A DNA stretch of 64,000 nucleotides from the NCBI RefSeq assembly GCF_031127875.1, contig NZ_JARXIA010000018.1, positions 1-64,000 of the forward strand. The letters are read 5' to 3'. A program made the position numbers and the translations under genes. Shown in pieces: positions 1-64,000 of the stretch. The first letter of the stretch is position 1. Each line of letters opens with the position of its first letter. Below the pieces are notes generated by a model. That model did no database searches. It saw nothing but the letters and a program-made list of their open reading frames with translations, and was not told the origin of the DNA. The DNA comes from Pelagicoccus sp. SDUM812005. GTDB lineage: Bacteria; Verrucomicrobiota; Verrucomicrobiia; Opitutales; Opitutaceae.

Positions 1-327
1 GAGGACCCCTACGAGGTGCACCTGGTGATGGACAACTACGTCACCCACAAGTCGGCGAAGGTGAACGCTTGGCTGGCCAAGCGCCCAAGCTGGCACGTCC
101 ACTTCACCCCCACCTACAGTTCCTGGCTCAACCAGGTCGAACGTTTCTTCGGAATCATAACCGAAAAGCGGATACGCCGCGAATCCTTCACCAGCCTGAA
201 GTCGCTGAGGGAAGCGATCCGGGACTTCATCGACGCCTACAACCAGAGCCCGCGCCCGTTCAAGTGGACCGCCGACGCAGACCTGATCCTAGGAAAGGTC
301 CATAAAATATGTAAGGAACTTGGCTGA
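1..327 (+). CDS. IS630-family transposase, C-terminal fragment (runs off left edge)
   Basis: The reading frame is open from base 1 to the TGA at 325-327, so only the last 108 residues are in the window. It reads as the end of a DDE-superfamily transposase of the IS630/Tc1-mariner group. The segment LVMDNYVTHKS carries the second catalytic Asp followed by N-x-x-x-H. YSSWLNQVERFFG, about 35 residues later, carries the third acidic residue (Glu) in the usual WLNxVE motif. The GTG at 16 is internal and not a true start. The far inverted repeat and target duplication cannot be seen, so I cannot tell whether the element is complete. The element ends somewhere in the 27 bases before the convergent helicase gene. 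Confidence 0.9.
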   Translation, partial: EDPYEVHLVMDNYVTHKSAKVNAWLAKRPSWHVHFTPTYSSWLNQVERFFGIITEKRIRRESFTSLKSLREAIRDFIDAYNQSPRPFKWTADADLILGKVHKICKELG

Positions 328-353
328 CACCACACTAGCGATTTGGGTTGCAG

Positions 354-3300
354 CTATTGGCTGAGGACGCGCTTGAGGTTGTCGAGGTCGAGGATGTCGG
401 AGAGGGCTTCTTCGCGCACGATTTCGTTGGCGAGGTTTTCCTTCTTAACCTGCAGGCTTTGGATCTTTTGCTCGACGGAGTCCTTGGCGATGAGGCGGTA
501 GGCGTTTACTGTATTCTTTTGGCCGATACGGTGGGTTCGGTCGATGGCCTGGGCTTCCACGGCGGGGTTCCACCAGGGGTCGTAGAGCACGACGTAGCTG
601 GCGGCGGTGAGGTTGAGGCCGGAACCGGCGGCCCGCAGGGAGAGCAGGAAGGCGGTGATGGAGTCGTCGTTTTGGAATTGGTCGACGAGCTCTTCGCGGT
701 TCTTGGTTTGGCCGGTTAGGGTGAGGTGTTTGCAGCCGATGCCGTTGAGGGCTTCCGCGATGATCTTGAGCATTTCCACGAACTGGGAGAAGATGAGGAC
801 CTTGTGCCCTTCTTCCTGCAGTTCGGAAACGAGGTCGATGAGGCCTTCCAGCTTGGCGCTTTTGACGGACTTGTATTCGGGACTGACGAGGGCGGGGTGG
901 CAGCAGATCTGTCGCAGGCGCAGGAGGGAGGCGAGGATGTTGAAGCGTTCCTTGGCGAAGGCGGACTGGCTGTCGATGCCGAGGACTTTTTGTTGGGTGA
1001 GCTTGAGCTCGGCGAGGTAGAGGTCCTTTTGCTCGCCTTCCATTTGGCAGACGAGGGATTCCTCGATGCGGTCGGGCAGGTCGGTGGCGACTTGTTTCTT
1101 GCTGCGGCGTATCATGAAATGGGATACGCGATTGGAGAGGCGGGCTGGGGTTTGCGGATCGTTCTCCTTGTAGTGCTTGGTGAAGGAGGTCTTGCTGCCG
1201 AGCAGGCCGGGCATGGCGTAGGAGAAGATGGACCAGAGGTCGGTGGCCTTGTTTTCGACGGGGGTACCGGTAAGGGCGACGCGGTGCTCGGACTTGAGCT
1301 CGCGGGCGGCTTTGGCGGTTTGGGAAGTGGGGTTTTTGATGTACTGGGCTTCGTCGAGGATGGTGACGGTCCACTTGACTTGATGGAAGAGGTCTTTGCG
1401 GATGCGCAGCTGGGAGTAGTTGGCGACGAGGATGTCGGTCCCGTCGAGCTGCCAGGTGGCGGCGTGGTGGACCTCGGGGTCGAAGATGGCGATCTTGAGG
1501 GCGCTGGAGTGGATTTCCACTTCCTTGTGCCAGACGTGCATGACGGACTTGGGGCAGACCACGAGGCAGGAGAAGGGCGGCTCGTCGGTGGGGCGGTTGA
1601 GCTTGAGCCAAGTGAGCCAGGTTAGGGTTTGCAGCGTTTTACCCAGACCCATGTCGTCGGCGAGCACGCCGCCGAAATTGTTATGGGCGAGGTAGGCGAG
1701 GAACTTGAAGCCTTCGACCTGGTAGGGGCGGAGCTCGGACTTGATGCCTTTGGGGACGGCCGCCGCGGTTTTGGCGGTGAGTTCCTTGGAGCGTTTGCGG
1801 ATGGCTTCGCGTTGTTCTTCGAAGGCGGTTTCTTCGAGTTTGGCTTCGGCGAGCTGGAGGGTGTGCAGGGAGTGGGATCCGGTGCCGGCTTCGTCGAAGT
1901 GGACGCCGAGCTGGTCGAGCAGTTGCTTGTCGGTATCGACCACTTCGGCTTCGAAGCGTTTCCAGCCTTTTCCGGGGAGGTAGGTGTATTCGCCGCGGGC
2001 TCGCATGACGAGCTGCTTTTCCTCTTCGGAGAGGTTCGTATCCACGAATTGGGGATCGAGCTTGAGGTTGAACCAGTCGGCGTTGTCGTCGGGGGAGACG
2101 GTGAGGGCGTAGCGTCCGGCGGGGCGTCCGTCGACGAGGGTGTCGAGCTCTTCGTCGGGGATGAGTTGGATGTCGTCGGGGATTTCTTGTATCCAATCGA
2201 TAAATTCGCGAGCGAACCCTTGCTCGATCGTCCGGCTCCAGACGCCTTCGTCCTCTTCTTCTTCGAGGTCGAAGGCTTCGAGGACTTCGGGCACGTAGTC
2301 GCTGGGCGGCTGTTCGAAGAGGGTACGCTCGGGGGCGTTGGCGATGGAACCTGGCTCTTCGGGGTTGGCGCAGGGCTTCCAGCCGTCGCTGCCGAGCAGG
2401 AACCAGAATTCTTGGTCGGGGGAAACTGAATACAGGCGGCAGTCGAGCCAGGTCTTCTTAGCCCACTTTTCTTCGTTCTTTCGGATCTGGCAGTAGAGGC
2501 GGGCCTGCATGGGGATGCAGACGAGGTCGTCGCCTACGGATTCGGGCAGGGGCAGCTTTTGGTTGCGCAGGAAGAGGAGGCCTTCCGGGGCTTCGATGGC
2601 GGCGGCGGGGATGGTGAAGAGTTTGTTGGGCCGCTCGTTGGGGCGCAGTAGGGGCGGGCCGTGGTAGAGGGTGTCGCTGCAGAGGTAGAGGGGCGTTTCG
2701 CCGGCGAGGTAGATGAGGGGGAAGGGAGCGGCGGTGCCGTCTTCGAGCTCGAGTTGGAGCACGTAGCAGCCGTCGTCGCCGATGCCGTTTTGGATACCGG
2801 TCCAGCGTAGGGCGGTTTCGGATACGGCGAAGGGTTGGTCGTTGGTGCCGACGATTTGCTCCTTGGTGATGGGGTGGTGGAGCAGCTTGTTGAGAAAGGC
2901 GCAGTCTTCGGGCTTGTCGAGGTCGATGCGGGCTCGCTGGGTGGACTTGTAGTATTCTTGGAAGAGGGCGCAGAGGGTGAGGCTATGGGGGGCGAAGCGT
3001 TCCAGGAAGCCGTAGTCTTTGGAGAGCCATTGGCCGAAGTCCTTGGCGGTGATGTTGAAGTAGCTGTCTTCCGCGGAGTGGCGTCCTTCCCACTTGAGGG
3101 TTTTGCCGTAGAGCTTGAGGCGGATCTCGAGGGTGGAGACGGGGGTGACGTACTTGCGTTGGGAGAGGTTGCCGAGGCGGTTGCGCCAGAGGCGGGTTTC
3201 CTTGACGCGGGCGCGTTCGATGAGGGACTGCTCGATGTGGGTGGTATCGATGAGGGAGCCGAGGAAGGCGGGAACGGGGGAGTCGAAGCGTTGGAGGAGG

Positions 3301-3566
3301 AAGGCGACGTACTGGAGGAGCTCCAGCTCGGTTTGCGGCTTTTCGACCCAGATGCCGTCGCTGATGGGTTTGCTGGGGTCGGGGACCTTGATCTTGATTT
3401 CGGGATCGAAGGGTTCGAGGTCCTTGGCGTAGAGCGCTTCGCGCCAGTCGAATTCGTCGGCGAGGTCGCTGATGACTTGCAGCTGTTGCCGTTCGCTCGT
3501 GGTGAAGGAGCGACCGAGTTTGTCTTCGAGTTCAGCTTTCCAGTTGTTTGGTTCTTCGCCAGGCAT
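354..3566 (-). CDS. SNF2/Rad54-family helicase (RapA/HepA-like Swi2/Snf2 ATPase)
   Basis: This is a 1070-residue cytosolic DNA-dependent ATPase. The C-terminal 460 residues form the SNF2 motor. ELRPYQVEGFKFL is the Q-like motif near residue 615 and ADDMGLGKT is the Walker A at about 630. ILDEAQYIKN is the DEAQ box near 738, and ALTGTPVEN is motif III. The helicase C lobe ends with AIDRTHRIGQ. The roughly 600 N-terminal residues are poorly conserved to my eye; they include an acidic stretch (FDLEEEEDEGVW), and bacterial SNF2 proteins of this length usually carry a SNF2-associated accessory region here. It probably remodels protein-DNA or transcription complexes, but the exact role cannot be read from sequence. 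The gene is transcribed towards the transposase remnant, and the ATG at 3566 is the first in frame. Confidence 0.9.
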   Translation of the reverse strand: MPGEEPNNWKAELEDKLGRSFTTSERQQLQVISDLADEFDWREALYAKDLEPFDPEIKIKVPDPSKPISDGIWVEKPQTELELLQYVAFLLQRFDSPVPAFLGSLIDTTHIEQSLIERARVKETRLWRNRLGNLSQRKYVTPVSTLEIRLKLYGKTLKWEGRHSAEDSYFNITAKDFGQWLSKDYGFLERFAPHSLTLCALFQEYYKSTQRARIDLDKPEDCAFLNKLLHHPITKEQIVGTNDQPFAVSETALRWTGIQNGIGDDGCYVLQLELEDGTAAPFPLIYLAGETPLYLCSDTLYHGPPLLRPNERPNKLFTIPAAAIEAPEGLLFLRNQKLPLPESVGDDLVCIPMQARLYCQIRKNEEKWAKKTWLDCRLYSVSPDQEFWFLLGSDGWKPCANPEEPGSIANAPERTLFEQPPSDYVPEVLEAFDLEEEEDEGVWSRTIEQGFAREFIDWIQEIPDDIQLIPDEELDTLVDGRPAGRYALTVSPDDNADWFNLKLDPQFVDTNLSEEEKQLVMRARGEYTYLPGKGWKRFEAEVVDTDKQLLDQLGVHFDEAGTGSHSLHTLQLAEAKLEETAFEEQREAIRKRSKELTAKTAAAVPKGIKSELRPYQVEGFKFLAYLAHNNFGGVLADDMGLGKTLQTLTWLTWLKLNRPTDEPPFSCLVVCPKSVMHVWHKEVEIHSSALKIAIFDPEVHHAATWQLDGTDILVANYSQLRIRKDLFHQVKWTVTILDEAQYIKNPTSQTAKAARELKSEHRVALTGTPVENKATDLWSIFSYAMPGLLGSKTSFTKHYKENDPQTPARLSNRVSHFMIRRSKKQVATDLPDRIEESLVCQMEGEQKDLYLAELKLTQQKVLGIDSQSAFAKERFNILASLLRLRQICCHPALVSPEYKSVKSAKLEGLIDLVSELQEEGHKVLIFSQFVEMLKIIAEALNGIGCKHLTLTGQTKNREELVDQFQNDDSITAFLLSLRAAGSGLNLTAASYVVLYDPWWNPAVEAQAIDRTHRIGQKNTVNAYRLIAKDSVEQKIQSLQVKKENLANEIVREEALSDILDLDNLKRVLSQ

Positions 3567-3707
3567 AGGTCTTAGGAAAAAGGGGACTCCTAAAGGTTGC
3601 CGATAATGGGCAGGAGTCGAGCCCAGCTTGCCGAAGGAGGGACGTTTTTTCGCTGACGTGGGGGAGGAAGGAGGGAATGATACGGGCTCACGATGAGGAA
3701 TTGCCGA

Positions 3708-6700
3708 ATGAGAACGTTGGTCGCGACCCTATTGCTAGGGTTGGGTACGGGGAGTTTCGCTGCCGAGGAGTCCGTTGTTACGTGGAAGGCTTTGGAAGAA
3801 CCGTCGGCCCGGAGGGGGGCGCCGCTCTTCGAGGAGGTGACTGCTGCGGATTCGGGAATTCACTTCGAGAACCGCTACGACCATCCGCAACGGTGGACGC
3901 AGCTGTGGCATCAGTATTTTTTGGGTACGTTTGGTAGCGGCTTGTCGCTGGGCGACGTGAACGGGGACGGGTTGCCGGATATTTTCGCGGTGGGGAAGGA
4001 TTCGCCGAACGCGTTGTATCTGAATCGTGGAGACTTCCGCTTCGAGGATGTTACGGAGAGGGCGGGGTTGGCTGGGAAAGCGGGGATTGGAGCGGGGAGT
4101 TCGATGCTGGATATCGATAACGATGGGGATCTGGATATTTACGTGACCTATACGGGTTTCGCGAACGAGCTTTACCTCAACGAGGGGCAGGGCGTTTTTC
4201 GGGAATGCGCGGAGGAGTGGGGGCTGGCGATTGACACCGGCTCGAACGCGCCGTCTTTCGCCGACTACGACCGGGACGGGGACTTGGACCTGTACCTGCA
4301 GTGCAACTTTCTGCAGCGGTCCGGGATCCCGGAGGGCATGCCCGACTTGTTGTTCGAGAATCGGGACGGTCGTTTCGTGGAGGTGACGGAGCGGGCGGGC
4401 ATTTCGGGAGCCGGGCAGGGGCATGCGGCGATTTGGTGGGATTATAACGAGGACGGTTGGCCTGATATCTACGTTGCCAACGATTTCGAGCCAGCGGACA
4501 AGCTGTATCGAAATAATCAGGACGGTACCTTTACGAACGTGATCGATGAGGTGATGGTGAGCGCTCCGTATTCGGCGATGGGCGCGGATATCGGGGATTT
4601 CAACAACGACGGGCACAGCGACTTTATGGTGTCTGAAATGGCGACCCGCGATCATGTGAAGCATCACAAGACGATCGGGTCCATTTCTACGAAGCTGCTG
4701 TATGCGGATACGAAAACGGTGAGCCAGTACATGAAGAACATGGTATCGCTGAAGATTGGTCCGGATCAGTTTGCGGAGGTTTCCTACCTGCTGGGCTTGG
4801 ATGCGACGGATTGGACCTGGGCCACGCGGTTCGTGGATTTCGACAACGATGGTTTGCTGGACGCGTATTTCGCGAACGGGATGGCGCGGGCCTTCCACGA
4901 TGGCGATATCGGAAAGCGTTCGACGCGGGCCAAGACGGGGTGGCAGCGCATGGCGTATTTCAAGAATAGTCCGCAGTACGACGAACAGAATTTGGCGTAT
5001 CGAAATCTTGGTGACTATCGCTTTGAGGACGTAAGCCAGGCTTGGGGTCTTGATTTGCTAGGGGTGAGCTTCGCGGCGGCTTGCGCGGACTTCGATGGGG
5101 ATGGGGATTTGGACATGGCTCTTAGCAACATGGAGAGCAACTTGACGCTTTATCGAAACAACAGCGACAAGGGGGATCGCCTCTTGGTGGAGCTGGAAGG
5201 GGTGGAGAGCAATCGCGGAGGAGTGGGAGCGGTTTTGCGTTTGTTTGTGGGTGACGAGGTGATGACGCGCGAGGTGTCGTTGACGCGTGGATACTTGTCC
5301 AATGACGAGGCGGTGGCGCATTTTGGTTTGGGCGAGGGTCGGAGGGTCGATCGTTTGGAAATCCAGTGGCCGAGCGGGGCGCGGCAGACGGTGCGGGATT
5401 TGGAGCCCGGCAGGCGGTATCGGATCCGGGAAAGCGACGAGGGAGGGCTGCTTTGGAAGGACGAGGAAACGTTGTTTGTCCGTTCGGATATCGAGGTTTC
5501 GGAGGAGTCCGTGAGCAGGGAGGATGCCTACCAGATGTTTCCGATGCAGCTCTTGATTCCTGCGGTGGAGATTCGGGATGGCCCGGAGCTGGCGGTAGGC
5601 GACGTGAATGGGGATGGTTTCGCGGATGTCGTCCTAGGGGGAGCGACGGGGCAAGGGACGCGCTTGTTTTTGAATCGCTCCGGCAAGGGCTTGCAGTGGG
5701 CGGAGCAGGACGACTTCGAGGACGACTTCGACAGCGAGGACAAGAGCTTGCGGCTTTGGGACTGCGACGGGGACGGGGATTTGGACTTGTTCGTTTCGTC
5801 TGGCGGGATCGAGCTCGAGCGGGAGGACGACTTCTACGAGGATCGGCTTTACCTCAACGATGGCACGGGGCTGTTCGAGCGAGCGAGTCGGCGGGCGTTG
5901 CGGTCTGAACCGGTGGCCTCCGGGGCGAGCGCGGTGATCGACTACGATGGGGACGGCGATCTGGATTTGCTGGTTGCTGGTGGATCGGTGAAGGGGATGT
6001 ATCCGCAGTACGAGGACAATCTCGTTTGGCGTCGCGAGGCGGACGGTTTTGTCTTGGACGAGGAAAGTTCCTTCGCGCAGGCGTTTCGACGTTCCGGTAA
6101 CACGAGCGAGTTGTTGGCGGTGGATTGGGATGGCGATGGCAGGGATGACTTGGTCCAAGCGGTGCTTTGGGACGCTCCGCTGCTTTGGCGTGCGGACGAG
6201 GGGACTTTGTCGCGGGTGGAGGACGCTTTTGAAACGGAAGGCATGCGGGGCGTTTGGCGATCGGTGGCGGCTGGAGATTTCGACGGGGACGGGCGTTTAG
6301 ACCTTGTTTTCGGTAATTATGGATTGAATACGAAGTATCGGGCGAGCGAGTCGGAGCCGGTGCGGCTATTCGCTCCGGACAATCCGTATTTGGAGAATAC
6401 CTATATCGAAGCGTACGTGCGCGAGGGGAGGGTTTTGCCGATGGAGAATCGGGAGCTGCACGATATCCAGTTTCCCGGTTTGATGGATAAGACGAGCGAG
6501 ACGATTTCCGCGTTTGCGGAGATGGAGGTGGAGGCGATCTTTACGCCGGAGCTTTTGTCCAAGTATCGGGCCTACGACATGACGGAAACGCGCAGCGTGG
6601 TTTTGATGCAAGGGGAGGCGGGGCGCTTCGGAAAGCGGGCTTTGCCGCGATGGGCCCAGAGCGGGGTGGGGATCGACCTGTTGGCTGCGGACGTGGACGC

Positions 6701-6959
6701 GGATGGGGACTTGGATTTGGTGATGGCTCACGAGATGCATCCGCCGGAGTTGTGGGCGGAGCGTTTCTTGCGCGGGCATGTGAGTCTGTTGCTCAACGAC
6801 GGCCGCGGGAGTTTCGAGGCCATGCTGCCGTGGAAGAGCGGCTTGAGCGCTTATGGCTATCCGCGCCGCTTGCAGTGGGCGGACTTGGACGGGGACGGCA
6901 AGGGGGAGCTGCTCGTTTCGATGAACGAGGGGTCCTTGCTGGTCTTCAGGCTACGCTAG
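3708..6959 (+). CDS. FG-GAP repeat / ASPIC-UnbV (CRTAC1-type) exported protein
   Basis: The product is a secreted or surface beta-propeller protein of about 1083 residues. The signal peptide reads MRTLVATLLLGLGTGSFAA. I start at 3708 rather than the in-frame ATG at 3693 because GAGG lies about nine bases upstream of 3708 and the signal peptide then begins at once. Many FG-GAP/VCBS calcium-loop repeats are visible, such as DVNGDGLPDIF, DIDNDGDLDIY, DFDGDGDLDMA and DWDGDGRDDLV. An ASPIC/UnbV module lies around residues 480-575 (NRGGVGAVLRL, then WPSGARQTVRDLEPG). A second propeller follows it. Such proteins are common in Verrucomicrobiota and Bacteroidota and are generally thought to bind ligands or act in adhesion. 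No catalytic residues are recognisable. The gene converges on the next one with only 3 bp between stop codons, leaving no room for a terminator. Confidence 0.9.
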   Translation: MRTLVATLLLGLGTGSFAAEESVVTWKALEEPSARRGAPLFEEVTAADSGIHFENRYDHPQRWTQLWHQYFLGTFGSGLSLGDVNGDGLPDIFAVGKDSPNALYLNRGDFRFEDVTERAGLAGKAGIGAGSSMLDIDNDGDLDIYVTYTGFANELYLNEGQGVFRECAEEWGLAIDTGSNAPSFADYDRDGDLDLYLQCNFLQRSGIPEGMPDLLFENRDGRFVEVTERAGISGAGQGHAAIWWDYNEDGWPDIYVANDFEPADKLYRNNQDGTFTNVIDEVMVSAPYSAMGADIGDFNNDGHSDFMVSEMATRDHVKHHKTIGSISTKLLYADTKTVSQYMKNMVSLKIGPDQFAEVSYLLGLDATDWTWATRFVDFDNDGLLDAYFANGMARAFHDGDIGKRSTRAKTGWQRMAYFKNSPQYDEQNLAYRNLGDYRFEDVSQAWGLDLLGVSFAAACADFDGDGDLDMALSNMESNLTLYRNNSDKGDRLLVELEGVESNRGGVGAVLRLFVGDEVMTREVSLTRGYLSNDEAVAHFGLGEGRRVDRLEIQWPSGARQTVRDLEPGRRYRIRESDEGGLLWKDEETLFVRSDIEVSEESVSREDAYQMFPMQLLIPAVEIRDGPELAVGDVNGDGFADVVLGGATGQGTRLFLNRSGKGLQWAEQDDFEDDFDSEDKSLRLWDCDGDGDLDLFVSSGGIELEREDDFYEDRLYLNDGTGLFERASRRALRSEPVASGASAVIDYDGDGDLDLLVAGGSVKGMYPQYEDNLVWRREADGFVLDEESSFAQAFRRSGNTSELLAVDWDGDGRDDLVQAVLWDAPLLWRADEGTLSRVEDAFETEGMRGVWRSVAAGDFDGDGRLDLVFGNYGLNTKYRASESEPVRLFAPDNPYLENTYIEAYVREGRVLPMENRELHDIQFPGLMDKTSETISAFAEMEVEAIFTPELLSKYRAYDMTETRSVVLMQGEAGRFGKRALPRWAQSGVGIDLLAADVDADGDLDLVMAHEMHPPELWAERFLRGHVSLLLNDGRGSFEAMLPWKSGLSAYGYPRRLQWADLDGDGKGELLVSMNEGSLLVFRLR

Positions 6960-6962
6960 GGC

Positions 6963-8849
6963 TTAGTCGAAGGCGATGGCCTGCAGCAGGGGGGCGATTT
7001 CGTCTACTCCGGCGGGCTTCACGAGGTGGTGGTCGAAGCCTGCGTCGATCGCTTTTTGGCGGTCGGCGTCGCGACCCCAACCGGTGAGGGCGATGAGGGT
7101 GGTTTTCTTTCCCCAGGGTTGCTGGCGGATGGCTGCGGCGGTCTCGTAGCCGTTGAGGAGCGGCATGCCGATATCCATGACGATGGCGTGGGGCAGGAAG
7201 GTTGCGGCGAGCTCGAGGGTTTCTTCGCCGTTGCCGGCGACTTGGGTTTCGATGCCCAGCAGCTTGATGCTCAGGGCCAGGAGCTTCGCGGTGGCGGGGT
7301 TGTCGTCGGCGATGAGAACGCGGCCTTGCTTAGAGAGGCTGGGCGCGGTCTTGGTTGCGGAAAGGGTGGTTTCGCTGGGGGCTTGGGGGGCGATGGGGAG
7401 CCGTACGGAGAGGGTCGTCCCCTTGCCGAGGCCGTCGCTTTGGATTTGCACTTCGCCGTCGTGCAGCTCGACCAGCTTCTTGACGAGGTGGAGTCCGACT
7501 CCGAGGCCTTGGTGCCCGTCGACCTGGGCGTTGCCGATTTGGGTGAACAGTTCGAAGATCTTCGGTTGGTCCTCGGGGGCGATGCCGATGCCGTCGTCGG
7601 CGACTTGGATGTTGGCGAAGGCGCCGTCGGTCTCGACCGAAACGGTTATTCTGCCGCGGGGCGGGGTGTACTTGGCGGCGTTGTTTAGGAGGTTGGAGAA
7701 GATTTGGGTGAGGCGGTGGGGGTCGCCGTCGAGCGGTATGCTTTGGGAGGAGGTTTCGAAGACGAACTCGTGCTGGGTGGACTGGAAGAGGGGCTGCGTC
7801 GCTACGAGGGCGCAGTTGATGGAGTGGATGAGGTTGGTACGTTCCTTTCGGAGGGTGATCTTTCCGGTGGTGATGCGGGAGACGTCGAGCAGGTCGTTGA
7901 TGAGGCGGGTGAGCTGGTTGGATTGCTGCTCGAGGGTTTGGCTGAGCTCGGCGATGAATTCGGGGTTGTGGGCCTGGGACTTGAGGAGTGTGATGCCGGA
8001 GCAGATGGGGGCGAGTGGGTTGCGCAGCTCGTGGGCGAGGGTGGCGAGGAACTGGTCCTTGCGTCGGTCGGCTTCGCGGAGTTCGGCGTTGGCTCGTTCC
8101 ACTTCCTTGAGGAGCTGGTGCTCGCGGCGGAGCATGCTGAGCTCGCTTTGCAGGACTTGGGCAACCTGGGCGGAATCGTTTTCCGGATGGCTCAGGATGC
8201 AGGTGGCGAGCTCGCTGTTGACATCGATGAGTTCGGAGATGTCGGCTTCGAATTCGAGCTCGGGGTGGGTTTGGGTCCAGTAGTGGGCGGATCGGACGAA
8301 AGTGAGGAAGGCGAGCAGGTATTCGAGGTCCGCGGGGGAGAAGTGGGCTTGGAGAGCGGCGAGGCTCTCGACTGCTTCCTGGTTTTGCAGGAAGACGTGG
8401 GTGGCGCAGGCGAAGAGGCTTTTTTCGTGGTCCGATTCGGGGAGCGGCGGCGTTTGGTTGGACCACTTCAGGTCAGCCAGCCGCTGGTAGTGCTCCTGCA
8501 TGGCTTCGCCGCGAGGGAGGGCGCGGGAGATAAGGGTGACGACTTCGTCGACGGTTTGGGTTTTGGATTCTGGGTCGCCGGAGGGGTGTCCGAGGCCGAG
8601 CAGGAAGCCGACGTGCCGAGCGATGCAGTAGCGGGCTTGGCAGAATTTCGAGACGTAGACGAAAAGCCTCTCTTTGAAGAGCGAGGGGAGGGGGTTGTCG
8701 AGGTAGCCGAGCTGGGCGAAGCCCCAGAGCCGCTCGATGATTTCCGGAGCTTTGCGGGAGAGCTGGAAGAAGTTGGGGAGCAGGCCGAAGCGGTTTTGGA
8801 TATCTTGGTGCAAGGCGCTGGGTTCCTCGTCATTCGGTTGGTTTTTCAT
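6963..8849 (-). CDS. Cytosolic hybrid histidine kinase with AhpD-like N-terminal domain
   Basis: The protein has 628 residues and no membrane segment. Residues about 10-190 look like an AhpD/carboxymuconolactone-decarboxylase helical domain. The diagnostic stretch is ERLFVYVSKFCQARYCIARH, with C70, C75 and H79; the usual CxxC pair is spaced CxxxxC here. A coiled linker (about 215-260) leads to HisKA (LATLAHELRNPLAPI, His near 270). HATPase_c follows (NNAAKYTPP, DDGIGIAPEDQ, GLGVGLHLVKKL). A C-terminal receiver closes the protein (VLIADDNPA, phosphoacceptor Asp in IVMDIGMP near 557, Lys in HLVKPAG). The architecture suggests kinase control by a redox or peroxide signal sensed by the AhpD fold, which is inference. 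No output regulator is adjacent, and the receiver may signal through the HPt encoded at 34.3 kb. Confidence 0.88.
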   Translation of the reverse strand: MKNQPNDEEPSALHQDIQNRFGLLPNFFQLSRKAPEIIERLWGFAQLGYLDNPLPSLFKERLFVYVSKFCQARYCIARHVGFLLGLGHPSGDPESKTQTVDEVVTLISRALPRGEAMQEHYQRLADLKWSNQTPPLPESDHEKSLFACATHVFLQNQEAVESLAALQAHFSPADLEYLLAFLTFVRSAHYWTQTHPELEFEADISELIDVNSELATCILSHPENDSAQVAQVLQSELSMLRREHQLLKEVERANAELREADRRKDQFLATLAHELRNPLAPICSGITLLKSQAHNPEFIAELSQTLEQQSNQLTRLINDLLDVSRITTGKITLRKERTNLIHSINCALVATQPLFQSTQHEFVFETSSQSIPLDGDPHRLTQIFSNLLNNAAKYTPPRGRITVSVETDGAFANIQVADDGIGIAPEDQPKIFELFTQIGNAQVDGHQGLGVGLHLVKKLVELHDGEVQIQSDGLGKGTTLSVRLPIAPQAPSETTLSATKTAPSLSKQGRVLIADDNPATAKLLALSIKLLGIETQVAGNGEETLELAATFLPHAIVMDIGMPLLNGYETAAAIRQQPWGKKTTLIALTGWGRDADRQKAIDAGFDHHLVKPAGVDEIAPLLQAIAFD

Positions 8850-9006
8850 GGTGTCGATCGTTCCGAATGCGGGGGCCCGTTTCGGGCTGGGGCTGGCGGG
8901 TGCCAGAGGGTGGGCGTCGGGTCGTAGCCCAAGTTGGATTGTTGAAAGGGTCGCTCTTTAATTTAAATGGGGTTGGCGTTCTGTATTCGTACCTAGGATA
9001 CGGGCG

Positions 9007-9708
9007 CTAGCGGCGTTGGTTCCACTCTTCGGAGTCGAACTGGTCCGTGAGGGCGACTTCTTCCTCGGGGCGCCAGGAGGGGGCGCTGACGTATTCGATT
9101 TCCGCGTCGAGGAGGGTGGCGAGGCCCATGGAGAAGTCGTTGTAGAACTGTTCCCAGCTGACTTTGCTGGCGAGGGGCTTCCAGATGGAGCCTTGCAGCA
9201 TGTAGCCGTTCTTGGTGCGCTTTTGGGCGGCGCCGGCGAGTTTGCTGGGAAGGTCTTTGAGGATGACGTCGTAGAGCTCGGCTTTGTTGAAGCAGACGCT
9301 AGGGGTGATCGTGTCGGGGGCGGAGAGGTTGAGCTCGCACTGCAGGTCCTGCTTTTCCATGGCGTCGATGATGCATTGGTGGACGGCGCGGTAGGAATCG
9401 ACGGGTTGGCCTTTGGCGAAGGGGTGGGTGCTGGGGATGACGAGGGTGTAGGTCCAGTCGTTGGTATGGTCGACGAGGCCGCCGCCGGTGGGGCGTCGCA
9501 CGATCTCGGCGCTGAGGTCGGGCACCTCGGAGGTGATGTAGGAGTAGTGTTGGCTGAGGCCGAAGGTGTAGGCGGTGCGGTTCCACTCGTAGTGGCGGAG
9601 GCGGATGGCGTCTTTGGGCTCGTAGCGCTGCAGCAGGAGGGCGTCGAAGGCCATGTGCTGTGCGGCTGATCCAGTGATGTCGGGGATGAGGTGGAGAGAG
9701 TGCGCCAT
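9007..9708 (-). CDS. Lipoate-protein ligase A / biotin-lipoate ligase family protein
   Basis: This 233-residue cytosolic protein has the BPL/LplA fold. MAFDALLL near the N-terminus is the conserved substrate-pocket helix start. RRPTGGGLVDH (near residue 70) is the family RRxTGGGxVxH motif, with the glycine loop and His. VCFNKAELYDV and KRTKNGYMLQGSIW match the usual region around the lipoyl-AMP-contacting lysine, although here the pattern is AAQKRTKNGYMLQG. LplA activates lipoate with ATP and attaches it to E2 or GcvH lysines. The protein lacks the ~90-residue C-terminal LplA domain, so it could instead be an octanoyl- or lipoyl-transferase of the LipM/LipL type. It is last in a leftward cluster that begins with oleD. 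Confidence 0.8.
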   Translation of the reverse strand: MAHSLHLIPDITGSAAQHMAFDALLLQRYEPKDAIRLRHYEWNRTAYTFGLSQHYSYITSEVPDLSAEIVRRPTGGGLVDHTNDWTYTLVIPSTHPFAKGQPVDSYRAVHQCIIDAMEKQDLQCELNLSAPDTITPSVCFNKAELYDVILKDLPSKLAGAAQKRTKNGYMLQGSIWKPLASKVSWEQFYNDFSMGLATLLDAEIEYVSAPSWRPEEEVALTDQFDSEEWNQRR

Positions 9709-9803
9709 GTGTCGGTTGCTACAGTTAGAGAAAGGGCGTCGAGGTCAATTGAAGAGTGACGGGGGCGGTGGTCGGAGGGAGGCCTTGGTTTTGGGGCGCT
9801 GGC

Positions 9804-10724
9804 TTACTGGGAGTGGTACCAGGTCCGGACTGGCTTGGGGACGACGAGGGCGTCGAGCTGGTCGGCGAAGGCTTGGGGGCGGGTCTTGAGCTTGCTGGCC
9901 AGGGGGGTGAGGTCGAAGGCGAGCTTGGCTTGGCGGTGGGCGAAGCGGGGATCGTCGCCGCGTTGGGCGGCTTGGACGAGTTGTTCGGCGGGGAGGCCGA
10001 AGTGTTGGGCGATGCGCTGGCCCATCTCGTAGCGGGAGAGGATCTTTTCGCCGGCCCAGTGGTAGACGCCTTTGAGGTCGGAGCGTTCGCAGAGCTCGAG
10101 CATGGCGGCGGCGGCGTTTTCGACGAGGCAGGGCTGGCGGTATTCGTCGGTGAAGAGGGGGGTGGGCTTGTTTTGGGACCAGCTGAGCAGGAGGCGTTCG
10201 TGCAGGCTGCGGGTGCCGGTGAGGCTGTTGCCCATGAGGAGGGGGAGGCGGAGGGTGGTGGTGAATTCGGCGGCGAGCTCGTTGACGCGGTGTTCGGATT
10301 CGAGCTTTTGGCGGGCGTATTCGTTGGGTGGGGACGGCGGGGTGTCGCGGTAGTAGAGGTCGGCGGCGCCGTCGAAGACTTGTTCGGAGGAGATGTGGAT
10401 GAAGGTGGCGAAGAGGTGGCGGGCGAGCAGGGCCAGCTTTTCGGGGAGGGCGACATTGATGAGGCGGGAGGCGGCGGGGTCGGCCTCGCAGGCGCTGGGT
10501 TCGGAGATGGCGGCGCAGTTGACGATGGCGTCGGGGAATTGCTCGAGGACGTAGGCTTCGAGGGCGTTGAGGTCGGCGAGGTCGAGCTGCTTGCGTTCGT
10601 TGGGGCCGGGCAGGGTGCCGGAGTAGTTTCCGGTGATGCCTAGGACGTGGTGGCCGCGGCGGCGGGCGGCTTGGGCGAAGGCGGATCCGAGGAGGCCGGA
10701 GGCTCCGGTGAGGAGGATTTTCAT
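9804..10724 (-). CDS. NAD(P)-dependent sugar-nucleotide reductase, RmlD-like (short-chain dehydrogenase)
   Basis: This 306-residue extended SDR has a Rossmann glycine motif at the very start (KILLTGASGLLGSA). NCAAISEPSACEADP resembles the NCAAYTAVDxAE motif of dTDP-4-dehydrorhamnose reductases. ISSEQVFDG corresponds to STDYVFDG, with Ser-Glu in place of Ser-Thr, and YARQKLESE supplies the catalytic YxxxK. RmlD reduces dTDP-4-keto-L-rhamnose, but there are no rmlA, rmlB or rmlC genes nearby and key positions differ. The substrate is therefore open, and I give no gene symbol. It lies between the SixA-like and lipoate-ligase-like genes on the same strand with gaps of 54 and 95 bp. Confidence 0.82.
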   Translation of the reverse strand: MKILLTGASGLLGSAFAQAARRRGHHVLGITGNYSGTLPGPNERKQLDLADLNALEAYVLEQFPDAIVNCAAISEPSACEADPAASRLINVALPEKLALLARHLFATFIHISSEQVFDGAADLYYRDTPPSPPNEYARQKLESEHRVNELAAEFTTTLRLPLLMGNSLTGTRSLHERLLLSWSQNKPTPLFTDEYRQPCLVENAAAAMLELCERSDLKGVYHWAGEKILSRYEMGQRIAQHFGLPAEQLVQAAQRGDDPRFAHRQAKLAFDLTPLASKLKTRPQAFADQLDALVVPKPVRTWYHSQ

Positions 10725-10778
10725 TGGTTGGGTTCTGGGTTCCGGGTGGCAGGGGGTGAATCGCGACCGTTGTAGCGT

Positions 10779-11267
10779 CTACTTGAAGTGCTTGTGGGAG
10801 AGGTGCCAGACGATTTGCCAGGGGGTGGACTGGGGGCCGACTTTCATGCGGCTGAGGCAGAGGATGGAGGCTTTGGGGAAGACGATGCGTTGGAAGCTGT
10901 CGTCGCCGGCGAGCAGGAGGGACGCGAGGTAGGAGAGGTTGGGCTCGTGGCCGACGACGAGGCAGTTGTGGTCGAGGGCGTTGAGCTTCGCGGCGACGGG
11001 GGTGGGGTCGTCGCAGGGGGCGAGGCCGTCGCGCTGCTGGAGGGGGACTTCGAGCTCGAGGCCGAGGGCTATGTTTTCGGCGGTTTCGTAGGAGCGGACC
11101 AGGCCGCTTTGCCAGATGGCGGCGGTTTGCAGCATTTGGTTGCTGGCGAAGGCTTTGGCGAGGCGGGCACACTGGCGGTGCCCTTTGGGGCTGAGGGGGC
11201 GAAGGGCGTCGCTGGGGGCGTCGGATTCGGCGTGGGCGTGGCGGAGAAGGTAGAGGTGTTGAATCAT
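10779..11267 (-). CDS. sixA: SixA-like phosphohistidine phosphatase (histidine phosphatase superfamily)
   Basis: This 162-residue single-domain protein starts HLYLLRHAHAES, the LRHGxA signature with RHA in place of RHG; Arg and the nucleophile His are retained. RPLSPKGHRQCARLA follows, as in the family. WQSGLVRSYETAENI corresponds to the S-x-x-x-R-A-x-x-T-A region, and VVGHEPNLSYLASLL holds the second catalytic His in GHEP. SixA removes phosphate from the His of HPt domains and so damps phosphorelays. That fits a window with a stand-alone HPt and several hybrid kinases, but a link is only inference. A more general small-molecule phosphatase role cannot be excluded. Confidence 0.82.
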   Translation of the reverse strand: MIQHLYLLRHAHAESDAPSDALRPLSPKGHRQCARLAKAFASNQMLQTAAIWQSGLVRSYETAENIALGLELEVPLQQRDGLAPCDDPTPVAAKLNALDHNCLVVGHEPNLSYLASLLLAGDDSFQRIVFPKASILCLSRMKVGPQSTPWQIVWHLSHKHFK

Positions 11268-11317
11268 GTTGGTGAAAGGTTGAGGGTGGAGGTATGAAGG
11301 GGTTGATCCTGCAGCGC

Positions 11318-11342
11318 GGTCGCGGGCTGAAGCTCCGCGCTA
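11318..11342. repeat. Palindromic repeat family A, copy 1 (overlaps oleD stop codon)
   Basis: These 25 bases (GGTCGCGGGCTGAAGCTCCG onward) match, with one difference, the copies at 56564-56594 and 56714-56743. The unit can fold as a hairpin (CGCGG pairing with CCGCG, with an inner GCT/AGC pair). On the minus strand it begins with the TAG that is the oleD stop. It looks like a REP-type element sitting at gene 3' ends. Confidence 0.75.
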
Positions 11343-12362
11343 GGAGAGGAGGCGTTTCATGCCTTCTGACATGGAGATGCGGGGTTGGTAGCCGAGGTCG
11401 CGGCGGGCGGCCGAGATGTCGAACCAGTGGTCTTTGGCGAGTTCGGAGGCGACGAAGCGGGTCATGGGGGGCTCGCCTTGGAGGCGGAGGAGTTTCCAGG
11501 CGGCTTCGAGCGCGGCTCCGAGGCGGCGGGCGGTGGGCAGGCTGACGCGCCGGTGGACGGGCGGGATGTCGTGGTTTTGCAGGAGCTCGTTGATCCAGTC
11601 CCAGAGCTTTACGGGTTCGCCGTTGGAGATGAAGTAGGCTTTGCCGCCGGGGTTGTTGTCGCTGCGGTCGAGGGCGATTTCGGCGAGCAGGTGGGCGTCG
11701 ACGACGTTGTCGACGTGGGTGAGGTCGACGCGGTTGTCGCCGTCGCCGACGATGCGGAGCTTGCCGGCGCGGGCCCGTTCGAGGACGCGGGGGACGAGGT
11801 TGGGGTCGTCGTTGCCCCAGATGAGGTGGGGGCGCAGGGCGACGGTCTTGAGGTGGCCGGGCGGCTGGTCGTGGGCGGCGAGCACGGCTTTTTCGGCGAT
11901 GACCTTGGTGGTGGGGTAGGGACAGGGGATGTTTTCGCCGTAGGGGAGGGATTCGTCTTGGCCGGCGATGCTGCGGCCGTTGAAGACGACGGAGGGGGTG
12001 GAGGTGTAGACGAGCTTCTTGACGGCGAAGTCGCGGCAGCCGTTGACGATGGCTTGGGTGCCTTCGACGTTGGTGGCGTGGAAGTCGGCGAAGTTTCCCC
12101 AGATGCCGACCTTGGCGGCGACGTGGAAGACGGTGTGCATGCCTTGGCAGGCGGCTCGGATGGCGGGGGTGTCGGCGAGGTCGGCGTAGATGATCTTGAT
12201 GCCGAGCTGCTCGATGTCGGGGCGCGGCTTGCGGCAGATGCCGGTGACTTGGCAGCCTTGGGCGAGGAGTCGCTTGGCGAGCTGGAGGCCGACGAATCCG
12301 CTGACTCCGGTGACGAGCACGGGGCGGGGCGGAAGGGCGGTGGGTTCGGGAATGGAAGGCAT
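11340..12362 (-). CDS. oleD: OleD-like NAD(P)H-dependent 2-alkyl-3-oxoalkanoate reductase
   Basis: This is a 340-residue member of the extended SDR/3-beta-HSD group. The Rossmann motif is VLVTGVSGFVGLQLA (residues 15-29). VFHVAAKVGIWG (78-89) and YTSTPSVVFNG (119-129) follow, and the catalytic pair is Y149/K153 in YPTTK. RPHLIWGNDDPNLVPR, the long GKAYFISNGEP segment and LQGEPPMTRFVA near the C-terminus are patterns I associate specifically with OleD. OleD reduces the beta-keto acid formed by OleA to a beta-hydroxy acid. OleC then closes that to a beta-lactone on the way to long-chain olefins. oleC is in this window 16 kb away at 28064. Neither an OleA thiolase nor an OleB hydrolase is present. 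The gene leads a leftward cluster. Confidence 0.85.
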   Translation of the reverse strand: MPSIPEPTALPPRPVLVTGVSGFVGLQLAKRLLAQGCQVTGICRKPRPDIEQLGIKIIYADLADTPAIRAACQGMHTVFHVAAKVGIWGNFADFHATNVEGTQAIVNGCRDFAVKKLVYTSTPSVVFNGRSIAGQDESLPYGENIPCPYPTTKVIAEKAVLAAHDQPPGHLKTVALRPHLIWGNDDPNLVPRVLERARAGKLRIVGDGDNRVDLTHVDNVVDAHLLAEIALDRSDNNPGGKAYFISNGEPVKLWDWINELLQNHDIPPVHRRVSLPTARRLGAALEAAWKLLRLQGEPPMTRFVASELAKDHWFDISAARRDLGYQPRISMSEGMKRLLS

Positions 12363-12511
12363 GGGGCGGGATGTTGGAGGTTGAGAGGGGAAGGGTGAAG
12401 GATGAAGTTTTGGGTTCTGAGGGTGGGGCGGATGGGACGAGGGATTGGGATGCGGTTTGGGAATTGGGTTGCGTGGGGAGGGTGGATTCTTAGCTAGGCG
12501 GAACGGTTTCG

Positions 12512-13204
12512 ATGAAGGAAGTGGATGCGAAAGGTTTGGTGAGCTCGCTGGCGATTGTGGGCAGGATGCAGGGAGAGGTGCGGCGCTTGGCGGCCTTCGA
12601 CAAGAAGCGTCACACGGTGCCGGATCGGGTTTGCGGAGCGACGCAGGCGTTTTTGGAGAAGCTGTGCGAGGAGGAGCTGACGGAGGAGGCGGAGGCGCTT
12701 TTTCAGGCGGCTCGGGAGCAGTTTGGCTACAAGCGGAAGGAGATTTCGCTGGAGGTGGGGGCGGGCTTTGCCCGTCTGGAGACGAAGGATTTCGTCTTGG
12801 AGTTGCGCTACGAATTGCTGGAGGAGGAACCGAGCGACTATGTGGTGGAGACTTGCGTGAAGGATGTGGCGAGTCGGGACTTGTTGGAGTCGGCCCCGTT
12901 TAACGCTGCGGTGGGGCGGAGGTTTGACCGTTTGCGCTGCGGCCTGGCGGGCCGGGTCTCGGTGGAGTCGGTGATCGACGCGGTGGAGGAGGACGAGAGC
13001 GGGGAGCGGCGGGTGGACTACCCGTCGGATTGCTCGAGCTGCACGGTGACGATCGAGGGAATCGCGGGGGAGATCTTCGTGGACGGAGCGGTCTTGGAGG
13101 TGCGCTACGGGAAGCTGACGACGGCGGGGGAGCTGATGGAGACCTTCGAGCGGATCGGGTCCGCGTTTTTGGCGGCGGCGGGGCTGGAGATTTTTTTGAA
13201 GTAA
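12512..13204 (+). CDS. Conserved-looking hypothetical protein, upstream partner of the RNase III-like gene
   Basis: I do not recognise this 230-residue soluble protein. It is acidic and mixed alpha/beta in appearance, with no signal peptide or membrane segment. Visible features are an N-terminal helical part (RRLAAFDKKRHTVPDRV), a central strand-rich part (FVLELRYELLEEEP) and a C-terminal part beginning near CSSCTVTIEGIAGEIFVDG. The CxxC-like DCSSC is isolated, and I see no second pair for a zinc site. Coding character is good: it is a long frame with the third-position GC bias of its neighbours. The next gene starts four bases after the stop, so the two are almost certainly cotranscribed and probably act together. 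Confidence 0.75.
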   Translation: MKEVDAKGLVSSLAIVGRMQGEVRRLAAFDKKRHTVPDRVCGATQAFLEKLCEEELTEEAEALFQAAREQFGYKRKEISLEVGAGFARLETKDFVLELRYELLEEEPSDYVVETCVKDVASRDLLESAPFNAAVGRRFDRLRCGLAGRVSVESVIDAVEEDESGERRVDYPSDCSSCTVTIEGIAGEIFVDGAVLEVRYGKLTTAGELMETFERIGSAFLAAAGLEIFLK

Positions 13205-13208
13205 GCAG

Positions 13209-13523
13209 ATGGACGACGAGCAAGTGAAGAGGACGAAAGCTTGGGTGGGGGACGCGGTTTTGGCGTTGTTTGCCCGGGAGTGGATTTTGCGCCAGACGGA
13301 TATTCCGTTGGGCGAGCGGGCGGCGGTTTTCAAGGCGATGACCTGCAACCAGTTCTTGTCGAGCTTCGGCCAGCCGACCCAGGTGGAAGCGGACATCGGG
13401 GTGGTGTACGAGACGCGGGGCTTGCAGGCGGCTTTTGAGTACATGGAGGAGCGATTGCTGCCTGTATTCAAGAAGCAGCGACGCAAGCCGAAGCCCCCGG
13501 GCAACTGGAAGCAGCGTCGCTAG
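13209..13523 (+). CDS. Minimal RNase III-like / Mini-III-like protein
   Basis: This 104-residue protein has the core of an RNase III domain. AWVGDAVLALFAREWIL corresponds to the signature helix (canonical ERLEFLGDAVL, Mini-III AYIGDAVYELYVR), with the catalytic Asp of GD kept. VEADIGVVYETRGLQAAF matches the second acidic helix (FEALIGAxYLDxG). The Glu residues of ERLEF are replaced (RTKAW). The protein is shorter than Mini-III (about 130-140 residues) and lacks a double-stranded RNA-binding domain. Its tail is strongly basic (KKQRRKPKPPGNWKQRR). Mini-III matures 23S rRNA. A ribosome-linked nuclease or an inactive RNA-binding relative are both possible. It starts four bases after the previous stop. 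Confidence 0.7.
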   Translation: MDDEQVKRTKAWVGDAVLALFAREWILRQTDIPLGERAAVFKAMTCNQFLSSFGQPTQVEADIGVVYETRGLQAAFEYMEERLLPVFKKQRRKPKPPGNWKQRR

Positions 13524-13614
13524 TCGGCCCTCGCTGAGGGAACCGGAGCGGATTGGGGATTGTCTTCTCGGGACGATGGACAAGTGTGTCCTTATTAATC
13601 CCTTACCCTTTTCC

Positions 13615-16428
13615 ATGCTAAAACGACTTTTTGCTGCACTTCCTCTTTCGGTTTTTCTCTTGGCCCTGTCTCCGCTGGCGAGCGCGGCCAATGTATTCGA
13701 GGGGCAGTGGCCTCTGTTGCCGGAGGGGAGCGCTGCGGAAGAGGGCGAAATCTGGGGCGAGCTGCCCAATGGACTGCGCTATGTGGTGGTGCCGATGGAT
13801 TCGCCTTCGGAGGCGGTGAGCTTGCGGCTGATGGTTGCGGCGGGCCGGGCCCAGGAAGCGAAGGGCAAGGCGGGCGTGTCGGAACTGCTGGCAGCTTTGT
13901 CGAGCTTTGGCACGGGAAGCGTTTCTCGGGAGCAGCTGGTGCAGTTCAAGCTTGCGAATGGGATGGATCCTCAGTCGCGGTCCGCTTCGGAGGTCGACGT
14001 GAACCACACGGTCTATCGCTTGGACTTGGAGGAACCGAAGGCGGGGGCGGTTGACGTTTCCTTGGGGCTTTTGCGGGAGTTCGCGGGGGCGCCTTTGTTC
14101 GACGAGGCGTTTTTTAGGGAGGCGAAGGCCCGTTTGAAGCATCTTGCGGAATTGGGAATTTCAGGGATCGAGCCGAAGCAAGCGGTGGTGGAGCGGGTGC
14201 TGTTGCGCTCGAGTCCGTATTCAAAGATGGGTGACGCGGAAATCAGCTCTTCCTTGGAGGGAGTGGCTTTGAGCGATGTCGAGGCGTATTGGTCGAACTG
14301 GTACAAGGCGAACCGCATGGTTTTGGTGGTGACGGGAGTCGTCGATTCGGCCGCGGTCGAAGCGGCGATCGAGAGTCGCTTCGCGGACTTGGAAGCGAGC
14401 GGGGAGGCGAAGCCTTTGCCGCGCAAGGAAGGCAAGTTCCGCTCGGGCGGCGACCTTGAAATCGTGGATTCGCCTTCGAGCTCGGCGGGCTTGTGGATTA
14501 CGAAGGTTTCGGAGGTGGGCAACCTCTTCAAGCGGTCTGCGGAGCGCGAGTACTACACCTTGGACTTTATCGGGCGCATTGCCCAATCCTACGCGACGGA
14601 TAGCGAACGGCTGCCGAGCAGCGTCTTGGAGGTGTACGGAGATCACGTGGCTTTGAGCGTGAACCGGAGAGGCTCGGTGATGGGCTTGCTGGAGCAATTG
14701 CTGAGCGCGGACAAGGCGATCCACCGGCTCGCGGAGCATGGGGTGCGGGCTGAGGATTTCGAGTTGGCGAAGAGCGAGTATCTAAATTTGCGATACGGCT
14801 ACGATATGGAAGTGAGCGCTCGCGAGTGGGCGCCGTTGGTGGCTGATCGTTTGGTACGCTGCGTGACGCAGCAGATTCCGTTTCGCTACGGGGAGAAGCT
14901 TTCTGGCTACGTCCAGAGCTTGGTGGCGAGCTTGAGCATCGATAGCGTGCGGGATCGGAGCAAGCAGCTGTTTCGCGAAAAGGATTTGAGCTATTACTTG
15001 GAGTTGCCGAAGGGCGTGCCGCTGGGAAACAAGGCGATCAGCAAGCGTTTGAAGGCGATGCGTAAGACCTATGACTTCACGTGGGAGCAGGCGGGCGACG
15101 CGAAGCAAAACTGGAATTTCGGTTCCGGGTTCGAGTCGGGCGGCATGGTCAATTCGACCGAGATTATCCAGTTCGAGGAGTATCCAGTTTTGAAGTACGA
15201 GTTTTCGAACAGCTTGCGTATGAACTTGGTTCGCAGCGACGCTTTCCAAGGTCGGGTGCAGGTCATGGTTTCCTTTGGCAATGGCACTTCCGATTTGGAG
15301 AACGTGAATCCAGCCTTCGACTCGCTGGTGCGGTCCTTGCTGCTGAAGACCAAGATCGGCAACGGGGTGGAGGCGCCTACGGTCAGCGACGTTTTGGAAG
15401 CGAAGGGTATCGAGAACGTGGAAGCGGGCGTGAACAAGGACCACCTCTACTGGAGCGGAGTGGGGCGCGACGCCTCGGACGTGGAGGAGTTTCTCTCCGT
15501 GGTTTTGCTTTGGATGATTACCGGCAACTTGAATGAGGAGGGCTTCGACGATGAGATCGAGAACCTGGAGTCGGTGGTCGAGCGCAGCATGGAGAAGAAC
15601 AGTTCGGTGCGTTTGGATACGCTGCTGTACCAAGCGGACAATCGCCTGCAGAGCTACTTTTCGAAGGAGGACGTGGAGGCCTTGGACTTCAAGACGACCC
15701 AGGCGTGGCTCGGTTCGGTGCGGGAGAAGGCTTACATCGAGGTGACGGTGGTCGGCGATGTGGCGCCGCGCACGGTTTTGCGGGATGTGAGAAAAACTTT
15801 TGGTTCGGCTCCGAACCGTACGGGCAAGGTGTTGCAGCCGCGCCATGGCAAGAAGGTTAAGTGGATCGAGCCGGGCATCGTGCGCGATACGTTCAAGATG
15901 TCCGGGGACATGGGCAACGTGACCTTGCTGTTTCCGCAGGTGGTGGACAAGAGCTGCTCGGGCGATCGTTTGGGCTCGGTGTTCTTGCCCTTGTTCGAGG
16001 AGCACCTGAAGCGGGCCTTGTCGGAGCATCCGGTTTTGGCGAGCAATCTTTCGGTCGAGACGACGGGGCATCAGATGATTCCGATGTCGAACGCGATCAA
16101 GGTGCGGGTCTTTTGTCCGGAGAAGGACGCGGCCTTGGCGGAATCGCTCCTGCTGGAGGCGGCTGCCAGTTTCGAGGCGTCGCTGACGGTCGATTCGGTC
16201 GCGGCGGCGGAGCGGAGCGCGATCTTGGGGCTGAAGCGTATCGCCCGTTCGCAGTCCGCCTTGCTGAGCTTGTTCAAGCAGTCGCAGGGCAAGCCTAAGA
16301 CGCTGGGCTGCGTGTTGGACCTACTGCAGAACGGCTTCGGCGTATCGTTCGACGAATACAAGGATATCGCGAAGCGGCAGTTTTCCGAGGAGAACGTGCG
16401 GGGCGTATCCTTGATGCCGGCCAAGTAG
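13615..16428 (+). CDS. M16 (insulinase/pitrilysin) family protein lacking the HxxEH zinc motif
   Basis: This 937-residue exported protein has a signal peptide, MLKRLFAALPLSVFLLALSP, with likely cleavage at ASA-AN. I start at 13615 because the longer frame would overlap the preceding gene and hide the signal peptide. The order of segments is that of tandem M16 domains: LPNGLRYVVVP, then VAAGRAQEAKGKAGVSEL, then a YWSNWYKANRMVLVVTG segment typical of the M16 peptidase-to-C transition. A second pair of domains follows from about residue 530. Where active enzymes have H-F-L-E-H, residues 90-94 read E-L-L-A-A, so the zinc ligands and general base are gone. It is probably a non-catalytic binding or chaperone-like periplasmic protein. 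A strong terminator follows directly. Confidence 0.85.
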   Translation: MLKRLFAALPLSVFLLALSPLASAANVFEGQWPLLPEGSAAEEGEIWGELPNGLRYVVVPMDSPSEAVSLRLMVAAGRAQEAKGKAGVSELLAALSSFGTGSVSREQLVQFKLANGMDPQSRSASEVDVNHTVYRLDLEEPKAGAVDVSLGLLREFAGAPLFDEAFFREAKARLKHLAELGISGIEPKQAVVERVLLRSSPYSKMGDAEISSSLEGVALSDVEAYWSNWYKANRMVLVVTGVVDSAAVEAAIESRFADLEASGEAKPLPRKEGKFRSGGDLEIVDSPSSSAGLWITKVSEVGNLFKRSAEREYYTLDFIGRIAQSYATDSERLPSSVLEVYGDHVALSVNRRGSVMGLLEQLLSADKAIHRLAEHGVRAEDFELAKSEYLNLRYGYDMEVSAREWAPLVADRLVRCVTQQIPFRYGEKLSGYVQSLVASLSIDSVRDRSKQLFREKDLSYYLELPKGVPLGNKAISKRLKAMRKTYDFTWEQAGDAKQNWNFGSGFESGGMVNSTEIIQFEEYPVLKYEFSNSLRMNLVRSDAFQGRVQVMVSFGNGTSDLENVNPAFDSLVRSLLLKTKIGNGVEAPTVSDVLEAKGIENVEAGVNKDHLYWSGVGRDASDVEEFLSVVLLWMITGNLNEEGFDDEIENLESVVERSMEKNSSVRLDTLLYQADNRLQSYFSKEDVEALDFKTTQAWLGSVREKAYIEVTVVGDVAPRTVLRDVRKTFGSAPNRTGKVLQPRHGKKVKWIEPGIVRDTFKMSGDMGNVTLLFPQVVDKSCSGDRLGSVFLPLFEEHLKRALSEHPVLASNLSVETTGHQMIPMSNAIKVRVFCPEKDAALAESLLLEAAASFEASLTVDSVAAAERSAILGLKRIARSQSALLSLFKQSQGKPKTLGCVLDLLQNGFGVSFDEYKDIAKRQFSEENVRGVSLMPAK

Positions 16429-16452
16429 GAAGCGCCTTAGGTTATTTCGGTG

Positions 16453-16480
16453 AAGCTCGTCCGGTTGGGCGGGCTTTTTT
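16453..16480 (+). terminator. Rho-independent terminator after the M16-like gene
   Basis: A 10-bp stem (AAGCTCGTCC with GGGCGGGCTT, including G-U pairs) with loop GGTT is followed by six T residues, 25 bp after the stop codon. Confidence 0.85.
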
Positions 16481-16520
16481 GTTGTTGGCGAGTTTGCGCG
16501 GCACGTTGCGTGGGGGCATG

Positions 16521-16550
16521 AAAAAGCCGCCCGGGGTTAGGGGGCGGCTT
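16521..16550 (-). terminator. Rho-independent terminator of the Na/Pi symporter gene
   Basis: An 8-bp perfect stem (AAGCCGCC and GGCGGCTT) reads into TTTTT on the minus strand, about 30 bp after the symporter stop codon. It faces the terminator of the convergent gene. Confidence 0.85.
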
Positions 16551-16581
16551 GTGATTGAAAGTTCGATACGCTGCGCGGGGC

Positions 16582-18273
16582 CTAGTCGTGTGACTTGGGC
16601 AAGCTTTGCATGATGTTGCGGGCGTGGTTGGCGATGCGCTCGCAGGTGTTGACGATATCGATGTAGAGTAGCTCCGGCTTTACGTTTTCCGGCGACTCGA
16701 TCATGCGGTTGACGGAGCGCTTGCGCAGCTCCTTGCGCTTTTCGTTGATGGCCTTCTCGAAGTCGATGGTGAGCTCCATGTCGGCGGCGGATACCTCGGA
16801 GGAGAGCTTGGAGCTGTAGAGGTCGATGAAGCGCTCGACGAGCTTGCCGAACTGGACGACTTCCTTTTCGGCGAGGGAGGTGACGAGGCGGTTCTTCTTG
16901 TAGCGGCGCACGGCGCGGTTGGTCATGCGGTGGCAGCAGTCGCCGATTTCCTCGAGCTCGGCCGCGACGCGCAGGTAGGAGTAGGCGGTCTGGCGGGTCT
17001 CTTCGGATACTTCGTCAGAGGTACAGCGGATGAGGTATTCGGTGAGCTCGTCGGTGAGGATGTTGCTTTCCTTTTCGAGGGCGTCGATTTCCTTGACCTG
17101 CTTGGACATGTCCTGGTCGGGGTGCTCGTAGATCTCGATGAACTTCTGGAACATGGTCTTGGTGAGGTCGCCGAGGCGCTGGAAGGCGTTGGTGGCTTCG
17201 CGGAAGTTGAGCTCGCCGGTGCCGAGGGTGAAGGTGCGCAGGTAGCGGAAGGTGGTTTGGCGGGTGGCGTCGGGCCGGTCCTTGACCATCTTGGTGACCA
17301 GCTTGGCGATTTGGCCGGTGAAGCCGACGAGCAAGCAGATGTTGAAGAGGTTGAAGAGGGTGTGGAAGAGGGCGAGCTTGGTGGTGAGTTCGTTGCCCTC
17401 GAGGATGAGGCCGGGCACGCTTCCGGACACGGTGTCGTAAACGGAGAGGACCAGATTGCTGAAGGGGGTGATGAGGAAGAGCATCCAGGTCACGCCGATG
17501 ATGTTGAACATGAAGTGGGCGCGGGCGGCTCGCTTGGCGGCGACGTTGGCCGGCAGGGAGGCGAGGAAGGCGGTGATGGTGGTGCCGATGTTTTCGCCGA
17601 GGATGATGGCGGCGCTTTGCTCGAAGTTGAGCCAGCCCAGGGAGGCCATGGTGAGGGTGATGGCCATGGCGGCGGAGGAGGACTGCACGATGACGGTGAG
17701 GATGGTCCCGAGCAGGATAAAGATGATCAGGGAGAAGAAGCCGTAGTTGGAGAGGTTGGTGATCCACTCCAGCATTTCGACGTTGTTTTTGACGTCGGGA
17801 ACGGAGCCCTTGAGTTCTCCGAGGCCTAGGAAGAGCAGGCCGAAGCCGGTGAGGAAGTTGCCGAAGTGGCGGGTCTTCTGCCCTTTGAGGAAGGCGAGCA
17901 CCACGCCGATGCCGATGATGGGGATGGCCACGGAGGCGAGGCTGAACTTGAAGCCGGCGGCTACGATCCAAGCGGTGATGGTGGTGCCGAGGTTCGCTCC
18001 CATGATCACGCCGATGGACTGCACGAGGGTGAGCAGTTGGGCGTGCACGAAGCTGACGACCATGACGGTGGTGGCGGAGGAGGACTGTACGAGGCTGGTA
18101 ATGAAAAGCCCGGTCAGGATCCCCATGAAGCGGTTGGTGGTCATCGAGCTCATGATCGCACGGAGCCTTTCTCCGGCGAACTTGAGGATGGACTCGCTCA
18201 TCAGCTTCATGCCGAAGATAAAAATACCCAAGGCGCCGAGGACCTGGAGGAGGAGCATCAGTGTGTCGTACAT
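16582..18273 (-). CDS. Na/Pi cotransporter family protein with C-terminal PhoU-like domain
   Basis: The 563-residue inner-membrane protein has two inverted Na/Pi repeats. The first carries QSSSATTVMVVSF and GANLGTTITAW; the second carries VQSSSAAMAITLTMA and GENIGTTITAF. The QSSS and GxxxGTT motifs form the sodium- and phosphate-binding core of the NptA/YjbB family. About nine hydrophobic segments lie in the first 340 residues. The last ~200 residues are soluble and helical and resemble PhoU (RQTAYSYLRVAAELEEIGDCCHR). The protein imports or exports phosphate with sodium, the PhoU part presumably tuning activity. It is divergent from the SLC12-type permease gene, with a 208-bp shared upstream region. 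Confidence 0.93.
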   Translation of the reverse strand: MYDTLMLLLQVLGALGIFIFGMKLMSESILKFAGERLRAIMSSMTTNRFMGILTGLFITSLVQSSSATTVMVVSFVHAQLLTLVQSIGVIMGANLGTTITAWIVAAGFKFSLASVAIPIIGIGVVLAFLKGQKTRHFGNFLTGFGLLFLGLGELKGSVPDVKNNVEMLEWITNLSNYGFFSLIIFILLGTILTVIVQSSSAAMAITLTMASLGWLNFEQSAAIILGENIGTTITAFLASLPANVAAKRAARAHFMFNIIGVTWMLFLITPFSNLVLSVYDTVSGSVPGLILEGNELTTKLALFHTLFNLFNICLLVGFTGQIAKLVTKMVKDRPDATRQTTFRYLRTFTLGTGELNFREATNAFQRLGDLTKTMFQKFIEIYEHPDQDMSKQVKEIDALEKESNILTDELTEYLIRCTSDEVSEETRQTAYSYLRVAAELEEIGDCCHRMTNRAVRRYKKNRLVTSLAEKEVVQFGKLVERFIDLYSSKLSSEVSAADMELTIDFEKAINEKRKELRKRSVNRMIESPENVKPELLYIDIVNTCERIANHARNIMQSLPKSHD

Positions 18274-18481
18274 GGTGTGACTTTGTGTTTACGGGAAGTG
18301 CGCGAGCCAGAAAGGGGAGGCTCGGTGGGCGAGAGGAGAAGAAAGCTGAGGGCGGGGGGCAACGAGAAATGTTACAAATTCGGCGGAGGCAGGGGGGCGG
18401 CTGCGGAGTTGTCCGCATCGGCCTCACGCAACTGTGCTTGCTCTGCCCACGGGTTTGCGCGATGCACCTCCTTTTTCTTGT

Positions 18482-20632
18482 ATGGAAAAGCCAGCTCAGA
18501 AATTTGGTACCTTCGGCGGGGTGTTCGTGCCCAACGTGCTTACCATCCTCGGCGTCATCCTCTTCTTGCGTTCCGGTTGGGTCGTGGGGAACGCGGGTTT
18601 GGTGGGAGCGATCGTGATGCTGTGTATCGCGAACTTGGTGACGTTTATCTCGGCGCTCTCTCTTTCCGCGATCGCGACCAACACCAAGGCCCAGGGAGGC
18701 GGAGCCTACTTCCTGGTTTCGCGTAGCCTGGGCTTGGAGTTTGGCGGGGCGATCGGCCTGCCCTTGTACTTGGCCCAAGCGATCTCGGTGGCGTTTTACG
18801 TGGTCGGCTTTACGGAGTCGGTGCAGTATCTCTTTCCGGATTTGGACGCTCGAACCTTTTCCTTGATCACGCTGGGGGCGATTACGGCGGTGGCCTGGAT
18901 CGGGGCCAGCGTGGCGGTGAAGACGCAGTACATCATCCTAGCCACCTTGGCGGTGTCCTTGATTTCGTTTTTCGTGGGCTTCCAGATCAGCGACGGCTGG
19001 GAGGCGCGGTCGGAGCCCGCTTATATAGAAGGGCAGTCCTTCTGGAGCGTTTTCGCGATCTTCTTCCCGGCGGTGACCGGCATCATGTCGGGGGTGAGCA
19101 TGTCGGGCGACTTGAAGGACCCTACCAAGTCGATCCCGCGGGGAACGCTTTGGGCGGTGGGGTTCACTTTCGTGGTCTACTTGCTGCAGCTGGTTTGGCT
19201 GAGCTTGGGGGCGAGCCGGGAGGAACTGATCGGCAACGCCTTGGTGATGCAGGGCATTTCCGTGGCGCCGCCCTTGATCATCGCGGGGCTTTGGGCGGCG
19301 ACCTTGTCTTCGGCGCTTGCCAGCTTGGTGGCGGCTCCTCGCACCTTGCAGGCTTTGGCCAAGGACCGGGTGATGCCGCGGGTGCTGTCGAAAGGCCACG
19401 GTGCCGCCAAGGAACCGCGCATCGCCTTGGTGATCAGCGCCGCCATCAGCGTGGTTTGCGTTTGGGTGGGGGACCTGAACTTGATCGCTCCCCTGATTTC
19501 GATGTTTTTCCTAGCGACTTATGGAGCGGTGAACCTGGTGGCGGCCTTGGAGAGCTGGACCAGCAATCCGACCTATCGCCCGACCTTCAAGGTGCACTGG
19601 CTGGTCTCCTTGGTCGGGGCGATCGCCTGTTTCGGCATCATGCTGCTGCTCAATCCGCTGGCGACCTTCGCTGCGGTGGTGTTGATCGTGACGGCTTACA
19701 CGGTGCTGGCGCGTCGCTCCTACCGCACTGCTTGGGGCGATATGCGTAGCGGGTTTTGGTTCGCGGTGGCGCGGATGGGCTTGCTCAAGCTCTACTCCTC
19801 GCGGCAGCACCAGCGCAACTGGCGGCCGGCCATCCTAGTGCTCATGAGCAACCTCAAGGAAAACAGCCAGCTACTGCGCTTCGGCCGCTACCTGGAGGCC
19901 AACAAGGGAGTGCTTTTCCTTTCCCACATCATCATCGGCGACTGGAAAAACTCCATCGACCGGCAGAAGGCCCTGACGCGGCAGATCGACGACCGGATTC
20001 GCGAGGAACGCATGTCCGCCTTTTCCAAAGTGGTGGTGGCCAAGGACTTCGAGCAAGGCGTGACCTCGCTGCTGCAAGGCTCCGGCCTCGGCAACCTACA
20101 GCCCAACACCCTCATGATCGAGTGGGGCAGCGGTTGGCTGCGCGACCACGACTTTCCCAGCACCGTGCACCAGGCCCTCGAGATGGAGACCAACTTGCTC
20201 GTCTACTCAAAGGCCAAGGAGCCCGATTCGCACCTGTATTCGGTGATCGACGTTTGGTGGTCGGCTCGAGCCAACGGGTCGATGATGATCACGCTGGCTC
20301 ACTTGATGCAGAGCAATCGCGCCTGGCAGGAGGCTCGCATCCGTATCCTGCGCATCATTCGCGACGAAGACGGCCGCGAGGCGGCGGAGGCCGGCATGGC
20401 GGAGCTGCTCAAGGATTCGCGCATCGAGGCGGAGTCGGTCATCGTGGTTTCGCAGGATTCGCCGCTGGAGTCGATCGCCCGCGAGAGCGCTCGCTCGGCG
20501 GTGACCTTCGTAGGCGTTTCGGTGCGTACCTTGGAGGAAGAGGCGGGGCCGCTCTCCAGCTACGCTCCTTTGGTGGACGGCATCCAAGGGCACCTCTTTT
20601 TGACCAAGAACTGGCACGACTTGGAGTTGTAG
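18482..20632 (+). CDS. SLC12-type (Na-K-Cl cotransporter family) amino acid/cation-chloride permease
   Basis: This 716-residue protein starts with MEKPAQKFGTFGGVFVPNVL. That matches the start of the cation-chloride cotransporter family (xxxGTxxGVxxPxxxxIxGVILFLRxGWVVG). I use the ATG at 18482, since the upstream extension to 18434 lacks family resemblance. Roughly twelve transmembrane helices occupy residues 20-430, with the APC-fold unwound-helix motif KAQGGGAYFLVSRSLG and FPAVTGIMSGVSMSG. The C-terminal ~280 residues are soluble and resemble the SLC12 regulatory tail (NWRPAILVLMSN, then SHIIIGDW). Bacterial members are of unproven substrate, with amino acids, K+ or Cl- coupled transport all possible. 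It sits alone between divergent and downstream genes. Confidence 0.88.
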   Translation: MEKPAQKFGTFGGVFVPNVLTILGVILFLRSGWVVGNAGLVGAIVMLCIANLVTFISALSLSAIATNTKAQGGGAYFLVSRSLGLEFGGAIGLPLYLAQAISVAFYVVGFTESVQYLFPDLDARTFSLITLGAITAVAWIGASVAVKTQYIILATLAVSLISFFVGFQISDGWEARSEPAYIEGQSFWSVFAIFFPAVTGIMSGVSMSGDLKDPTKSIPRGTLWAVGFTFVVYLLQLVWLSLGASREELIGNALVMQGISVAPPLIIAGLWAATLSSALASLVAAPRTLQALAKDRVMPRVLSKGHGAAKEPRIALVISAAISVVCVWVGDLNLIAPLISMFFLATYGAVNLVAALESWTSNPTYRPTFKVHWLVSLVGAIACFGIMLLLNPLATFAAVVLIVTAYTVLARRSYRTAWGDMRSGFWFAVARMGLLKLYSSRQHQRNWRPAILVLMSNLKENSQLLRFGRYLEANKGVLFLSHIIIGDWKNSIDRQKALTRQIDDRIREERMSAFSKVVVAKDFEQGVTSLLQGSGLGNLQPNTLMIEWGSGWLRDHDFPSTVHQALEMETNLLVYSKAKEPDSHLYSVIDVWWSARANGSMMITLAHLMQSNRAWQEARIRILRIIRDEDGREAAEAGMAELLKDSRIEAESVIVVSQDSPLESIARESARSAVTFVGVSVRTLEEEAGPLSSYAPLVDGIQGHLFLTKNWHDLEL

Positions 20633-20799
20633 GGACTGCTCTCTATTAGAGGCTTGCCAAAAAAGGGCCTCTGGCTTTCTTACTGCCCTCCCTGTCGGTC
20701 GATTTTGCCGTTAGAGCCTACACTTGGTAAGGCACCTGCTGATGGGATTTTCCAGTGGCGTCCTTGGCGTCACCGATCTTGACGGACTATTTTACGCTT

Positions 20800-22629
20800 A
20801 TGAGCAACACGCCCAATCAATTCATTCCTGCCGACGCTCCTTTTGCTCCGGAGCAAGCAGCTGCGCTGAACGCTGTTCTCGGCTCGGCCAATGCCCAGCA
20901 AGCCACATGGCTCAAGGGCTTCTTCGCAGGTCTCGTAGCCGGCGAGCAAGGTTTCGGCCATGGCGCGGGCGCTCCCGCAGCCGCTGCCGGCGGTTCTGCT
21001 CCCTTGACCATCCTCTTCGGGTCCGAGTCGGGCAATGCCGAGGGGCTCGCCGATCGCGTGAAGGACTCCGCTTCCGCGGAAGGCTTCAAGTGCAAGGTCG
21101 TCGACATGGCGGACGCCAAGCTGGCCGACCTGGCCAAGGCGGAGAACCTGCTCGTGCTCGTGAGCACCTGGGGCGAAGGCGAGCCGCCGTCGCGGGCTAG
21201 CGATTTCTACGACGCGATCATGGCCGAAAAGGCGGTCAAGCTCGATGGCGTCAACTTTTCGGTGCTCGGCCTGGGCGACAGCTCCTACACGCAGTTCAAC
21301 CAGATGGCCAAGGAGTTCGACAAGCGCCTCGAAGACCTCGGCGGTACCCGCATCTACGATCGCGTGGAGTGCGACGTCGATTTCGAAGGTCCCTACGTGG
21401 GCTGGGCCAACGGCGCCATCGCCAAGCTCAAGGAGATCGCCAAGCCGGCAGCCGCGGCCGCTCCGGTGGTCGGTTTCGGTTCCGGTCCCGCTATCCTGAC
21501 TCCGGTCGCTCCGGCCTACAGCAAGGCGAATCCCTTCCAGGCGGAGATGCTGAAGAGCATCAACCTCAACGGAACCGGTTCCGCTAAGGAAACCATCCAC
21601 GCGGAAATTTCCCTCGAAGGTTCCGGCCTCACCTACGAGCCCGGCGACGCGCTTGGCGTCATTCCCGAAAACGCTCCCGATCTCGTGGAAGCCTTCCTCG
21701 AAGCCGCCAAGCTCGACGGCCGCGAGAACGTCTCCTTCAAGGACGAGCTCTCGGTGCCATTCGGCGATTTGCTGCGCAAGCAGCTCGACCTGCGTACCAT
21801 CAATTCGGTGATCCTCAAGAAGTACGCCAAGGCCTGCGACCACAAGGAGCTGCTCAAGATGTCGGAAGATCGTGAGAAGGTGAAGGACTGGGCTTGGGGC
21901 CGCGATATCGTGGACCTCGTCAAGGAGTATCCTTCCTCGCTGCGTGCCGGCGATTGGGTGTCCTTGCTCCGTCCGCTTTCGCCACGTCTCTACTCGATCG
22001 CTTCTGCGATTTCGGCTCACCCGAACGAGGTTCACCTCACGGTAGGAGCGGTTCGCTACGAAGCCTTCGGCCGCCAGAAGAAGGGCGTTTGCTCGACTTT
22101 CATCGCCGACGCTTGGAAGGAAGGCACCAAGGCAGGCGTCTATTTCCACAGCAACAAGAACTTCAAGCTGCCCGCCGACCCTGCGACTCCCATTATCATG
22201 GTCGGTCCCGGCACCGGTATCGCTCCGTTCCGCGCTTTCGTGGAAGAGCGGGCTGCAACGGGCGCGAAGGGCGAGAACTGGCTCTTCTTCGGAGACCAGC
22301 GCTACACCTACGACTTCCTCTACCAGACCGAATGGCAGGACTACCTCAAGAAGGGAGTGCTCACCAAGCTCGATCTGGCTTTCAGCCGTGACCAACCCGA
22401 GAAGATCTACGTCCAGGATCGCATGCGCGAAAATGGGGCGGAACTCTGGGAGTGGCTCGACAAGGGCGCCTACTTCTACGTTTGCGGCGATGCGACCCGC
22501 ATGGCCAAGGACGTCAACCAAGCCCTCATCGACATCGTGCAGGAGCACGGCAAGAAGAGCGAGGAAGACGCCATCGCCTACGTGAAGCAGATGACCAAGG
22601 AGCGTCGCTACGGACGCGACGTCTACTAG
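20800..22629 (+). CDS. cysJ: CysJ-like diflavin reductase (sulfite reductase [NADPH] flavoprotein component)
   Basis: This 609-residue diflavin enzyme starts at ATG 20800; MSNTPNQFIPADAPFAPEQA resembles the CysJ N-terminus. A short helical lead (QQATWLKGFFAGLVAGEQ) and an Ala-rich linker precede the flavodoxin domain. That domain has TILFGSESGNAEGLADRV for FMN and LVLVSTWGEGEPPSRASDFY. The FAD domain has RLYSIASAISAHPNEVHLTV and GVCSTFIADAW. The NADPH domain has MVGPGTGIAPFRAFVEERAA, FFGDQRYTYDFLYQTEW and YVCGDATRMAKDVNQAL, ending in RRYGRDVY as in CysJ/CPR proteins. It moves electrons from NADPH to a partner, normally the CysI hemoprotein in sulfate assimilation. No cysI is adjacent, so the electron acceptor is unproven. 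Confidence 0.9.
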   Translation: MSNTPNQFIPADAPFAPEQAAALNAVLGSANAQQATWLKGFFAGLVAGEQGFGHGAGAPAAAAGGSAPLTILFGSESGNAEGLADRVKDSASAEGFKCKVVDMADAKLADLAKAENLLVLVSTWGEGEPPSRASDFYDAIMAEKAVKLDGVNFSVLGLGDSSYTQFNQMAKEFDKRLEDLGGTRIYDRVECDVDFEGPYVGWANGAIAKLKEIAKPAAAAAPVVGFGSGPAILTPVAPAYSKANPFQAEMLKSINLNGTGSAKETIHAEISLEGSGLTYEPGDALGVIPENAPDLVEAFLEAAKLDGRENVSFKDELSVPFGDLLRKQLDLRTINSVILKKYAKACDHKELLKMSEDREKVKDWAWGRDIVDLVKEYPSSLRAGDWVSLLRPLSPRLYSIASAISAHPNEVHLTVGAVRYEAFGRQKKGVCSTFIADAWKEGTKAGVYFHSNKNFKLPADPATPIIMVGPGTGIAPFRAFVEERAATGAKGENWLFFGDQRYTYDFLYQTEWQDYLKKGVLTKLDLAFSRDQPEKIYVQDRMRENGAELWEWLDKGAYFYVCGDATRMAKDVNQALIDIVQEHGKKSEEDAIAYVKQMTKERRYGRDVY

Positions 22630-22673
22630 TCGGCTTCAGCTCGAATCCAGAAAACGGATACTATTTCCTCAGA

Positions 22674-22704
22674 GCCCGTCGCCCGAAATGGCGGCGGGCT
22701 TTTT
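22674..22704 (+). terminator. Rho-independent terminator after cysJ-like gene
   Basis: A 10-bp stem (GCCCGTCGCC with GGCGGCGGGC), six-base loop CGAAAT, then five T residues, 45 bp after the stop codon. Confidence 0.88.
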
Positions 22705-22901
22705 CGTGGGCGGCCGACGAGTTGGGGTGAGCTTGTCTGCCTGAGGTTTGGAGACGTATCCAAAGGTGAGTGCGTTTAATGTAGAGCGTGGGTGGGCGCT
22801 AAATGCCCATGGAGCAGCTTTATGCTGCTTTCTATTTTTGTAAGTCGCTGATGGTCAATGTCTGGAAGCGCGATGGCGCTGGCTGTGCGAATAGGTGGGC
22901 C

Positions 22902-25355
22902 ATGAAACCTTCATCTATTATGAAAATTAAGACGTACCGCATCGGTCGGGCTCTGGTCGCGGGGCTTGGCATCGTTTTCAGTTCAGCCGCTTTGCAGGCG
23001 GCCGGTTTGCTGACTCCAGTCTCGCAGGGAGACCAGCTGCTCGACTTGGAGAGCCACCATGTGCGGGTGGTGATCAACAATGGCTTTGCCCGTACCGAGG
23101 TGGAGCAGGTTTTTTCCAATCCGAACGCACATGAGCTGGAGGCCGTTTATACGGCTCCGGTTCCCAAGGCGGGCGCCTTGTCGGAGCTGACCATCTATGC
23201 GGGAGAGCGGGTCCTGCAGGGCGAGGTCGTGGCGAAGGCGGAAGCGGAACGCATTTACCAGGAAGAAAAGGAGCAAGGCAACGAAGTGGGGAAGGCGGAC
23301 AAAAATTCGTATCAGAATTTTGAATTCACCGTTTATCCGGTGCCGGCAAAGGGGAGCGTGCGCATGACCTATGTCTATTACGAGCCTTTGAAGATCGATA
23401 CTGGGGTGGGGCGCTACCACTATCCGCTCGAGGAAGGGGGAACCGACGATGGGGCAAATTCGTTTTGGACGCAGAACGACGTGGTGAGTTCTCAGTTCAG
23501 CGTGGAGGTTAGGCTGAAGTCGAACTATCCGTTGGCTCGCACGCGTATTCCGAACTTCGGCGGATCGGCCCAAGCTCAGGAAGATGGAAGTCTGCTGTAC
23601 CGATACGAGAGCGAAGGAGCGATCCTGGATCAGGACTTTGTTTTCTACTACATGCTGGAGGAGAACTTGCCGGGTCGCTTGGAGATGCTGACGTATCGAG
23701 AAAACGAGGACAAGGCTGGATCGTTCATGATGGTGATGACGCCTGGAGTGGACTTAAAGCCCTTGGCAGGTGGGGCTGACTACGTTTTCGCGATCGACGT
23801 TTCCGGCAGCATGCAAGGGAAGCTGCACACTTTGGTTTCGGGCGTAAAGAAGGCGATCGGCCAGCTGAAGCCCGAAGACCGGTTTCGCATCGTTGGCTTT
23901 AACGATCGGGCTTTTGAAGTGAATCAAGGTTGGGTGAACGCGTCGGAGCAAGGCGTACGCGACAGTTTGAGTCGCTTGGACCAATTGGTTTCCAACGGGG
24001 GAACCAACGTGTACGCGGGGGTGAAGTTGGCGATGGAGAAGCTCGATGCGGATCGAGTGGCGACTCTGATCCTAGTGACGGACGGAGTCACTAATCGCGG
24101 GATCGTGGATCCGAAGGAGTTTTATAAGATCATGCACAAGCAAGACCTTCGCTTCTATGGTTTCCTTTTGGGGAACAGCAGCAATTGGCCTTTGATGGAA
24201 GTGATGTGCGAAGCGAGTGGCGGAAGCTACCGGGCGGTTTCGAATAGCGATGACATCATTGGAGAAGTATTGATCGCCAAGAACAAGATTGCCTTCGAGA
24301 GCATGAGGCAGGCGAGCTTGAGTATTAAGGGAGTGAATACGTTTGACGTAAGCGATTTTAAGATCGGGAAAATCCACTTCGGCGACCAGCTGGTGCTCTT
24401 TGGCCGCTACGAAAAAGGGGGCAAGGCGACGGTGACGCTTACTGCTCGCGTCAATGGAGAGGATCGCAGCTACCGTACGGAGGTCGTTTTTCCGGAGCGC
24501 GATGTTGCTCACCCCGAGCTGGAGCGGATGTGGGCCATGGACCAGGTGCGGAAGATCGAAGTGAACCAGCTCGCTGGATTCGTCGAAGAAGGGGAGGCGA
24601 AGGTCGCGATCCGGGATATCGGTGTCGCCTACCAGATCGTGACCGATGAGACGTCGATGATTGCCTTGGACGACGCCGGCTTCGCTCGCCATGGAGTGGA
24701 GCGTCGCAACCAGGAGCGGGTGGCTCGCGAGTTGCAGGCTCGCGTGGCCAACCCAGCGTCGAGCGGGGCTCAGCGAGTCGATGCCCAGCAGCCGATGTAT
24801 CAACAGCGTTCCCATTCGACGGGCGGTGGCGCGGGGGCGATCGAGCCTTGGTTCGTTCTGCTCGTAGCTGCGGGGGGTGGCGCCCTTGCGTGGCGAAAGT
24901 GGCGACGCTCGGGGGCTTCCTTGAGCGCCTTGGCCATAGGCGTGATCGCTGTGGGTGCGGTCGCGGGGTCGAAGCTCGAAGCTTCCGATGGCGAGCGGCC
25001 GGGTTGGACGGAGCGTTCAGGAAAGCTTGCTGCAGGAAAGAGCTCGATCGATCACTCGATCGCCAGCTTTTGGGACGTCAGCGAGGAGGAAGCTGCGGTT
25101 CCCGTTCGATCCGGCTCACCTGTAGTCGACACGGATGCGGATCGGGGCGATAGGCAATGTGTCGCGACCGTGAATTTACGAAATGGATACGCATCTGAAT
25201 CGGATTCGCATCAGGTTAAGCAGCGGAGGGATCGAGGGAGTCGTCGCGGTCATTTCGGGCTTAATCTATTTAATGCGATTCCTGTTTTCGATTTCGTGTG
25301 GGGAGACGACAACGAAAGGGAGTCGGATGCCTACGAAGGAAAGGTGAGGCGCTAG
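22902..25355 (+). CDS. VIT and vWA domain surface protein, probable rhombosortase substrate
   Basis: This protein of about 817 residues starts at ATG 22902, which has AGGTGG just upstream; ATG 22920 is an alternative. A signal sequence follows (IGRALVAGLGIVFSSAALQA). The VIT domain spans about 50-170 (HHVRVVINNGFARTEVEQVF, SVRMTYVYYEPL). The vWA domain starts near 293, with the MIDAS motif DVSGS at 299-303 and LVTDGVTNRG near 395. Near residue 640 a Gly-rich cassette (STGGGAGAIEPW) enters a hydrophobic helix ending in RKWRR. That is the layout of GlyGly-CTERM sorting signals, but here it is followed by a second hydrophobic stretch and a ~125-residue hydrophilic tail. The next gene encodes a rhombosortase-like protease. 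VIT-vWA proteins in marine proteobacteria are targets of dedicated sortases, so a parallel system is likely (inference). Confidence 0.88.
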   Translation: MKPSSIMKIKTYRIGRALVAGLGIVFSSAALQAAGLLTPVSQGDQLLDLESHHVRVVINNGFARTEVEQVFSNPNAHELEAVYTAPVPKAGALSELTIYAGERVLQGEVVAKAEAERIYQEEKEQGNEVGKADKNSYQNFEFTVYPVPAKGSVRMTYVYYEPLKIDTGVGRYHYPLEEGGTDDGANSFWTQNDVVSSQFSVEVRLKSNYPLARTRIPNFGGSAQAQEDGSLLYRYESEGAILDQDFVFYYMLEENLPGRLEMLTYRENEDKAGSFMMVMTPGVDLKPLAGGADYVFAIDVSGSMQGKLHTLVSGVKKAIGQLKPEDRFRIVGFNDRAFEVNQGWVNASEQGVRDSLSRLDQLVSNGGTNVYAGVKLAMEKLDADRVATLILVTDGVTNRGIVDPKEFYKIMHKQDLRFYGFLLGNSSNWPLMEVMCEASGGSYRAVSNSDDIIGEVLIAKNKIAFESMRQASLSIKGVNTFDVSDFKIGKIHFGDQLVLFGRYEKGGKATVTLTARVNGEDRSYRTEVVFPERDVAHPELERMWAMDQVRKIEVNQLAGFVEEGEAKVAIRDIGVAYQIVTDETSMIALDDAGFARHGVERRNQERVARELQARVANPASSGAQRVDAQQPMYQQRSHSTGGGAGAIEPWFVLLVAAGGGALAWRKWRRSGASLSALAIGVIAVGAVAGSKLEASDGERPGWTERSGKLAAGKSSIDHSIASFWDVSEEEAAVPVRSGSPVVDTDADRGDRQCVATVNLRNGYASESDSHQVKQRRDRGSRRGHFGLNLFNAIPVFDFVWGDDNERESDAYEGKVRR

Positions 25356-25369
25356 AATTGGTTTGGGAG

Positions 25370-25400
25370 GGGCCGCGAGGCGAGCAGCGCTTCGCGGCCC
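25370..25400 (+). promoter_or_regulatory. Intercistronic hairpin between the VIT/vWA gene and the rhombosortase gene
   Basis: A perfect 9-bp stem (GGGCCGCGA with TCGCGGCCC) with a 13-base loop lies in the 60-bp gap and is followed by only three T residues. It may partly terminate transcription or stabilise the upstream mRNA, lowering protease expression relative to its substrate. Confidence 0.6.
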
Positions 25401-25415
25401 TTTGAGGATAAGGAT

Positions 25416-26027
25416 ATGACGTCTAAAATTGGCAGGATTCCGTGGATTAGCCTTTCGGTCGGCGTATTGGCCTTGTTGATACATGCTGGAGGACCGGCGT
25501 GCTTCGAGCTTTTCGTTTGGAGAGCGGACTGGCCCGCAAGCGGTGCTTTTTGGCGGATTGCGAGCGGGCATTTGGTCCATGTGGACGGTGGCCATTTGCT
25601 TTGGGACCTGTCGGCGTTTCTGCTGTTGGGGTGCTACCTGGAGCGACGGGACCGGAGGGGGCTGGTTTGGACGCTGGCTTTAAGCGTTTTGTTGGCGGAA
25701 GCCTTTTTAAGGGCGTCGGGGCGTTTCGAGCTCTACTGCGGTCTGTCGGGAGTCGCGATGGGTTTGTTCGTGGCGGTGGGTTGGCGCTTCGTTGGCCGGG
25801 GGCGCCTTTCCAGCGATCCTTGGCTGGTCGGGATGGGGGCGGCTGCTTTGGCGGCGGCGGTGGGGAAGCTTGCTTGGGAGCTGCTTGCGTCGGAGGCCGT
25901 GTTTGTGGGGACGCTTGCGGATGGCTATCGCGTGGCGGTGGAGGCCCATGCGGCAGGTTTGCTGGCGGCGACGCTGAGCGGGTGGCGCTGGCGTTGGGTT
26001 GGGGCGCCGCGGTCGGCGGTCGGCTAG
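25416..26027 (+). CDS. rrtA: Rhombosortase-like intramembrane serine protease
   Basis: This 203-residue polytopic membrane protein has about six hydrophobic helices. Rhomboid landmarks are visible: SGHLVHVDGGHLLWDL (residues 50-65) corresponds to the H-x-x-x-x-H-x-x-x-N loop, with Asp where rhomboids have Asn. YCGLSG holds the candidate nucleophile S111. VEAHAAGLLAA holds the candidate catalytic H178, followed by the small-residue helix. The length and the GLSG/HAAG pattern fit rhombosortases, which cleave GlyGly-CTERM anchors, better than general GlpG rhomboids. A start at ATG 25416 is supported by GAGG eight bases upstream. The preceding gene encodes a candidate substrate. I am fairly sure of the rhomboid fold and somewhat less sure of the rhombosortase subfamily. 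Confidence 0.8.
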   Translation: MTSKIGRIPWISLSVGVLALLIHAGGPACFELFVWRADWPASGAFWRIASGHLVHVDGGHLLWDLSAFLLLGCYLERRDRRGLVWTLALSVLLAEAFLRASGRFELYCGLSGVAMGLFVAVGWRFVGRGRLSSDPWLVGMGAAALAAAVGKLAWELLASEAVFVGTLADGYRVAVEAHAAGLLAATLSGWRWRWVGAPRSAVG

Positions 26028-26075
26028 GGGTGAGCGACCGTTGCAATTGCGGGGATTTTGCACAGGTTTGCTGCC

Positions 26076-26930
26076 ATGCTGATTTTTTCCGACGAGCGTT
26101 GCCTAGGGTACGAGTCGCCGGGGCACCCGGAGCGGGCGGCCCGGGTGGCGGAGACGGTTGAGCTTTTGCGGTTGCGGCATGCGGATTGGCAGTGGCCCGC
26201 TTTCGAGGCCGCGGTGGAGGCTGACTTGCTGCGGGCCCATTCGGTGGCTCATCTGGAGCGATTGCAGGTGGCGGAGCATTTCGACGCCGACACGGCGTTT
26301 CACGAGGGGATCTACGGGATCGCGAGCCTGGCTTGCGGGGCCTCGCTGGCGGCTATGGGCGCGGCCTTGGCAGGGCAAAAGGCGTTTTCCTTGATGCGTC
26401 CGCCGGGGCATCATGCGGAGCGGGAGCGGGCGATGGGCTTTTGTTACCTGAACCACGCGGCGGTTTGCGCCTTGGCGGCCTTGGCGAAGGGGGTGTCGCG
26501 AGTGGCGGTTTGGGATTTCGACGCGCATCACGGCAACGGGACGGAAGCGATCTTGGCGGGAGTGCCGGGAGCCTTGTACGTTTCGGCCCATCAGGTGCCG
26601 TGTTATCCGGGCACGGGCACGGTTTCGCGGGGCAATTGCCAAAATTTTCCGGTGCCTCCGGACTGCGATCCGGAGCGGCATCTCGCAATCCTGGAGGAAT
26701 CGTGGCGGGTGGTGTTGGGATTTGAGCCAGAACTCGTACTTGTATCTGCGGGCTTCGATGCCTATGAACACGACCCTATTACCCAGATGAGTTTGCGCAT
26801 GAACGATTTCAGGACAATTGGCCAATGGATGGCGGCGACGAAAACGCCGGCCATGGCCTTGCTTGAAGGCGGTTACAGCGAAGATCTGCCGGAGTTGGTG
26901 GACGCGTTTCTCGTGGGTTGGAGCGACTGA
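26076..26930 (+). CDS. Histone-deacetylase-like / acetoin utilisation deacetylase family hydrolase
   Basis: This 284-residue zinc hydrolase of the arginase/deacetylase fold starts at ATG 26076 (MLIFSDERCLGYESPGHPER); the TTG at 26058 would only add six residues. Catalytic landmarks are RPPGHHAER (tandem His), GFCYLNHAAVC and FDAHHGNGTEAI (zinc-binding Asp and His). SAGFDAYEHDPI carries the second zinc Asp, and LLEGGYS carries the terminal glycine loop. Bacterial members remove acetyl groups from proteins, polyamines or small amides; the substrate cannot be assigned. It lies 10 bp upstream of the RNase D gene and may be cotranscribed with it. Confidence 0.9.
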   Translation: MLIFSDERCLGYESPGHPERAARVAETVELLRLRHADWQWPAFEAAVEADLLRAHSVAHLERLQVAEHFDADTAFHEGIYGIASLACGASLAAMGAALAGQKAFSLMRPPGHHAERERAMGFCYLNHAAVCALAALAKGVSRVAVWDFDAHHGNGTEAILAGVPGALYVSAHQVPCYPGTGTVSRGNCQNFPVPPDCDPERHLAILEESWRVVLGFEPELVLVSAGFDAYEHDPITQMSLRMNDFRTIGQWMAATKTPAMALLEGGYSEDLPELVDAFLVGWSD

Positions 26931-26940
26931 CTATTCCCCT

Positions 26941-28053
26941 ATGGACGAAAACGGATATATCTACGTAGACAAGCAGATCGACTTGGAAAAGCTATGCGAC
27001 CACCTCGCTGGCGAAACGGAAGTCGCCCTCGATAGCGAGGCGGACAACCTGCACCACTTCGAGACGAAGCTTTGCCTGTTGCAGCTGCGTTTCGACGAGA
27101 CGATCTACTTGCTCGACGTGACGGCGGATCTCGATCTGGACCGCTTTTGGAAGATCCTTTCCGGGCTGCACCTGATCATGCACGGCAGCGATTTCGACCT
27201 GCGCCTGTTCGAGGAGTTTTGCCAGTTCGAGGCCAAGAGCTTGTTCGACTCCATGCTCGCCTCCCAGTTGCTCGGCATCAAGCGCATCGGCTTGGCGGCG
27301 CTTTTGGAGGAGAATTTTGGGGTGAAGATTCCCAAGGACAGCCAGAAGAGCGACTGGTCCCAGCGGCCTTTGACGCCGAAGATGCTCAAGTACGCGGCGA
27401 CCGATGTGCTCTACTTGCACGAGCTGCGCGACAAGCTGATGGCTCGCATCAACGAGCTGGGCCGCGCGTCATGGTTGGAGCAGCGTTGCAACAACCAGAT
27501 CCGCATCGCCAAGTCCGGCTTTCCGCGCAACGACGAGAATTCGTGGCGCATTTCCCGTTCCGACCGTCTCGACGAGCGCGGCCAGGCGGCGGTCTATGAG
27601 CTGTGGCATTGGCGTCAGAACTTGGCCAAGCGCTTGGATCGACCGCCGTTCAAGGTTTTGGGCAACGACTATATCATCGCTTTGGCGGAAGGCGTTTCCG
27701 AGGGGAACTGGGAGTTCGTCTTCGAGGGCTTGCCGCAGGGGATCCAGCGTCGAGCTCGCCAAGGGCTCAAGGATGCGCTCAAGGAAGGGGCTTCGCGCGA
27801 TGTGAACACTCTGCCGCAGCGGCCTCCGCGTTCGGAGCGTCGGGCTCCGCTATCGCAGCAGGAACTGGATCGGCAGGATACGGTGAAGGCTTTTCGCGAC
27901 AAGCTCTCCAAGGAGCTAGAGATCGACCCCACCTTGATCGCGACTCGTAGCCAAGTGGCCCAGGTCGCCCGCGATCCGGATGACTTGAGCGGATTTTTGC
28001 CGTGGCAGCAGGAGTTGCTGGGGCCTTGCCTCGAGGACTTGAAGGCTCAGTAG
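26941..28053 (+). CDS. rnd: Ribonuclease D
   Basis: This 370-residue 3'-5' exoribonuclease of the DEDD superfamily starts at ATG 26941, just after the deacetylase stop. Exo I is EVALDSEADNLHH (D-x-E), Exo II is HGSDFDLRLF, and Exo III is YAATDVLYLHELRDKL (Y-x-x-x-D). An HRDC domain begins near residue 215 (ELWHWRQNLAKRLDRPPFKV), and the C-terminal ~80 residues form the second HRDC-like part. RNase D trims tRNA 3' ends and other stable RNAs. The oleC gene follows after 10 bp, so the two probably share a transcript. Confidence 0.92.
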   Translation: MDENGYIYVDKQIDLEKLCDHLAGETEVALDSEADNLHHFETKLCLLQLRFDETIYLLDVTADLDLDRFWKILSGLHLIMHGSDFDLRLFEEFCQFEAKSLFDSMLASQLLGIKRIGLAALLEENFGVKIPKDSQKSDWSQRPLTPKMLKYAATDVLYLHELRDKLMARINELGRASWLEQRCNNQIRIAKSGFPRNDENSWRISRSDRLDERGQAAVYELWHWRQNLAKRLDRPPFKVLGNDYIIALAEGVSEGNWEFVFEGLPQGIQRRARQGLKDALKEGASRDVNTLPQRPPRSERRAPLSQQELDRQDTVKAFRDKLSKELEIDPTLIATRSQVAQVARDPDDLSGFLPWQQELLGPCLEDLKAQ

Positions 28054-28063
28054 TTGAATTCCA

Positions 28064-29686
28064 ATGACGATCGCCAACGTCTCCCGCTTTCTCGACGAGA
28101 AGGCGCAGTCTCAGCCTGAGTTTGCGGCGTTGATGGTCCCGCGCGGTCGCACGGCGGAAGGGGCGATCGACTACTTGCGGCTGAGTTTCCGGGAGCTGGC
28201 GGCGGAGCAAAACGAATGGGCGCGGCGCCTGCGGGCGAAGGGAATCGGCAAGGGATCGCGGGTTTTGCTGATGGTTAAGCCCGGCTTGCCCTTGATCGCG
28301 ATTTGTTTCGCCCTGTTCAAGATTGGGGCCGTGCCGGTGGTGATCGATCCCGGCATGGGGTTGAAGAGTTTCCTAAACTGCGTGCGTCGGTCCCGGCCTG
28401 AGTTTTTGGTAGGCATTTCGTTGGCGGTTTGGGTTTCGCGTGTATTCAGAAAGTCATTTCGCAGCGTACGGGCCAAGGTGAAGGTGGGCGGGCCTCTGGA
28501 CCGCGTGGCGAAGGGGTTCCAGGAGGAGGCGGCAGAGGCGACGCGGAGCGACGACTTGGCGGCAGTGCTTTTCACCTCGGGCTCGACGGGAGCTCCGAAG
28601 GGGGTCTGCTACGAGCATGGCATGTTCGAGGCGCAGGTGGAGGCTATCCGCTCGCAGTACGGGATCCAGCCGGGGGAGGTGGACCTGCCGATGTTGCCGA
28701 TTTTCGCGCTTTTCAATCCGGCCCTTGGCATGACGACGGTGGTGCCAGAGATCAATCCCAGCAAGCCGGCGACCGTCGATCCCATGAAGATCGTGCAGGC
28801 TATCCAGCAATGCGGAGTGACGAATTCCTTTGGCTCGCCAGCGCTTTGGGCGAAGATCGGTGTGTATTGCGATTCCCGTGACATCGCGTTTCCGAGCTTG
28901 AAGCGGATCTTGATGGCGGGCGCTCCAGTTCCGCCTACGATGATGCGGCAGTACAAGCGGATTTTGCCCAATGGCCATGTACATTCGCCCTATGGGGCGA
29001 CGGAGGTCTTGCCGGTTTCGTCGGTGATCGATGACGAAGTGCTGGATGTGGCAGCGGAGCGCTCGGCTCGTGGCGAAGGGACTTGCGTGGGCAAGGTCTT
29101 GCCGGGCGTCGAGGTTCGGATCTTGCCGCTCAAGGAGGAGGCGATGGTCGCTGCTGACCTGGAGCAGGCGCTCCCTGTTGGCGAGATTGGAGAAATCGTG
29201 GTGACGGGGCCGAGCGTGACGAAGGCGTACGACCAGTTGCCGGAGGCGACGCGGCTTTCGAAGGTTTTGGATGGCGACCGGGTTTGGCACCGTATAGGAG
29301 ATCTTGGATACATCGATGCGGAAGGCCGCTTGTGGTTTTGCGGCCGCAAGGTGGAGCGGGTAGAAACGGCGGCTGGCGTTTATTATACGGACCGCTGCGA
29401 GGGGGTGGTGAACGTGCACGCGAAGATCTTTCGCTCTGCCTTGATTCGCTACGAGCGAAATGGGGTGGTGATGCCGGCTTTGGTTCTGGAGCCTTTCGCG
29501 GAAGCGTATCCGAATACCAAGGACGAAGAGGCCCAGCTCATTTCAGAGGTTCGTGCTTTGGCGGCGGCCTGCGAGGTGACGGCTGGGATCGAGCATTTCT
29601 TTTTGCACAAAGGCTTTCCGGTGGACGTGCGGCACAATGCGAAGATCCATCGGCTGAGCTTAGCGAAGGAATTTGCGGGACGATAG
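28064..29686 (+). CDS. oleC: OleC-like olefin beta-lactone synthetase (AMP-dependent synthetase family)
   Basis: This 540-residue adenylate-forming enzyme has the AMP-binding loop LFTSGSTGAPKGVCYEH (about 169-185). It is followed by MFEAQVEAIRSQYGI, and then LPMLPIFALFNPALGMTTVV, a run I recognise as characteristic of OleC rather than fatty acyl-CoA ligases. FGSPALWAKIG, GAPVPP and HSPYGATEVLPVSS follow, and RIGDLGYIDAEGRLWFCGRK is the C-terminal hinge. OleC converts the 2-alkyl-3-hydroxyalkanoate made by OleA and OleD into a beta-lactone using ATP, and OleB then releases the olefin. oleD lies at 11340-12362 on the other strand. oleA and oleB are not in the window. Confidence 0.88.
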   Translation: MTIANVSRFLDEKAQSQPEFAALMVPRGRTAEGAIDYLRLSFRELAAEQNEWARRLRAKGIGKGSRVLLMVKPGLPLIAICFALFKIGAVPVVIDPGMGLKSFLNCVRRSRPEFLVGISLAVWVSRVFRKSFRSVRAKVKVGGPLDRVAKGFQEEAAEATRSDDLAAVLFTSGSTGAPKGVCYEHGMFEAQVEAIRSQYGIQPGEVDLPMLPIFALFNPALGMTTVVPEINPSKPATVDPMKIVQAIQQCGVTNSFGSPALWAKIGVYCDSRDIAFPSLKRILMAGAPVPPTMMRQYKRILPNGHVHSPYGATEVLPVSSVIDDEVLDVAAERSARGEGTCVGKVLPGVEVRILPLKEEAMVAADLEQALPVGEIGEIVVTGPSVTKAYDQLPEATRLSKVLDGDRVWHRIGDLGYIDAEGRLWFCGRKVERVETAAGVYYTDRCEGVVNVHAKIFRSALIRYERNGVVMPALVLEPFAEAYPNTKDEEAQLISEVRALAAACEVTAGIEHFFLHKGFPVDVRHNAKIHRLSLAKEFAGR

Positions 29687-29724
29687 GGCAGGCGTATACC
29701 AGCATGGTGGCCGCCGAGAGGCTC

Positions 29725-30924
29725 TTAGCCTTTGGTGGGAACCGTGAGGATGGCGGTGGTTCCTTTTCCGTATTCGGATTCCAATACGAGGTCGCCTCCG
29801 AGACGTTGGGCGAACTGCTTGCAGAGGGTGAGGCCCAGTCCGCAACCCTGTTCGCCAGCAGTTCCGCTCGTGCTGTAATGGGAGTTGAGGTCGAAAATGT
29901 TGTATAGCGCCTTTTCTTTGATGCCCTGCCCGAAGTCTTGCACGCGGATGCTCACGATTTGGTCTGCTGATTCGGCGCTGAGCATGATTTTTCCCGAGAG
30001 GGGGGAGAATTTCAGGGCGTTGGAAAGGAGGTTTTGCAGGATAGACTGCAAAAGTCGCGGGTCGGCCCGGATCACGAGCTCGGGTGGACAGGTGGTCAGG
30101 ATTTGAATCTTTTTTGTTTCGCAGGTGCCGGAGAGCAGGCTTTCGCAGGAGAGCAAGGATTCGCGTAGCAGGAGGTCGCGGGGATCGAAGGAGAAGTTTC
30201 CTTGCTCGAACTGGATAAGTTGAAGCAGGTTTTCCGCGGTTTGGGAGGTGACGCGAGCGTTGGTGAGAAGGTGGCGTTTAAATTCGTCTTGTTCCTGCTC
30301 GCTGAAGCCGGAGTCGGGGTCGGCCAGCATTTCCGCGAGGGAGAGCACGGAGTTGATGGGGGAGCGCAGGTCGTGGGAAAGGACGGAGAAGAGCTTGTTT
30401 TTCGCTTGGTTGAGTTGCTCGAGCTTCTTGTGGGCGAGCCGCAGCTCGAGGTTGGCGCACACTTGTTTGGAGAGGTGGCGCAAGGCTTCGGCTTGTTTGG
30501 CTGAGAGCTCGCGGGTCTTGGTATCGATGACGCAAAGGGTGCCGAGGGCATGGTTGTCGTGGGTTACGAGGGGCGAGCCGGCGTAGAAGCGGATGTCGGG
30601 CGCTCCGGTTACTAGCGGATTGTCGCGGAAGCGGGGATCCTTGCTGGTGTCGCTCACGACGAGTAGGTTTTCGGGATCGAGAATGGCGTGGGCGCAGAAC
30701 GCGTAATCGCGGGAGGTTTCGGATGCGTCGAGACCGACCTTGGCCTTGAACCACTGGCGGTCGTCGTCGATCAGGCTAACGAGGGCGATAGGGGTGTCGC
30801 AGATGGTGGCGGCAATCTTCGCGATGCTGTCGAACAGTTCTTCCGCCTCGGTATCGAGAATGTTGTATCGTTTAAGGGCGGCGATGCGGTCGGACTCGTC
30901 GTCGGGTTTGCTTGCGATTATCAT
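29725..30924 (-). CDS. GAF-domain sensor histidine kinase
   Basis: This 399-residue soluble kinase has an N-terminal GAF domain (about 20-160; ICDTPIALVSLIDDDRQWFK, ALGTLCVIDTKTR). That is the usual phytochrome-like GAF start found in many orphan sensors. HisKA has FSVLSHDLRSPINSVLSL, with the phosphorylated His near 190. HATPase_c has NLLSNALKFSPLSG, QDFGQGIKE and GCGLGLTLCKQFAQRLGG. There are no transmembrane segments and no receiver, so it probably works with a separate response regulator not encoded here. The Cys in YAFCAHAIL is a common GAF feature and does not by itself imply a chromophore. It converges on oleC with a 38-bp gap. Confidence 0.9.
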   Translation of the reverse strand: MIIASKPDDESDRIAALKRYNILDTEAEELFDSIAKIAATICDTPIALVSLIDDDRQWFKAKVGLDASETSRDYAFCAHAILDPENLLVVSDTSKDPRFRDNPLVTGAPDIRFYAGSPLVTHDNHALGTLCVIDTKTRELSAKQAEALRHLSKQVCANLELRLAHKKLEQLNQAKNKLFSVLSHDLRSPINSVLSLAEMLADPDSGFSEQEQDEFKRHLLTNARVTSQTAENLLQLIQFEQGNFSFDPRDLLLRESLLSCESLLSGTCETKKIQILTTCPPELVIRADPRLLQSILQNLLSNALKFSPLSGKIMLSAESADQIVSIRVQDFGQGIKEKALYNIFDLNSHYSTSGTAGEQGCGLGLTLCKQFAQRLGGDLVLESEYGKGTTAILTVPTKG

Positions 30925-31022
30925 GCGTTCTAGGGGTGGGACGAGTCGGTTGCCTTAGTGGATACTAGGCGGCTAGTTTCGCAAACGGGATGGCGGGATT
31001 AGCGCAAGTTTGATAGGTCGGG

Positions 31023-31523
31023 CTAGGGCTTTGAGGCGTAGGCGGCTTGGGTTTCGGCGACGAGCTGCTGGTCGTCCAGGTCGTCGGGGAGGTTGAGGGA
31101 AGGGAGGCGCGGGAGGGTGTTGATGAGGCGGGCGGCCAGTTCGTCGAGCTGCTTGAGCTCGCATTCCCAGACGGTGACGACTTGCCAGCCTCTTTGGATG
31201 AGGGCGGCTTCGGTTTCGCGGTCGCGCTCGATGTTGCGGGCGAACTTGGCGTTCCAGTAGGCGGTGTTGCTTTTGGGGGTGGTGGCGGTTTTGCAGCCGG
31301 GATGGCGGTGCCAGAAGCAGCCGTGCACGAAGAGGGCGACTTGGCGGGAGGGGAGGACGATGTCGGGCCGGCCGGGCAGGTTCTTGTTTTTGGGACCGTT
31401 GACGGTGAAGCGGTAGCCGAGGCGGTGGAGCAGGCTGCGCACGAGCCGTTCGGGCTTGGTGTGCTTGCTGGCCACGCGGGACATGAGCCAGGAGCGTTTT
31501 GCCTTTGTGAGTTTGTCCGCCAT
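31023..31523 (-). CDS. vsr: Very short patch repair endonuclease (Vsr)
   Basis: This 166-residue DNA mismatch endonuclease starts at ATG 31523 (MADKLTKAKRSWLMSRV); an upstream TTG would add five residues. The N-terminus MSRVASKHTKPERLVRSLLH and GYRFTVNG are family features. PGRPDIVLPSRQVALFVHGC holds the PD-(D/E)xK-like core Asp and leads into the zinc/His site CFWHRHPGC. WNAKFARNIERDRE and GWQVVTVWECEL complete the domain. Vsr nicks 5' of T:G mismatches made by deamination of 5-methylcytosine and is normally paired with a cytosine-5 methyltransferase. No methyltransferase gene is present here. The C-terminus is about 30 residues longer than in E. coli Vsr. Confidence 0.93.
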   Translation of the reverse strand: MADKLTKAKRSWLMSRVASKHTKPERLVRSLLHRLGYRFTVNGPKNKNLPGRPDIVLPSRQVALFVHGCFWHRHPGCKTATTPKSNTAYWNAKFARNIERDRETEAALIQRGWQVVTVWECELKQLDELAARLINTLPRLPSLNLPDDLDDQQLVAETQAAYASKP

Positions 31524-31608
31524 GTTCGGGTGGTCCAAGAGGGAGGTTCCGAGGCGGGAGTCTGGGAGTTGGGGGCTCGCCTGACAAGCCCGCGCTCCGG
31601 GCCGCCGG

Positions 31609-32745
31609 TTAAAGCCAGCGTACGATGGCGTGGATGGCGGTGAGGTTGCTGAGGATGAGGGCGGACCAGAAGAAGGGCTTGCTGCGGGAGCTCAGGAGGA
31701 CGTTGAAGGCGATGGTGAGTGGGAGGGCGATACGGCATCCGGCCCAGTACCCGCGCCAGACGGCGTCGCCGAGGGTGAGAAAGAGGCAGCCGTAGAGGAT
31801 GCCGAGGGCCCAGAGTCGGTTTCGGGGTTGGGGGCGAGCCAGCAGGTAGGCGAATTGGAAGAGCAGGGCTGGGATGGCGAGCAGGCGGAAGAAGTAGCGG
31901 TCGGAGAAGCCGTGGGCGGCGAGCTGCTGGAGGGAGTCGAGGAGGCCGCGGTAGAGGCCGGCGAAGGGGAGGCCGATGTTGTCGGAGGAGTTGACGGTGA
32001 GGGGAAAGGCGGAGGAGACGTAGAGCATCCAGAGGCCGAGGCTGCCGAGGGCGAGGGCTCCGGCGAGGTTGGCCTGCAGGAGGCGGCGCCGGAGCGGGGC
32101 GGGATTTGGGCTTTCACCGGGGGAGAGGAAGGTGGCGGCGTTGACGAGGGAGGTTTCCTTGCTGAGGGCGGCGAGGGTGTTGGTGAGCAGGGCGAGCTTG
32201 TTGCGGCGGTTTTCGAGCAAAGCGAGGGTGGCGAGGGCGAGGGTGAGGGCGGGCAGGTCGGCTAGCGAGTAGCGTACGCTTTCGAGGGCGCCCATGGAGA
32301 AGAGGCAGGCAGCCCAGCGGGCGGAGTTCTCCCAGCTGCCGGCAGGGAGCCAGCGCAGGAGGAGGAGGCCGCAGGCGACGAGGCAGGCTACGTTGAGCAG
32401 GGAGTGGATTTGCAGGACGAGCTTCGGCTGGCCGAAGCCGAGCGCGTAGGCGAGGGCTGGCTGCAGGATGCGGCGGGCCCGGTAGGAGGGGTGGTCGATG
32501 GCCGCGGCGAAGGCGGGGTCGGACAGGGTGGGGTCGAGGGCAATCTGGACGTAGAATTGTCCGTCGTAGCCGGTGGAGTTTGGCTTTTCGTAGACGCTTA
32601 GCTCCTCGAGGGCGGCGACTTGGGGGCGCTCGTAGTCTTGGCCGAAGCCGGCGAGTTCGCTGAAGCCGTACTCTGCGTCGTACTTGTTGGCGAGGAGGGC
32701 GAGAAAGAGGGCGGTCGCTAGGAAATGGGGAAGGTATCGTTTCAC
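31609..32745 (-). CDS. Polytopic membrane protein, GT-C-like (possible cell-surface glycopolymer protein)
   Basis: I place the start at GTG 32745 (residues then read MKRYLPHFLATALFLALL). The longer frame to 33042 has a basic, low-complexity N-terminus and would overlap the putative small gene at 32886. The resulting 378-residue protein has about nine hydrophobic helices. A periplasmic loop follows the first helix, with STGYDGQFYVQIALDP and DHPSYRARRILQPALAYALG. The YDGQFY/YRxxRIL pattern is shared by a group of bacterial membrane proteins linked to surface glycopolymer formation and resembles GT-C glycosyltransferases. The sugar or lipid substrate is unknown. The start is uncertain since no well-spaced ribosome-binding site is visible. 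Confidence 0.7.
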   Translation of the reverse strand: MKRYLPHFLATALFLALLANKYDAEYGFSELAGFGQDYERPQVAALEELSVYEKPNSTGYDGQFYVQIALDPTLSDPAFAAAIDHPSYRARRILQPALAYALGFGQPKLVLQIHSLLNVACLVACGLLLLRWLPAGSWENSARWAACLFSMGALESVRYSLADLPALTLALATLALLENRRNKLALLTNTLAALSKETSLVNAATFLSPGESPNPAPLRRRLLQANLAGALALGSLGLWMLYVSSAFPLTVNSSDNIGLPFAGLYRGLLDSLQQLAAHGFSDRYFFRLLAIPALLFQFAYLLARPQPRNRLWALGILYGCLFLTLGDAVWRGYWAGCRIALPLTIAFNVLLSSRSKPFFWSALILSNLTAIHAIVRWL

Positions 32746-32885
32746 TCCTGTCGGGCTGAGGAGGCGAAACTTTTTACAGGAGGGCTCGCTTGGCGAGTCC
32801 AAAGGACGGGCAAATGCGGTCGCGACCTCGCGAAGCGGGGTTTTGGAAGGCGCTGGGCTTTTCGCGACGGATGCCGGGTGGCGGG

Positions 32886-33080
32886 TCAGTTGAGGGAAAA
32901 TGCGTGTCCCACGAGGCCGCGGGTGCTGTCGCAAATCTCGTCGTCGACCGACATTACCATGCAGCGTTGCATCAAGGAGATGCGCGCTAGCTCCTCGGGG
33001 GAGGATTGGATGCTGTCGGCCGCGGCGTTCAACATGGACCACTCGTCTTCGTCTAACTGGATTTCTATTCGTGCTTTCAC
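32886..33080 (-). CDS. Small putative ribbon-helix-helix protein
   Basis: A 64-residue frame starts from GTG 33080 (a longer frame begins at 33239). The sequence VKARIEIQLDEDEWSMLNAA has one short strand, then helix A; SPEELARISLMQRC then gives helix B. That is the strand-helix-helix layout of ribbon-helix-helix DNA-binding proteins such as antitoxins. The start codon and existence of the gene are not certain: the ribosome-binding site is weak. The gene lies divergent to the HDOD gene, with about 210 bp between. If real, it might regulate that promoter or its own. No toxin-like partner is visible next to it. Confidence 0.45.
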   Translation of the reverse strand: MKARIEIQLDEDEWSMLNAAADSIQSSPEELARISLMQRCMVMSVDDEICDSTRGLVGHAFSLN

Positions 33081-33289
33081 GTTTTCAGTAATCGGTAGCT
33101 GGGTAGGCGAGTTTAGGCATTGGCCCGTTTTCGGTGAGTATTTTACTCTAGGTTCACATGCGAGCGGGGGCCACGGTAGGATCGCGGGGGAGCTTGTTCT
33201 CTTAGAGGGGGTGGAGAAATCCTCGGGGGAATCTCTCAACTTTGGGGGCGAGGGGTCGATGTCACACTACGAACAATTTTCGGCCTACT

Positions 33290-34222
33290 ATGATCAACTA
33301 CCCTTTAAATGTAGAAGAGCTCGTATGCGACCTCGAGGAGATGTCGGTCGCGCCACAGATTTTGCCTCAGTTGCAGGCGATGGTCTCGGACTGCAATACG
33401 AACCCAGACGAAATCCGCGAGATGATCCGCCTCGATGCGGCGCTTAGCTCTATGATCTTGAAGACGGCCAACAGCGCTTACTTCAACCCGGGCTACCACA
33501 TCGACTCCATCGACGACGCGATCATGCAGCTCGGTTTCAACGACGTGTACCAGATCCTTACGATGCTGGCGTTTTCCGACATCATGGCCAAGCCGCTGGA
33601 GACTTACGCTCTCGGGCCGGGGCAGTTCTGGCGTCGCTCGGTCGCTTGCGCCTTGGCGATGGAGCGGCTCGCCCGCAAGTACGGGGAAGATCCAGGGGTG
33701 GCCTACACGATCGGCCTCCTGCACGGCATCGGCATGATCTTTATAGAGAAGGAGCTTTCCGAGCGCGGCCAGGAGATCGCCTTCCAGAACGCGCTTCCGG
33801 AAGACGTAGCGATCGCAGCGGAGGAAATGGAAATCTTTGGCTTGAACCACGCGAAGGTAGGCGCCGCGGTGATGCGTCGCTGGGGCTTCTCCGACGAGAT
33901 CGTGGTTCCGGTTTTTAACCAATTCGAGCCCTCGGAAGCGGGCAACCACGAGCGCATGGCTTGCTTGATCTCTTTCGCCAAGCGCATGATCGGCACCATC
34001 ATCGACGATGGGCTGGGCGGCGTGGCGATGCCGGGGCCGGATCCCTTGCTGATCGCCTTGCTGCACTTGAGCAAGGAGGAGTATCAGAAGGTAGTACTGG
34101 CCCTGCGCGAAAATTTCATGAAGGCCCAAGGTCTGGTCGGCGACGTAACGCCCGGCAAGCAAGGGGTGAAGAAAGCGGTGGAGAACAAGCTTGGCTACGG
34201 CAATCGCCGCATCGGCAGCTAG
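33290..34222 (+). CDS. HDOD-domain signalling protein
   Basis: This 310-residue cytosolic protein has an HDOD fold across residues 20-220. MSVAPQILPQLQAMVSD is the opening helix, IRLDAALSSMILKTANSAYF the core and SIDDAIMQLGFNDVYQILTM the next helix. YTIGLLHGIGMIFIEKEL and FGLNHAKVGAAVMRRWGF correspond to the degenerate HD motifs, lacking the metal-binding HD pair. I start at ATG 33290 (MINYPLNVEELV), since the longer frame has no family similarity. HDOD proteins act as non-catalytic signalling modules in chemosensory, motility or c-di-GMP circuits. The HPt gene 70 bp downstream on the same strand suggests a joint signalling function. Confidence 0.88.
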   Translation: MINYPLNVEELVCDLEEMSVAPQILPQLQAMVSDCNTNPDEIREMIRLDAALSSMILKTANSAYFNPGYHIDSIDDAIMQLGFNDVYQILTMLAFSDIMAKPLETYALGPGQFWRRSVACALAMERLARKYGEDPGVAYTIGLLHGIGMIFIEKELSERGQEIAFQNALPEDVAIAAEEMEIFGLNHAKVGAAVMRRWGFSDEIVVPVFNQFEPSEAGNHERMACLISFAKRMIGTIIDDGLGGVAMPGPDPLLIALLHLSKEEYQKVVLALRENFMKAQGLVGDVTPGKQGVKKAVENKLGYGNRRIGS

Positions 34223-34292
34223 CGGTTTCTTGGCCGGCAGCATCCCGCAATTGTGTACTAAAATCCCAACAGCAAATTAGGAAAATAGAGAA

Positions 34293-34670
34293 ATGAGCGA
34301 CTCAGAACTTATCGACTGGGAACAGTTGGAAATGATCTTTGGCGAAGAGGAAGACGAATTCGACGAGGACATGGCGGAGCTCTTCCACGAGTTCGTGGAA
34401 GACGGAAACGGCCAGTTCGGCAAGATCGACGCGGCGGAATTCAGCTCGGACCGGGCGGTCATCGCCAAGGAGTCGCACAAGCTCAAGGGCTCGGCCAGCA
34501 ACTTTGGGTTTACCCGCGTGGCGAACCTGCTCGCTCACATCGAGGACGACATCGAGACGCTTACCTTCGAGGATTTCACGCAGAGCCTGCAAGCGGCCCG
34601 CGCCGACTTCGAGAAGAGCATCGAGACGGTGATGGCTCGCTACCCCGGATTGACCGCGGGCGCGAACTGA
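34293..34670 (+). CDS. Stand-alone histidine phosphotransfer (HPt) protein
   Basis: This 125-residue acidic helical protein holds the HPt signature AKESHKLKGSASNFGFTRVA, with the phosphorylated His in HKLKG near residue 63. LLAHIEDDIE follows as the next helix. It would shuttle phosphate between a hybrid kinase receiver and a response regulator. Hybrid kinases in this window that could feed it are at 6963-8849 and 44280-46637, and a SixA-like phosphatase at 10779 could reset it; all of this is inference. AGGA lies about ten bases before the ATG. It follows the HDOD gene and is closed by a strong terminator. Confidence 0.9.
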   Translation: MSDSELIDWEQLEMIFGEEEDEFDEDMAELFHEFVEDGNGQFGKIDAAEFSSDRAVIAKESHKLKGSASNFGFTRVANLLAHIEDDIETLTFEDFTQSLQAARADFEKSIETVMARYPGLTAGAN

Positions 34671-34704
34671 TCGCCTCGATCTTGGAAGGTTAATCAATTT
34701 TTGG

Positions 34705-34742
34705 AACGGCGAACCGCTTTTCGGGCGGTACGCCGTTTTTTT
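34705..34742 (+). terminator. Rho-independent terminator after the HDOD-HPt pair
   Basis: A 7-bp outer stem (AACGGCG with CGCCGTT), one A-A mismatch and a 5-bp inner stem (ACCGC with GCGGT) are followed by seven T residues (34736-34742), about 35 bp after the HPt stop. Confidence 0.9.
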
Positions 34743-34845
34743 GCGTGGGCGGGGCGAGGCGTCGCTCCGGCTTGACCCGAAGGTGCGGGAACCGCGAGGG
34801 CAGGGAGCTGGACAAAGGGGAGCGGTATCTCTCTTGTTTTTCCTT

Positions 34846-35976
34846 ATGTTTCGGTTTCTAGGCTTGTTGTTGCTGTGGGTCCTCGCGTGCTGCGGGGCGT
34901 TGCGGGCGGAGCCGGGCTTGTTTTTGGAGGTGGAGCGATGGCGCATCGAGCGGATCATGGAGATGGGCTACTCCATGGACCCGGGGACGGAAGCGGAGAT
35001 CGAGGCCTTGGCGGCAGTCTTTCCGGAGTCGCCGGTGCCGGGCGTGCTGGAAGCGGGCTATTTGTATTGGATGCAGAACTACCAGGCTTGGGACGAGGAG
35101 CTGAAGACGGAGTTCGAGCAGCGCTCGGAGGAGGCTCTGGAGCGGGCCAAGGAATATTTGAAGGAACGGCCGGAGGATCCGGATGCTCGTTTCGCGGTGG
35201 CGATGGTAGAGCTGATGCAAGTGATCTACTACGTGGACCATCATCGTTGGTGGCCGGCGTTTTGGAAGTCGCGCTCCAGCTTGAAGACGATGCGTAAGCT
35301 GTTGGCGGAGTATCCGGATTACCACGACGCGAAGCTGCCGTTAGGGATGCAGCACTGCTACTTGTCGCGTACGCCGGCTTACTTGAAGCCGCTGGCGTTC
35401 CTAATGCGGTTCAAGGGGGATTGGGAAACGGGCCTGCTTTACATGAAGGAAGCGGGCGAAGGAGGGCTCTTCTGCAAGGTGGACGCGGGGTACTATTTGG
35501 CAGCGATTCGCATGGAGTTGGAGGGCGATGCCCAAGCTTCGCGGGACGAGATGGCGAAGCTGGCGGAGCGTTTTCCGGGAAACCTGAAGTTTGCGGCGAT
35601 GTTGGCGGAGCTGGAGCGGGGGCTGGGCAAGCAGGCGGTGGCGAAGGCCGGAGCCTTGGCGGTGTTGGCTGACGAGCGGGCCGCGGCCTTCGCGGGGATC
35701 CGGGGGCGGACCTTGGTGACCTTGCTTTGGAGTTCCTTGGGGGACGGGGATTTCGAGCAGGCCTTGGAAGCGGCGGAAGCGCTGCGGCTTTTGGCGGCGG
35801 AGCACGAGGGGTTCGACTACGACTTGGCATGGGTGGACTTCGTGGAGGCGGAGGCGCTTTGGGGACTCGGGAAACGGGACGCGGCCCGCGAAGGGTGGGA
35901 GCGGGTGGAAGGCGGTTCGCATGAGGCCGCTGCAGCAGCGGCGCGAAAGCGGCTTTCGCAAGAGGCGGAGCAATAG
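34846..35976 (+). CDS. Exported TPR-like helical protein of unknown function
   Basis: The 376-residue protein begins MFRFLGLLLLWVLACCGALR, a signal peptide. VLAC could serve as a lipobox, though cleavage after ALRA by signal peptidase I is also possible. The rest is helical with degenerate tetratricopeptide-like repeats: SEEALERAKEYLKERPEDPD, DEMAKLAERFPGNLKFAAML, FEQALEAAEALRLLAAEHEG and ALGKRDAAREGWERVEG-like ends. A Trp-rich central segment (YVDHHRWWPAFWKSR) is unusual. It probably acts as a periplasmic scaffold. I do not recognise a named family. The ATG at 34846 is chosen because the longer frame only adds an arginine-rich leader that overlaps the terminator. Confidence 0.78.
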   Translation: MFRFLGLLLLWVLACCGALRAEPGLFLEVERWRIERIMEMGYSMDPGTEAEIEALAAVFPESPVPGVLEAGYLYWMQNYQAWDEELKTEFEQRSEEALERAKEYLKERPEDPDARFAVAMVELMQVIYYVDHHRWWPAFWKSRSSLKTMRKLLAEYPDYHDAKLPLGMQHCYLSRTPAYLKPLAFLMRFKGDWETGLLYMKEAGEGGLFCKVDAGYYLAAIRMELEGDAQASRDEMAKLAERFPGNLKFAAMLAELERGLGKQAVAKAGALAVLADERAAAFAGIRGRTLVTLLWSSLGDGDFEQALEAAEALRLLAAEHEGFDYDLAWVDFVEAEALWGLGKRDAAREGWERVEGGSHEAAAAAARKRLSQEAEQ

Positions 35977-36020
35977 TTTTCGGTTGAAACCGAGGGGGCT
36001 CTGGGCTCTATCCGTTTTGC

Positions 36021-36185
36021 ATGGCGAACAAGAAAAACGGGAAATGGGTGGTTGCAGCGGTGTTGGGCAGCGTCTTGCTGGCGAGCGGAATCGCCTTCGC
36101 GGTGCAGCAGATGATCAACGCCAACCAAGGCAAGCCGCCGCGTTCGCTTCCTTACCAGCCGGAGCCGGTCGAGCAGAAGGGCTGA
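36021..36185 (+). CDS. Small single-pass membrane peptide (54 aa)
   Basis: This short frame starts at ATG 36021. It reads MANKKNGKWVVAAVLGSVLL, continues through a hydrophobic helix to about residue 28, and ends with a Pro-rich tail (GKPPRSLPYQPEPVEQKG). A basic N-terminus, one transmembrane helix and a short hydrophilic tail suggest an inner-membrane small protein with its tail in the periplasm. It lies 44 bp after the TPR gene and 111 bp before miaB on the same strand. Function is unknown. Third-position GC and the sensible topology make it a likely gene, but no ribosome-binding site is strong. Confidence 0.6.
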   Translation: MANKKNGKWVVAAVLGSVLLASGIAFAVQQMINANQGKPPRSLPYQPEPVEQKG

Positions 36186-36296
36186 TCGAGCCAAGCCGGA
36201 GGCGGCTCCGGGAAGATTCGAGGGAGCTGGGCGCCGGATGGGTCTAGGATTGACCTGAATCCCAAGGGCTCTATGGCGTTTGGGTTCTTTTCCACC

Positions 36297-37658
36297 ATGA
36301 ATCGCGTATACATCAAGACCTACGGCTGCCAGATGAACGAACGGGACAGCGAGCAAGTCGCTTCGGACCTTCGTAATCGCGGGTACAGCATCGTTGATAC
36401 TGAACATGATGCAGATGTCGTGCTGCTCAACACTTGCAGCGTGCGTGATCAGGCGGAGCAGAAGGCCATCGGCAAGGCCGGCTACCTGAAAAAGAAGAAG
36501 AAGGAGAACCCGAACTTCGTGCTCGGAGTGATGGGCTGCATGGCCCAGAACCACGGCTCGACCTTGGTGGACCGTCTCCCGGACCTCGATTTGGTGGTGG
36601 GAACCCAGAAGTTTCACCGCGTGCCGGACCATTTGGACAACTTGATCCAGAGCTTGAACGGGCAGGGCCCGCGTCCCAGCTCCATCGTGGATCTCGACGC
36701 GGAGGAAGGTTCGCAGAACACCATTCGCGACCACATCGGCAAGGAGGGGCAGGTCAGCGCCTTCGTTTCCATCATGCAGGGCTGCAACATGAACTGCGCC
36801 TTTTGCATCGTGCCCAAGACCCGCGGGCGCGAGCGGGCCCGTCCCATCGAGGAGATCGTGGACGAGGTGACGCGGCTGGCGGAGAGCGGCGTGAAGGAAG
36901 TGACTTTGCTCGGCCAGATCGTGACCAGCTACGGTCGGCGTGAGTTTCCAGTGGTGGGCGGCAAGTCGCCGTTCGTGCAGCTGCTGGAGCGGATTCAGGA
37001 CGTGAAGGGGATCGAGCGGATCCGTTTTACATCGCCTCACCCCCGCGGCTTCAAGCAGGACTTGGTGGAGGCGTATCGCGACCTGTCCAAGCTGTGCGAG
37101 TACATCCACCTGCCGCTGCAGTCAGGTTGCGACAAGACCTTGCGGGCGATGAACCGTCCCTACACCAAGGACCGCTACCGCGAGATCGTCGACTCGTTGC
37201 GCAAGGTGGTGCCGAGCATGTATTTCTCGACCGATATCATCGTAGGCTTTCCTGGGGAAACGGAGGAGGACTTCAACGAGACAGCTGCCTTCTTCGACGA
37301 GATCGCCTACGACATGGCCTATATTTTCAAGTACAGCATCCGCACCGGGACGCCGGCCGAAACCATGCCGGACCAGATTCCGCAGGAGGAGAAGGAGCGC
37401 CGCAACCAGGTCTTGCTCGACCTCTTGCACAAGCATTCGCTCGCCCGCAACGAAGGATTGGTTGGCACCACGGAGCAGGTGCTGGTGGAGGGGCCCGCCA
37501 AGAAGGGCGACAAGTACGTGGGCCACACGCGCGGTTGGCGCAACGCGATTTTCGACGCGAATCCGCGTCTCGTGGGGCAGCTGGTGGATCTCAAGATCAA
37601 CCGGGCTACTGCGAGCACTGTCTACGGCGACTTGGTGCTTGCCGGGGTGGACGCCTAA
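36297..37658 (+). CDS. miaB: tRNA-2-methylthio-N6-dimethylallyladenosine synthase
   Basis: This 453-residue radical-SAM methylthiotransferase modifies A37 of tRNAs reading UNN codons. The N-terminal UPF0004 domain binds the auxiliary cluster through C11 (KTYGCQMNERDSE), C47 (NTCSVRDQAEQKA) and C80 (GVMGCMAQ). The SAM cluster motif GCNMNCAFC gives C162, C166 and C169, followed by IVPKTRGRERAR, which is MiaB-specific. A C-terminal TRAM domain ends the protein (TTEQVLVEGPAKKGDKYVGH onwards). The start at ATG 36297 (MNRVYIKTYGC) puts the first Cys at its normal distance. A membrane-protein gene and gmk follow on the same strand. Confidence 0.97.
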   Translation: MNRVYIKTYGCQMNERDSEQVASDLRNRGYSIVDTEHDADVVLLNTCSVRDQAEQKAIGKAGYLKKKKKENPNFVLGVMGCMAQNHGSTLVDRLPDLDLVVGTQKFHRVPDHLDNLIQSLNGQGPRPSSIVDLDAEEGSQNTIRDHIGKEGQVSAFVSIMQGCNMNCAFCIVPKTRGRERARPIEEIVDEVTRLAESGVKEVTLLGQIVTSYGRREFPVVGGKSPFVQLLERIQDVKGIERIRFTSPHPRGFKQDLVEAYRDLSKLCEYIHLPLQSGCDKTLRAMNRPYTKDRYREIVDSLRKVVPSMYFSTDIIVGFPGETEEDFNETAAFFDEIAYDMAYIFKYSIRTGTPAETMPDQIPQEEKERRNQVLLDLLHKHSLARNEGLVGTTEQVLVEGPAKKGDKYVGHTRGWRNAIFDANPRLVGQLVDLKINRATASTVYGDLVLAGVDA

Positions 37659-37676
37659 ACCTTTTCTCATCTCACC

Positions 37677-38222
37677 GTGCAACTCAGCCTCACCCAATCG
37701 TCCCTCTTTTTCGGGCTCATCCTGCTCGCCGCCGGCGCCAGCTTGTTGCTCAAGTATAGCTCCGCTTCCGCGGTGGCTCGCCACTTTCCCCGTTCGGAGC
37801 AGGCAGGCAAGGTCCTGATGATCCTGGCTATGGCTTGGACGGGCTGGAAGGTTTGGCATTTGGGCTCCATGGACTATGGGGACTACAAGCAGTATATCTT
37901 GATCGGCTTCGGGGTGCTGGGCGCCTTGAGCTTCAAGTACGCGGCAGACTTCCTGTCGGTGCGAGCCAGCACGATCCTGTATTTGTTTTTTGCGGACATG
38001 TTGGTGGACAGCGCGTGGATGCGCTACGAGGAGCCGCTGCGTCTGCTGATGGTCGTGCCGGTTTATATCGGTATCGCCTTTTCGCTCTACCTCGCGTACG
38101 CGCCCTATCGTCTGCGGGACTTTTTCAATTGGGCCTTCGCTCAGGAATCGCGCGGCAAGACGCTCGCGATGGTTGCCGCGATCTATGGATTGTTGCTCTC
38201 GGCGGTCGCGTTCACCTTCTAG
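37677..38222 (+). CDS. Hypothetical polytopic membrane protein
   Basis: The 181-residue frame starts at GTG 37677, 18 bases after the miaB stop. I see five to six hydrophobic helices (LFFGLILLAAGASLLL, VLMILAMAWTGWKVWHLG, YILIGFGVLGALSFKY, LYLFFADMLVDSAWM, LLMVVPVYIGIAFSLYLAY and LAMVAAIYGLLLSAVAF). No catalytic motif stands out and I do not recognise the family. Tight packing between miaB and gmk (four bases to the gmk ATG) indicates one operon and a housekeeping setting. Confidence 0.75.
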   Translation: MQLSLTQSSLFFGLILLAAGASLLLKYSSASAVARHFPRSEQAGKVLMILAMAWTGWKVWHLGSMDYGDYKQYILIGFGVLGALSFKYAADFLSVRASTILYLFFADMLVDSAWMRYEEPLRLLMVVPVYIGIAFSLYLAYAPYRLRDFFNWAFAQESRGKTLAMVAAIYGLLLSAVAFTF

Positions 38223-38226
38223 GAAC

Positions 38227-38841
38227 ATGATTGCTCCGAAGGAAGACGTTTCCCTTTTGTTGGTGCTCGCCGGTCCGGCCGGCAGCGGAAAAACCACTCT
38301 CTGCGAGCGCATGGTGGAGGAGCTGGAGAATGTGGAGCGCGTGGTCACGTGCACGACTCGCCAGCCCCGCGAAGGCGAACAGGATGGCGTGGACTACCAC
38401 TTCCTGGACAATGGCCAGTTCGATCGGGCGATCGAGACCGGCGCCTTTTTGGAGTGGGCGAAGGTTCACACGAATCGCTATGGCGTACTGAAGAAGTCGA
38501 TACAGGAAAAGCTCGACCAGCACATCGATATCGTGATGAACGTCGACGTGCAAGGGGTGGCGAACATCAAGGCCGCAGCGGAGCAGGACGAGTTGCTCTC
38601 GAAGCGTTTGGTGACGGTCTTTATCTTGCCTCCGGACTTGGAGGTCGTGCGCGAGCGTTTGCGCGGTCGCGGCAAGGACGACGAGGCGGAGATCGAGCGC
38701 CGCGTGCAAACGGCGAAGGGCGAGGTTAAGCTCTGGCCGGAGTTCGACTATGTGATCACGACCAAGACCAAGGACGAGGACTACGGCTCCTTGCTCAATA
38801 TTTGGCGGGCCGAAAAGCTGCGCTCGATGCGCCTCGGCTAG
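38227..38841 (+). CDS. gmk: Guanylate kinase
   Basis: This 204-residue enzyme phosphorylates GMP to GDP with ATP. The P-loop is GPAGSGKTT (residues 16-24). VVTCTTRQPREGEQDGVDYH is the GMP-binding region, with the usual Ser replaced by Thr in TCTTR. FLEWAKVHTNRYGV holds the substrate-loop E-x-x-x-H-x-x-x-Y-G pattern, and DVDVQG corresponds here to VDVQGVANIK. IFILPPDLEVVRERLRGRG is the lid. ATG 38227 starts four bases after the preceding stop. The family identification is firm. Confidence 0.96.
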   Translation: MIAPKEDVSLLLVLAGPAGSGKTTLCERMVEELENVERVVTCTTRQPREGEQDGVDYHFLDNGQFDRAIETGAFLEWAKVHTNRYGVLKKSIQEKLDQHIDIVMNVDVQGVANIKAAAEQDELLSKRLVTVFILPPDLEVVRERLRGRGKDDEAEIERRVQTAKGEVKLWPEFDYVITTKTKDEDYGSLLNIWRAEKLRSMRLG

Positions 38842-38880
38842 GGAGGGAGAAATTGTGCACCAGCACAAAGGGGCGCGATA

Positions 38881-38993
38881 AAAACCGTGTCCTGGTAGGG
38901 CGGACTGGCCCAGTCCGCCGCGGAGAAATGATCTTGCAACGCTGCTGTCTGGGCCAGACAGCCCTACCCTAGCGAATACAGGACACAGTTTTA
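38881..38993. repeat. Compound inverted-repeat element between gmk and radD (repeat family B)
   Basis: The ends AAAACCGTGTCCTG and CAGGACACAGTTTT are imperfect inverted repeats (one mismatch in 14). Inside, GTAGGGCGGACTGGCCCAG and CTGGGCCAGACAGCCCTAC pair at 17 of 19 positions. Each arm is also a hairpin on its own: a 10-bp stem at 38899-38919 and a 9-bp stem at 38944-38962, both with one-base loops. It has the structure of a MITE- or REP-type element and may also terminate the convergent gmk and radD transcripts. Confidence 0.8.
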
Positions 38994-39016
38994 ATCGTTC
39001 CCACGAGTCGGTTGTT

Positions 39017-40768
39017 TCAACACTTCGCGGATCCTAGTTCCTCGCTGAAGATCTTTTCGGTGATCTTCCAGAACTTCCCTTGTTTGCGGCCGATGACGAA
39101 GGCGGGCATGCGGAGCTGGGGCTGCATTTGCACGATTTCGTCTACGGAGCTTATATTGAGTTTTAGTTCGGGGCGTTTCAGGTGCGACCTGAGGAAGTTG
39201 ATATTGAACTTTTTGAGGCTCGTTTGGTTGTTGAGGTAATGGATCTCGGCGAGGAAGCGGGCATCGTAGTCGTAGTATTTGACTTGTAGATACGGGTTGC
39301 CGTTCTTGTCGAAGCGTTCTTGCATTTCGATAGAGTCTGGCTTGAGCACGTGAGCGTCCTTGGAAAGCTTTGCTTGCTTGAGCTTTGTGTCCGGATCGAT
39401 GAGCACGTTTCCGCAGCTGCTGCATTCGCGAGCGGTAATGTCGTTCTGGGCTGAGCATTGTTCGCAGACCTTGAAGCGAAAGCGAAATCCGCAAGGAATG
39501 AATTGGTAGGTATCCGGATTTTGCTTACCGCCGCGGCACTTGCGGCCGAAGTGTTCGATTATGTTTCCGTCGTCGTCGACGATGCCCCAGAAGTCGTTTA
39601 TGAATCCGCATTCGGGGCAGGGAACCTGGACCGCCACGGATTCGGCGGCGGGTTTCTTCTCCCCGATCTCCGGGCTGAAGATGCTGTGCCCCATGCCGGT
39701 GTAGTCTAGGACCAGGCAATCCTTTTTGTCTGTATCCAGACGAAGGCCGCGTCCGATGATTTGTTGGTAGAGGCTGATGGATTCGGTGGGGCGCAGGATG
39801 GCAATGACGTCGACGTGAGCCGCGTCGAATCCGGTGGTGAGGACCGATACGTTGACTAGGTACTTGAATTCTTTTCGCTTGAAGGACTCGATGATGAGGT
39901 CGCGCTCGCTGTCTTCGGTTTCGCCGATTACGAGTCGGGCTTGGCCGGCGGGAAGGCATTCCACGATCTCCTGGGCGTGCTTGACGGTGGAGCTGAAGAT
40001 CATGACGCCTTGGCGGTGGTAGCTTTCCGTTATATCGACGATGTTTTTGATGATGAGCGGAGTGAGTCGGCGCTGTTGCTGCAGGACTTCCTCCAGTTGG
40101 GCCATGGTGTAGTTTTGGCCGCCTTCGGTGAGCTCGGAGAAGTCGTAGGAGGTGACGGGAATGTCGACCTTGACCGGAGGCGTCAGGTAGCGGTTGCGGA
40201 TCATGTACTCCAGCGGGAGCTCGTAGATGCAGTGCTTGAAGAAGCGCAGCTCGGTGGTCTTCACCTCGCCGCGGAGGGCTATGTTGTAGATCCAGCCCAG
40301 TCCAAGTCGGTAGGGCGTGGCGGTGAGGCCTAGGATGCAGATGCGGCTGTTGTTGAGCTTGAGCTGCTTGATGACTTTCGCGTATTGGCTGTCCGGCTCG
40401 AGGCCGACGCGATGGCATTCGTCGATGACGAGCAGGGTGAAGTCTTTGAAGAAGGCGTCGTCCGCGTTGGCGACGGATTGGATGCTGCCGAAGATTACCT
40501 TCCGATCGCTGTCCTTTTGGTTCAGGCCTGCGGAGTAGATGCCTGCCTGCAGGCCGTAGCTTTCGTACTTGAGGTGGTTTTGCTCTACGAGTTCCTTGAC
40601 GTGGGCCAGGACGAGCACGCGACCTTTGGCGATCTTGGCCAGCTCGGCGATGACGAGGCTCTTGCCCGCTCCGGTGGGTAGGACGATGACCGCTGGGGTT
40701 CGCTTCCTCCTGAAGTGGTTAAGGGTGCTGTCGACAGCTTGCTGCTGGTACGTCCGGAGCTTGTACAT
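39017..40768 (-). CDS. radD: RadD (YejH)-family DNA repair helicase
   Basis: This 583-residue superfamily-2 ATPase contains long runs I recognise from E. coli Rad[21 protein letters not shown] (Walker A 31-37), [19 protein letters not shown] (116-120) and [36 protein letters not shown] and [12 protein letters not shown] (motif VI) complete the helicase. A C-terminal zinc-finger part follows ([13 protein letters not shown], then [19 protein letters not shown]), and the last ~100 residues form the RadD tail. RadD helps process recombination intermediates during repair of double-strand breaks and acts with RecA and SSB. The gene stands alone, convergent with gmk. Confidence 0.93.
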
Positions 40769-40889
40769 AGGACGGGCAAGCTATTTGAAGCGCCGAGCGA
40801 AGTATAGGAAATTTGCGAGCTTCTATGCGCCGAGCTTTTGGCTCGCGTCTGTATCCACGAAACAAGCGCAGGACTGCCGGCGGGCAGGC

Positions 40890-42014
40890 CTATAGTGGAA
40901 AGGTGAGCTTGATGGTGGTGCCTTGCTCGGAGGGGTCGCTGGCTGCGGAGGCTTCGGTGGAGCTGATGCTGATGGCTCCGCCGCTTTTCTCGACGTAGCG
41001 TTTGACGAGGGGCATGCCGAAGCCGGTGCCGGCCTCGTCGCCGGTTCCCTTGCGGGAGGTTTTGGCTGCGTCCTTGAAAACGTTTTGCAGGATCTCCGGA
41101 GGCATGCCGATGCCGTAGTCGCGGACTTCGATGTGGCAGTACTCTTCGCTTTCGTCCTTGCGGGCGGTGATTTCGATGGCGCTGCCTTCGTGGGAGAACT
41201 TGATGGCGTTGGTGAGCAGGTTGTTGAGGATGTTGTGCACGAGCACGACGCGCTTGATCTCGACCTGGAGGCTTTCGTCGGCGTCGATTTTTAGAGTGAG
41301 CTTTTTCTTGGCGAGTCGTTCGCTAAGGGTGCTGCGGGCTTCTTCGAAGGCTTCGGCGAGCACGACGGTCTCGCTCTTGAATTGCTTGTTGGTTTTGACG
41401 AGGCTGTGCTCCTCGCGGACGTGGGTGACGATGTCGAGGGCGCTTTGGCAGCACTTGAGCACGCTTTTGAGGGTAGGTTCCTCGACGGGTTTGCCGAGGC
41501 TGAGCTTGAGGTCGAGCAGGCTGTGGGCGGCGAAGATGGGGTTTACCAAGTCGTGGCAGAGGACGCGTAGCAGGGCTTTTTGCTCTGCGATCTGGGCGAC
41601 GTTTTCCACGCGAAGGCGGTGCATTTGGATGTGTATCCGAACTCTGGTGACGAGTTCCTCTGGGTAGAAGGGTTTGAGGAGGAAGTCGACGCCGCCGGCT
41701 TTGAGGGCGGCGACCCTTTTGGTCGGGTCTTTCTTGGCGGATAGGAAGAAGACGGGGATGTTTTTGGAGGCGGGATCCTTCTTGAGCGTTTCGCAGGCGG
41801 AAATGCCAAGGTCGTCTTCGGCGTTGTCTTCGAGGAGGATGAGGTCGGGCCTCGCTTGCGGAACCTTGCGGAGCAGCAGGTTCAGGTCGGGGAACAGCTC
41901 GACGGAGCAAGGCAGGTTTTGCTCCAAGCTATATTTCGCAATGTTTCGCGTGGATGCGCTGTCATCCAGTATGAAAATATTGAATACGCCTTTCTTTGGA
42001 TTCGCTTCGCTCAT
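40890..42014 (-). CDS. Receiver-histidine kinase protein with Glu at the phosphoacceptor position
   Basis: This 374-residue soluble protein has an N-terminal receiver (about 10-135), then HisKA (RVLCHDLVNPIFAAHSLL, His near 160) and HATPase_c (NNLLTNAIKF, DYGIGMPPE, GTGFGMPLVKRYV). In the receiver, the acidic pair D17/D18 (IFILDDSAS), the Ser of FFLSAKKD and the Lys of FLLKPF are in place. The residue 44 positions after D18, normally the phosphorylated Asp, is E62 (LILLEDNAED); D63 follows it. The receiver may therefore be locked in an active-like state or use D63. The HDOD gene ends one base upstream of this start, so the two are translated from one message. Confidence 0.88.
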   Translation of the reverse strand: MSEANPKKGVFNIFILDDSASTRNIAKYSLEQNLPCSVELFPDLNLLLRKVPQARPDLILLEDNAEDDLGISACETLKKDPASKNIPVFFLSAKKDPTKRVAALKAGGVDFLLKPFYPEELVTRVRIHIQMHRLRVENVAQIAEQKALLRVLCHDLVNPIFAAHSLLDLKLSLGKPVEEPTLKSVLKCCQSALDIVTHVREEHSLVKTNKQFKSETVVLAEAFEEARSTLSERLAKKKLTLKIDADESLQVEIKRVVLVHNILNNLLTNAIKFSHEGSAIEITARKDESEEYCHIEVRDYGIGMPPEILQNVFKDAAKTSRKGTGDEAGTGFGMPLVKRYVEKSGGAISISSTEASAASDPSEQGTTIKLTFPL

Positions 42015-42015
42015 T

Positions 42016-42867
42016 TTAGCAGTCTTTCAAGCTGGCGTAGACTTCTTCCACGTGGGCTGCTATTTCGTTTACCTCCTTGAGGAGCTGGGCGGCGGGCAGC
42101 CTGAGCTTCTTTTGGACGGGGTGGGTGTCCGGCCGGCAAAGCGCTCTGAGGCGCGGCGGGTCGATGAGGTGGTTGGCGAGGGCGCGAGCGTAGTCTAGCA
42201 GGGAGACGAGCAAGTCGCTGTTGGCGGACGCGGAAGCGTTTTGGTTTTCCACTCGCTTGCAGAGTTCGGGTGGGAACTCCCAGAGGCGGAGCAGGAGGGC
42301 GCCGGCTTTTTGGTTGGTGAAGCCGATCATCATCATTTCCCATTCCTTTTCGGGGATGAAGCGGTCCCAGAATACCTCGACTTGGCGGGTGTAGAGGATC
42401 TCGTTGATGACGACGCGTCCGATGCTGTGCAGGAGGCCGAAGAGGTAGGCTTCGTCGCTGTTGAGCCCGAGGGCCTTGGCTTGGCGTTCGAGGAAGACGG
42501 CGGTGAAGTAGCTGTAGCGCCAATAGCTGTCGGCGGTGATCCCGTAGGATTCGAGGTCCCGCATGAAGACTTGCTTGGAGAGGGCCATGCCGACGAGCTT
42601 GAGGGCTTGGTTGTAGCCCACTTTTTGCAAGGCGGTGGCGATGCTGTCGCTCTTTTCGGTGAAGCCGTAGAGGGGGCTGTTGCTGATCTGCACGATGGTG
42701 CCGGAGATGGCGCCGTCCGACTGGATGAGGCGTTCCGGCTCGGAGATGTCTGTATTCAGATCCTTGAGCACGGCGTCGAGCTTGGAGAGCACGGCCATGT
42801 TGCCATGCAGGTCCCCGATGCTTTTGACGGTCTCTTCGAAGTCGTGATCGTTTGTGGTGCTGCCCAT
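42016..42867 (-). CDS. HDOD-domain protein, operon partner of the receiver-kinase
   Basis: The 283-residue protein carries an HDOD domain: LHGNMAVLSKLDAVLKDL, SDGAISGTIVQISNSPLYGF and SIATALQKVGYNQALKLVGM. FGLLHSIGRVVINEIL stands where true HD hydrolases have metal-binding residues. It resembles the HDOD protein at 33290 in the core but has a distinct C-terminus rich in basic residues. The gene precedes the receiver-kinase with one base between stop and start, which implies coupled translation and a shared pathway. Known HDOD proteins scaffold or inhibit kinases and cyclases. Confidence 0.88.
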   Translation of the reverse strand: MGSTTNDHDFEETVKSIGDLHGNMAVLSKLDAVLKDLNTDISEPERLIQSDGAISGTIVQISNSPLYGFTEKSDSIATALQKVGYNQALKLVGMALSKQVFMRDLESYGITADSYWRYSYFTAVFLERQAKALGLNSDEAYLFGLLHSIGRVVINEILYTRQVEVFWDRFIPEKEWEMMMIGFTNQKAGALLLRLWEFPPELCKRVENQNASASANSDLLVSLLDYARALANHLIDPPRLRALCRPDTHPVQKKLRLPAAQLLKEVNEIAAHVEEVYASLKDC

Positions 42868-42958
42868 TTTGTCGCTAGCTTATGGTAACGGCGGTATCTG
42901 GTGGGATCCGAAGCTGCTTGTGGAGATTTTATGTTTCGATGGCTGCGGCTGGTGGCCT

Positions 42959-43396
42959 TCAGTTGTGGGAGGGGGATAGGCCGATGGGCGGCTTGGGCAA
43001 GGGGTGTTGCGGCGCTTTCTCGAGTCGGGTGATTTTCAGGCAGTCGGTGGCCGCTCCGAGATAGCGTTCGATGGCGAAGGGGTGTGGGCCGGTGGCGAAG
43101 AGAGCGGTTAAGGTTTTTTCGATATGGAGGGCGGTGTGGAAGGAGGCGTTGAATTCGATGTAGTAGGACTGGGCCGAGTCTTGGCGGAAGCTTTGCAGGG
43201 TGACGCTTTGCTTGGAGGAGCGGTCGAGGAAGCTCGCCAGCAGGGCTTGCAGGTACTGGAGCGTTTCGGCGTTGGCCTGGGGTGCGGGAGTCTGTTCTTC
43301 GTGCTGCACGAAACGGGATATGAGGGCGTGGCCGAGCTCGATGAGGGCTCGGTCCTGTTGGCTGAGTTCGGTTTCGTTTGTCTGCTTCATGTACAT
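42959..43396 (-). CDS. Hypothetical soluble protein (about 145 aa)
   Basis: I take ATG 43396 or 43390 as start (MYMKQTNETELSQQDRALIE). The longer frame to 43609 adds an arginine-rich segment that looks non-coding. The protein has an N-terminal helical half (ELGHALISRFVQHEE, LQYLQALLASFLDRSS). A strand-rich half follows (TLQSFRQDSAQSYYIEF, FHTALHIEKTLTALFATG), then a Pro-rich end. No family is recognised. It lies 91 bp upstream of the HDOD/receiver-kinase operon on the same strand, so it may belong to the same signalling unit. Confidence 0.65.
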   Translation of the reverse strand: MYMKQTNETELSQQDRALIELGHALISRFVQHEEQTPAPQANAETLQYLQALLASFLDRSSKQSVTLQSFRQDSAQSYYIEFNASFHTALHIEKTLTALFATGPHPFAIERYLGAATDCLKITRLEKAPQHPLPKPPIGLSPSHN

Positions 43397-43740
43397 GTAA
43401 GAGTTGGAAGGGTGAGGGCGGCAGCGCTGTCGCGGCGTATCGAGGGATTCCGAGTCCAAGGAACGACGCTTGGGGCGGCGGTCAATTAGGGGAGGCAAGT
43501 TTCGTCTATATTTTAAAGTTGGCGTGCTCGGGGGCGAGGTAGGGTCGCGAAAGGGAGGGGAGCGTTTTTCGGAAGTGGCGGTTTGCTCGCTAAAATTTTG
43601 TAAAACCATTCGTTGTGGAATTGCTGGTCGGGGTTGCGGTGTTGTATTAGCTTCGCTCTCGCCTAAGATTCGGTTTTTCCCCGGGCTCTTGTTGCTTGCC
43701 CTCTTAATGTCTTTTTTCTGCTACCTTGTTTAAGTCAGTG
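43397..43740. other. Intergenic region between divergent genes (344 bp)
   Basis: This gap separates the leftward hypothetical gene from the rightward yfiR-like gene and should hold both promoters. It is less GC-rich than the genes around 43500-43700. A plus-strand frame at 43470-43733 exists but looks non-coding (basic N-terminus, no ribosome-binding site). I see no clear operator palindrome or RNA structure. Confidence 0.6.
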
Positions 43741-44280
43741 ATGCCTGCCTGCTTTGCGGTCCTGCCGCTCATGTTTGTCGCCTTGTGCACTGCGCAGGGG
43801 GCGTCGAGCGATGGGGTGGACGAGCATGAGATGTTTCCGACGCTGGCTTTGAAGGTGCTGAAGTATGTGGAGTGGAATGGAGAGGCGAAGGTGGAGCTGG
43901 GGCAGAAAATTCGGGTGGGGGTCTACGATCGGACGCGGGGCCAGGCTTATTTGAAGGTGTTCGCCTCGCTCTGCGAAAAGTATCCGCAGGCCTACGAGCT
44001 GGTGGATTTGACGGAAGCGGAGGTATCGGATTTTAATTTCGACATGGTGTACATCGCGGGGAAGTTGAAACTGCCCTTGGATTTGCTGGATTCGCTCGCG
44101 GGCAAGCCGGTCTTGATCGTGGGCGAGCACGCCAAGATTTTGGAGAAGGGCGGGATTATCCGCTTGCAGGTTTCTTCCCTGAGGAAGCCTGAGTACGGTA
44201 TCAATCTGAAGCAGGCGAAGTCTTTGGGAATCAAGATCGAGTCTAGGCTATCGAGGGGAGCGGTGGAGTTGATTCGCTAA
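43741..44280 (+). CDS. YfiR-like periplasmic protein
   Basis: This protein of about 179 residues has a signal peptide (MPACFAVLPLMFVALCTAQG). The YfiR-family pattern follows: ALKVLKYVEWNGE (canonical FxKFVxWP), IRVGVYDRT, then GKPVLIVGEHAKILEKGGII, and the ending YGINLKQAKSLGIKIESRLS. In Pseudomonas, YfiR is a periplasmic redox-responsive inhibitor of the CHASE8-bearing diguanylate cyclase YfiN. Here the next gene, overlapping by one base (TAATG), encodes a kinase with a CHASE8-like sensor. YfiR probably controls that kinase. Only one Cys remains after the signal peptide, so the disulfide switch of Pseudomonas YfiR is unlikely. The start could also be GTG 43738. Confidence 0.85.
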   Translation: MPACFAVLPLMFVALCTAQGASSDGVDEHEMFPTLALKVLKYVEWNGEAKVELGQKIRVGVYDRTRGQAYLKVFASLCEKYPQAYELVDLTEAEVSDFNFDMVYIAGKLKLPLDLLDSLAGKPVLIVGEHAKILEKGGIIRLQVSSLRKPEYGINLKQAKSLGIKIESRLSRGAVELIR

Positions 44281-46637
44281 TGCAGGGGCGCTTTTCAGGA
44301 ACGTTGGCAGGGGTCGGTCGTCGTATCAGCGACTATCCGCTCAATCGTAAGATCGCTTTGATCTTGGGGCTGTCGGTGGTGGGCTTGGTGCTGGTCACGG
44401 TCTTGCTGCTGGCGGTTTTCGATTGGGCGTTTTCGCGGCGGGCGATCACGGCGCAGTACGAGTCCTTGGCCGCGGTTATGGCTTTGGACGCGACGCCGCA
44501 TCTCGACTTCGAGGACGAAGCGGGGGCGGAGAAGATGTTGAGGGCCTTCTTCAAGAACGAAGGCCTGATCTATGGGGCGGTCTATGACCGGTACAACCTG
44601 AAGCTGGCGAGCCACGGCGTCCTCCCGGAGGGCTTCGAACCGCGTTTTTCGTCCGAGAGTTACGTGAAGCTTTCCTACTGGAAGAGCAGGATCGAAGCGC
44701 TCGAGCCGGTGGGCTCCCTGGAGACGGGAGAGCAGTTTGGGGTCGGCAGCGAGGAGGGGGAGCTGGGGGCGGATCCGGGTGGCTACATTTATCTGGTGGG
44801 CGACTTGGGACCGATTTACCAGGCGTTCGTTGTCAAGTCCTTGCTGTTTGTGCTCTTGCTCGGGGTCGGTGGGGTGTTCGTCATTTGGATCGCCTCGCGT
44901 ATGAGTCGTTTGATCACGGTTCCGATCCTGGAGTTGGCGGAAACGGCCCACAGGATTTCTTTGGATCGAGACTTCTCGCATCGCCAGACGAAGGTGTTCG
45001 ACGACGAAACGGGTGTGCTGGTGGACGCCTTCAACGAGATGATGGAGCAGATCGAGGAGCGCGGCGCCATCATCCAGTCCAAGGACGAGCGCTTTCGTGA
45101 GTATTTCGAGTTGGGGGTCGCGGGGATGGCGATCCTGGGAGGCGACGGCAGGTTCGTGGAGGCGAACAAGCGTTTGGGCGAGCTTTTGGAGACGGACGAG
45201 AAGGCGTTGCTGTCGACGAAGTTCGACGATTGGGTGGTGGCTTCGCCGGAGGACGGGGAGGAAGGTCCTTTCGGTTTGGTGCGCAAGCGTTGCCAGCCCG
45301 GTTTCAGCGAGGAGCGCTGGTTGACGGGCAAGGGCGGAAGGCGGATCTACGCGATCATTTCGGTGCGGCGTTTGGCGAAGGTTTTGGGCGAGAGCGACTC
45401 GCTCTACTTGACGTTGGTCCAGGACATTTCCGACCGAAAGCGGGCGGAGGAGGAGTTGCTGGCTTCCAAGCAAGCTGCGGAGGAGGCGAACCGATCCAAG
45501 GACGAGTTTCTATCGGTGATGAGCCATGAGTTGCGTACGCCGCTCAATCCGATCATCGGATTCGTGGACCTTCTGATGTATTCGGACCAGAGCGAGGAGC
45601 AGATGGGGATGCTGCGCTCGATTCGCCGCTCCAGCGAGCACTTGCTTACCTTGATCACGGATATCCTTGAGTTTACGCGGGCTCAAGGGGGACGTCTGGA
45701 GTCCGCTCCGGAAGCGTTCGATTTGCCGGATCTATGCCGCAACGCTCTGGATATTACGGAGCGAAGCGGGGTGGCAAACGGAGTGAGCGTGGGCCTGAGG
45801 ACGCTCGACGACGATTGCGTGCCGGAAGGAGTCCGCCTCTATTCCGATGCGGGAAAGATCAGGCAGGTCGTCATCAATTTGCTCTCGAACGCGGTCAAGT
45901 ACAACAAGGACGGCGGCAAGGTTTGGCTGGATGCGGAAGTAGTCGAGCTGAGCGAGGGCAAGGTGGAGGTGCGTATTCGCGTGGAAGATACCGGGGTGGG
46001 GATCAGCCCGGAGAAGCAGGAATTCATCTTCGAGCCCTTCACCCAGCTCGACATGTCCTTGCAGCGCAAGCACGAGGGAGTCGGCTTGGGCTTGTCCATC
46101 TGCCGGCGCATCGCCGAGTGCCTCGGCGGGTCGATTTCGGTAGCGAGCCGAGTGGGCGAGGGCTCTGTCTTTTCGCTGTCGGTTCCCGTTTCCTACGTCC
46201 ACGACGAACGCGCGGAACCCGCTCCGGCGGAGCAGGAGCTGAAGCTGGTGCCGGGCGAGTTTTCTCTGAACCGCGTCCTGCTGGTGGAGGATGACTTCGA
46301 GAATATGAGGGTGGTGGAGGCGAAGCTTCGCAAGCTGGGGGTGGATTTCGAGTGGGCCCGCAATGGGCTCGACGCGACAGAGAAGATTCGCGACAGCCAC
46401 TATGACTTGGTGCTGATGGATATCCGCATGCCCATGATGGACGGTCTGGAGGCGACGCGGGTGATTCGCAGCTCGGAAGCGGGGAAGTCGGATCGGGTTC
46501 CGATCGTGGCGATGACGGCCCATGCTACGGAGCAGATGCAGGACGAGTGCGCTCGGGTGGGGATGGATGGCTACCTGTCCAAGCCGATCCAGTTCGAGCA
46601 GCTCGAGAGCTTTCTCAAGCGCTACCTTGCCAGCTAG
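44280..46637 (+). CDS. Membrane hybrid histidine kinase: CHASE8-like, HAMP, PAS, HisKA, HATPase, receiver
   Basis: The protein has 785 residues. TM1 is IALILGLSVVGLVLVTVLLL (about 20-42). A periplasmic CHASE8-like domain (about 45-175) starts with RRAITAQYESLAAVMALDAT. TM2 lies near 183-206, and HAMP covers 205-258 (RLITVPILELAETAHRISLD). PAS spans about 270-390 (FELGVAGMAILGGDGRFVEA). HisKA has LSVMSHELRTPLNPIIGF (His near 418), and HATPase_c has NLLSNAVKYNKDGG, DTGVGISPEKQ and GVGLGLSICRRIAECLGG. A C-terminal receiver completes it (LLVEDD, LVLMDIRMPMMDG, LSKPIQF). Translation is coupled to the yfiR-like gene by a TAATG overlap, implying periplasmic control. Output probably passes via an HPt protein. 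Confidence 0.93.
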   Translation: MQGRFSGTLAGVGRRISDYPLNRKIALILGLSVVGLVLVTVLLLAVFDWAFSRRAITAQYESLAAVMALDATPHLDFEDEAGAEKMLRAFFKNEGLIYGAVYDRYNLKLASHGVLPEGFEPRFSSESYVKLSYWKSRIEALEPVGSLETGEQFGVGSEEGELGADPGGYIYLVGDLGPIYQAFVVKSLLFVLLLGVGGVFVIWIASRMSRLITVPILELAETAHRISLDRDFSHRQTKVFDDETGVLVDAFNEMMEQIEERGAIIQSKDERFREYFELGVAGMAILGGDGRFVEANKRLGELLETDEKALLSTKFDDWVVASPEDGEEGPFGLVRKRCQPGFSEERWLTGKGGRRIYAIISVRRLAKVLGESDSLYLTLVQDISDRKRAEEELLASKQAAEEANRSKDEFLSVMSHELRTPLNPIIGFVDLLMYSDQSEEQMGMLRSIRRSSEHLLTLITDILEFTRAQGGRLESAPEAFDLPDLCRNALDITERSGVANGVSVGLRTLDDDCVPEGVRLYSDAGKIRQVVINLLSNAVKYNKDGGKVWLDAEVVELSEGKVEVRIRVEDTGVGISPEKQEFIFEPFTQLDMSLQRKHEGVGLGLSICRRIAECLGGSISVASRVGEGSVFSLSVPVSYVHDERAEPAPAEQELKLVPGEFSLNRVLLVEDDFENMRVVEAKLRKLGVDFEWARNGLDATEKIRDSHYDLVLMDIRMPMMDGLEATRVIRSSEAGKSDRVPIVAMTAHATEQMQDECARVGMDGYLSKPIQFEQLESFLKRYLAS

Positions 46638-46777
46638 GCATTTCCGCGGCCGCGGTTGATTTTGGCAATCAGGGGCATTTTCGGGGCGTTTCTCGAGGGT
46701 GGGCCGCCGTGCATTGGCCCGCATTTCACTCTTCCACCTGCGAATTTGGCGAATCGAATATCAGAACCCAGTTGAAT

Positions 46778-47314
46778 ATGAGCGCCGAAACAGTTAGCTT
46801 TTCCGACATATCTAGCGAAACGATGACCTCCTCTAACACTGCTCGTAAGCCCCTCACGGAGACCGAGCTCGTGCAGGCGGGCTATCGCTATGCGCTCTCG
46901 ATCGCCCGCCACCATCAGGACGCGGAAGATTTGGTGCAGCAGGCGTGGCTCAAACTGATGCGAGCCTACGGTCGCGTAGAAGGCACTCCCGTCCTCTTCA
47001 GGACGATCCGCAACCTTTTCTACGACATCAAGCGTCGCGACAAGATCGTGCAGTTCGAGCCGCTGGAAAAGTCGCCCGAACCCGGCAAAGGGGAGTCCAA
47101 CGGAGTATCCCTCGACATGGAAGTCGTGTTGGAAAAGCTCCGTCCGGAGGAGAGGGAAGCAATTTATCTCAATGTGGTCGAAGGTTTTACGGCTACGGAA
47201 ATATCAGAACAGACAGGTTCCCCACGGGGAACCATTCTCAGTCACATCCACCGGGCCCGCCAAAAGTTGGCCAAGGCGTTCGGGGGAGAGTTTCGTGACG
47301 CGCAAAAGAAGTAA
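46778..47314 (+). CDS. ECF-type RNA polymerase sigma factor
   Basis: The 178-residue protein has sigma region 2 (AGYRYALSIARHHQDAEDLV, QQAWLKLMRAYGRV, LFRTIRNLFYDIKRR) and region 4 (VLEKLRPEEREAIYLNVVEG, ISEQTGSPRGTILSHIHRAR). There are no regions 1 or 3, so it is an ECF (group 4) factor. The start at ATG 46778 is preferred; ATG 46823 is a possible shorter start. The longer frame overlaps the upstream kinase and is unlikely. The 47336 gene, 21 bp downstream, encodes a one-pass membrane protein that fits a cognate anti-sigma factor. The promoter it recognises is not evident. Confidence 0.93.
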   Translation: MSAETVSFSDISSETMTSSNTARKPLTETELVQAGYRYALSIARHHQDAEDLVQQAWLKLMRAYGRVEGTPVLFRTIRNLFYDIKRRDKIVQFEPLEKSPEPGKGESNGVSLDMEVVLEKLRPEEREAIYLNVVEGFTATEISEQTGSPRGTILSHIHRARQKLAKAFGGEFRDAQKK

Positions 47315-47335
47315 GCGACTTCTCACTTATTTAAG

Positions 47336-47926
47336 ATGACTACTGACGATCAACAGTTAGACCAGAAGATCCGCGAGTGTTTCATGGCGGAGAGCCTTAC
47401 GGCTGCTTCGGTCCAGACCATACTTGCTCGCGGGAAAAAGGCGAAGGAAGTTCATGACAGAGCGTGGTGGCGGCCTTGGCTGCCGGTGGCGGCTGCGGCT
47501 GCTTTCGTGATGCTCGTGTCCTTCCAAATCGGCAAGAACTACGACGTGTCCAAGTTCGCGACCAAGGTAGCGGGCGAAATTGCCATGCGGCACAACGGGG
47601 TGCGTCCCTTCGACGTGGAGGCCCATTCCTTCGACGAAGTGCAGAGCAGCTTGAAGGACCTAGCCTTTTCGGTGACGCCGCACGTGAAGCAGGGCTTGCT
47701 CTCGGCGTACGAGGTCGTAGGGGCCCGCTACTGTTTCCTGGAAGGCCAGCAAGGCGTCCACATGAGGGTCCGCAACCGCACTACGGGAGTGCTTTGTACC
47801 CTGTACGTCGCATCCTTGAACGGTTCCTTGAAGGAGCTGAAGGCCTCGGATCGCGAAGTGCATCTCGCCGCGAACGAGGTGACGATGTGGGAGGATAGCG
47901 ATCGGTTGTTCGCCTTAGTGGAATGA
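47336..47926 (+). CDS. Probable membrane anti-sigma factor
   Basis: This 196-residue protein has a short cytosolic N-terminus of about 44 residues (MTTDDQQLDQKIRECFMAES). A transmembrane helix follows (WLPVAAAAAFVMLVSFQIG), then a ~130-residue periplasmic part (SVTPHVKQGLLSAYEVVGAR and YCFLEGQQGVHMRVRNRTTG). The cytosolic segment lacks the HxxxCxxC zinc anti-sigma motif. It nevertheless sits directly downstream of the ECF sigma gene, as anti-sigma genes usually do. The periplasmic part may sense an envelope signal. Assignment rests on gene order and topology rather than on a recognised domain. Confidence 0.7.
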   Translation: MTTDDQQLDQKIRECFMAESLTAASVQTILARGKKAKEVHDRAWWRPWLPVAAAAAFVMLVSFQIGKNYDVSKFATKVAGEIAMRHNGVRPFDVEAHSFDEVQSSLKDLAFSVTPHVKQGLLSAYEVVGARYCFLEGQQGVHMRVRNRTTGVLCTLYVASLNGSLKELKASDREVHLAANEVTMWEDSDRLFALVE

Positions 47927-47960
47927 CCCTAGCTGGTCCTAGGTGATTTAAAAGAGTGTG

Positions 47961-47998
47961 AAAGGGCGATCTGAGCGTTAAGCTAGGTCGCCTTTTTT
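47961..47998 (+). terminator. Terminator after the sigma/anti-sigma pair
   Basis: A stem of AAAGG(G)CGATCT with AGGTCGCCTTT, with one bulged G, precedes a run of six T residues (47993-47998), about 35 bp after the anti-sigma stop. Confidence 0.75.
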
Positions 47999-48062
47999 GT
48001 GCCGGTGCGCGTAATGGGTTTCCAGCATAGCGATCCCCTCTGATGCCTACCCCTTTTTCCAG

Positions 48063-48836
48063 ATGGCCAAAATTCTTATCGTAGACCCGCTCGATCTGTT
48101 CCTGAAGTCGGAGGACGGCTCTGTTATTTGGAGTTCTCGCTCTTGTTTCGAGGCCTGCCTGCGCGAGGTGGAGGGCTTGGTGTTCGAGTATACGACCCCG
48201 AAGGACGGGGACCTTTGCCGTCGCGCCTTGCGAGCGGATGGGGTGATTTTGGGCGGTTCGGAGGCCTCGGCCTGGGAGGACACGGTTTTCAACGACAACC
48301 TTCTAGACCTGATCGCGATTTGTAAGAACAACGAGATCCCCTTGTTCGCCATTTGTTACGGGGCGCAGCTATTGGGGCGGGCCTTGGGCGCCCATGTTTC
48401 GCGGCATCCGGACGGCATCGAGCTGGGAGCTCCGGCGATTCGGATTTCGGAGAAGGGGAAGCAGCACTTCGCTTTCGACGGCGTGGAAGGCGGTTGTATC
48501 TGGTCGGTGGAGACGCACAGCGATGCGGTGATGACCTTGCCGCCGGATTGCGAGTTGCTTGCGTCCACGGCCCACACGCCGGTGCAAGCCTACGCGTACA
48601 AGGATTTGCTGACGGGGGTGCAGTTTCACCCCGAGATGAACAGCGACGACTTGCGTTACTTGTGGCAGGCCTTCGAGGGAAGCGGCTATGTGGACGAGGT
48701 TCCTTTGTCCTACCGGCAGCGTATCCACGCCTGCGAGTGCGAGCGGCTGGGCTTGATGCTGCAGAACTTTGCCAAACGAGTGCGGGCTGGGAGCCGGCTG
48801 AAAAGCCGCTCGAGCTTGGGCTTAGGTCGGAGCTAG
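48063..48836 (+). CDS. Class I glutamine amidotransferase-like protein
   Basis: The 257-residue protein has the class I GATase fold. FAICYGAQLLGRALG holds the nucleophile Cys at the usual elbow (G/A-I-C-x-G-x-Q). GVQFHPEMNSDDLRYL has the catalytic His-Pro-Glu, and RADGVILGGSEASAWED is the oxyanion strand region. Such stand-alone proteins hydrolyse glutamine or gamma-glutamyl compounds, or feed ammonia to a separate synthetase. No partner synthetase is adjacent, so the acceptor is unknown. The basic C-terminal tail (KRVRAGSRLKSRSSL) is unusual. It is convergent with murA. Confidence 0.87.
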   Translation: MAKILIVDPLDLFLKSEDGSVIWSSRSCFEACLREVEGLVFEYTTPKDGDLCRRALRADGVILGGSEASAWEDTVFNDNLLDLIAICKNNEIPLFAICYGAQLLGRALGAHVSRHPDGIELGAPAIRISEKGKQHFAFDGVEGGCIWSVETHSDAVMTLPPDCELLASTAHTPVQAYAYKDLLTGVQFHPEMNSDDLRYLWQAFEGSGYVDEVPLSYRQRIHACECERLGLMLQNFAKRVRAGSRLKSRSSLGLGRS

Positions 48837-48840
48837 GGAG

Positions 48841-48865
48841 CGTCGCCGCGAGCGTGGCGGCGTTT
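48841..48865. terminator. Possible bidirectional terminator between the GATase gene and murA
   Basis: A 9-bp GC-rich stem (CGTCGCCGC with GTGGCGGCG) and a GAGC loop are followed by TTT on the plus strand. It occupies most of the gap between these convergent genes. The T run is short, so confidence is moderate. Confidence 0.5.
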
Positions 48866-50158
48866 CTAGCCGTCCCATTCGATCTCGGCCCCGAGCTTGC
48901 GCAGGTTTTCCGCGAAGTGCGGATGGGCGCGGCGGATGGGGTCGGCGTTTTTGACGATGCTGCGGCCTTCGATGCTGGCGGCGGTCATGTAGAGGGCCAC
49001 GGCGGCGCGGATGATGTAGGGCGCTTCGACCTCGGCGGGTCGCATGGGGCGTTGGCCGAAGATAATGACGCGGTGCGGGTCGCTCACGACGGCGTGGGCC
49101 CCGAACTTTACCAGCTCGGGTAGCCAGGCGAAGCCGCCTTCGTAGACCTTGTTCCAGAAATGCATGACGCCTTCCGCTCGCGTGGCGAGGGCTACCATGG
49201 GCGGAAGCAGGTCGACGGGAAAGTAGGGCCACGGCGCGGCTTCGATCTTGGGCAGCAGGTTGGAGGTGTAGGGCTGCTGGATGCGAAGAGGCTGGTTGGG
49301 GCCGCAGATGGCGGTGTCGCCTTCGTAGGTGATATTGACTCCGAGCTTGGCGAAGCTGCGGTTGATCAGGTCGAAGTGCTGCGGAACGGAGTTGCTGGTG
49401 CGCACGTCGCCGCCGGTGATGGCTCCCAAGGCGAGGAAGGTGGCGACCTCGTGGTGGTCGGACGAGATGGCGGCGTCGGCTCCGGAGAGGGAATCGACTC
49501 CGGTGACGGTGATGACGCTGGTGCCGATGCCTTCGATCTTGGCTCCCATGCTCTGCAGGAAGCGGCAGAGGTCCTGCACGTGCGGCTCGCTGGCGGCGTT
49601 GGTGAGGGTGGAAACGCCGCTGCCGGTGGAGGCGGCCATGACGAACGTTTCGGTGGTGGTGACCGACATGTAGTCGGCCCAGTGGGAGGCGGCTTTGAAG
49701 CGGTCCGCGATGGTGAGCTTCAGTTCGCCGTTGTGGGCGACCTTGGCTCCGAGGCAGGTGAGGATTTCGAGGTGGGGGTCGAGTTCGCGGATGCCGAGGG
49801 CGCAGCCCTTGGGGTTGGAGTCGAGGTGGATTTCCTTGAAGCGCTGGAGGAGGGGGGCGAAGAGCAGGACGGCCGAGCGCATGCCTTGGGGCAAGGTTTG
49901 CGGGTCGAAGTCGGACCCGAGGTCGGAGTGGTCCAACCGCATGGTTTTGGCTTCGCGATCCCAATCGATGCGGGAGCCCAGTTCGCGGAAGAAGCTGACC
50001 AGCTTTTCGATGTCGGTGATGGCGGGAACGTTGCTCAGGGTGACCGGTTCGTCGGTCAGTAGGGTGGCGCACAAGATCGGCAGGACCGCGTTTTTGTTGC
50101 CCGATGGGGTGATGGTTCCAGAGAGGGGTTTGCCGCCGTGTACGATGAGATTAGCCAT
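48866..50158 (-). CDS. murA: UDP-N-acetylglucosamine 1-carboxyvinyltransferase (MurA)
   Basis: The 430-residue protein has the EPSP-synthase fold and starts at ATG 50158 (MANLIVHGGKPLSGTI). It matches MurA at SGNKNAVLPILCATLL (Lys and Asn of the active site), then NPKGCALGIRELD, which retains the active-site Cys and Arg. TETFVMAASTGSGVSTLTNA, FPVDLLPPMVALA (the catalytic Asp) and GGFAWLPELVKFGAHA also match. MurA transfers enolpyruvate to UDP-GlcNAc, the first step of peptidoglycan synthesis. The C-terminal segment, normally GYERIDEKLRxLGA, reads AHPHFAENLRKLGA here, so it is somewhat divergent. It could be a second MurA-like paralogue. It is divergent from the pan operon. Confidence 0.88.
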   Translation of the reverse strand: MANLIVHGGKPLSGTITPSGNKNAVLPILCATLLTDEPVTLSNVPAITDIEKLVSFFRELGSRIDWDREAKTMRLDHSDLGSDFDPQTLPQGMRSAVLLFAPLLQRFKEIHLDSNPKGCALGIRELDPHLEILTCLGAKVAHNGELKLTIADRFKAASHWADYMSVTTTETFVMAASTGSGVSTLTNAASEPHVQDLCRFLQSMGAKIEGIGTSVITVTGVDSLSGADAAISSDHHEVATFLALGAITGGDVRTSNSVPQHFDLINRSFAKLGVNITYEGDTAICGPNQPLRIQQPYTSNLLPKIEAAPWPYFPVDLLPPMVALATRAEGVMHFWNKVYEGGFAWLPELVKFGAHAVVSDPHRVIIFGQRPMRPAEVEAPYIIRAAVALYMTAASIEGRSIVKNADPIRRAHPHFAENLRKLGAEIEWDG

Positions 50159-50378
50159 GAGGGAAGAGTCGTTGCGGAGCTTCGCGGTCCCTTTCGCGCA
50201 TTTCAACCGGAAATGGGAGTGGAATGTGAATCATTCTATTTTGCATTGAAAAGGGCGGCTTCGTTCGTTTTGTACTTCGCTCTCGAGCGTTGAGACTTTT
50301 GCTCCAGCGACCCGAGGCACCAAGAATTCAGTATTAACTCAAATTAGGATCCTGATCCCTGCGACAGGCACCCGAAAC

Positions 50379-51191
50379 ATGAAAAGCATACCTGACTTCC
50401 AAAAATGGAAGGCGGACGGCAAAGCGATCACCATGGTGACTTGCTACGATGCCGCGACCGCGAAAATCGTTAACGCCACGAGCGTTGACTCGATCCTGAT
50501 CGGCGATTCCTGCGCCATGGTGGTGCATGGATTTGACAGCACCGTTCACGCAACGGTCGAAATGATTGCCACCCACACCGCTGCCGTGCGTCGCGGCGCT
50601 CCGGACAAGGTGATCGTGGCCGACCTCCCCTTCCTTTCCAATCGCAAGGGAATCGACAGCGCCATGGACGCGGTGGACCAGCTCATGAAGGCCGGGGCTA
50701 ATGCGGTGAAGCTCGAACGTCGCAAGGGTAACATCCAGCTCATCGAGCACATCGTGGACAGCGGCGTACCGGTGATGGGTCACTTGGGTTTGACGCCGCA
50801 GTCGGTTAATGAATTTGGCGGTTTCAAGATGCAGGGCAAAAGCGAGGCGGCTGCTCGGGCCTTGATCGAGGATGCCCAGATGCTGGAGCAGGCAGGGTGC
50901 TTTTCGGTCGTGCTGGAGTGCATTCCAGGCGATGTCGCCGCCCAGGTGACGCATGCGGTTTCCATCCCAACGATCGGGATCGGCTGCGGCCCGGAGGTTT
51001 CGGGCCAAGTGCTGGTGATCAACGACCTGCTCGGCATGGATGCCCATTTCCAACCACGTTTTGCTCGCAAGTACGACAGCTTGAGCGATCGCATCGGCCA
51101 GGCCGTAGATCGTTATTGCGCGGATGTGCAGAGCGGGGCGTTCCCAGCGGTGGGCGAATATTCGTCCCGCTTGGCGAAGCTTGGAAACTAG
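50379..51191 (+). CDS. panB: 3-methyl-2-oxobutanoate hydroxymethyltransferase
   Basis: The 270-residue enzyme makes ketopantoate from 2-ketoisovalerate and 5,10-methylene-THF. Recognised segments are ITMVTCYDAATAKIVNATSV, ILIGDSCAMVVHGFDSTV (metal-binding Asp) and VIVADLPFLSN. ANAVKLE and GHLGLTPQSVNEFGGFKMQG follow. VVLECIP holds the conserved Glu, and IPTIGIGCGPEVSGQVLVI completes the family set. It opens a four-gene operon with panC, coaX and panD. The ATG at 50379 fits the family start, and the 220 bp upstream are shared with divergent murA. Confidence 0.96.
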   Translation: MKSIPDFQKWKADGKAITMVTCYDAATAKIVNATSVDSILIGDSCAMVVHGFDSTVHATVEMIATHTAAVRRGAPDKVIVADLPFLSNRKGIDSAMDAVDQLMKAGANAVKLERRKGNIQLIEHIVDSGVPVMGHLGLTPQSVNEFGGFKMQGKSEAAARALIEDAQMLEQAGCFSVVLECIPGDVAAQVTHAVSIPTIGIGCGPEVSGQVLVINDLLGMDAHFQPRFARKYDSLSDRIGQAVDRYCADVQSGAFPAVGEYSSRLAKLGN

Positions 51192-51195
51192 GGCT

Positions 51196-51969
51196 ATGAC
51201 TCAAGTATTGCGAACGGTAGGGGCCTATCGCTCCTGGCGTAAGGAAAGTGTGGGTACGGCGTCGCTCGGATTCATTCCCACCATGGGCGGCTTGCACGCG
51301 GGACATCTCGATCTCGTGAAGCGCGCCCTAGCGGAAAACGAGCGCGTGGCGGTGAGCATTTTTCTCAACCGTACCCAGTTCAACAAGCAGGAGGATTTCG
51401 ACAAGTATCCAGCTGTATTCGCCGAAGACCTACAAGCCCTGGAAGCCCTAGGGGTGGATGCAGTCTTCGCCCCCGAGTACGATGACATGTATCCGGACGA
51501 TTATCGCTACAAGGTGAGCGAGTCCCAGCTTTCGGCCGAACTGGAAGGGGAGCACCGTCCGGGACATTTCGATGGAGTGCTGACGGTGGTGATGAAGCTG
51601 CTGGTGGTGGGCGACGCGACGCGGGCTTACTTCGGCGAGAAGGATTGGCAGCAGCTCCAGTTGGTGAAGGGGATGGTGAATGCCTTCTTCCTGCCGGTGG
51701 AGATCGTGGCATGCCCGACCATTCGCGAAGCGAGCGGGCTGGCTATGAGCTCGCGCAATCGACGTTTGTCGCCGGAAGGTTTGCAGCAAGCGGCCCGCTT
51801 TAACCAGATTTTGAATACGGCGGAAAACGAAGCGGCTGCCATGGCTGAACTGAAGGCAGCTGGGTTCGAGCCCGAGTACGTGGCCGACCGCGGTGATCGC
51901 CGCCTCGGAGCCGTGGTGCTCGAAGGGGTACGTTTAATTGACAATGTAGAAAGAAAGGTGGCTCGATGA
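51196..51969 (+). CDS. panC: Pantoate-beta-alanine ligase (pantothenate synthetase)
   Basis: This 257-residue ligase joins pantoate and beta-alanine with ATP. The nucleotidyl-transferase signature GFIPTMGGLHAGHLDLVKRA contains H-x-G-H. SIFLNRTQFNKQEDF corresponds to the canonical FVNPxQF with Arg-Thr in place of Pro-x. RPGHFDGVLTVVMKLL, YFGEKDWQQL and REASGLAMSSRNRRLS (KMSKS-like) follow. It is slightly shorter than typical PanC (about 280 residues), the reduction being in the C-terminal domain. ATG 51196 starts four bases after the panB stop, and its stop overlaps the coaX start. Confidence 0.94.
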   Translation: MTQVLRTVGAYRSWRKESVGTASLGFIPTMGGLHAGHLDLVKRALAENERVAVSIFLNRTQFNKQEDFDKYPAVFAEDLQALEALGVDAVFAPEYDDMYPDDYRYKVSESQLSAELEGEHRPGHFDGVLTVVMKLLVVGDATRAYFGEKDWQQLQLVKGMVNAFFLPVEIVACPTIREASGLAMSSRNRRLSPEGLQQAARFNQILNTAENEAAAMAELKAAGFEPEYVADRGDRRLGAVVLEGVRLIDNVERKVAR

Positions 51970-52763
51970 ATCTTTGTATCGATGTCGGAAATACGCAAAT
52001 GCACGGCGCTGTCTACGATGGCGACCGTTTGGTAACGCAGTTTCGTAAGGAAAGCGCCCACTCTTCGCGAGACGAGATCGGGCTGTTCTTGGTCGCGGTA
52101 CTGCGGGAGCACGGGGTGGACCCCGCTCGCGTGGAGCGCATCGGCATCAGCTGCGTGGTGCCGGACGAGGTGCACTCGCTGCGCAACGCCTGCCGGATCT
52201 ATTTCGAGCTGGAGCCGCTTTTCCTCGAAGCGGGCGTGAAGACGAAGCTGAAGATCAAGACCCGCAATCCTTTGGAAGTGGGGGCGGACCGTATTGCCAA
52301 TGCGATCGCGGTGGCTGAAATGTATCCAGAAACGAACGTCGTGGTGGTAGACTTCGGTACCGCTATCACCTTGGACGCGGTGAGCGGTAAGCGCGAGTAC
52401 TTGGGCGGCTCCATTTGCGCGGGGCTGGGCTTGGCCATGGAAGCCTTGGGCTCGAAGACGGCGAAGCTCCCGTTCGTGGAGATCTACGCGCCGAAGCGGG
52501 CTCTGGGGCGTTCGACAACGGAGGCGATCCAGAGTGGCTTGTACTACGGCTATTTGGGAATGGTGCGCCATCTGGTGGAGCGGATTCGCGAGGAGGCCTT
52601 TGGCGACGAGCCGACGCGCGTCATCGCGACAGGCGGGTTTTCCCAGCTCTATCGCGATGCCGGCTTGTTCGACGAGATCGTGCCCGATCTCGTATTGCGC
52701 GGCGTCAATGCGGTGCTCGCGTGGAACCCGGTCGAGCCGGAAAAGGAAGAGGCGGAAGCCTAA
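51966..52763 (+). CDS. coaX: Type III pantothenate kinase
   Basis: This 265-residue ASKHA-fold kinase phosphorylates pantothenate, the first step to CoA. The N-terminal phosphate loop is LCIDVGNTQMHGAVYDG. GADRIANAIAVAEMY and VVVDFGTAITLDAVSGKREY carry the catalytic Asp and the family D-x-G-T-A-x-T. LGGSICAGLGLAMEALGS and ATGGFSQLY complete the fold. The ATG overlaps the panC stop (ATGA), so translation is coupled. Type III kinases are not subject to CoA feedback, unlike CoaA. Confidence 0.96.
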   Translation: MNLCIDVGNTQMHGAVYDGDRLVTQFRKESAHSSRDEIGLFLVAVLREHGVDPARVERIGISCVVPDEVHSLRNACRIYFELEPLFLEAGVKTKLKIKTRNPLEVGADRIANAIAVAEMYPETNVVVVDFGTAITLDAVSGKREYLGGSICAGLGLAMEALGSKTAKLPFVEIYAPKRALGRSTTEAIQSGLYYGYLGMVRHLVERIREEAFGDEPTRVIATGGFSQLYRDAGLFDEIVPDLVLRGVNAVLAWNPVEPEKEEAEA

Positions 52764-52781
52764 GCGAAGGAATATTTTGTT

Positions 52782-53153
52782 ATGAAGCGACACATGTTAA
52801 AGTCGAAGATCCACCGGGCTACGGTCACGGACGCGGATTTGAACTACGAAGGCTCGATCAGCATCGACCCTGTCCTGTGCAAGGCGGCGGATCTGGTAGA
52901 GTTTGAAAAGGTGGATGTCTACGACATCGACAACGGAAACCGTCTCACGACCTACGTGATTTGGGGCAAGCCCGGTGAGATTTGCCTCAATGGCGCCGCG
53001 GCCCGCTTGGTGCACCGGGGGGACAAGGTGATCATCTGCAGCTTCCAGGAAGTGGAGGACACGGATATCGACGCGTTCAAACCGAAGCTCGTCATGGTGA
53101 ACGCAGACAATTCCATCAAGCACGTCGGCGAGCCGCCGATTCGCCGTCCGTAG
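52782..53153 (+). CDS. panD: Aspartate 1-decarboxylase
   Basis: This 123-residue pyruvoyl enzyme converts aspartate to beta-alanine for pantothenate. The self-cleavage site is G24-S25 in NYEGSISID, exactly at the position seen in E. coli PanD if translation starts at ATG 52782. LKSKIHRATVTDADL holds the N-terminal strand and LNGAAARLVHRGDKVIICSF the conserved core with N-G-A-A-A-R. It is the last gene of the panB-panC-coaX-panD operon, 18 bases after coaX. The C-terminus (KPKLVMVNADNSIKHV) is typical. Confidence 0.96.
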   Translation: MKRHMLKSKIHRATVTDADLNYEGSISIDPVLCKAADLVEFEKVDVYDIDNGNRLTTYVIWGKPGEICLNGAAARLVHRGDKVIICSFQEVEDTDIDAFKPKLVMVNADNSIKHVGEPPIRRP

Positions 53154-53456
53154 AGAATAGGCTTCTTTGGCTCACCGCCTGATTCGTTTTGAGATGGCCG
53201 CCGTGAGCCAGGCCAGCGGCACAGCGAATGCCGCCGGCGAGATCTCATAGTCTCGCAGAACCCGAGGCATGCGAAGAAACCAATGCGGCCCGAGGAAACC
53301 GAGGCGGTGCTGGGGCGCGCAAAAAGTATATCAACGTTGATATACTTTTTGCACAGGCGGCGGTGAGGGGGAGCTGCGGGTTGGTGAGGTGGAGCTGTCG
53401 ATCGCTGCGTTTATCGGGTTGTCAGGATAGGTGGGCGGGGTTTTGCTGGCGGGATT
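53154..53456. promoter_or_regulatory. Intergenic region with a perfect 34-bp palindrome upstream of ribBX
   Basis: Between panD and ribBX (303 bp) there is a 7-bp stem-loop at 53169-53209 (GGCTCAC with GTGAGCC), which may end the pan transcript. A perfect palindrome at 53319-53352 follows; its left half is GCAAAAAGTATATCAAC. The palindrome lies 105 bp before the ribBX start and could be an operator for a dimeric regulator, or a cruciform/terminator since it ends in a T tract. I find no FMN-riboswitch (RFN) consensus in the region. Confidence 0.8.
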
Positions 53457-54539
53457 ATGGCGGAAAGCGCAGAAGAAGTTGTTTTTGATTCGGTTGAAGA
53501 TGCGATCGCGGACATCGCGGCGGGCAAGCCGGTGATCGTGACGGATGACGAGGATCGCGAGAACGAGGGCGACCTGGTTTTTGCCGCTTCGAAGGCGTCG
53601 GTGGAGAACGTCAACTTGATGATCCAGCATGCTCGCGGGCTTATTTGCGTTCCGTGCACGCCGCACCATTTGCATCGTTTGGGGATCAGCCCCATGGTGC
53701 AGGAAAATCGGGAGTCGCATAAGACGGACTTCACGGTTTCGGTGGACGCGGCGGAGGGGATCACTACGGGGATCAGCGCCTACGATCGCTACCACACTAT
53801 CAAGTTGCTGGCCAATCCGGACACGCGGCCGGACGAGCTGGTGCAGCCGGGGCACGTGTTTCCCTTGAAGGCCAAGTCGGGCGGCGTGCTCGAGCGGGCT
53901 GGCCATACGGAAGCGGCGGTGGATTTGGCGTCGCTGGCGGGGCAGTTTCCCTGCGCGGTGATTTGCGAGGTGCTCAACGACGACGGCACCATGGCCCGTA
54001 CGCCTCAGCTCTTCGAATTTAAGAAGCGCTTCGGGTTGAAGATGATCTCCATCGCTTCCCTGATCGAATACCGCCACGAGCGGGAGAACTTGGTGGAGCT
54101 GGTCAGCGAGAAGCCTTATGCGAGCCGCTACGGCCACTTTACCATGAAGGTGTTCCGCAGCTTGCTGGACGGACGGGAGCACGTGGCCTTGGTGGCGGGA
54201 GAGATTACTGGCGAACCGACCTTGGTGAGGGTGCATGCGGAGAACGTGATCAAGGACATTTTCCATCCGGAGGGAAGCGTGGCGGATGACTCTATCGGCT
54301 TGGCCATGAAGCGGATCGCCGCGGAAGGCAGCGGCGCGATCGTGTACATTCGCCGTCCCGGCGGGGGCTTGGTAGAGACGCCGGAGGACAAGACCATGAG
54401 CTTGCGCGAGTACGGGATCGGGGCCCAGATCTTGTCGGCTATCGGCTTGCAGAAGATTCGTTTGCTCTCCCATTCCAGCCGCAACGTGATCGCGCTCGAC
54501 GGCTACGGCCTGGAGATCGTGGAAACGGTCGGCCTGTAG
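53457..54539 (+). CDS. ribBX: DHBP synthase with degenerate GTP cyclohydrolase II domain (RibBX type)
   Basis: The 360-residue protein has an N-terminal 3,4-dihydroxy-2-butanone-4-phosphate synthase domain with all expected parts. These are TDDEDRENEGDLVFAA, GLICVPC, SHKTDFTVSVDA, GITTGISAYDR and LERAGHTEAAVDL. It makes the four-carbon riboflavin precursor from ribulose 5-phosphate. The C-terminal domain aligns with RibA (RVHAENVIKDIFHP for canonical RVHSECLTGD). It lacks all three zinc Cys residues (the C-x10-C-x-C set) and the R-Q-E-G-R-G/N motif is changed (RRPGGGLVE). It cannot be a normal GTP cyclohydrolase II. This matches the RibBX variant known from proteobacteria, so another ribA must exist elsewhere. 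Confidence 0.9.
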   Translation: MAESAEEVVFDSVEDAIADIAAGKPVIVTDDEDRENEGDLVFAASKASVENVNLMIQHARGLICVPCTPHHLHRLGISPMVQENRESHKTDFTVSVDAAEGITTGISAYDRYHTIKLLANPDTRPDELVQPGHVFPLKAKSGGVLERAGHTEAAVDLASLAGQFPCAVICEVLNDDGTMARTPQLFEFKKRFGLKMISIASLIEYRHERENLVELVSEKPYASRYGHFTMKVFRSLLDGREHVALVAGEITGEPTLVRVHAENVIKDIFHPEGSVADDSIGLAMKRIAAEGSGAIVYIRRPGGGLVETPEDKTMSLREYGIGAQILSAIGLQKIRLLSHSSRNVIALDGYGLEIVETVGL

Positions 54540-54669
54540 GAATTGTGTAAGGTGAAGGTGGAGGGGAGGAATCGGAGTTGGATTCGGATTCGCCTTTTGC
54601 CTTTACAAGCCTAGGGAGGGAGGCAAGTTGCCCTTCCTCTCACGTAGCTGTTCTTAAATCGTTCTTATC

Positions 54670-55140
54670 ATGAGCCAACTATCGCCATCCGCGCTGAAAA
54701 TCGACGGGTCCGACTTCCGGATCGGTGTCGTTGCAGCCCGATTCAACGAGGAATACGTCGCGGGCTTGCTCGACGGAGCCCTTGCAACCCTCAAGCAGGC
54801 GGGAGTCGCGGACGATGCGATCGTCGTGGAGCGGGTACCGGGCGCCAACGAGCTGCCGGTAGCGGCCAAGTTCTTGGTGGATTCCGGTTCGTTCGACGCG
54901 GTGATCGCTCTTGGGGTGGTGATCGCGGGCGGCACGCGCCACTACGAGATGGTTTCCGACTCGGCCAACCATGGTCTGCAACAGGTGGCGGTTTCCTCCG
55001 GCATGCCGGTGGTGGCGGGCTTGATCGTAGGGGAGAACGAGGAGCAAGTGCGGGAGCGTTGCATCGGTTCGATTCCCAAGGGATCGGAGTTTGGGCAGTG
55101 CGCCCTGGAAATGGCGAAGCTGCGCCGCAAATATTCTTAA
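54670..55140 (+). CDS. ribH: 6,7-dimethyl-8-ribityllumazine synthase
   Basis: This 156-residue enzyme condenses the DHBP product with 5-amino-6-ribitylaminouracil. It has the family landmarks IGVVAARFNEEYVAGLLDGA, VERVPGANELPVAAKFL, IALGVVIAGGTRHYEMVSDS (catalytic His region), then VSSGMPVVAGLIVGENEEQV and AKGSE-like PKGSEFGQCALEMA. The usual R-F-N residues are present. The protein forms shells or pentamers in other bacteria. It follows ribBX after 130 bp on the same strand and precedes nusB by three bases, the classic ribH-nusB order. Confidence 0.96.
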   Translation: MSQLSPSALKIDGSDFRIGVVAARFNEEYVAGLLDGALATLKQAGVADDAIVVERVPGANELPVAAKFLVDSGSFDAVIALGVVIAGGTRHYEMVSDSANHGLQQVAVSSGMPVVAGLIVGENEEQVRERCIGSIPKGSEFGQCALEMAKLRRKYS

Positions 55141-55143
55141 GAC

Positions 55144-55593
55144 ATGTCCGAGGGAAAAAAATCTCAACGCCGTCAGTGTCGCGTCGCCGCGATGCAGTAC
55201 ATCTACGCCTGGTCGATCAATCGGCCCACCAACCTCGTCGACGACCTGAGCGTTTTCTTCGAAGGCCTCGAGGAGGAGCGCGACTACTACAACTTCGCGG
55301 AGGAGCTCGTGCACGGCGTCATCGAATACTCTGCTGAGATCGACGACAAGATCATGGAGTTGGCCAAGAACTGGGACTTCGAGCGTATCGCAAAGATCGA
55401 CTTGGCAATCCTGCGCCTGGCCGCCTACGAGCTGCTGTATCGCAAGGACATCCCGCCGGTCGTGACCATCAACGAAGCGATCGACTTGAGCAAGGAGTTC
55501 TCCACTGCCGAGTCGCGCCGTTTCGTGAACGGGATTTTGGACAAGCTCAAAGGCGGGCTGGATCGACCATCTCGCACGGCGAGCTGGGAGTAG
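55144..55593 (+). CDS. nusB: Transcription antitermination factor NusB
   Basis: This 149-residue helical protein starts SEGKKSQRRQCRVAAMQYIY, corresponding to the NusB R-R-x-A-R-x-x-A-x-Q-x-L-Y start. It has FAEELVHGVIEYSAEIDDKI, LAKNWDFERIAKIDLAILRL (usual W-x-x-x-R-x-x-x-x-x-x-x-I-L-R) and AAYELLYRKDIPPVVTINEA. IDLSKEFSTAESRRFVNGIL is the terminal helix. It binds NusE/S10 and boxA RNA during rRNA transcription. Spacing of three bases from ribH indicates cotranscription, with ftsY 43 bases downstream. Confidence 0.96.
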   Translation: MSEGKKSQRRQCRVAAMQYIYAWSINRPTNLVDDLSVFFEGLEEERDYYNFAEELVHGVIEYSAEIDDKIMELAKNWDFERIAKIDLAILRLAAYELLYRKDIPPVVTINEAIDLSKEFSTAESRRFVNGILDKLKGGLDRPSRTASWE

Positions 55594-55636
55594 TTGGATA
55601 GCGAATACGGTTAGCTTATAAGAGAGGGACGCTCGA

Positions 55637-56563
55637 ATGCTTTCGATTTTCAAGAAATTCAAGGACGGTCTCGCCAAGTCGGCCAAGAGCATCGCTGAAA
55701 AGACGGGTGGCATCTTCGGTCGCAAGAAGCTGGACGCTTCCACGATCGAGGAGCTCGAGGAAGCGCTTTTCGCTTCGGACTTCGGCTACGAGACGACGGA
55801 GGAGATCGTCGAGGAAACGCAGAAGGCGTACAAGAAGGACAAGGACCTGCGCGGCAAGGACGTGGCGGCGATCGGCTCTTCGGTCTTGAAGCGCGTGCTG
55901 GAGGGTTCTGAAGGCCGTATCCAGTTCGTGGAGGGATCGCCAACGGTGATCTGCCTGATCGGAGTCAATGGTTCGGGCAAGACCACGACCACGGCCAAGC
56001 TTGGCTACCAGTACAAGCAAGACGGCCGCAACCCGATGGTGGCTGCCTGCGACACCTTTCGCGCGGCCGCGATCGAGCAGCTCAAGGAGTGGTCTTCCCG
56101 GCTGGGCTTGGACATCATCGCCGGGCAGCACGGGGCGGATTCGGCAGCGGTCGCTTTCGACGCCTACCAAGCGGCCAAGGCCCGCGGCCACGATACCTTG
56201 ATCATCGATACGGCGGGCCGCTTGCATACCAAGAGCAATTTGATGGACGAGCTGGCGAAGATTCGCCGCGTGCTGCAGAAGCACGACGAGGCGGCGCCAC
56301 ACTACAGCCTTTTGGTGGTGGACGGTAGCCTCGGTTCTAACTCGATCGAGCAAGCCCGCGTCTTCAACGAAAAGTTTGGCCTCGACGGTTTGGTTGTGAC
56401 CAAGCTCGACGGGACCAGTCGCGGAGGAGCCTTAGTAGGCATCTATCGCGAGCTCAAGCTGCCCATCTTCTTCCTCGGCTTCGGCGAAAAGCCCGAAGAT
56501 CTGCAGGAGTATCGAGTCGACAACTACGTGGACGCGATCTTCGGGGCAGACGAGGAAGAGTAG
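55637..56563 (+). CDS. ftsY: Signal recognition particle receptor FtsY
   Basis: This 308-residue SRP GTPase lacks the long acidic A domain, so it is the short NG form. The N domain covers residues 1-90 (LDASTIEELEEALFASDFGY). The G domain has G1 LIGVNGSGKTTTTAKLGYQY, G2 DTFRAAAIEQL, G3 DTAGRLHTKSNLMDEL and G4 TKLDGTSRGGA; IFFLGFGEKPEDLQ completes it. The segment that is usually VVDATTGQN reads VVDGSLGSN, a mild departure. The basic N-terminus (MLSIFKKFKDGLAKSAKS) may serve as a membrane anchor. A repeat family A copy begins directly after its stop codon. Confidence 0.94.
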   Translation: MLSIFKKFKDGLAKSAKSIAEKTGGIFGRKKLDASTIEELEEALFASDFGYETTEEIVEETQKAYKKDKDLRGKDVAAIGSSVLKRVLEGSEGRIQFVEGSPTVICLIGVNGSGKTTTTAKLGYQYKQDGRNPMVAACDTFRAAAIEQLKEWSSRLGLDIIAGQHGADSAAVAFDAYQAAKARGHDTLIIDTAGRLHTKSNLMDELAKIRRVLQKHDEAAPHYSLLVVDGSLGSNSIEQARVFNEKFGLDGLVVTKLDGTSRGGALVGIYRELKLPIFFLGFGEKPEDLQEYRVDNYVDAIFGADEEE

Positions 56564-56594
56564 CCCCCGTAGCGCGGAGCTTTAGCCCGCGACC
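56564..56594. repeat. Palindromic repeat family A, copy 2
   Basis: This 31-base unit (CCCCCGTAGCGCGGAGCTTT onward) immediately follows the ftsY stop. It is the inverted counterpart of the copy at 56714-56743 (29 of 30 matching) and close to the copy after oleD. Confidence 0.8.
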
Positions 56595-56713
56595 GCAGAG
56601 AGTGGATCCCGCAATATTTTGTAGGTCTGTCGCTTGCGGCACGCTGCACTGAAGGTTTGATCCGTTTGATGCGGTGCTAACAAGCGCCGACCTTACTATC
56701 GCTCTTGCAATGT

Positions 56714-56743
56714 GGTCGCGGGCTAAAGCACCGCGCTACGGGG
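56714..56743. repeat. Palindromic repeat family A, copy 3 (inverted relative to copy 2)
   Basis: GGTCGCGGGCTAAAGCACCG followed by CGCTACGGGG is the reverse complement of copy 2 with one mismatch. The two copies flank about 120 bp and together could form a large hairpin. The surrounding 56564-56885 gap (322 bp) otherwise shows no gene; a promoter for the TRAP gene is expected near its right end. Confidence 0.8.
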
Positions 56744-56885
56744 TTACCCCTGCCTGCCGCTGGGACAGCGGGTATTACCTCAGAGTCCTCTCCGAGCTGC
56801 GGTGAAGTCTTTTCATCTGGAATGTCACCTTTCCGAGGGACGCGGGCGAAGAATTCACCTTGCTTCGCGGGGGTGGCTGGCTTGC

Positions 56886-58814
56886 ATGGTGGGCGTGTCT
56901 GAAGAAAGTGGATCATACGGTTCTGAGGTGAATTCCCGCAAGTGGTGGGATCCTGTTTTGGCGGTGTTCCATCGCTTGGAGAATTGGTCCATCGCGATTG
57001 CCTTGGGCGCCATGATGTTGCTGCCGCTTTTCGAGATCGTGATGCGCCAGTTCGACGCCGGGATTTCAGGCAACTCCGCGATCCAGCAGCATTTGGTACT
57101 TTTCGTGGCGATGGTGGGCGGAGTGATCGCTGCCCGCGAGGCGCGCCTGCTTTCGCTTTCGACCTTTACCGCGTATTTGAAATCTGGGTATGCGGCGGCT
57201 GCCAAGAACATTAGCGGAACGGTTGCGGCATTCGTTTCGGCGTCGCTGTTCGCGGGTAGCTACCGGTATATCTTCAACGACTTTAGCGACATGGAGTCGG
57301 AGTTGTTTCCGGGCTTTCCGCTTTGGTGGGCGAAGCTGATTTTGCCGCTCGGGTTCTTGGTGCTGACCTTGCGGCTGATCTGGCAGTCGGGGGATCGCTG
57401 GTGGTTGCGCTTGATCCCGATCGTGGTGGGTGCGGGCTTGTTTTACTTTGGATTCTACGAGTTCGACGAGGTGGAAGGCTTCGTTTGGCCGCTGTTGACG
57501 GTGGTGCTGATCGCAACGGTTTTGGGCGCTCCGATTTTCGTGACTTTGGCGGGAGCGGCATTGGTGTTGTTTTGGGGTTGGGGCGGCTACTATCCGGAAG
57601 AGGTGGGGCCGATCTTGGCCTTGAATCTGTACGACTTGGTAAAGAGTCCGATGCTGGTGACGCTGCCTTTGTTCACCTTGGCCGGTTACCTGTTGGCGCA
57701 GGGGGAATCGTCGCAGCGCTTGATTCGCTTGATCAACGCGGTCTTCGGGCGGGTGCGAGGCGGGCCGGCGATTGTTACGGTTTTGGTATGCACGTTTTTC
57801 ACGGTGTTCACGGGCGCGAGCGGGGTGACTATTTTAGCGCTGGGCGGTTTGTTGATGCCGGTGCTGTTGGCCGCGGGTTACGACGATCGCAGGAGTATCG
57901 GATTGTTGACGGGAGCGGGGTCGCTGGGAGTCTTGTTTCCGCCCTGTTTGCCGTTGATTCTTTATAGCGTGGTGGCGTCGTCGGCGCGGGTGAGCATCTC
58001 GCTGGAGCAGATCTTTCTCGGAGGCTTGTTGCCGGGTGCTTTGTTGCTTGTATTGACAATTGGATACGGAGTAATGCGGCAGCCGAAGCGGGTGGCCGCT
58101 CCGGACGAAGCTCCGTTTGACTTAGGCCTTTGGGTCAAGGAATTGGGCAAGGCAGCGTGGGGCGCGACCGGCGAGATGTTGCTGCCGGTGGTGGCTCTTT
58201 TTGCATTGTTTAGTGGATACGCGACTCCGGTGGAGGCGGCAGCGGTATCGGCCTTTTATGCGATGATCCTTTACATCGTTGACGCGAAGCTGGTGCGCAA
58301 GGTTTCCATGCTGAGGGAGTTGCCGGGCGTGATGGCGGAGTGCGGACTGCTGGTAGGTGGCGTGCTCTTGATCCTCGGCGTAGCCATGGGCTTCACCAAC
58401 TACTTGGTAACGGAGATGATTCCTGATCAGCTGGTGATGTGGGCGACGGAGAATATCGAATCGCCTCTCGTGTTCCTGCTGCTGCTGAATCTGTTCCTGA
58501 TCGTGGTGGGTTGCTTGATGGATATCTTCTCGGCCATCATCGTGATCGTGCCTTTGATCGTGCCGTTGGGGGCGGCGTTCGGGATCGATCCGGTGCACTT
58601 GGGCATCATCTTTTTGGCGAACTTGCAGCTTGGATACATCACGCCGCCGATTGGCATGAACCTGTTCCTCGCCAGCTACCGTTTCGAGAAGCCGATGAGC
58701 ATGGTGATCCGAGCGGCCCTGCCGATGCTGGTCGTTTTCGTGGTCGGCGTGCTGCTGATCACTTATTGGCCGGCCTTGACGACTTGGTTGCCGAGCGTAG
58801 TGCTGGGGCGTTAG
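56886..58814 (+). CDS. Fused TRAP transporter permease (DctQ-DctM)
   Basis: This polytopic protein of about 642 residues combines a small TRAP permease (about 15-180) with the large permease. The small part includes LENWSIAIALGAMMLLPLFE, IVMRQFDAG and HLVLFVAMVGGVIAAREAR. The large part includes MLVTLPLFTLAGYLLAQGES, FTGASGVTILALGGLLMPVL, GAGSLGVLFPPCLPLILYSV and ANLQLGYITPPIGMNLFLAS. The start is uncertain: ATG 56886 is used because the frame to 56802 adds a non-family segment. TRAP systems use an ion gradient to import acids such as C4-dicarboxylates, or sialic acid. The required DctP binding protein is not adjacent. It is convergent with the ABC importer. Confidence 0.9.
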   Translation: MVGVSEESGSYGSEVNSRKWWDPVLAVFHRLENWSIAIALGAMMLLPLFEIVMRQFDAGISGNSAIQQHLVLFVAMVGGVIAAREARLLSLSTFTAYLKSGYAAAAKNISGTVAAFVSASLFAGSYRYIFNDFSDMESELFPGFPLWWAKLILPLGFLVLTLRLIWQSGDRWWLRLIPIVVGAGLFYFGFYEFDEVEGFVWPLLTVVLIATVLGAPIFVTLAGAALVLFWGWGGYYPEEVGPILALNLYDLVKSPMLVTLPLFTLAGYLLAQGESSQRLIRLINAVFGRVRGGPAIVTVLVCTFFTVFTGASGVTILALGGLLMPVLLAAGYDDRRSIGLLTGAGSLGVLFPPCLPLILYSVVASSARVSISLEQIFLGGLLPGALLLVLTIGYGVMRQPKRVAAPDEAPFDLGLWVKELGKAAWGATGEMLLPVVALFALFSGYATPVEAAAVSAFYAMILYIVDAKLVRKVSMLRELPGVMAECGLLVGGVLLILGVAMGFTNYLVTEMIPDQLVMWATENIESPLVFLLLLNLFLIVVGCLMDIFSAIIVIVPLIVPLGAAFGIDPVHLGIIFLANLQLGYITPPIGMNLFLASYRFEKPMSMVIRAALPMLVVFVVGVLLITYWPALTTWLPSVVLGR

Positions 58815-58826
58815 GGGTTCTTTTTC

Positions 58827-59669
58827 CTACCCTTTCGAGCCGGTGGCGGTGATGCCTTGGATGAAGGTTTTTTGGGTAAAGAAGAAGAGTACGATCAAGG
58901 GTAGGATAATGAGAGTGCTGGCGGCCATGAGGTAGTGCCATTCGGTGCCGCCTTGTCTCGACTGGAAGGCTTGGAGGCCGAGGGCCAGGGTGTAGTTCTC
59001 TTGGTCGTTGATGAAGATGAAGGGGGCGAAGAAGTCGTTCCAGCTGTGCATGAAGGTGAAGAGGGCGATCACCAGCAGGGCCGACTTGGAGAGCGGGAGG
59101 ATGATTTGCCAGAAGATGCGGAGCTCGCTGCAGCCGTCGATGCGGGCGGCTTCTGTAATGGTTTTGGGGATACCGAGGAAGAACTGGCGCAGCAGGAAGA
59201 TGTTGAAGGCGTTGCCGAGGAAGAAGGGGACGTAGAGGGTCTTGAAGGTGCCGATCCACTCGAGTTCGCGGAAGAGGGCGTAGGTGGGGACCATGATGAC
59301 GGGGAAGGGGATCATCATGGTGGCGATGCAGAGGTAGAAGACTTTGTCGCGGCCGGGCCAGTCGATGCGGGAGAAGCCGTAGGCGGCGAGGGAACTGGAG
59401 AGCACGGAGCCGAGGACGGATAGCAGGGCGACGTAGAGGGTGTTGGCGGCGTAGCGCCAGAAGTTGCCCATGGAGGCGATGGCTTCGCTGAAGTTTTGCC
59501 ACATGAGCTCGGAGGGAATCCAGACGGGGGGCAGGGCCATGGTTTCCTCGAGCGGCTTGAAGGCGGTGGAGATCATCCAGGCGAAGGGGGCTGCGAACTG
59601 GATGGCGAAGAGGACCAGCAGCGCGTAGAGGAGGATCTTTCCGAGGAGGCTGAGTTTGTGGGTAGGCAC
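58827..59669 (-). CDS. ABC sugar importer permease, MalG/UgpE type
   Basis: This 280-residue inner-membrane protein has six hydrophobic helices. The EAA loop is ITEAARIDGCSELRIFWQII followed by LPLSKSALLV, the ATPase contact site. An early segment, ISTAFKPLEETMALPPVWIP, is usual for MalG-type CUT1 permeases. The start at GTG 59669 (VPTHKLSLLGK) is preferred over GTG 59747, which would extend into the repeat at 59717-59803. It is the third gene of an operon with the binding protein and MalF-type permease. No ATPase is encoded here, as is common in systems sharing an MsmX-like ATPase. Confidence 0.92.
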   Translation of the reverse strand: MPTHKLSLLGKILLYALLVLFAIQFAAPFAWMISTAFKPLEETMALPPVWIPSELMWQNFSEAIASMGNFWRYAANTLYVALLSVLGSVLSSSLAAYGFSRIDWPGRDKVFYLCIATMMIPFPVIMVPTYALFRELEWIGTFKTLYVPFFLGNAFNIFLLRQFFLGIPKTITEAARIDGCSELRIFWQIILPLSKSALLVIALFTFMHSWNDFFAPFIFINDQENYTLALGLQAFQSRQGGTEWHYLMAASTLIILPLIVLFFFTQKTFIQGITATGSKG

Positions 59670-59716
59670 TGTGTTAAATGAAGAATTAAGAAGTGGGGAG
59701 AGGATCGGCTTGTGTC

Positions 59717-59803
59717 TTTTTTGCCCACTAAGGGCACTAAGGGACACGAAGGTATTTGGGGGATGTGTTTTTTGGTGAACTTCGTGTCCTTAGTGGGAAA
59801 ACA
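59717..59803. repeat. Intergenic inverted repeat, family C copy 1
   Basis: GCCCACTAAGGGCACTAAGG followed by GACACGAAGG is mirrored by GAACTTCGTGTCCTTAGTGG followed by GAAAAC. The arms are imperfect inverted repeats built on the words CCCACTAAGG and GACACGAAG. The same words recur at 60741-60827. Confidence 0.75.
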
Positions 59804-59807
59804 TATT

Positions 59808-60737
59808 TTACTTGCCGGCGTAGTAGACGCGGCGTTCGGAGAGTTTCATGAGGGTGATGGTGAGGGTGACGACGAGCACGAAGAAGATGAGGGCCATGGC
59901 GCAGGCGTAGCCCATCTCCCAGTCTTGGAAGGCCTTGAGGTAGATGTAGGTGGCGGCGAAGAGCATGGAGCCGCCGGGGCCGCCGGGCGGCTCGTTGACG
60001 CCGTCCATCATGACGAAGGGGACGGCGAAGACTTGGAAGGCGGCGATGAAGCCCATGATCATGTTGAAGAGGATGTAGGGGGAGACCATGGGGAGGGTGA
60101 CGTGGGCGAGCTTCCCCCAGAAGCCGGCTCCGTCGAGTTCGGCGGCTTCGTAGAGTTCGACGGGGGCTTCTTGCAGGCCGGCGAGGAAGATGACCATGGC
60201 GTGGCCGAGCCCCCAGACGCTGGCGACGACGAGGCCGAGCTTGGTGAAGGCGGGGTCCTCGAGCCAGGCGGGGGTGTCGAAGTGGGTGCCGAGCAGGGCA
60301 TTGGCGAAGTCGGCGAAGGGGCCGATGGCTTGGTTGATGAGGCCGACTTCACCGTTGAGCAGCCAGCGCCAGATGACGCCGAGACAGACCATGGGGACGA
60401 GGGAGGGGAGGAAGAAGGCGGTGCGGAAGAAGCTTTTGCCGAGAACGTTGAAGTTGAGCAGGATGGCGAGGAAGCAGGCCAGGGCGGTGTTGAGGGGGAC
60501 GGAGAGTGCGGCGAAGAAGACGGTGTTGAAGACGGCCTTCATGAAGTTGCTGTCTTGGGCGAGCTCGGCGTAGTTCTCGGTGCCGATGGGCACGGGCGGG
60601 GCGAGTACGGAGTAGTCGGTGAAGGAGAAGTAGAGGGTCGCGACGAGGGGGTAGAGGGCGAAGGCGAGGAAGCCTAGTATCCATGGGGAGATGAATAGGA
60701 GGCCTTTGATTGTATTGGTGCGTTGGGTACGAGTCAT
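59808..60737 (-). CDS. ABC sugar importer permease, MalF/UgpA type
   Basis: The 309-residue inner-membrane permease begins with MTRTQRTNTIKGLLFISPWI, a normal UgpA/MalF-like start. It has six to seven hydrophobic helices. The segment YEAAELDGAGFWGKLAHVTL followed by PMVSPYI is the EAA loop. NYAELAQDSNFMKAVFNTVF is the usual region after the first periplasmic loop. It pairs with the MalG-type permease to form the transmembrane channel. The genes are separated by repeat-bearing gaps rather than by terminators. Confidence 0.92.
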   Translation of the reverse strand: MTRTQRTNTIKGLLFISPWILGFLAFALYPLVATLYFSFTDYSVLAPPVPIGTENYAELAQDSNFMKAVFNTVFFAALSVPLNTALACFLAILLNFNVLGKSFFRTAFFLPSLVPMVCLGVIWRWLLNGEVGLINQAIGPFADFANALLGTHFDTPAWLEDPAFTKLGLVVASVWGLGHAMVIFLAGLQEAPVELYEAAELDGAGFWGKLAHVTLPMVSPYILFNMIMGFIAAFQVFAVPFVMMDGVNEPPGGPGGSMLFAATYIYLKAFQDWEMGYACAMALIFFVLVVTLTITLMKLSERRVYYAGK

Positions 60738-60740
60738 GTG

Positions 60741-60827
60741 TTTTTTTGCCCACGAAGGTCACTAAGTTTCACGAAGTAAGAACTAAGATAAGTCTTCGTG
60801 TATATTCGTGTCCTTAGTGGGCGAAAA
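60741..60827. repeat. Intergenic inverted repeat, family C copy 2
   Basis: TTTTTTTGCCCACGAAGGTC followed by ACTAAGTTTCACGAAG is mirrored by CTTCGTGTATATTCGTGTCC followed by TTAGTGGGCGAAAA. Both the arm sequence and the setting (between ABC operon genes) match family C copy 1. Confidence 0.75.
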
Positions 60828-62183
60828 TTATTCGATGGTTTCGTCGATCTGCTTTTGCCAGAGGGCTTGGTAGGATTCTTCGACCCGGGACCAGCGGAGC
60901 TGCTTTTTGTCGAGGGCCTTTTGTTGGCGTTCTTGGAGTTGGGCGAGGCCTTCTGCGGGGGTGACGAGGCCGTAGAGGAGGGAGTTGGCGGCTTCGTTGA
61001 CGTCGGTGAAGTAGTTTTGGTATTGGGCGAGCTGGGGGCGGGCTTTGGCGTAGCCGGAGTTGGCGATGTCGAGGTGGACCTGCAGGTAGGGGTGGTCGTG
61101 CTTGTCGTAGAAATCTGGAGACACGGCTTTGAGGGAGGTGAGCTTGCCGTGGGCGAGGGCGAGCTTTTCGAGTCCGCCCTGTTCGATTAGGTAGCGCATG
61201 AAGGCGAAGGCTTCGGGGACGTGGTCGGCGCCCTTGGGGATGACGGCTTGGTCGACGTCGGCGATGGCGTAGTAGGGGATGCCGGCGTCTTGGGAGGCGG
61301 GGAAGGGGGCGCAGCCGTATTCGAAGTCGTCGGGGGCGAAGGTTTCGATGAAGCGGTTCATCCAGATGCCTTGCAGGACCATGGCAACCTTTCCGTCGAA
61401 GAAGGGGTTTTGCGGGGAGGAGAAGCGTCCGAAGCCGGAGCGTAGCTTGATGAGCTCGTCTTTGCCGAAGCGTTGGTGGTAGGAGGCGAGCCAGGCGGCG
61501 GCTTTTTGCCAGCCCGAGTCGAGGAAGAGCATGCGGTCTTGGCCGTCGTAGGAGCCTAGGCCTAACCAGTTGCTCCACTCGGGTCGCCACCAGCCGGGCT
61601 CGAGGGGGAAGTGGCCGATGCGGGAGATGGAGCCGTCGTCGCGTTTTTGCGTAATGAGATCGTTGATACGCTCGAGCTCTTCGAGCGTTTCGGGAGGGCG
61701 GTCGTAGCCGACTTCGCGGAAGATCTTCTTGTTGTAATGCAGGGTGGTGACGGAGCAGGTGAGGGGGATGGCCCAGGTGCGTCCGCGGTAGGTGGCGGTT
61801 TCCCAGAAGGTTTCGACGAAGCGTTCGGGGGTGATGTCGGCGGTGGAGCAGAGTCCGTCGAGGGGGGTGAGGGCGTTGTTTTCGGCGTAGGGGGCGATGA
61901 ACTGGTTGTTCATGATGGCGATGTCGGGGGGATTGCCTCCGGCGGTGGCCAGCATGATCTTGGTCTGCGGGTCGGTGATGTTGAGGGTGCGGACGAAGAT
62001 CTCGCTTTGGGAGCCGTTGAAGTCCTCGACGACGGCGTCGATGCCGGCGCGTTCGGTGCCGGCCCAGCTGGTCCAGAGGGTGACGATGGTGCGGCCGTCT
62101 TCGGTGCGGGTACGGTCTCTGGGGGAACAGGAAGCGAGGAGAAGGGCGAGCGCTGCTAAGGGTAGGGAGGCTAATCTGAGCAC
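60828..62183 (-). CDS. ABC sugar-binding lipoprotein (extracellular solute-binding protein family 1)
   Basis: This protein of 451 residues starts at GTG 62183. The lipoprotein signal peptide is VLRLASLPLAALALLLASCS, with the lipobox Cys in LASC. The mature part has the family 1 pattern: IVTLWTSWAGTERAGIDAVV, LATAGGNPPDIAIMNNQFIA, WAIPLTCSVTTLHYNKKIF and GKVAMVLQGIWMN. VPEAFAFMRYLIEQGG is the hinge region. It binds an oligosaccharide or glycerol-phosphate-type ligand that cannot be told from sequence. The longer frame to 62309 lacks a signal peptide and was rejected. This is the first gene of the three-gene importer. Confidence 0.92.
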   Translation of the reverse strand: MLRLASLPLAALALLLASCSPRDRTRTEDGRTIVTLWTSWAGTERAGIDAVVEDFNGSQSEIFVRTLNITDPQTKIMLATAGGNPPDIAIMNNQFIAPYAENNALTPLDGLCSTADITPERFVETFWETATYRGRTWAIPLTCSVTTLHYNKKIFREVGYDRPPETLEELERINDLITQKRDDGSISRIGHFPLEPGWWRPEWSNWLGLGSYDGQDRMLFLDSGWQKAAAWLASYHQRFGKDELIKLRSGFGRFSSPQNPFFDGKVAMVLQGIWMNRFIETFAPDDFEYGCAPFPASQDAGIPYYAIADVDQAVIPKGADHVPEAFAFMRYLIEQGGLEKLALAHGKLTSLKAVSPDFYDKHDHPYLQVHLDIANSGYAKARPQLAQYQNYFTDVNEAANSLLYGLVTPAEGLAQLQERQQKALDKKQLRWSRVEESYQALWQKQIDETIE

Positions 62184-62245
62184 GCTGCTATTTGTCCACA
62201 GATCGCGGGGATTGGCACGGATTTTTTTTGGCAAAGAGCGCTGTC

Positions 62246-64000
62246 CTAACGAGTGGGATCGGCCATCGTTTCCTCGACGACGGTCTTTTCCTTCCAGGCG
62301 GGGGTCCACTTTCCGCTCTGGTAGAGGTAGGCAGCCAGGAAAGTGGCGGCCAGGGCGGCGGTGATGATTACGAACAGGAAAAGGCCGCCCTTGTGTCCGT
62401 TTTGGCTAGACAGCTTGGTCGAGCGTTTGGAGTTCTTGGGAAGTTTTCGGATCGTGGTAAGGGTGCGGGCAAGGTGGGTATTGATGCTGATCTGCCCGTT
62501 TACGGCCCAGCCGTTGGCGTCGAGGATCGGTCCGAGGGTTCGCTGTCGCAGACGGATCCATGCTAGGAACATGGAGGGCAGCGATATCATGAGAACCACC
62601 GCGAGCAGGGCTAGGGGGAGCCAAGGGCCAAGCGAGATTGCTCGTATTAACAGCATGGATACGAATGTGCCGATACTGCCGACGGCGACGCCGATGGCTG
62701 CGACGGTACCGACGTTGATTTGCGCGCTTTTCTTCTCCGGGGCCTTCTTGTCGGCTTGGGCGACGGCGCTCGAGGTGGTGGCGAGGCGTTCGGTAACAGC
62801 GTTTTCGGCTGCTTCGGCTCGCTTCGATATTTGCGTATCCAAAAACTTGGCGAACTTTTTATAGGGAGACCAGAATGCTTGCCGGATGCTGATCGGGTTT
62901 TCGACGATTTTGACAACGCGTGCGTGCCAGTCCTTGCCGTCTCTGTCGTAGAAGACTCCGTTGCGGCCGACCATGAGGTGGTCTGAGCCGCCGTTGCTGA
63001 GGACGGCGGCGATATGGATAGGGGTCTCGCCCGCGCGGGCGCACTCGCAGTAGATGAGGTAGCAGCGGCTGAGGGAGGCTAGGGTGGAGTGCGCGATGGG
63101 ATTGGCGACTCGCACGCAGAGGTTGCAGCCGCGACTGTCGATGTAGAGGGTTCCTGCCTGGAAGATAGCGGATCGCTCGAAGGAGAAAAAGTCTGCGAAG
63201 TTGACGAAGTTTCGGGCGATCTGGTGGAGGTCTCGCTGGTAACGGACGAGGCGGTCCAGGTCGTCCACGGCGGCAACTTCGTCGGCGAGTTCTCGGTCCT
63301 GGGCGATGAGGGCTTCGAGGCGCGGTCGGTAGTCTTGCTCGAGCAGCTCCTGGATTCGGGTGGCGGGGAGCTGGCGGACGCTGAAGTCGTGAAGTTCTTT
63401 GTGGCGGGCTTCCACGGTGGAGAATCGCTCGGAAATCTCTCGCCAACGTTGAAAGCTGAGTCGGGAGCGGTCGGCGTAGTCTAGTTTCTCTAGCACCACG
63501 GCTCTGAATCCAGCTAGGTCTTGGCTCCAGGCTGGGTTGATGGGACCGTCTAGGTCGAGCTGGAGATCGGCGGTGGGTGGGGCGAGCGGAAGGGCTCGCA
63601 GGGATTCGGGGAGGGAGGATAGGTCATCTTCGCCGATGGCTGCGAATTCGTCGGTATTGTGGTTGAGCGGCTCGGCGGCGCGCGGGTCGTAGGCGACCAG
63701 TTGGCAACGCGAGAAGTAGTCGTCTATCTTGTCCTTTATCTTTCGATAGGCTTCGAATCCGACGGGAGTTTCTTCGGGGGAGTCGGTTTGCGACCACTGG
63801 GAGTAGCGTTCCAGTTCGTCGTAGAAGGTGGCGAGCGTGGCGTTATCGACGCCCATTTCACCGCCGCGGTCTCGCTTCCCGCCGGTGCAGGCGACGATGT
63901 CGGCGATCGCTTGTGAGAGTTTCGGATCTGGAGCGGAGCTTGCGGGTACGATTCCGTCGCCGTTGAAAGCGGCTTTGCTGAAGATCTCGGTGCGTTGGCT
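62246..64000 (-). CDS. Large membrane protein of unknown function (5' end beyond right edge)
   Basis: The frame is open from the stop at 62246 to base 64000 without interruption, so the start lies outside the window. The extra 48 residues before the ATG at 63856 (RTEIFSKAAFNGDGIVPASS and onwards to KRDRGGEMGVDN) look coding. Residues from that ATG form a soluble, helical part of about 350 residues, with ERFSTVEARHKELHDFSVRQ and EALIAQDRELADEVAAVDDL. TLYIDSRGCNLCVRVANP follows, with two Cys close together. Two hydrophobic helices come next (VGSIGTFVSMLLIRAISLGP, PLALLAVVLMISLPSMFLAW), then a further one (GLFLFVIITAALAATFLAAY) near the C-terminus. I do not recognise the family. It reads into the ABC operon, 62 bases before the binding protein. 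Confidence 0.8.
   Translation of the reverse strand, partial: SQRTEIFSKAAFNGDGIVPASSAPDPKLSQAIADIVACTGGKRDRGGEMGVDNATLATFYDELERYSQWSQTDSPEETPVGFEAYRKIKDKIDDYFSRCQLVAYDPRAAEPLNHNTDEFAAIGEDDLSSLPESLRALPLAPPTADLQLDLDGPINPAWSQDLAGFRAVVLEKLDYADRSRLSFQRWREISERFSTVEARHKELHDFSVRQLPATRIQELLEQDYRPRLEALIAQDRELADEVAAVDDLDRLVRYQRDLHQIARNFVNFADFFSFERSAIFQAGTLYIDSRGCNLCVRVANPIAHSTLASLSRCYLIYCECARAGETPIHIAAVLSNGGSDHLMVGRNGVFYDRDGKDWHARVVKIVENPISIRQAFWSPYKKFAKFLDTQISKRAEAAENAVTERLATTSSAVAQADKKAPEKKSAQINVGTVAAIGVAVGSIGTFVSMLLIRAISLGPWLPLALLAVVLMISLPSMFLAWIRLRQRTLGPILDANGWAVNGQISINTHLARTLTTIRKLPKNSKRSTKLSSQNGHKGGLFLFVIITAALAATFLAAYLYQSGKWTPAWKEKTVVEETMADPTR

What the first reader, a model, noticed from the sequence alone, without database searches (positions are those of the whole stretch)
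22902..26027. A VIT/vWA surface protein paired with its own rhombosortase-like protease
The vWA protein carries a Gly-rich stretch, a hydrophobic helix and RKWRR near residue 640, the GlyGly-CTERM layout. The next gene, 60 bp on, encodes a six-helix rhomboid-like protease with GLSG (S111) and H178. In marine proteobacteria VIT-vWA proteins are paired with dedicated sortases and LPxTG-like signals, so this would be the same idea built from a different protease. The signal is not at the C-terminus: a second hydrophobic stretch and ~125 residues follow, which could be a released peptide or a cytosolic tail. The pair is my best candidate for an undescribed system.
Basis: partly seen in the sequence, partly recalled or inferred. 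Interest (0 to 1): 0.85.

Follow-up and report, generated by a model that had tools for sequence, protein, structure and literature searches.

The report
Fused surface protein with dedicated rhombosortase
A marine Pelagicoccus bacterium encodes a surface-type protein beside the membrane protease predicted to cut it, and the same chain carries a second small secreted protein that relatives encode as a separate gene, so one chain appears built to be cut into two exported proteins.

Summary
In detail: a VIT/vWA protein with an internal Gly-rich/TM/RKWRR signal is followed 60 bp on by a rhomboid protease that passes the rhombosortase HMM (92.5 bits, cut-off 84). The kind is known: Haft & Varghese (2011) reported vault/VIT-type proteins with GlyGly-CTERM and, separately, adjacency when a genome has one target. 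Here the pairing is general: 23 of 23 assessable loci in the window's order, 18 of 18 assessable among 19 further phylum loci examined. New is what follows the signal. The 'tail' is a third cassette component: in seven Verrucomicrobiota MAGs a separate small secreted-type gene between the VIT/vWA and rhombosortase genes; in seven genomes (Pelagicoccus including 'DG1235', and one sister genus) fused in frame behind the signal, its signal peptide sharing the basic cluster. The product looks like a polyprotein: Sec signal, VIT-vWA, GlyGly-type signal, signal peptide, secreted peptide. Cleavage by rhombosortase and signal peptidase is inferred, not shown. This likely supplies the target of DG1235, listed in 2011 as 'rhombosortase but no GlyGly-CTERM'. 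A sigma-54-like motif precedes 22 of 32 VIT/vWA genes examined. New variant of a known kind.

The parts
22874..22888 (+). sigma-54-like -24/-12 promoter motif TGGCGCTGGCTGTGC, upstream of the VIT/vWA gene
   Evidence: GGCRY-N7-GCD within 100 nt upstream in 22 of 32 loci, mononucleotide shuffles mean 0.25, max 2; 7 of the 14 loci that I had not looked at when the pattern was fixed
   Evidence: sequence; start aligned with relatives; signal peptide judged by eye
23046..23378 (+). VIT domain
   Evidence: PF08487, 89.5 bits
23784..24233 (+). vWA domain with a DVSGSM MIDAS-type motif (MIDAS assignment recalled)
   Evidence: PF13768 52.9 bits; D, S, S, T and D invariant in 14 rows of A5; model resembles inter-alpha-inhibitor heavy chain 1, 6fpy
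24822..24908 (+). internal GlyGly-CTERM-like sorting signal: GGGAGAIE + TM1 (24846-24893) + RKWRR (24894-24908)
   Evidence: profile A7: E 4.3e-17 here, next best in the genome 0.25; this protein is one of the profile's rows
24918..24983 (+). TM2 = internal signal peptide of the fused third component; predicted signal peptidase I site LEA|S
   Evidence: Ala at the predicted -1 in 7 of 7 fused genomes by eye; aligned with N-terminal signal peptides of stand-alone homologues
24984..25355 (+). fused third cassette component (mature small secreted protein and stop); motifs SSIDxSIxxFW (within 25041-25094) and GHFGLNLFNAIPVFDFVWG (25248-25304)
   Evidence: no Pfam, NCBIfam, PHROG or PDB-sequence match
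25361..25409 (+). strong RNA hairpin between the two genes
   Evidence: -34.4 kcal/mol, z -6.1
25416..26027 (+). rhombosortase; Ser111 at 25746-25748, His178 at 25947-25949
   Evidence: TIGR03902 92.5 bits over cut-off 84; catalytic columns

Best explanation
The two genes are the Pelagicoccus form of a dedicated rhombosortase cassette. The first ORF is a secreted polyprotein of two former genes. An N-terminal Sec signal peptide exports a VIT/vWA adhesin-like domain. A GlyGly-CTERM-like signal (Gly-rich motif, TM1, RKWRR) stops transfer. TM2, the old signal peptide of a small secreted partner, then turns the chain back out and exports that partner. The adjacent rhombosortase would cut at or in TM1, so that the VIT/vWA protein can be joined to an envelope anchor and reach the surface. 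Signal peptidase I would cut after TM2 (LEA|S) and free the partner, leaving a small membrane hairpin. Shown: architecture, conservation, dedicated pairing, and the split form in relatives. Inferred: both cleavages, anchoring, topology and the partner's role.
For: Rhombosortase HMM passed by P0002 and by 7 of 7 further copies tested (G001-G006 and G015), 87.4-99.4 bits against cut-off 84. Order survey of 223 genomes: VIT/vWA in 24; rhombosortase downstream on the same strand in 23 of 23 assessable, one cut by a contig end. Phylum survey of 387 genomes: 44 with a match; of these I examined the 19 newly fetched loci: 18 with a rhomboid/rhombosortase-profile hit next to the gene, 1 at a contig end. 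One strong sort signal per genome in G000-G006 and G015 (8 of 8); none in G007, which lacks this vWA type, rhombosortase and tail. Tail: fused in 7 genomes (G000, G002-G006, G015); absent in eight short-form proteins that stop right after the basic cluster. The tail profile finds stand-alone ORFs in 6 other order genomes; 10 of 10 loci of the named scan carry vWA, tail and rhombosortase, 3 fused and 7 split. In G144 the stand-alone ORF starts 3 nt after the vWA stop, in the same frame. The tail evolves as protein among four genomes: differences per codon position 0.35/0.28/0.62; TM2 changes fast, as signal peptides do, 0.50/0.45/0.68, on only 120 codon pairs. Tree: the fused rows fall in one group of SH-aLRT 100 whose one other member (G001) lacks the tail; the split rows form one group (97). 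Mechanism by homology: V. cholerae VesB is cut by RssP and joined to a glycerophosphoethanolamine-containing moiety (PMC6219818, abstract); cleavage lies within the TM segment (PMC11389362, abstract, sections 6-7).
Against: No cleavage data. GlyGly-CTERM signals described so far have 0-5 residues after them (PMC3237569, section 17); this one is internal. TIGR03501 does not report the signal. The His that replaces GlpG Tyr205 in 'virtually all' rhombosortases is absent in 26 of 26 aligned copies here, not all of them VIT-paired. 10 of the 23 paired rhombosortases of the order survey are under the TIGR03902 cut-off. Counter-cases: G004 has vWA and rhombosortase 11 kb apart; G067 has tail and rhombosortase but no vWA hit; G001 lacks the tail. 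In-frame TTG codons exist in TM2 of all seven fused genes, so internal starts cannot be excluded, though a start there would lack the basic n-region. Tail models are low confidence. Signal peptides were judged without a predictor.
Confidence: 0.72

Rival explanations
1. The fusion is processed by rhombosortase only. TM2 is a permanent anchor, so the partner stays as an inner-membrane-tethered periplasmic peptide.
For: TM2 has the hydropathy of a membrane helix; the AxA-like context is judged by eye without a signal-peptide predictor.
Against: TM2 aligns with cleavable-looking signal peptides of stand-alone homologues and keeps Ala at the predicted -1 in 7 of 7 by eye; it changes fast, like a signal peptide.
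Confidence: 0.17
2. The fused form is no longer a substrate: the vWA-tail protein is a two-TM inner-membrane protein and the neighbouring rhombosortase is a relic or acts elsewhere.
For: The signal is no longer C-terminal; the curated signal model does not report it; the S+4 His is missing.
Against: The signal is kept in all 7 fused proteins and is the only strong one in each of those genomes; the rhombosortase keeps Ser and His and lies beside the gene in 6 of 7 fused genomes. Rhomboid substrates with 40 or more residues after the TM are known (PMC3237569, section 17).
Confidence: 0.08
3. The last ~125 residues are a cytosolic tail or a by-product peptide without function.
For: Much of the tail is predicted with low confidence.
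Against: Homologues are separate secreted-type genes in the same cassette; conserved motifs and codon constraint; two membrane crossings would place it outside.
Confidence: 0.03

Closest known systems
GlyGly-CTERM / rhombosortase (RssP) system, TIGR03501 / TIGR03902 (Haft & Varghese 2011; Gadwal et al. 2018)
   Same: Rhombosortase HMM passed; Gly-rich motif, TM and basic cluster; Sec-type signal; single target beside the protease; vault/VIT-type proteins already among the targets.
   Different: Signal is internal and a GGGGA(I/L) variant not reported by TIGR03501; a second signal peptide and secreted protein follow; S+4 His absent; third cassette component.
Proteobacterial dedicated sortase system (TIGR03784 sortase with the VIT/vWA target TIGR03788)
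   Same: Target is a VIT/vWA protein with its own sorting enzyme; P0001 matches TIGR03788 at 170 bits.
   Different: Enzyme is a rhomboid protease, not a sortase; P0001 is far under the TIGR03788 cut-off (551.65).
VIT/vWA with PEP-CTERM and exosortase (Verrucomicrobium spinosum in PMC3237569, section 12)
   Same: Same protein type with a membrane sorting enzyme; one such adjacent pair lies elsewhere in this same genome (L056).
   Different: Different enzyme class and signal.
Viral polyprotein junctions such as flavivirus prM-E (recalled; not searched)
   Same: Stop-transfer TM followed by a TM acting as signal peptide of the next secreted protein, cut by signal peptidase.
   Different: No homology claimed; bacterial, with a rhomboid protease for the upstream cut.

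Membership tests
Rhombosortase (TIGR03902) | score over the curated cut-off of 84 bits | tested here: met
   92.5 bits; 7 of 7 other tested copies 87.4-99.4. In the order survey 13 of 23 paired copies are over the cut-off, 10 are at 55.5-83.2
Rhombosortase (TIGR03902) | catalytic Ser in GLSG and His in AHxxG | tested here: met
   S111 and H178 in P0002; Ser in 26 of 26 aligned rows; His in 23 of 26, the 3 others have a gap there
Rhombosortase (TIGR03902) | WRxxS/T motif in loop L1 | tested here: met
   WRIAS in P0002; variants such as WKVVT, WPLFT and WQLLS in some other rows
Rhombosortase (TIGR03902) | His four residues after the catalytic Ser (SGMLH), reported for virtually all rhombosortases | tested here: not met
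   Met in P0002; His in 0 of 26 aligned rows, while six more distant phylum loci show GLSG..H. Reported as typical, not absolute; filed as rhombosortase on HMM score and context
Rhombosortase (TIGR03902) | cleavage of GlyGly-CTERM proteins | not testable with these tools
   needs experiment
GlyGly-CTERM protein (TIGR03501) | match to TIGR03501 | tested here: not met
   not reported for P0001, the DG1235 protein or five relatives; short model, weak matches may be filtered
GlyGly-CTERM protein (TIGR03501) | Gly-rich motif + TM + basic cluster | tested here: met
GlyGly-CTERM protein (TIGR03501) | located at the extreme C-terminus (0-5 residues after) | tested here: not met
   148 residues follow the basic cluster in the window; tail-less relatives end close to it
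GlyGly-CTERM protein (TIGR03501) | co-occurs with a rhombosortase | tested here: met
Marine sortase target (TIGR03788) | score over the curated cut-off 551.65 | tested here: not met
   170 bits

The most novel reading that the evidence does not exclude
A bacterial polyprotein whose sorting signal and the next protein's signal peptide stand back to back around one shared basic cluster. Rhombosortase and signal peptidase would split one chain into a surface-anchored VIT/vWA adhesin and its secreted partner in 1:1 ratio, under a sigma-54-type promoter; the partner founds a new protein family found so far only in rhombosortase cassettes.
Probability: 0.5. Interest if true: 0.75.

Novelty: new variant of a known kind. 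Interest (0 to 1): 0.62.

Why it matters
It likely supplies the target for an exception left open in 2011 (DG1235: rhombosortase without GlyGly-CTERM), suggests that the signal need not be at the end of the gene product, adds a third component to the cassette, and gives a one-target, one-enzyme test system in a marine bacterium. It also puts two VIT/vWA proteins with two different sorting enzymes in one genome.

Tried and rejected
The scan of genome contigs with P0002 alone found nothing. Rfam on 22500-23100 gave two matches far below their gathering scores. Pfam, NCBIfam, PHROGs and PDB sequence searches with tail sequences gave no family. A tail structure prediction gave pLDDT 58.6, pTM 0.19, too weak for a fold search. 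Considered and rejected: cytosolic tail (stand-alone homologues look exported); assembly or frameshift artefact (seven genomes fused without stops). Internal translation start of the tail is disfavoured but not excluded: no ATG in the basic loop of the seven, but in-frame TTG codons in TM2. The stops counted inside four fused-type matches lie upstream of the fused frame: the stop-to-stop frames of those genomes run through vWA and tail. A terminator role of the hairpin at 25361-25409 is undecided: it has no T run, and the terminator scan did not list it. Paper searches: rhombosortase (21 papers), GlyGly-CTERM (20), VIT domain + sortase (0), VIT domain + exosortase (0), Pelagicoccus + rhomboid (0), dedicated-sortase terms (0), vault/vWA/bacteria (9, 7 listed), internal signal peptide/polyprotein terms (34, 20 listed, many viral). 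I saw listings only, except PMC3237569 (abstract, passages, sections 9, 12, 14, 15, 17), PMC11389362 (abstract, sections 6, 7), PMC5300114 (passages), PMC6219818 and PMC13393428 (abstracts). None of what I saw shows this fusion.
Full report
What is there. The first ORF (22803-25355; likely start 22920) holds a Sec-type signal, a VIT domain and a vWA domain. Then come GGGAGAIE, a hydrophobic stretch, RKWRR, a second hydrophobic stretch and 128 further residues. The model of the chain from 22902 (mean pLDDT 73.9) matches inter-alpha-inhibitor heavy chain 1 best in the PDB and shows two helices at the junction; the tail is low confidence. The residues that I take for the MIDAS (recalled) are invariant in 14 aligned proteins. 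The second ORF (25416-26027) passes TIGR03902 with 92.5 bits and scores under 18 bits with two GlpG models. A profile of its relatives matches solved GlpG structures.

Where it lies. Genome G000 is in the same genus as G002, G003 and G006. Contigs of the same lengths are named Pelagicoccus sp. SDUM812002, P. mobilis and Verrucomicrobiae bacterium DG1235.

Pairing. Among 57 genomes (own and relatives), 15 hold this VIT/vWA type (one, G017, by a partial match; the G032 fragment is left out) and 14 of them have the rhombosortase close downstream; in G004 an 11 kb block separates them. In 223 genomes of the order, 24 have the VIT/vWA gene; 23 of 23 assessable have the rhombosortase downstream on the same strand, at most about 1.2 kb away, and G032 is cut by a contig end. 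Of these 23 rhombosortases 13 pass the curated cut-off and 10 score 55.5-83.2 bits. In 387 genomes of the phylum, 44 have a match at E <= 1e-60. I examined the 19 newly fetched loci: 18 have a rhomboid/rhombosortase-profile hit next to the gene, in two of them without a GLS string, and one ends at a contig edge; the weaker matches without a fetched locus were not examined. That profile does not by itself separate rhombosortases from other rhomboids. G067 is an exception, with tail and rhombosortase but no VIT/vWA hit.

One enzyme, one target. A profile of the signal (A7, built from 19 such proteins) finds one strong place in each of G000-G006 and G015 (E 4e-17 to 3e-13). The next best is 0.25 in G000 and 0.011 in the others (G005). 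G007 has none and lacks the rest. G011, with two rhombosortases, has a few further candidates. TIGR03501 did not report these proteins.

The tail is a third component. Proteins of G001, G009, G011, G012, G017, G026, G035 and G044 end soon after the basic cluster; those of G000, G002-G006 and G015 continue with a second stretch and a conserved tail. A tail profile against 223 order genomes hit six others, all as separate frames of 138-242 codons with signal-peptide- or lipoprotein-like starts by eye. A scan of the genome contigs with one peptide pattern matched 20 stretches, 10 of them confirmed: 10 of 10 carry VIT/vWA, tail and rhombosortase; 3 are fused (two Pelagicoccus, DG1235) and 7 are split in the order VIT/vWA, tail, rhombosortase (in two the VIT/vWA gene is cut by the contig end, in one a further gene lies between VIT/vWA and tail). 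The phylum sample of 387 gave the tail only in G000 plus one marginal hit with stops inside (ten candidates scored per genome at most), so the tail seems narrow while the pair is broad. In G144 the tail ORF begins 3 nt after the VIT/vWA stop in the same frame, so loss of one stop would fuse them. On the VIT/vWA tree (quick search, SH-aLRT) the split forms are one group (97) and the fused forms lie in one group (100) that includes the tail-less G001. G063 and G160, also tail-less, fall near them, so one origin of the tail with later losses fits but is not forced.

How it works. Positive residues follow TM1 and precede TM2, so by the positive-inside rule (recalled) the chain goes out-in-out. TM2 aligns with the signal peptides of the stand-alone homologues and keeps Ala at the predicted cut in 7 of 7 by eye. 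Codon positions among four genomes show protein-level constraint on the tail and fast change in TM2. For rhombosortase chemistry I rely on V. cholerae: cutting exposes a C-terminus that is joined to a glycerophosphoethanolamine-containing moiety (PMC6219818, abstract only), the cut lies in the TM segment (PMC11389362, abstract and sections 6-7), and the signal suffices for membrane association while a second signal is needed for outer-membrane passage (PMC13393428, abstract only). This genome has secretin-type genes, the best at 327 bits, under the GspD cut-off of 351, so a type II route is possible but not shown.

Regulation. A GGCRY-N7-GCD motif with sigma-54 spacing (consensus recalled) lies 29-96 nt before the assumed start in 22 of 32 loci (33 given, one not parsed); mononucleotide shuffles give 0.25 on average, 2 at most. 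The pattern was shaped on eight aligned loci and on 11 more seen; of the 14 loci not looked at before, 7 have it. In the window as a whole a looser pattern of this kind is no rarer or commoner than chance. A strong hairpin separates the two genes.

Known and new. Haft & Varghese 2011 (PMC3237569; abstract, passages, sections 9, 12, 14, 15, 17 read) already show vault/VIT-type proteins with GlyGly-CTERM, LPXTG or PEP-CTERM ends, adjacency of single targets, no TM between signal peptide and signal, and DG1235 as a rhombosortase genome without a recognised target. The DG1235 locus found here has a rhombosortase (99.4 bits) beside a fused VIT/vWA-tail protein. New here, as far as the searches show: the internal position of the signal, the fusion, the third component, the phylum-wide extent of the VIT/vWA pairing, and the sigma-54-like motif.

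Noticed in passing
L056 (G000:C118:132577-134244 and downstream): A second VIT/vWA protein of the same genome ends in TPEPEMWALMGLVLVAVSWILVRRGC (PEP-CTERM, 16.3 bits, below the Pfam cut-off 20.7) and is followed directly by an exosortase (PF09721 72.6 bits; nearest XrtQ, 175.8 bits, below its cut-off 270). By eye, similar pairs lie in G002, G004, G005, G007 and G015.
   Followed up: partly
L073:3400-14400 (G004): An 11 kb block of small genes (RelE-, GNAT-, VOC-like by eye) with direct repeats of 82-90% identity sits between the fused vWA gene and its rhombosortase, perhaps a gene-cassette array.
   Followed up: partly
L068 (G067) 7194-8836: Stand-alone tail and rhombosortase remain where no VIT/vWA gene is found; by eye a piece of the lipoprotein-like gene of G112 precedes them.
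   Followed up: partly
L161 and L172 (G011): A genome with two rhombosortases over the cut-off has further long frames (2079-3170 codons) with weaker GGG-type signals, E 3e-4 to 0.03.
   Followed up: no
L192-L197: Six distant phylum members pair VIT/vWA with a rhomboid protease that has the classical His (GLSG..H); five of them show a GxGPVGxxF-type signal at the end of the VIT/vWA frame.
   Followed up: no
25361-25409: Very stable hairpin (z -6.1) between the polyprotein and rhombosortase genes; it might lower expression of the protease against its target.
   Followed up: partly
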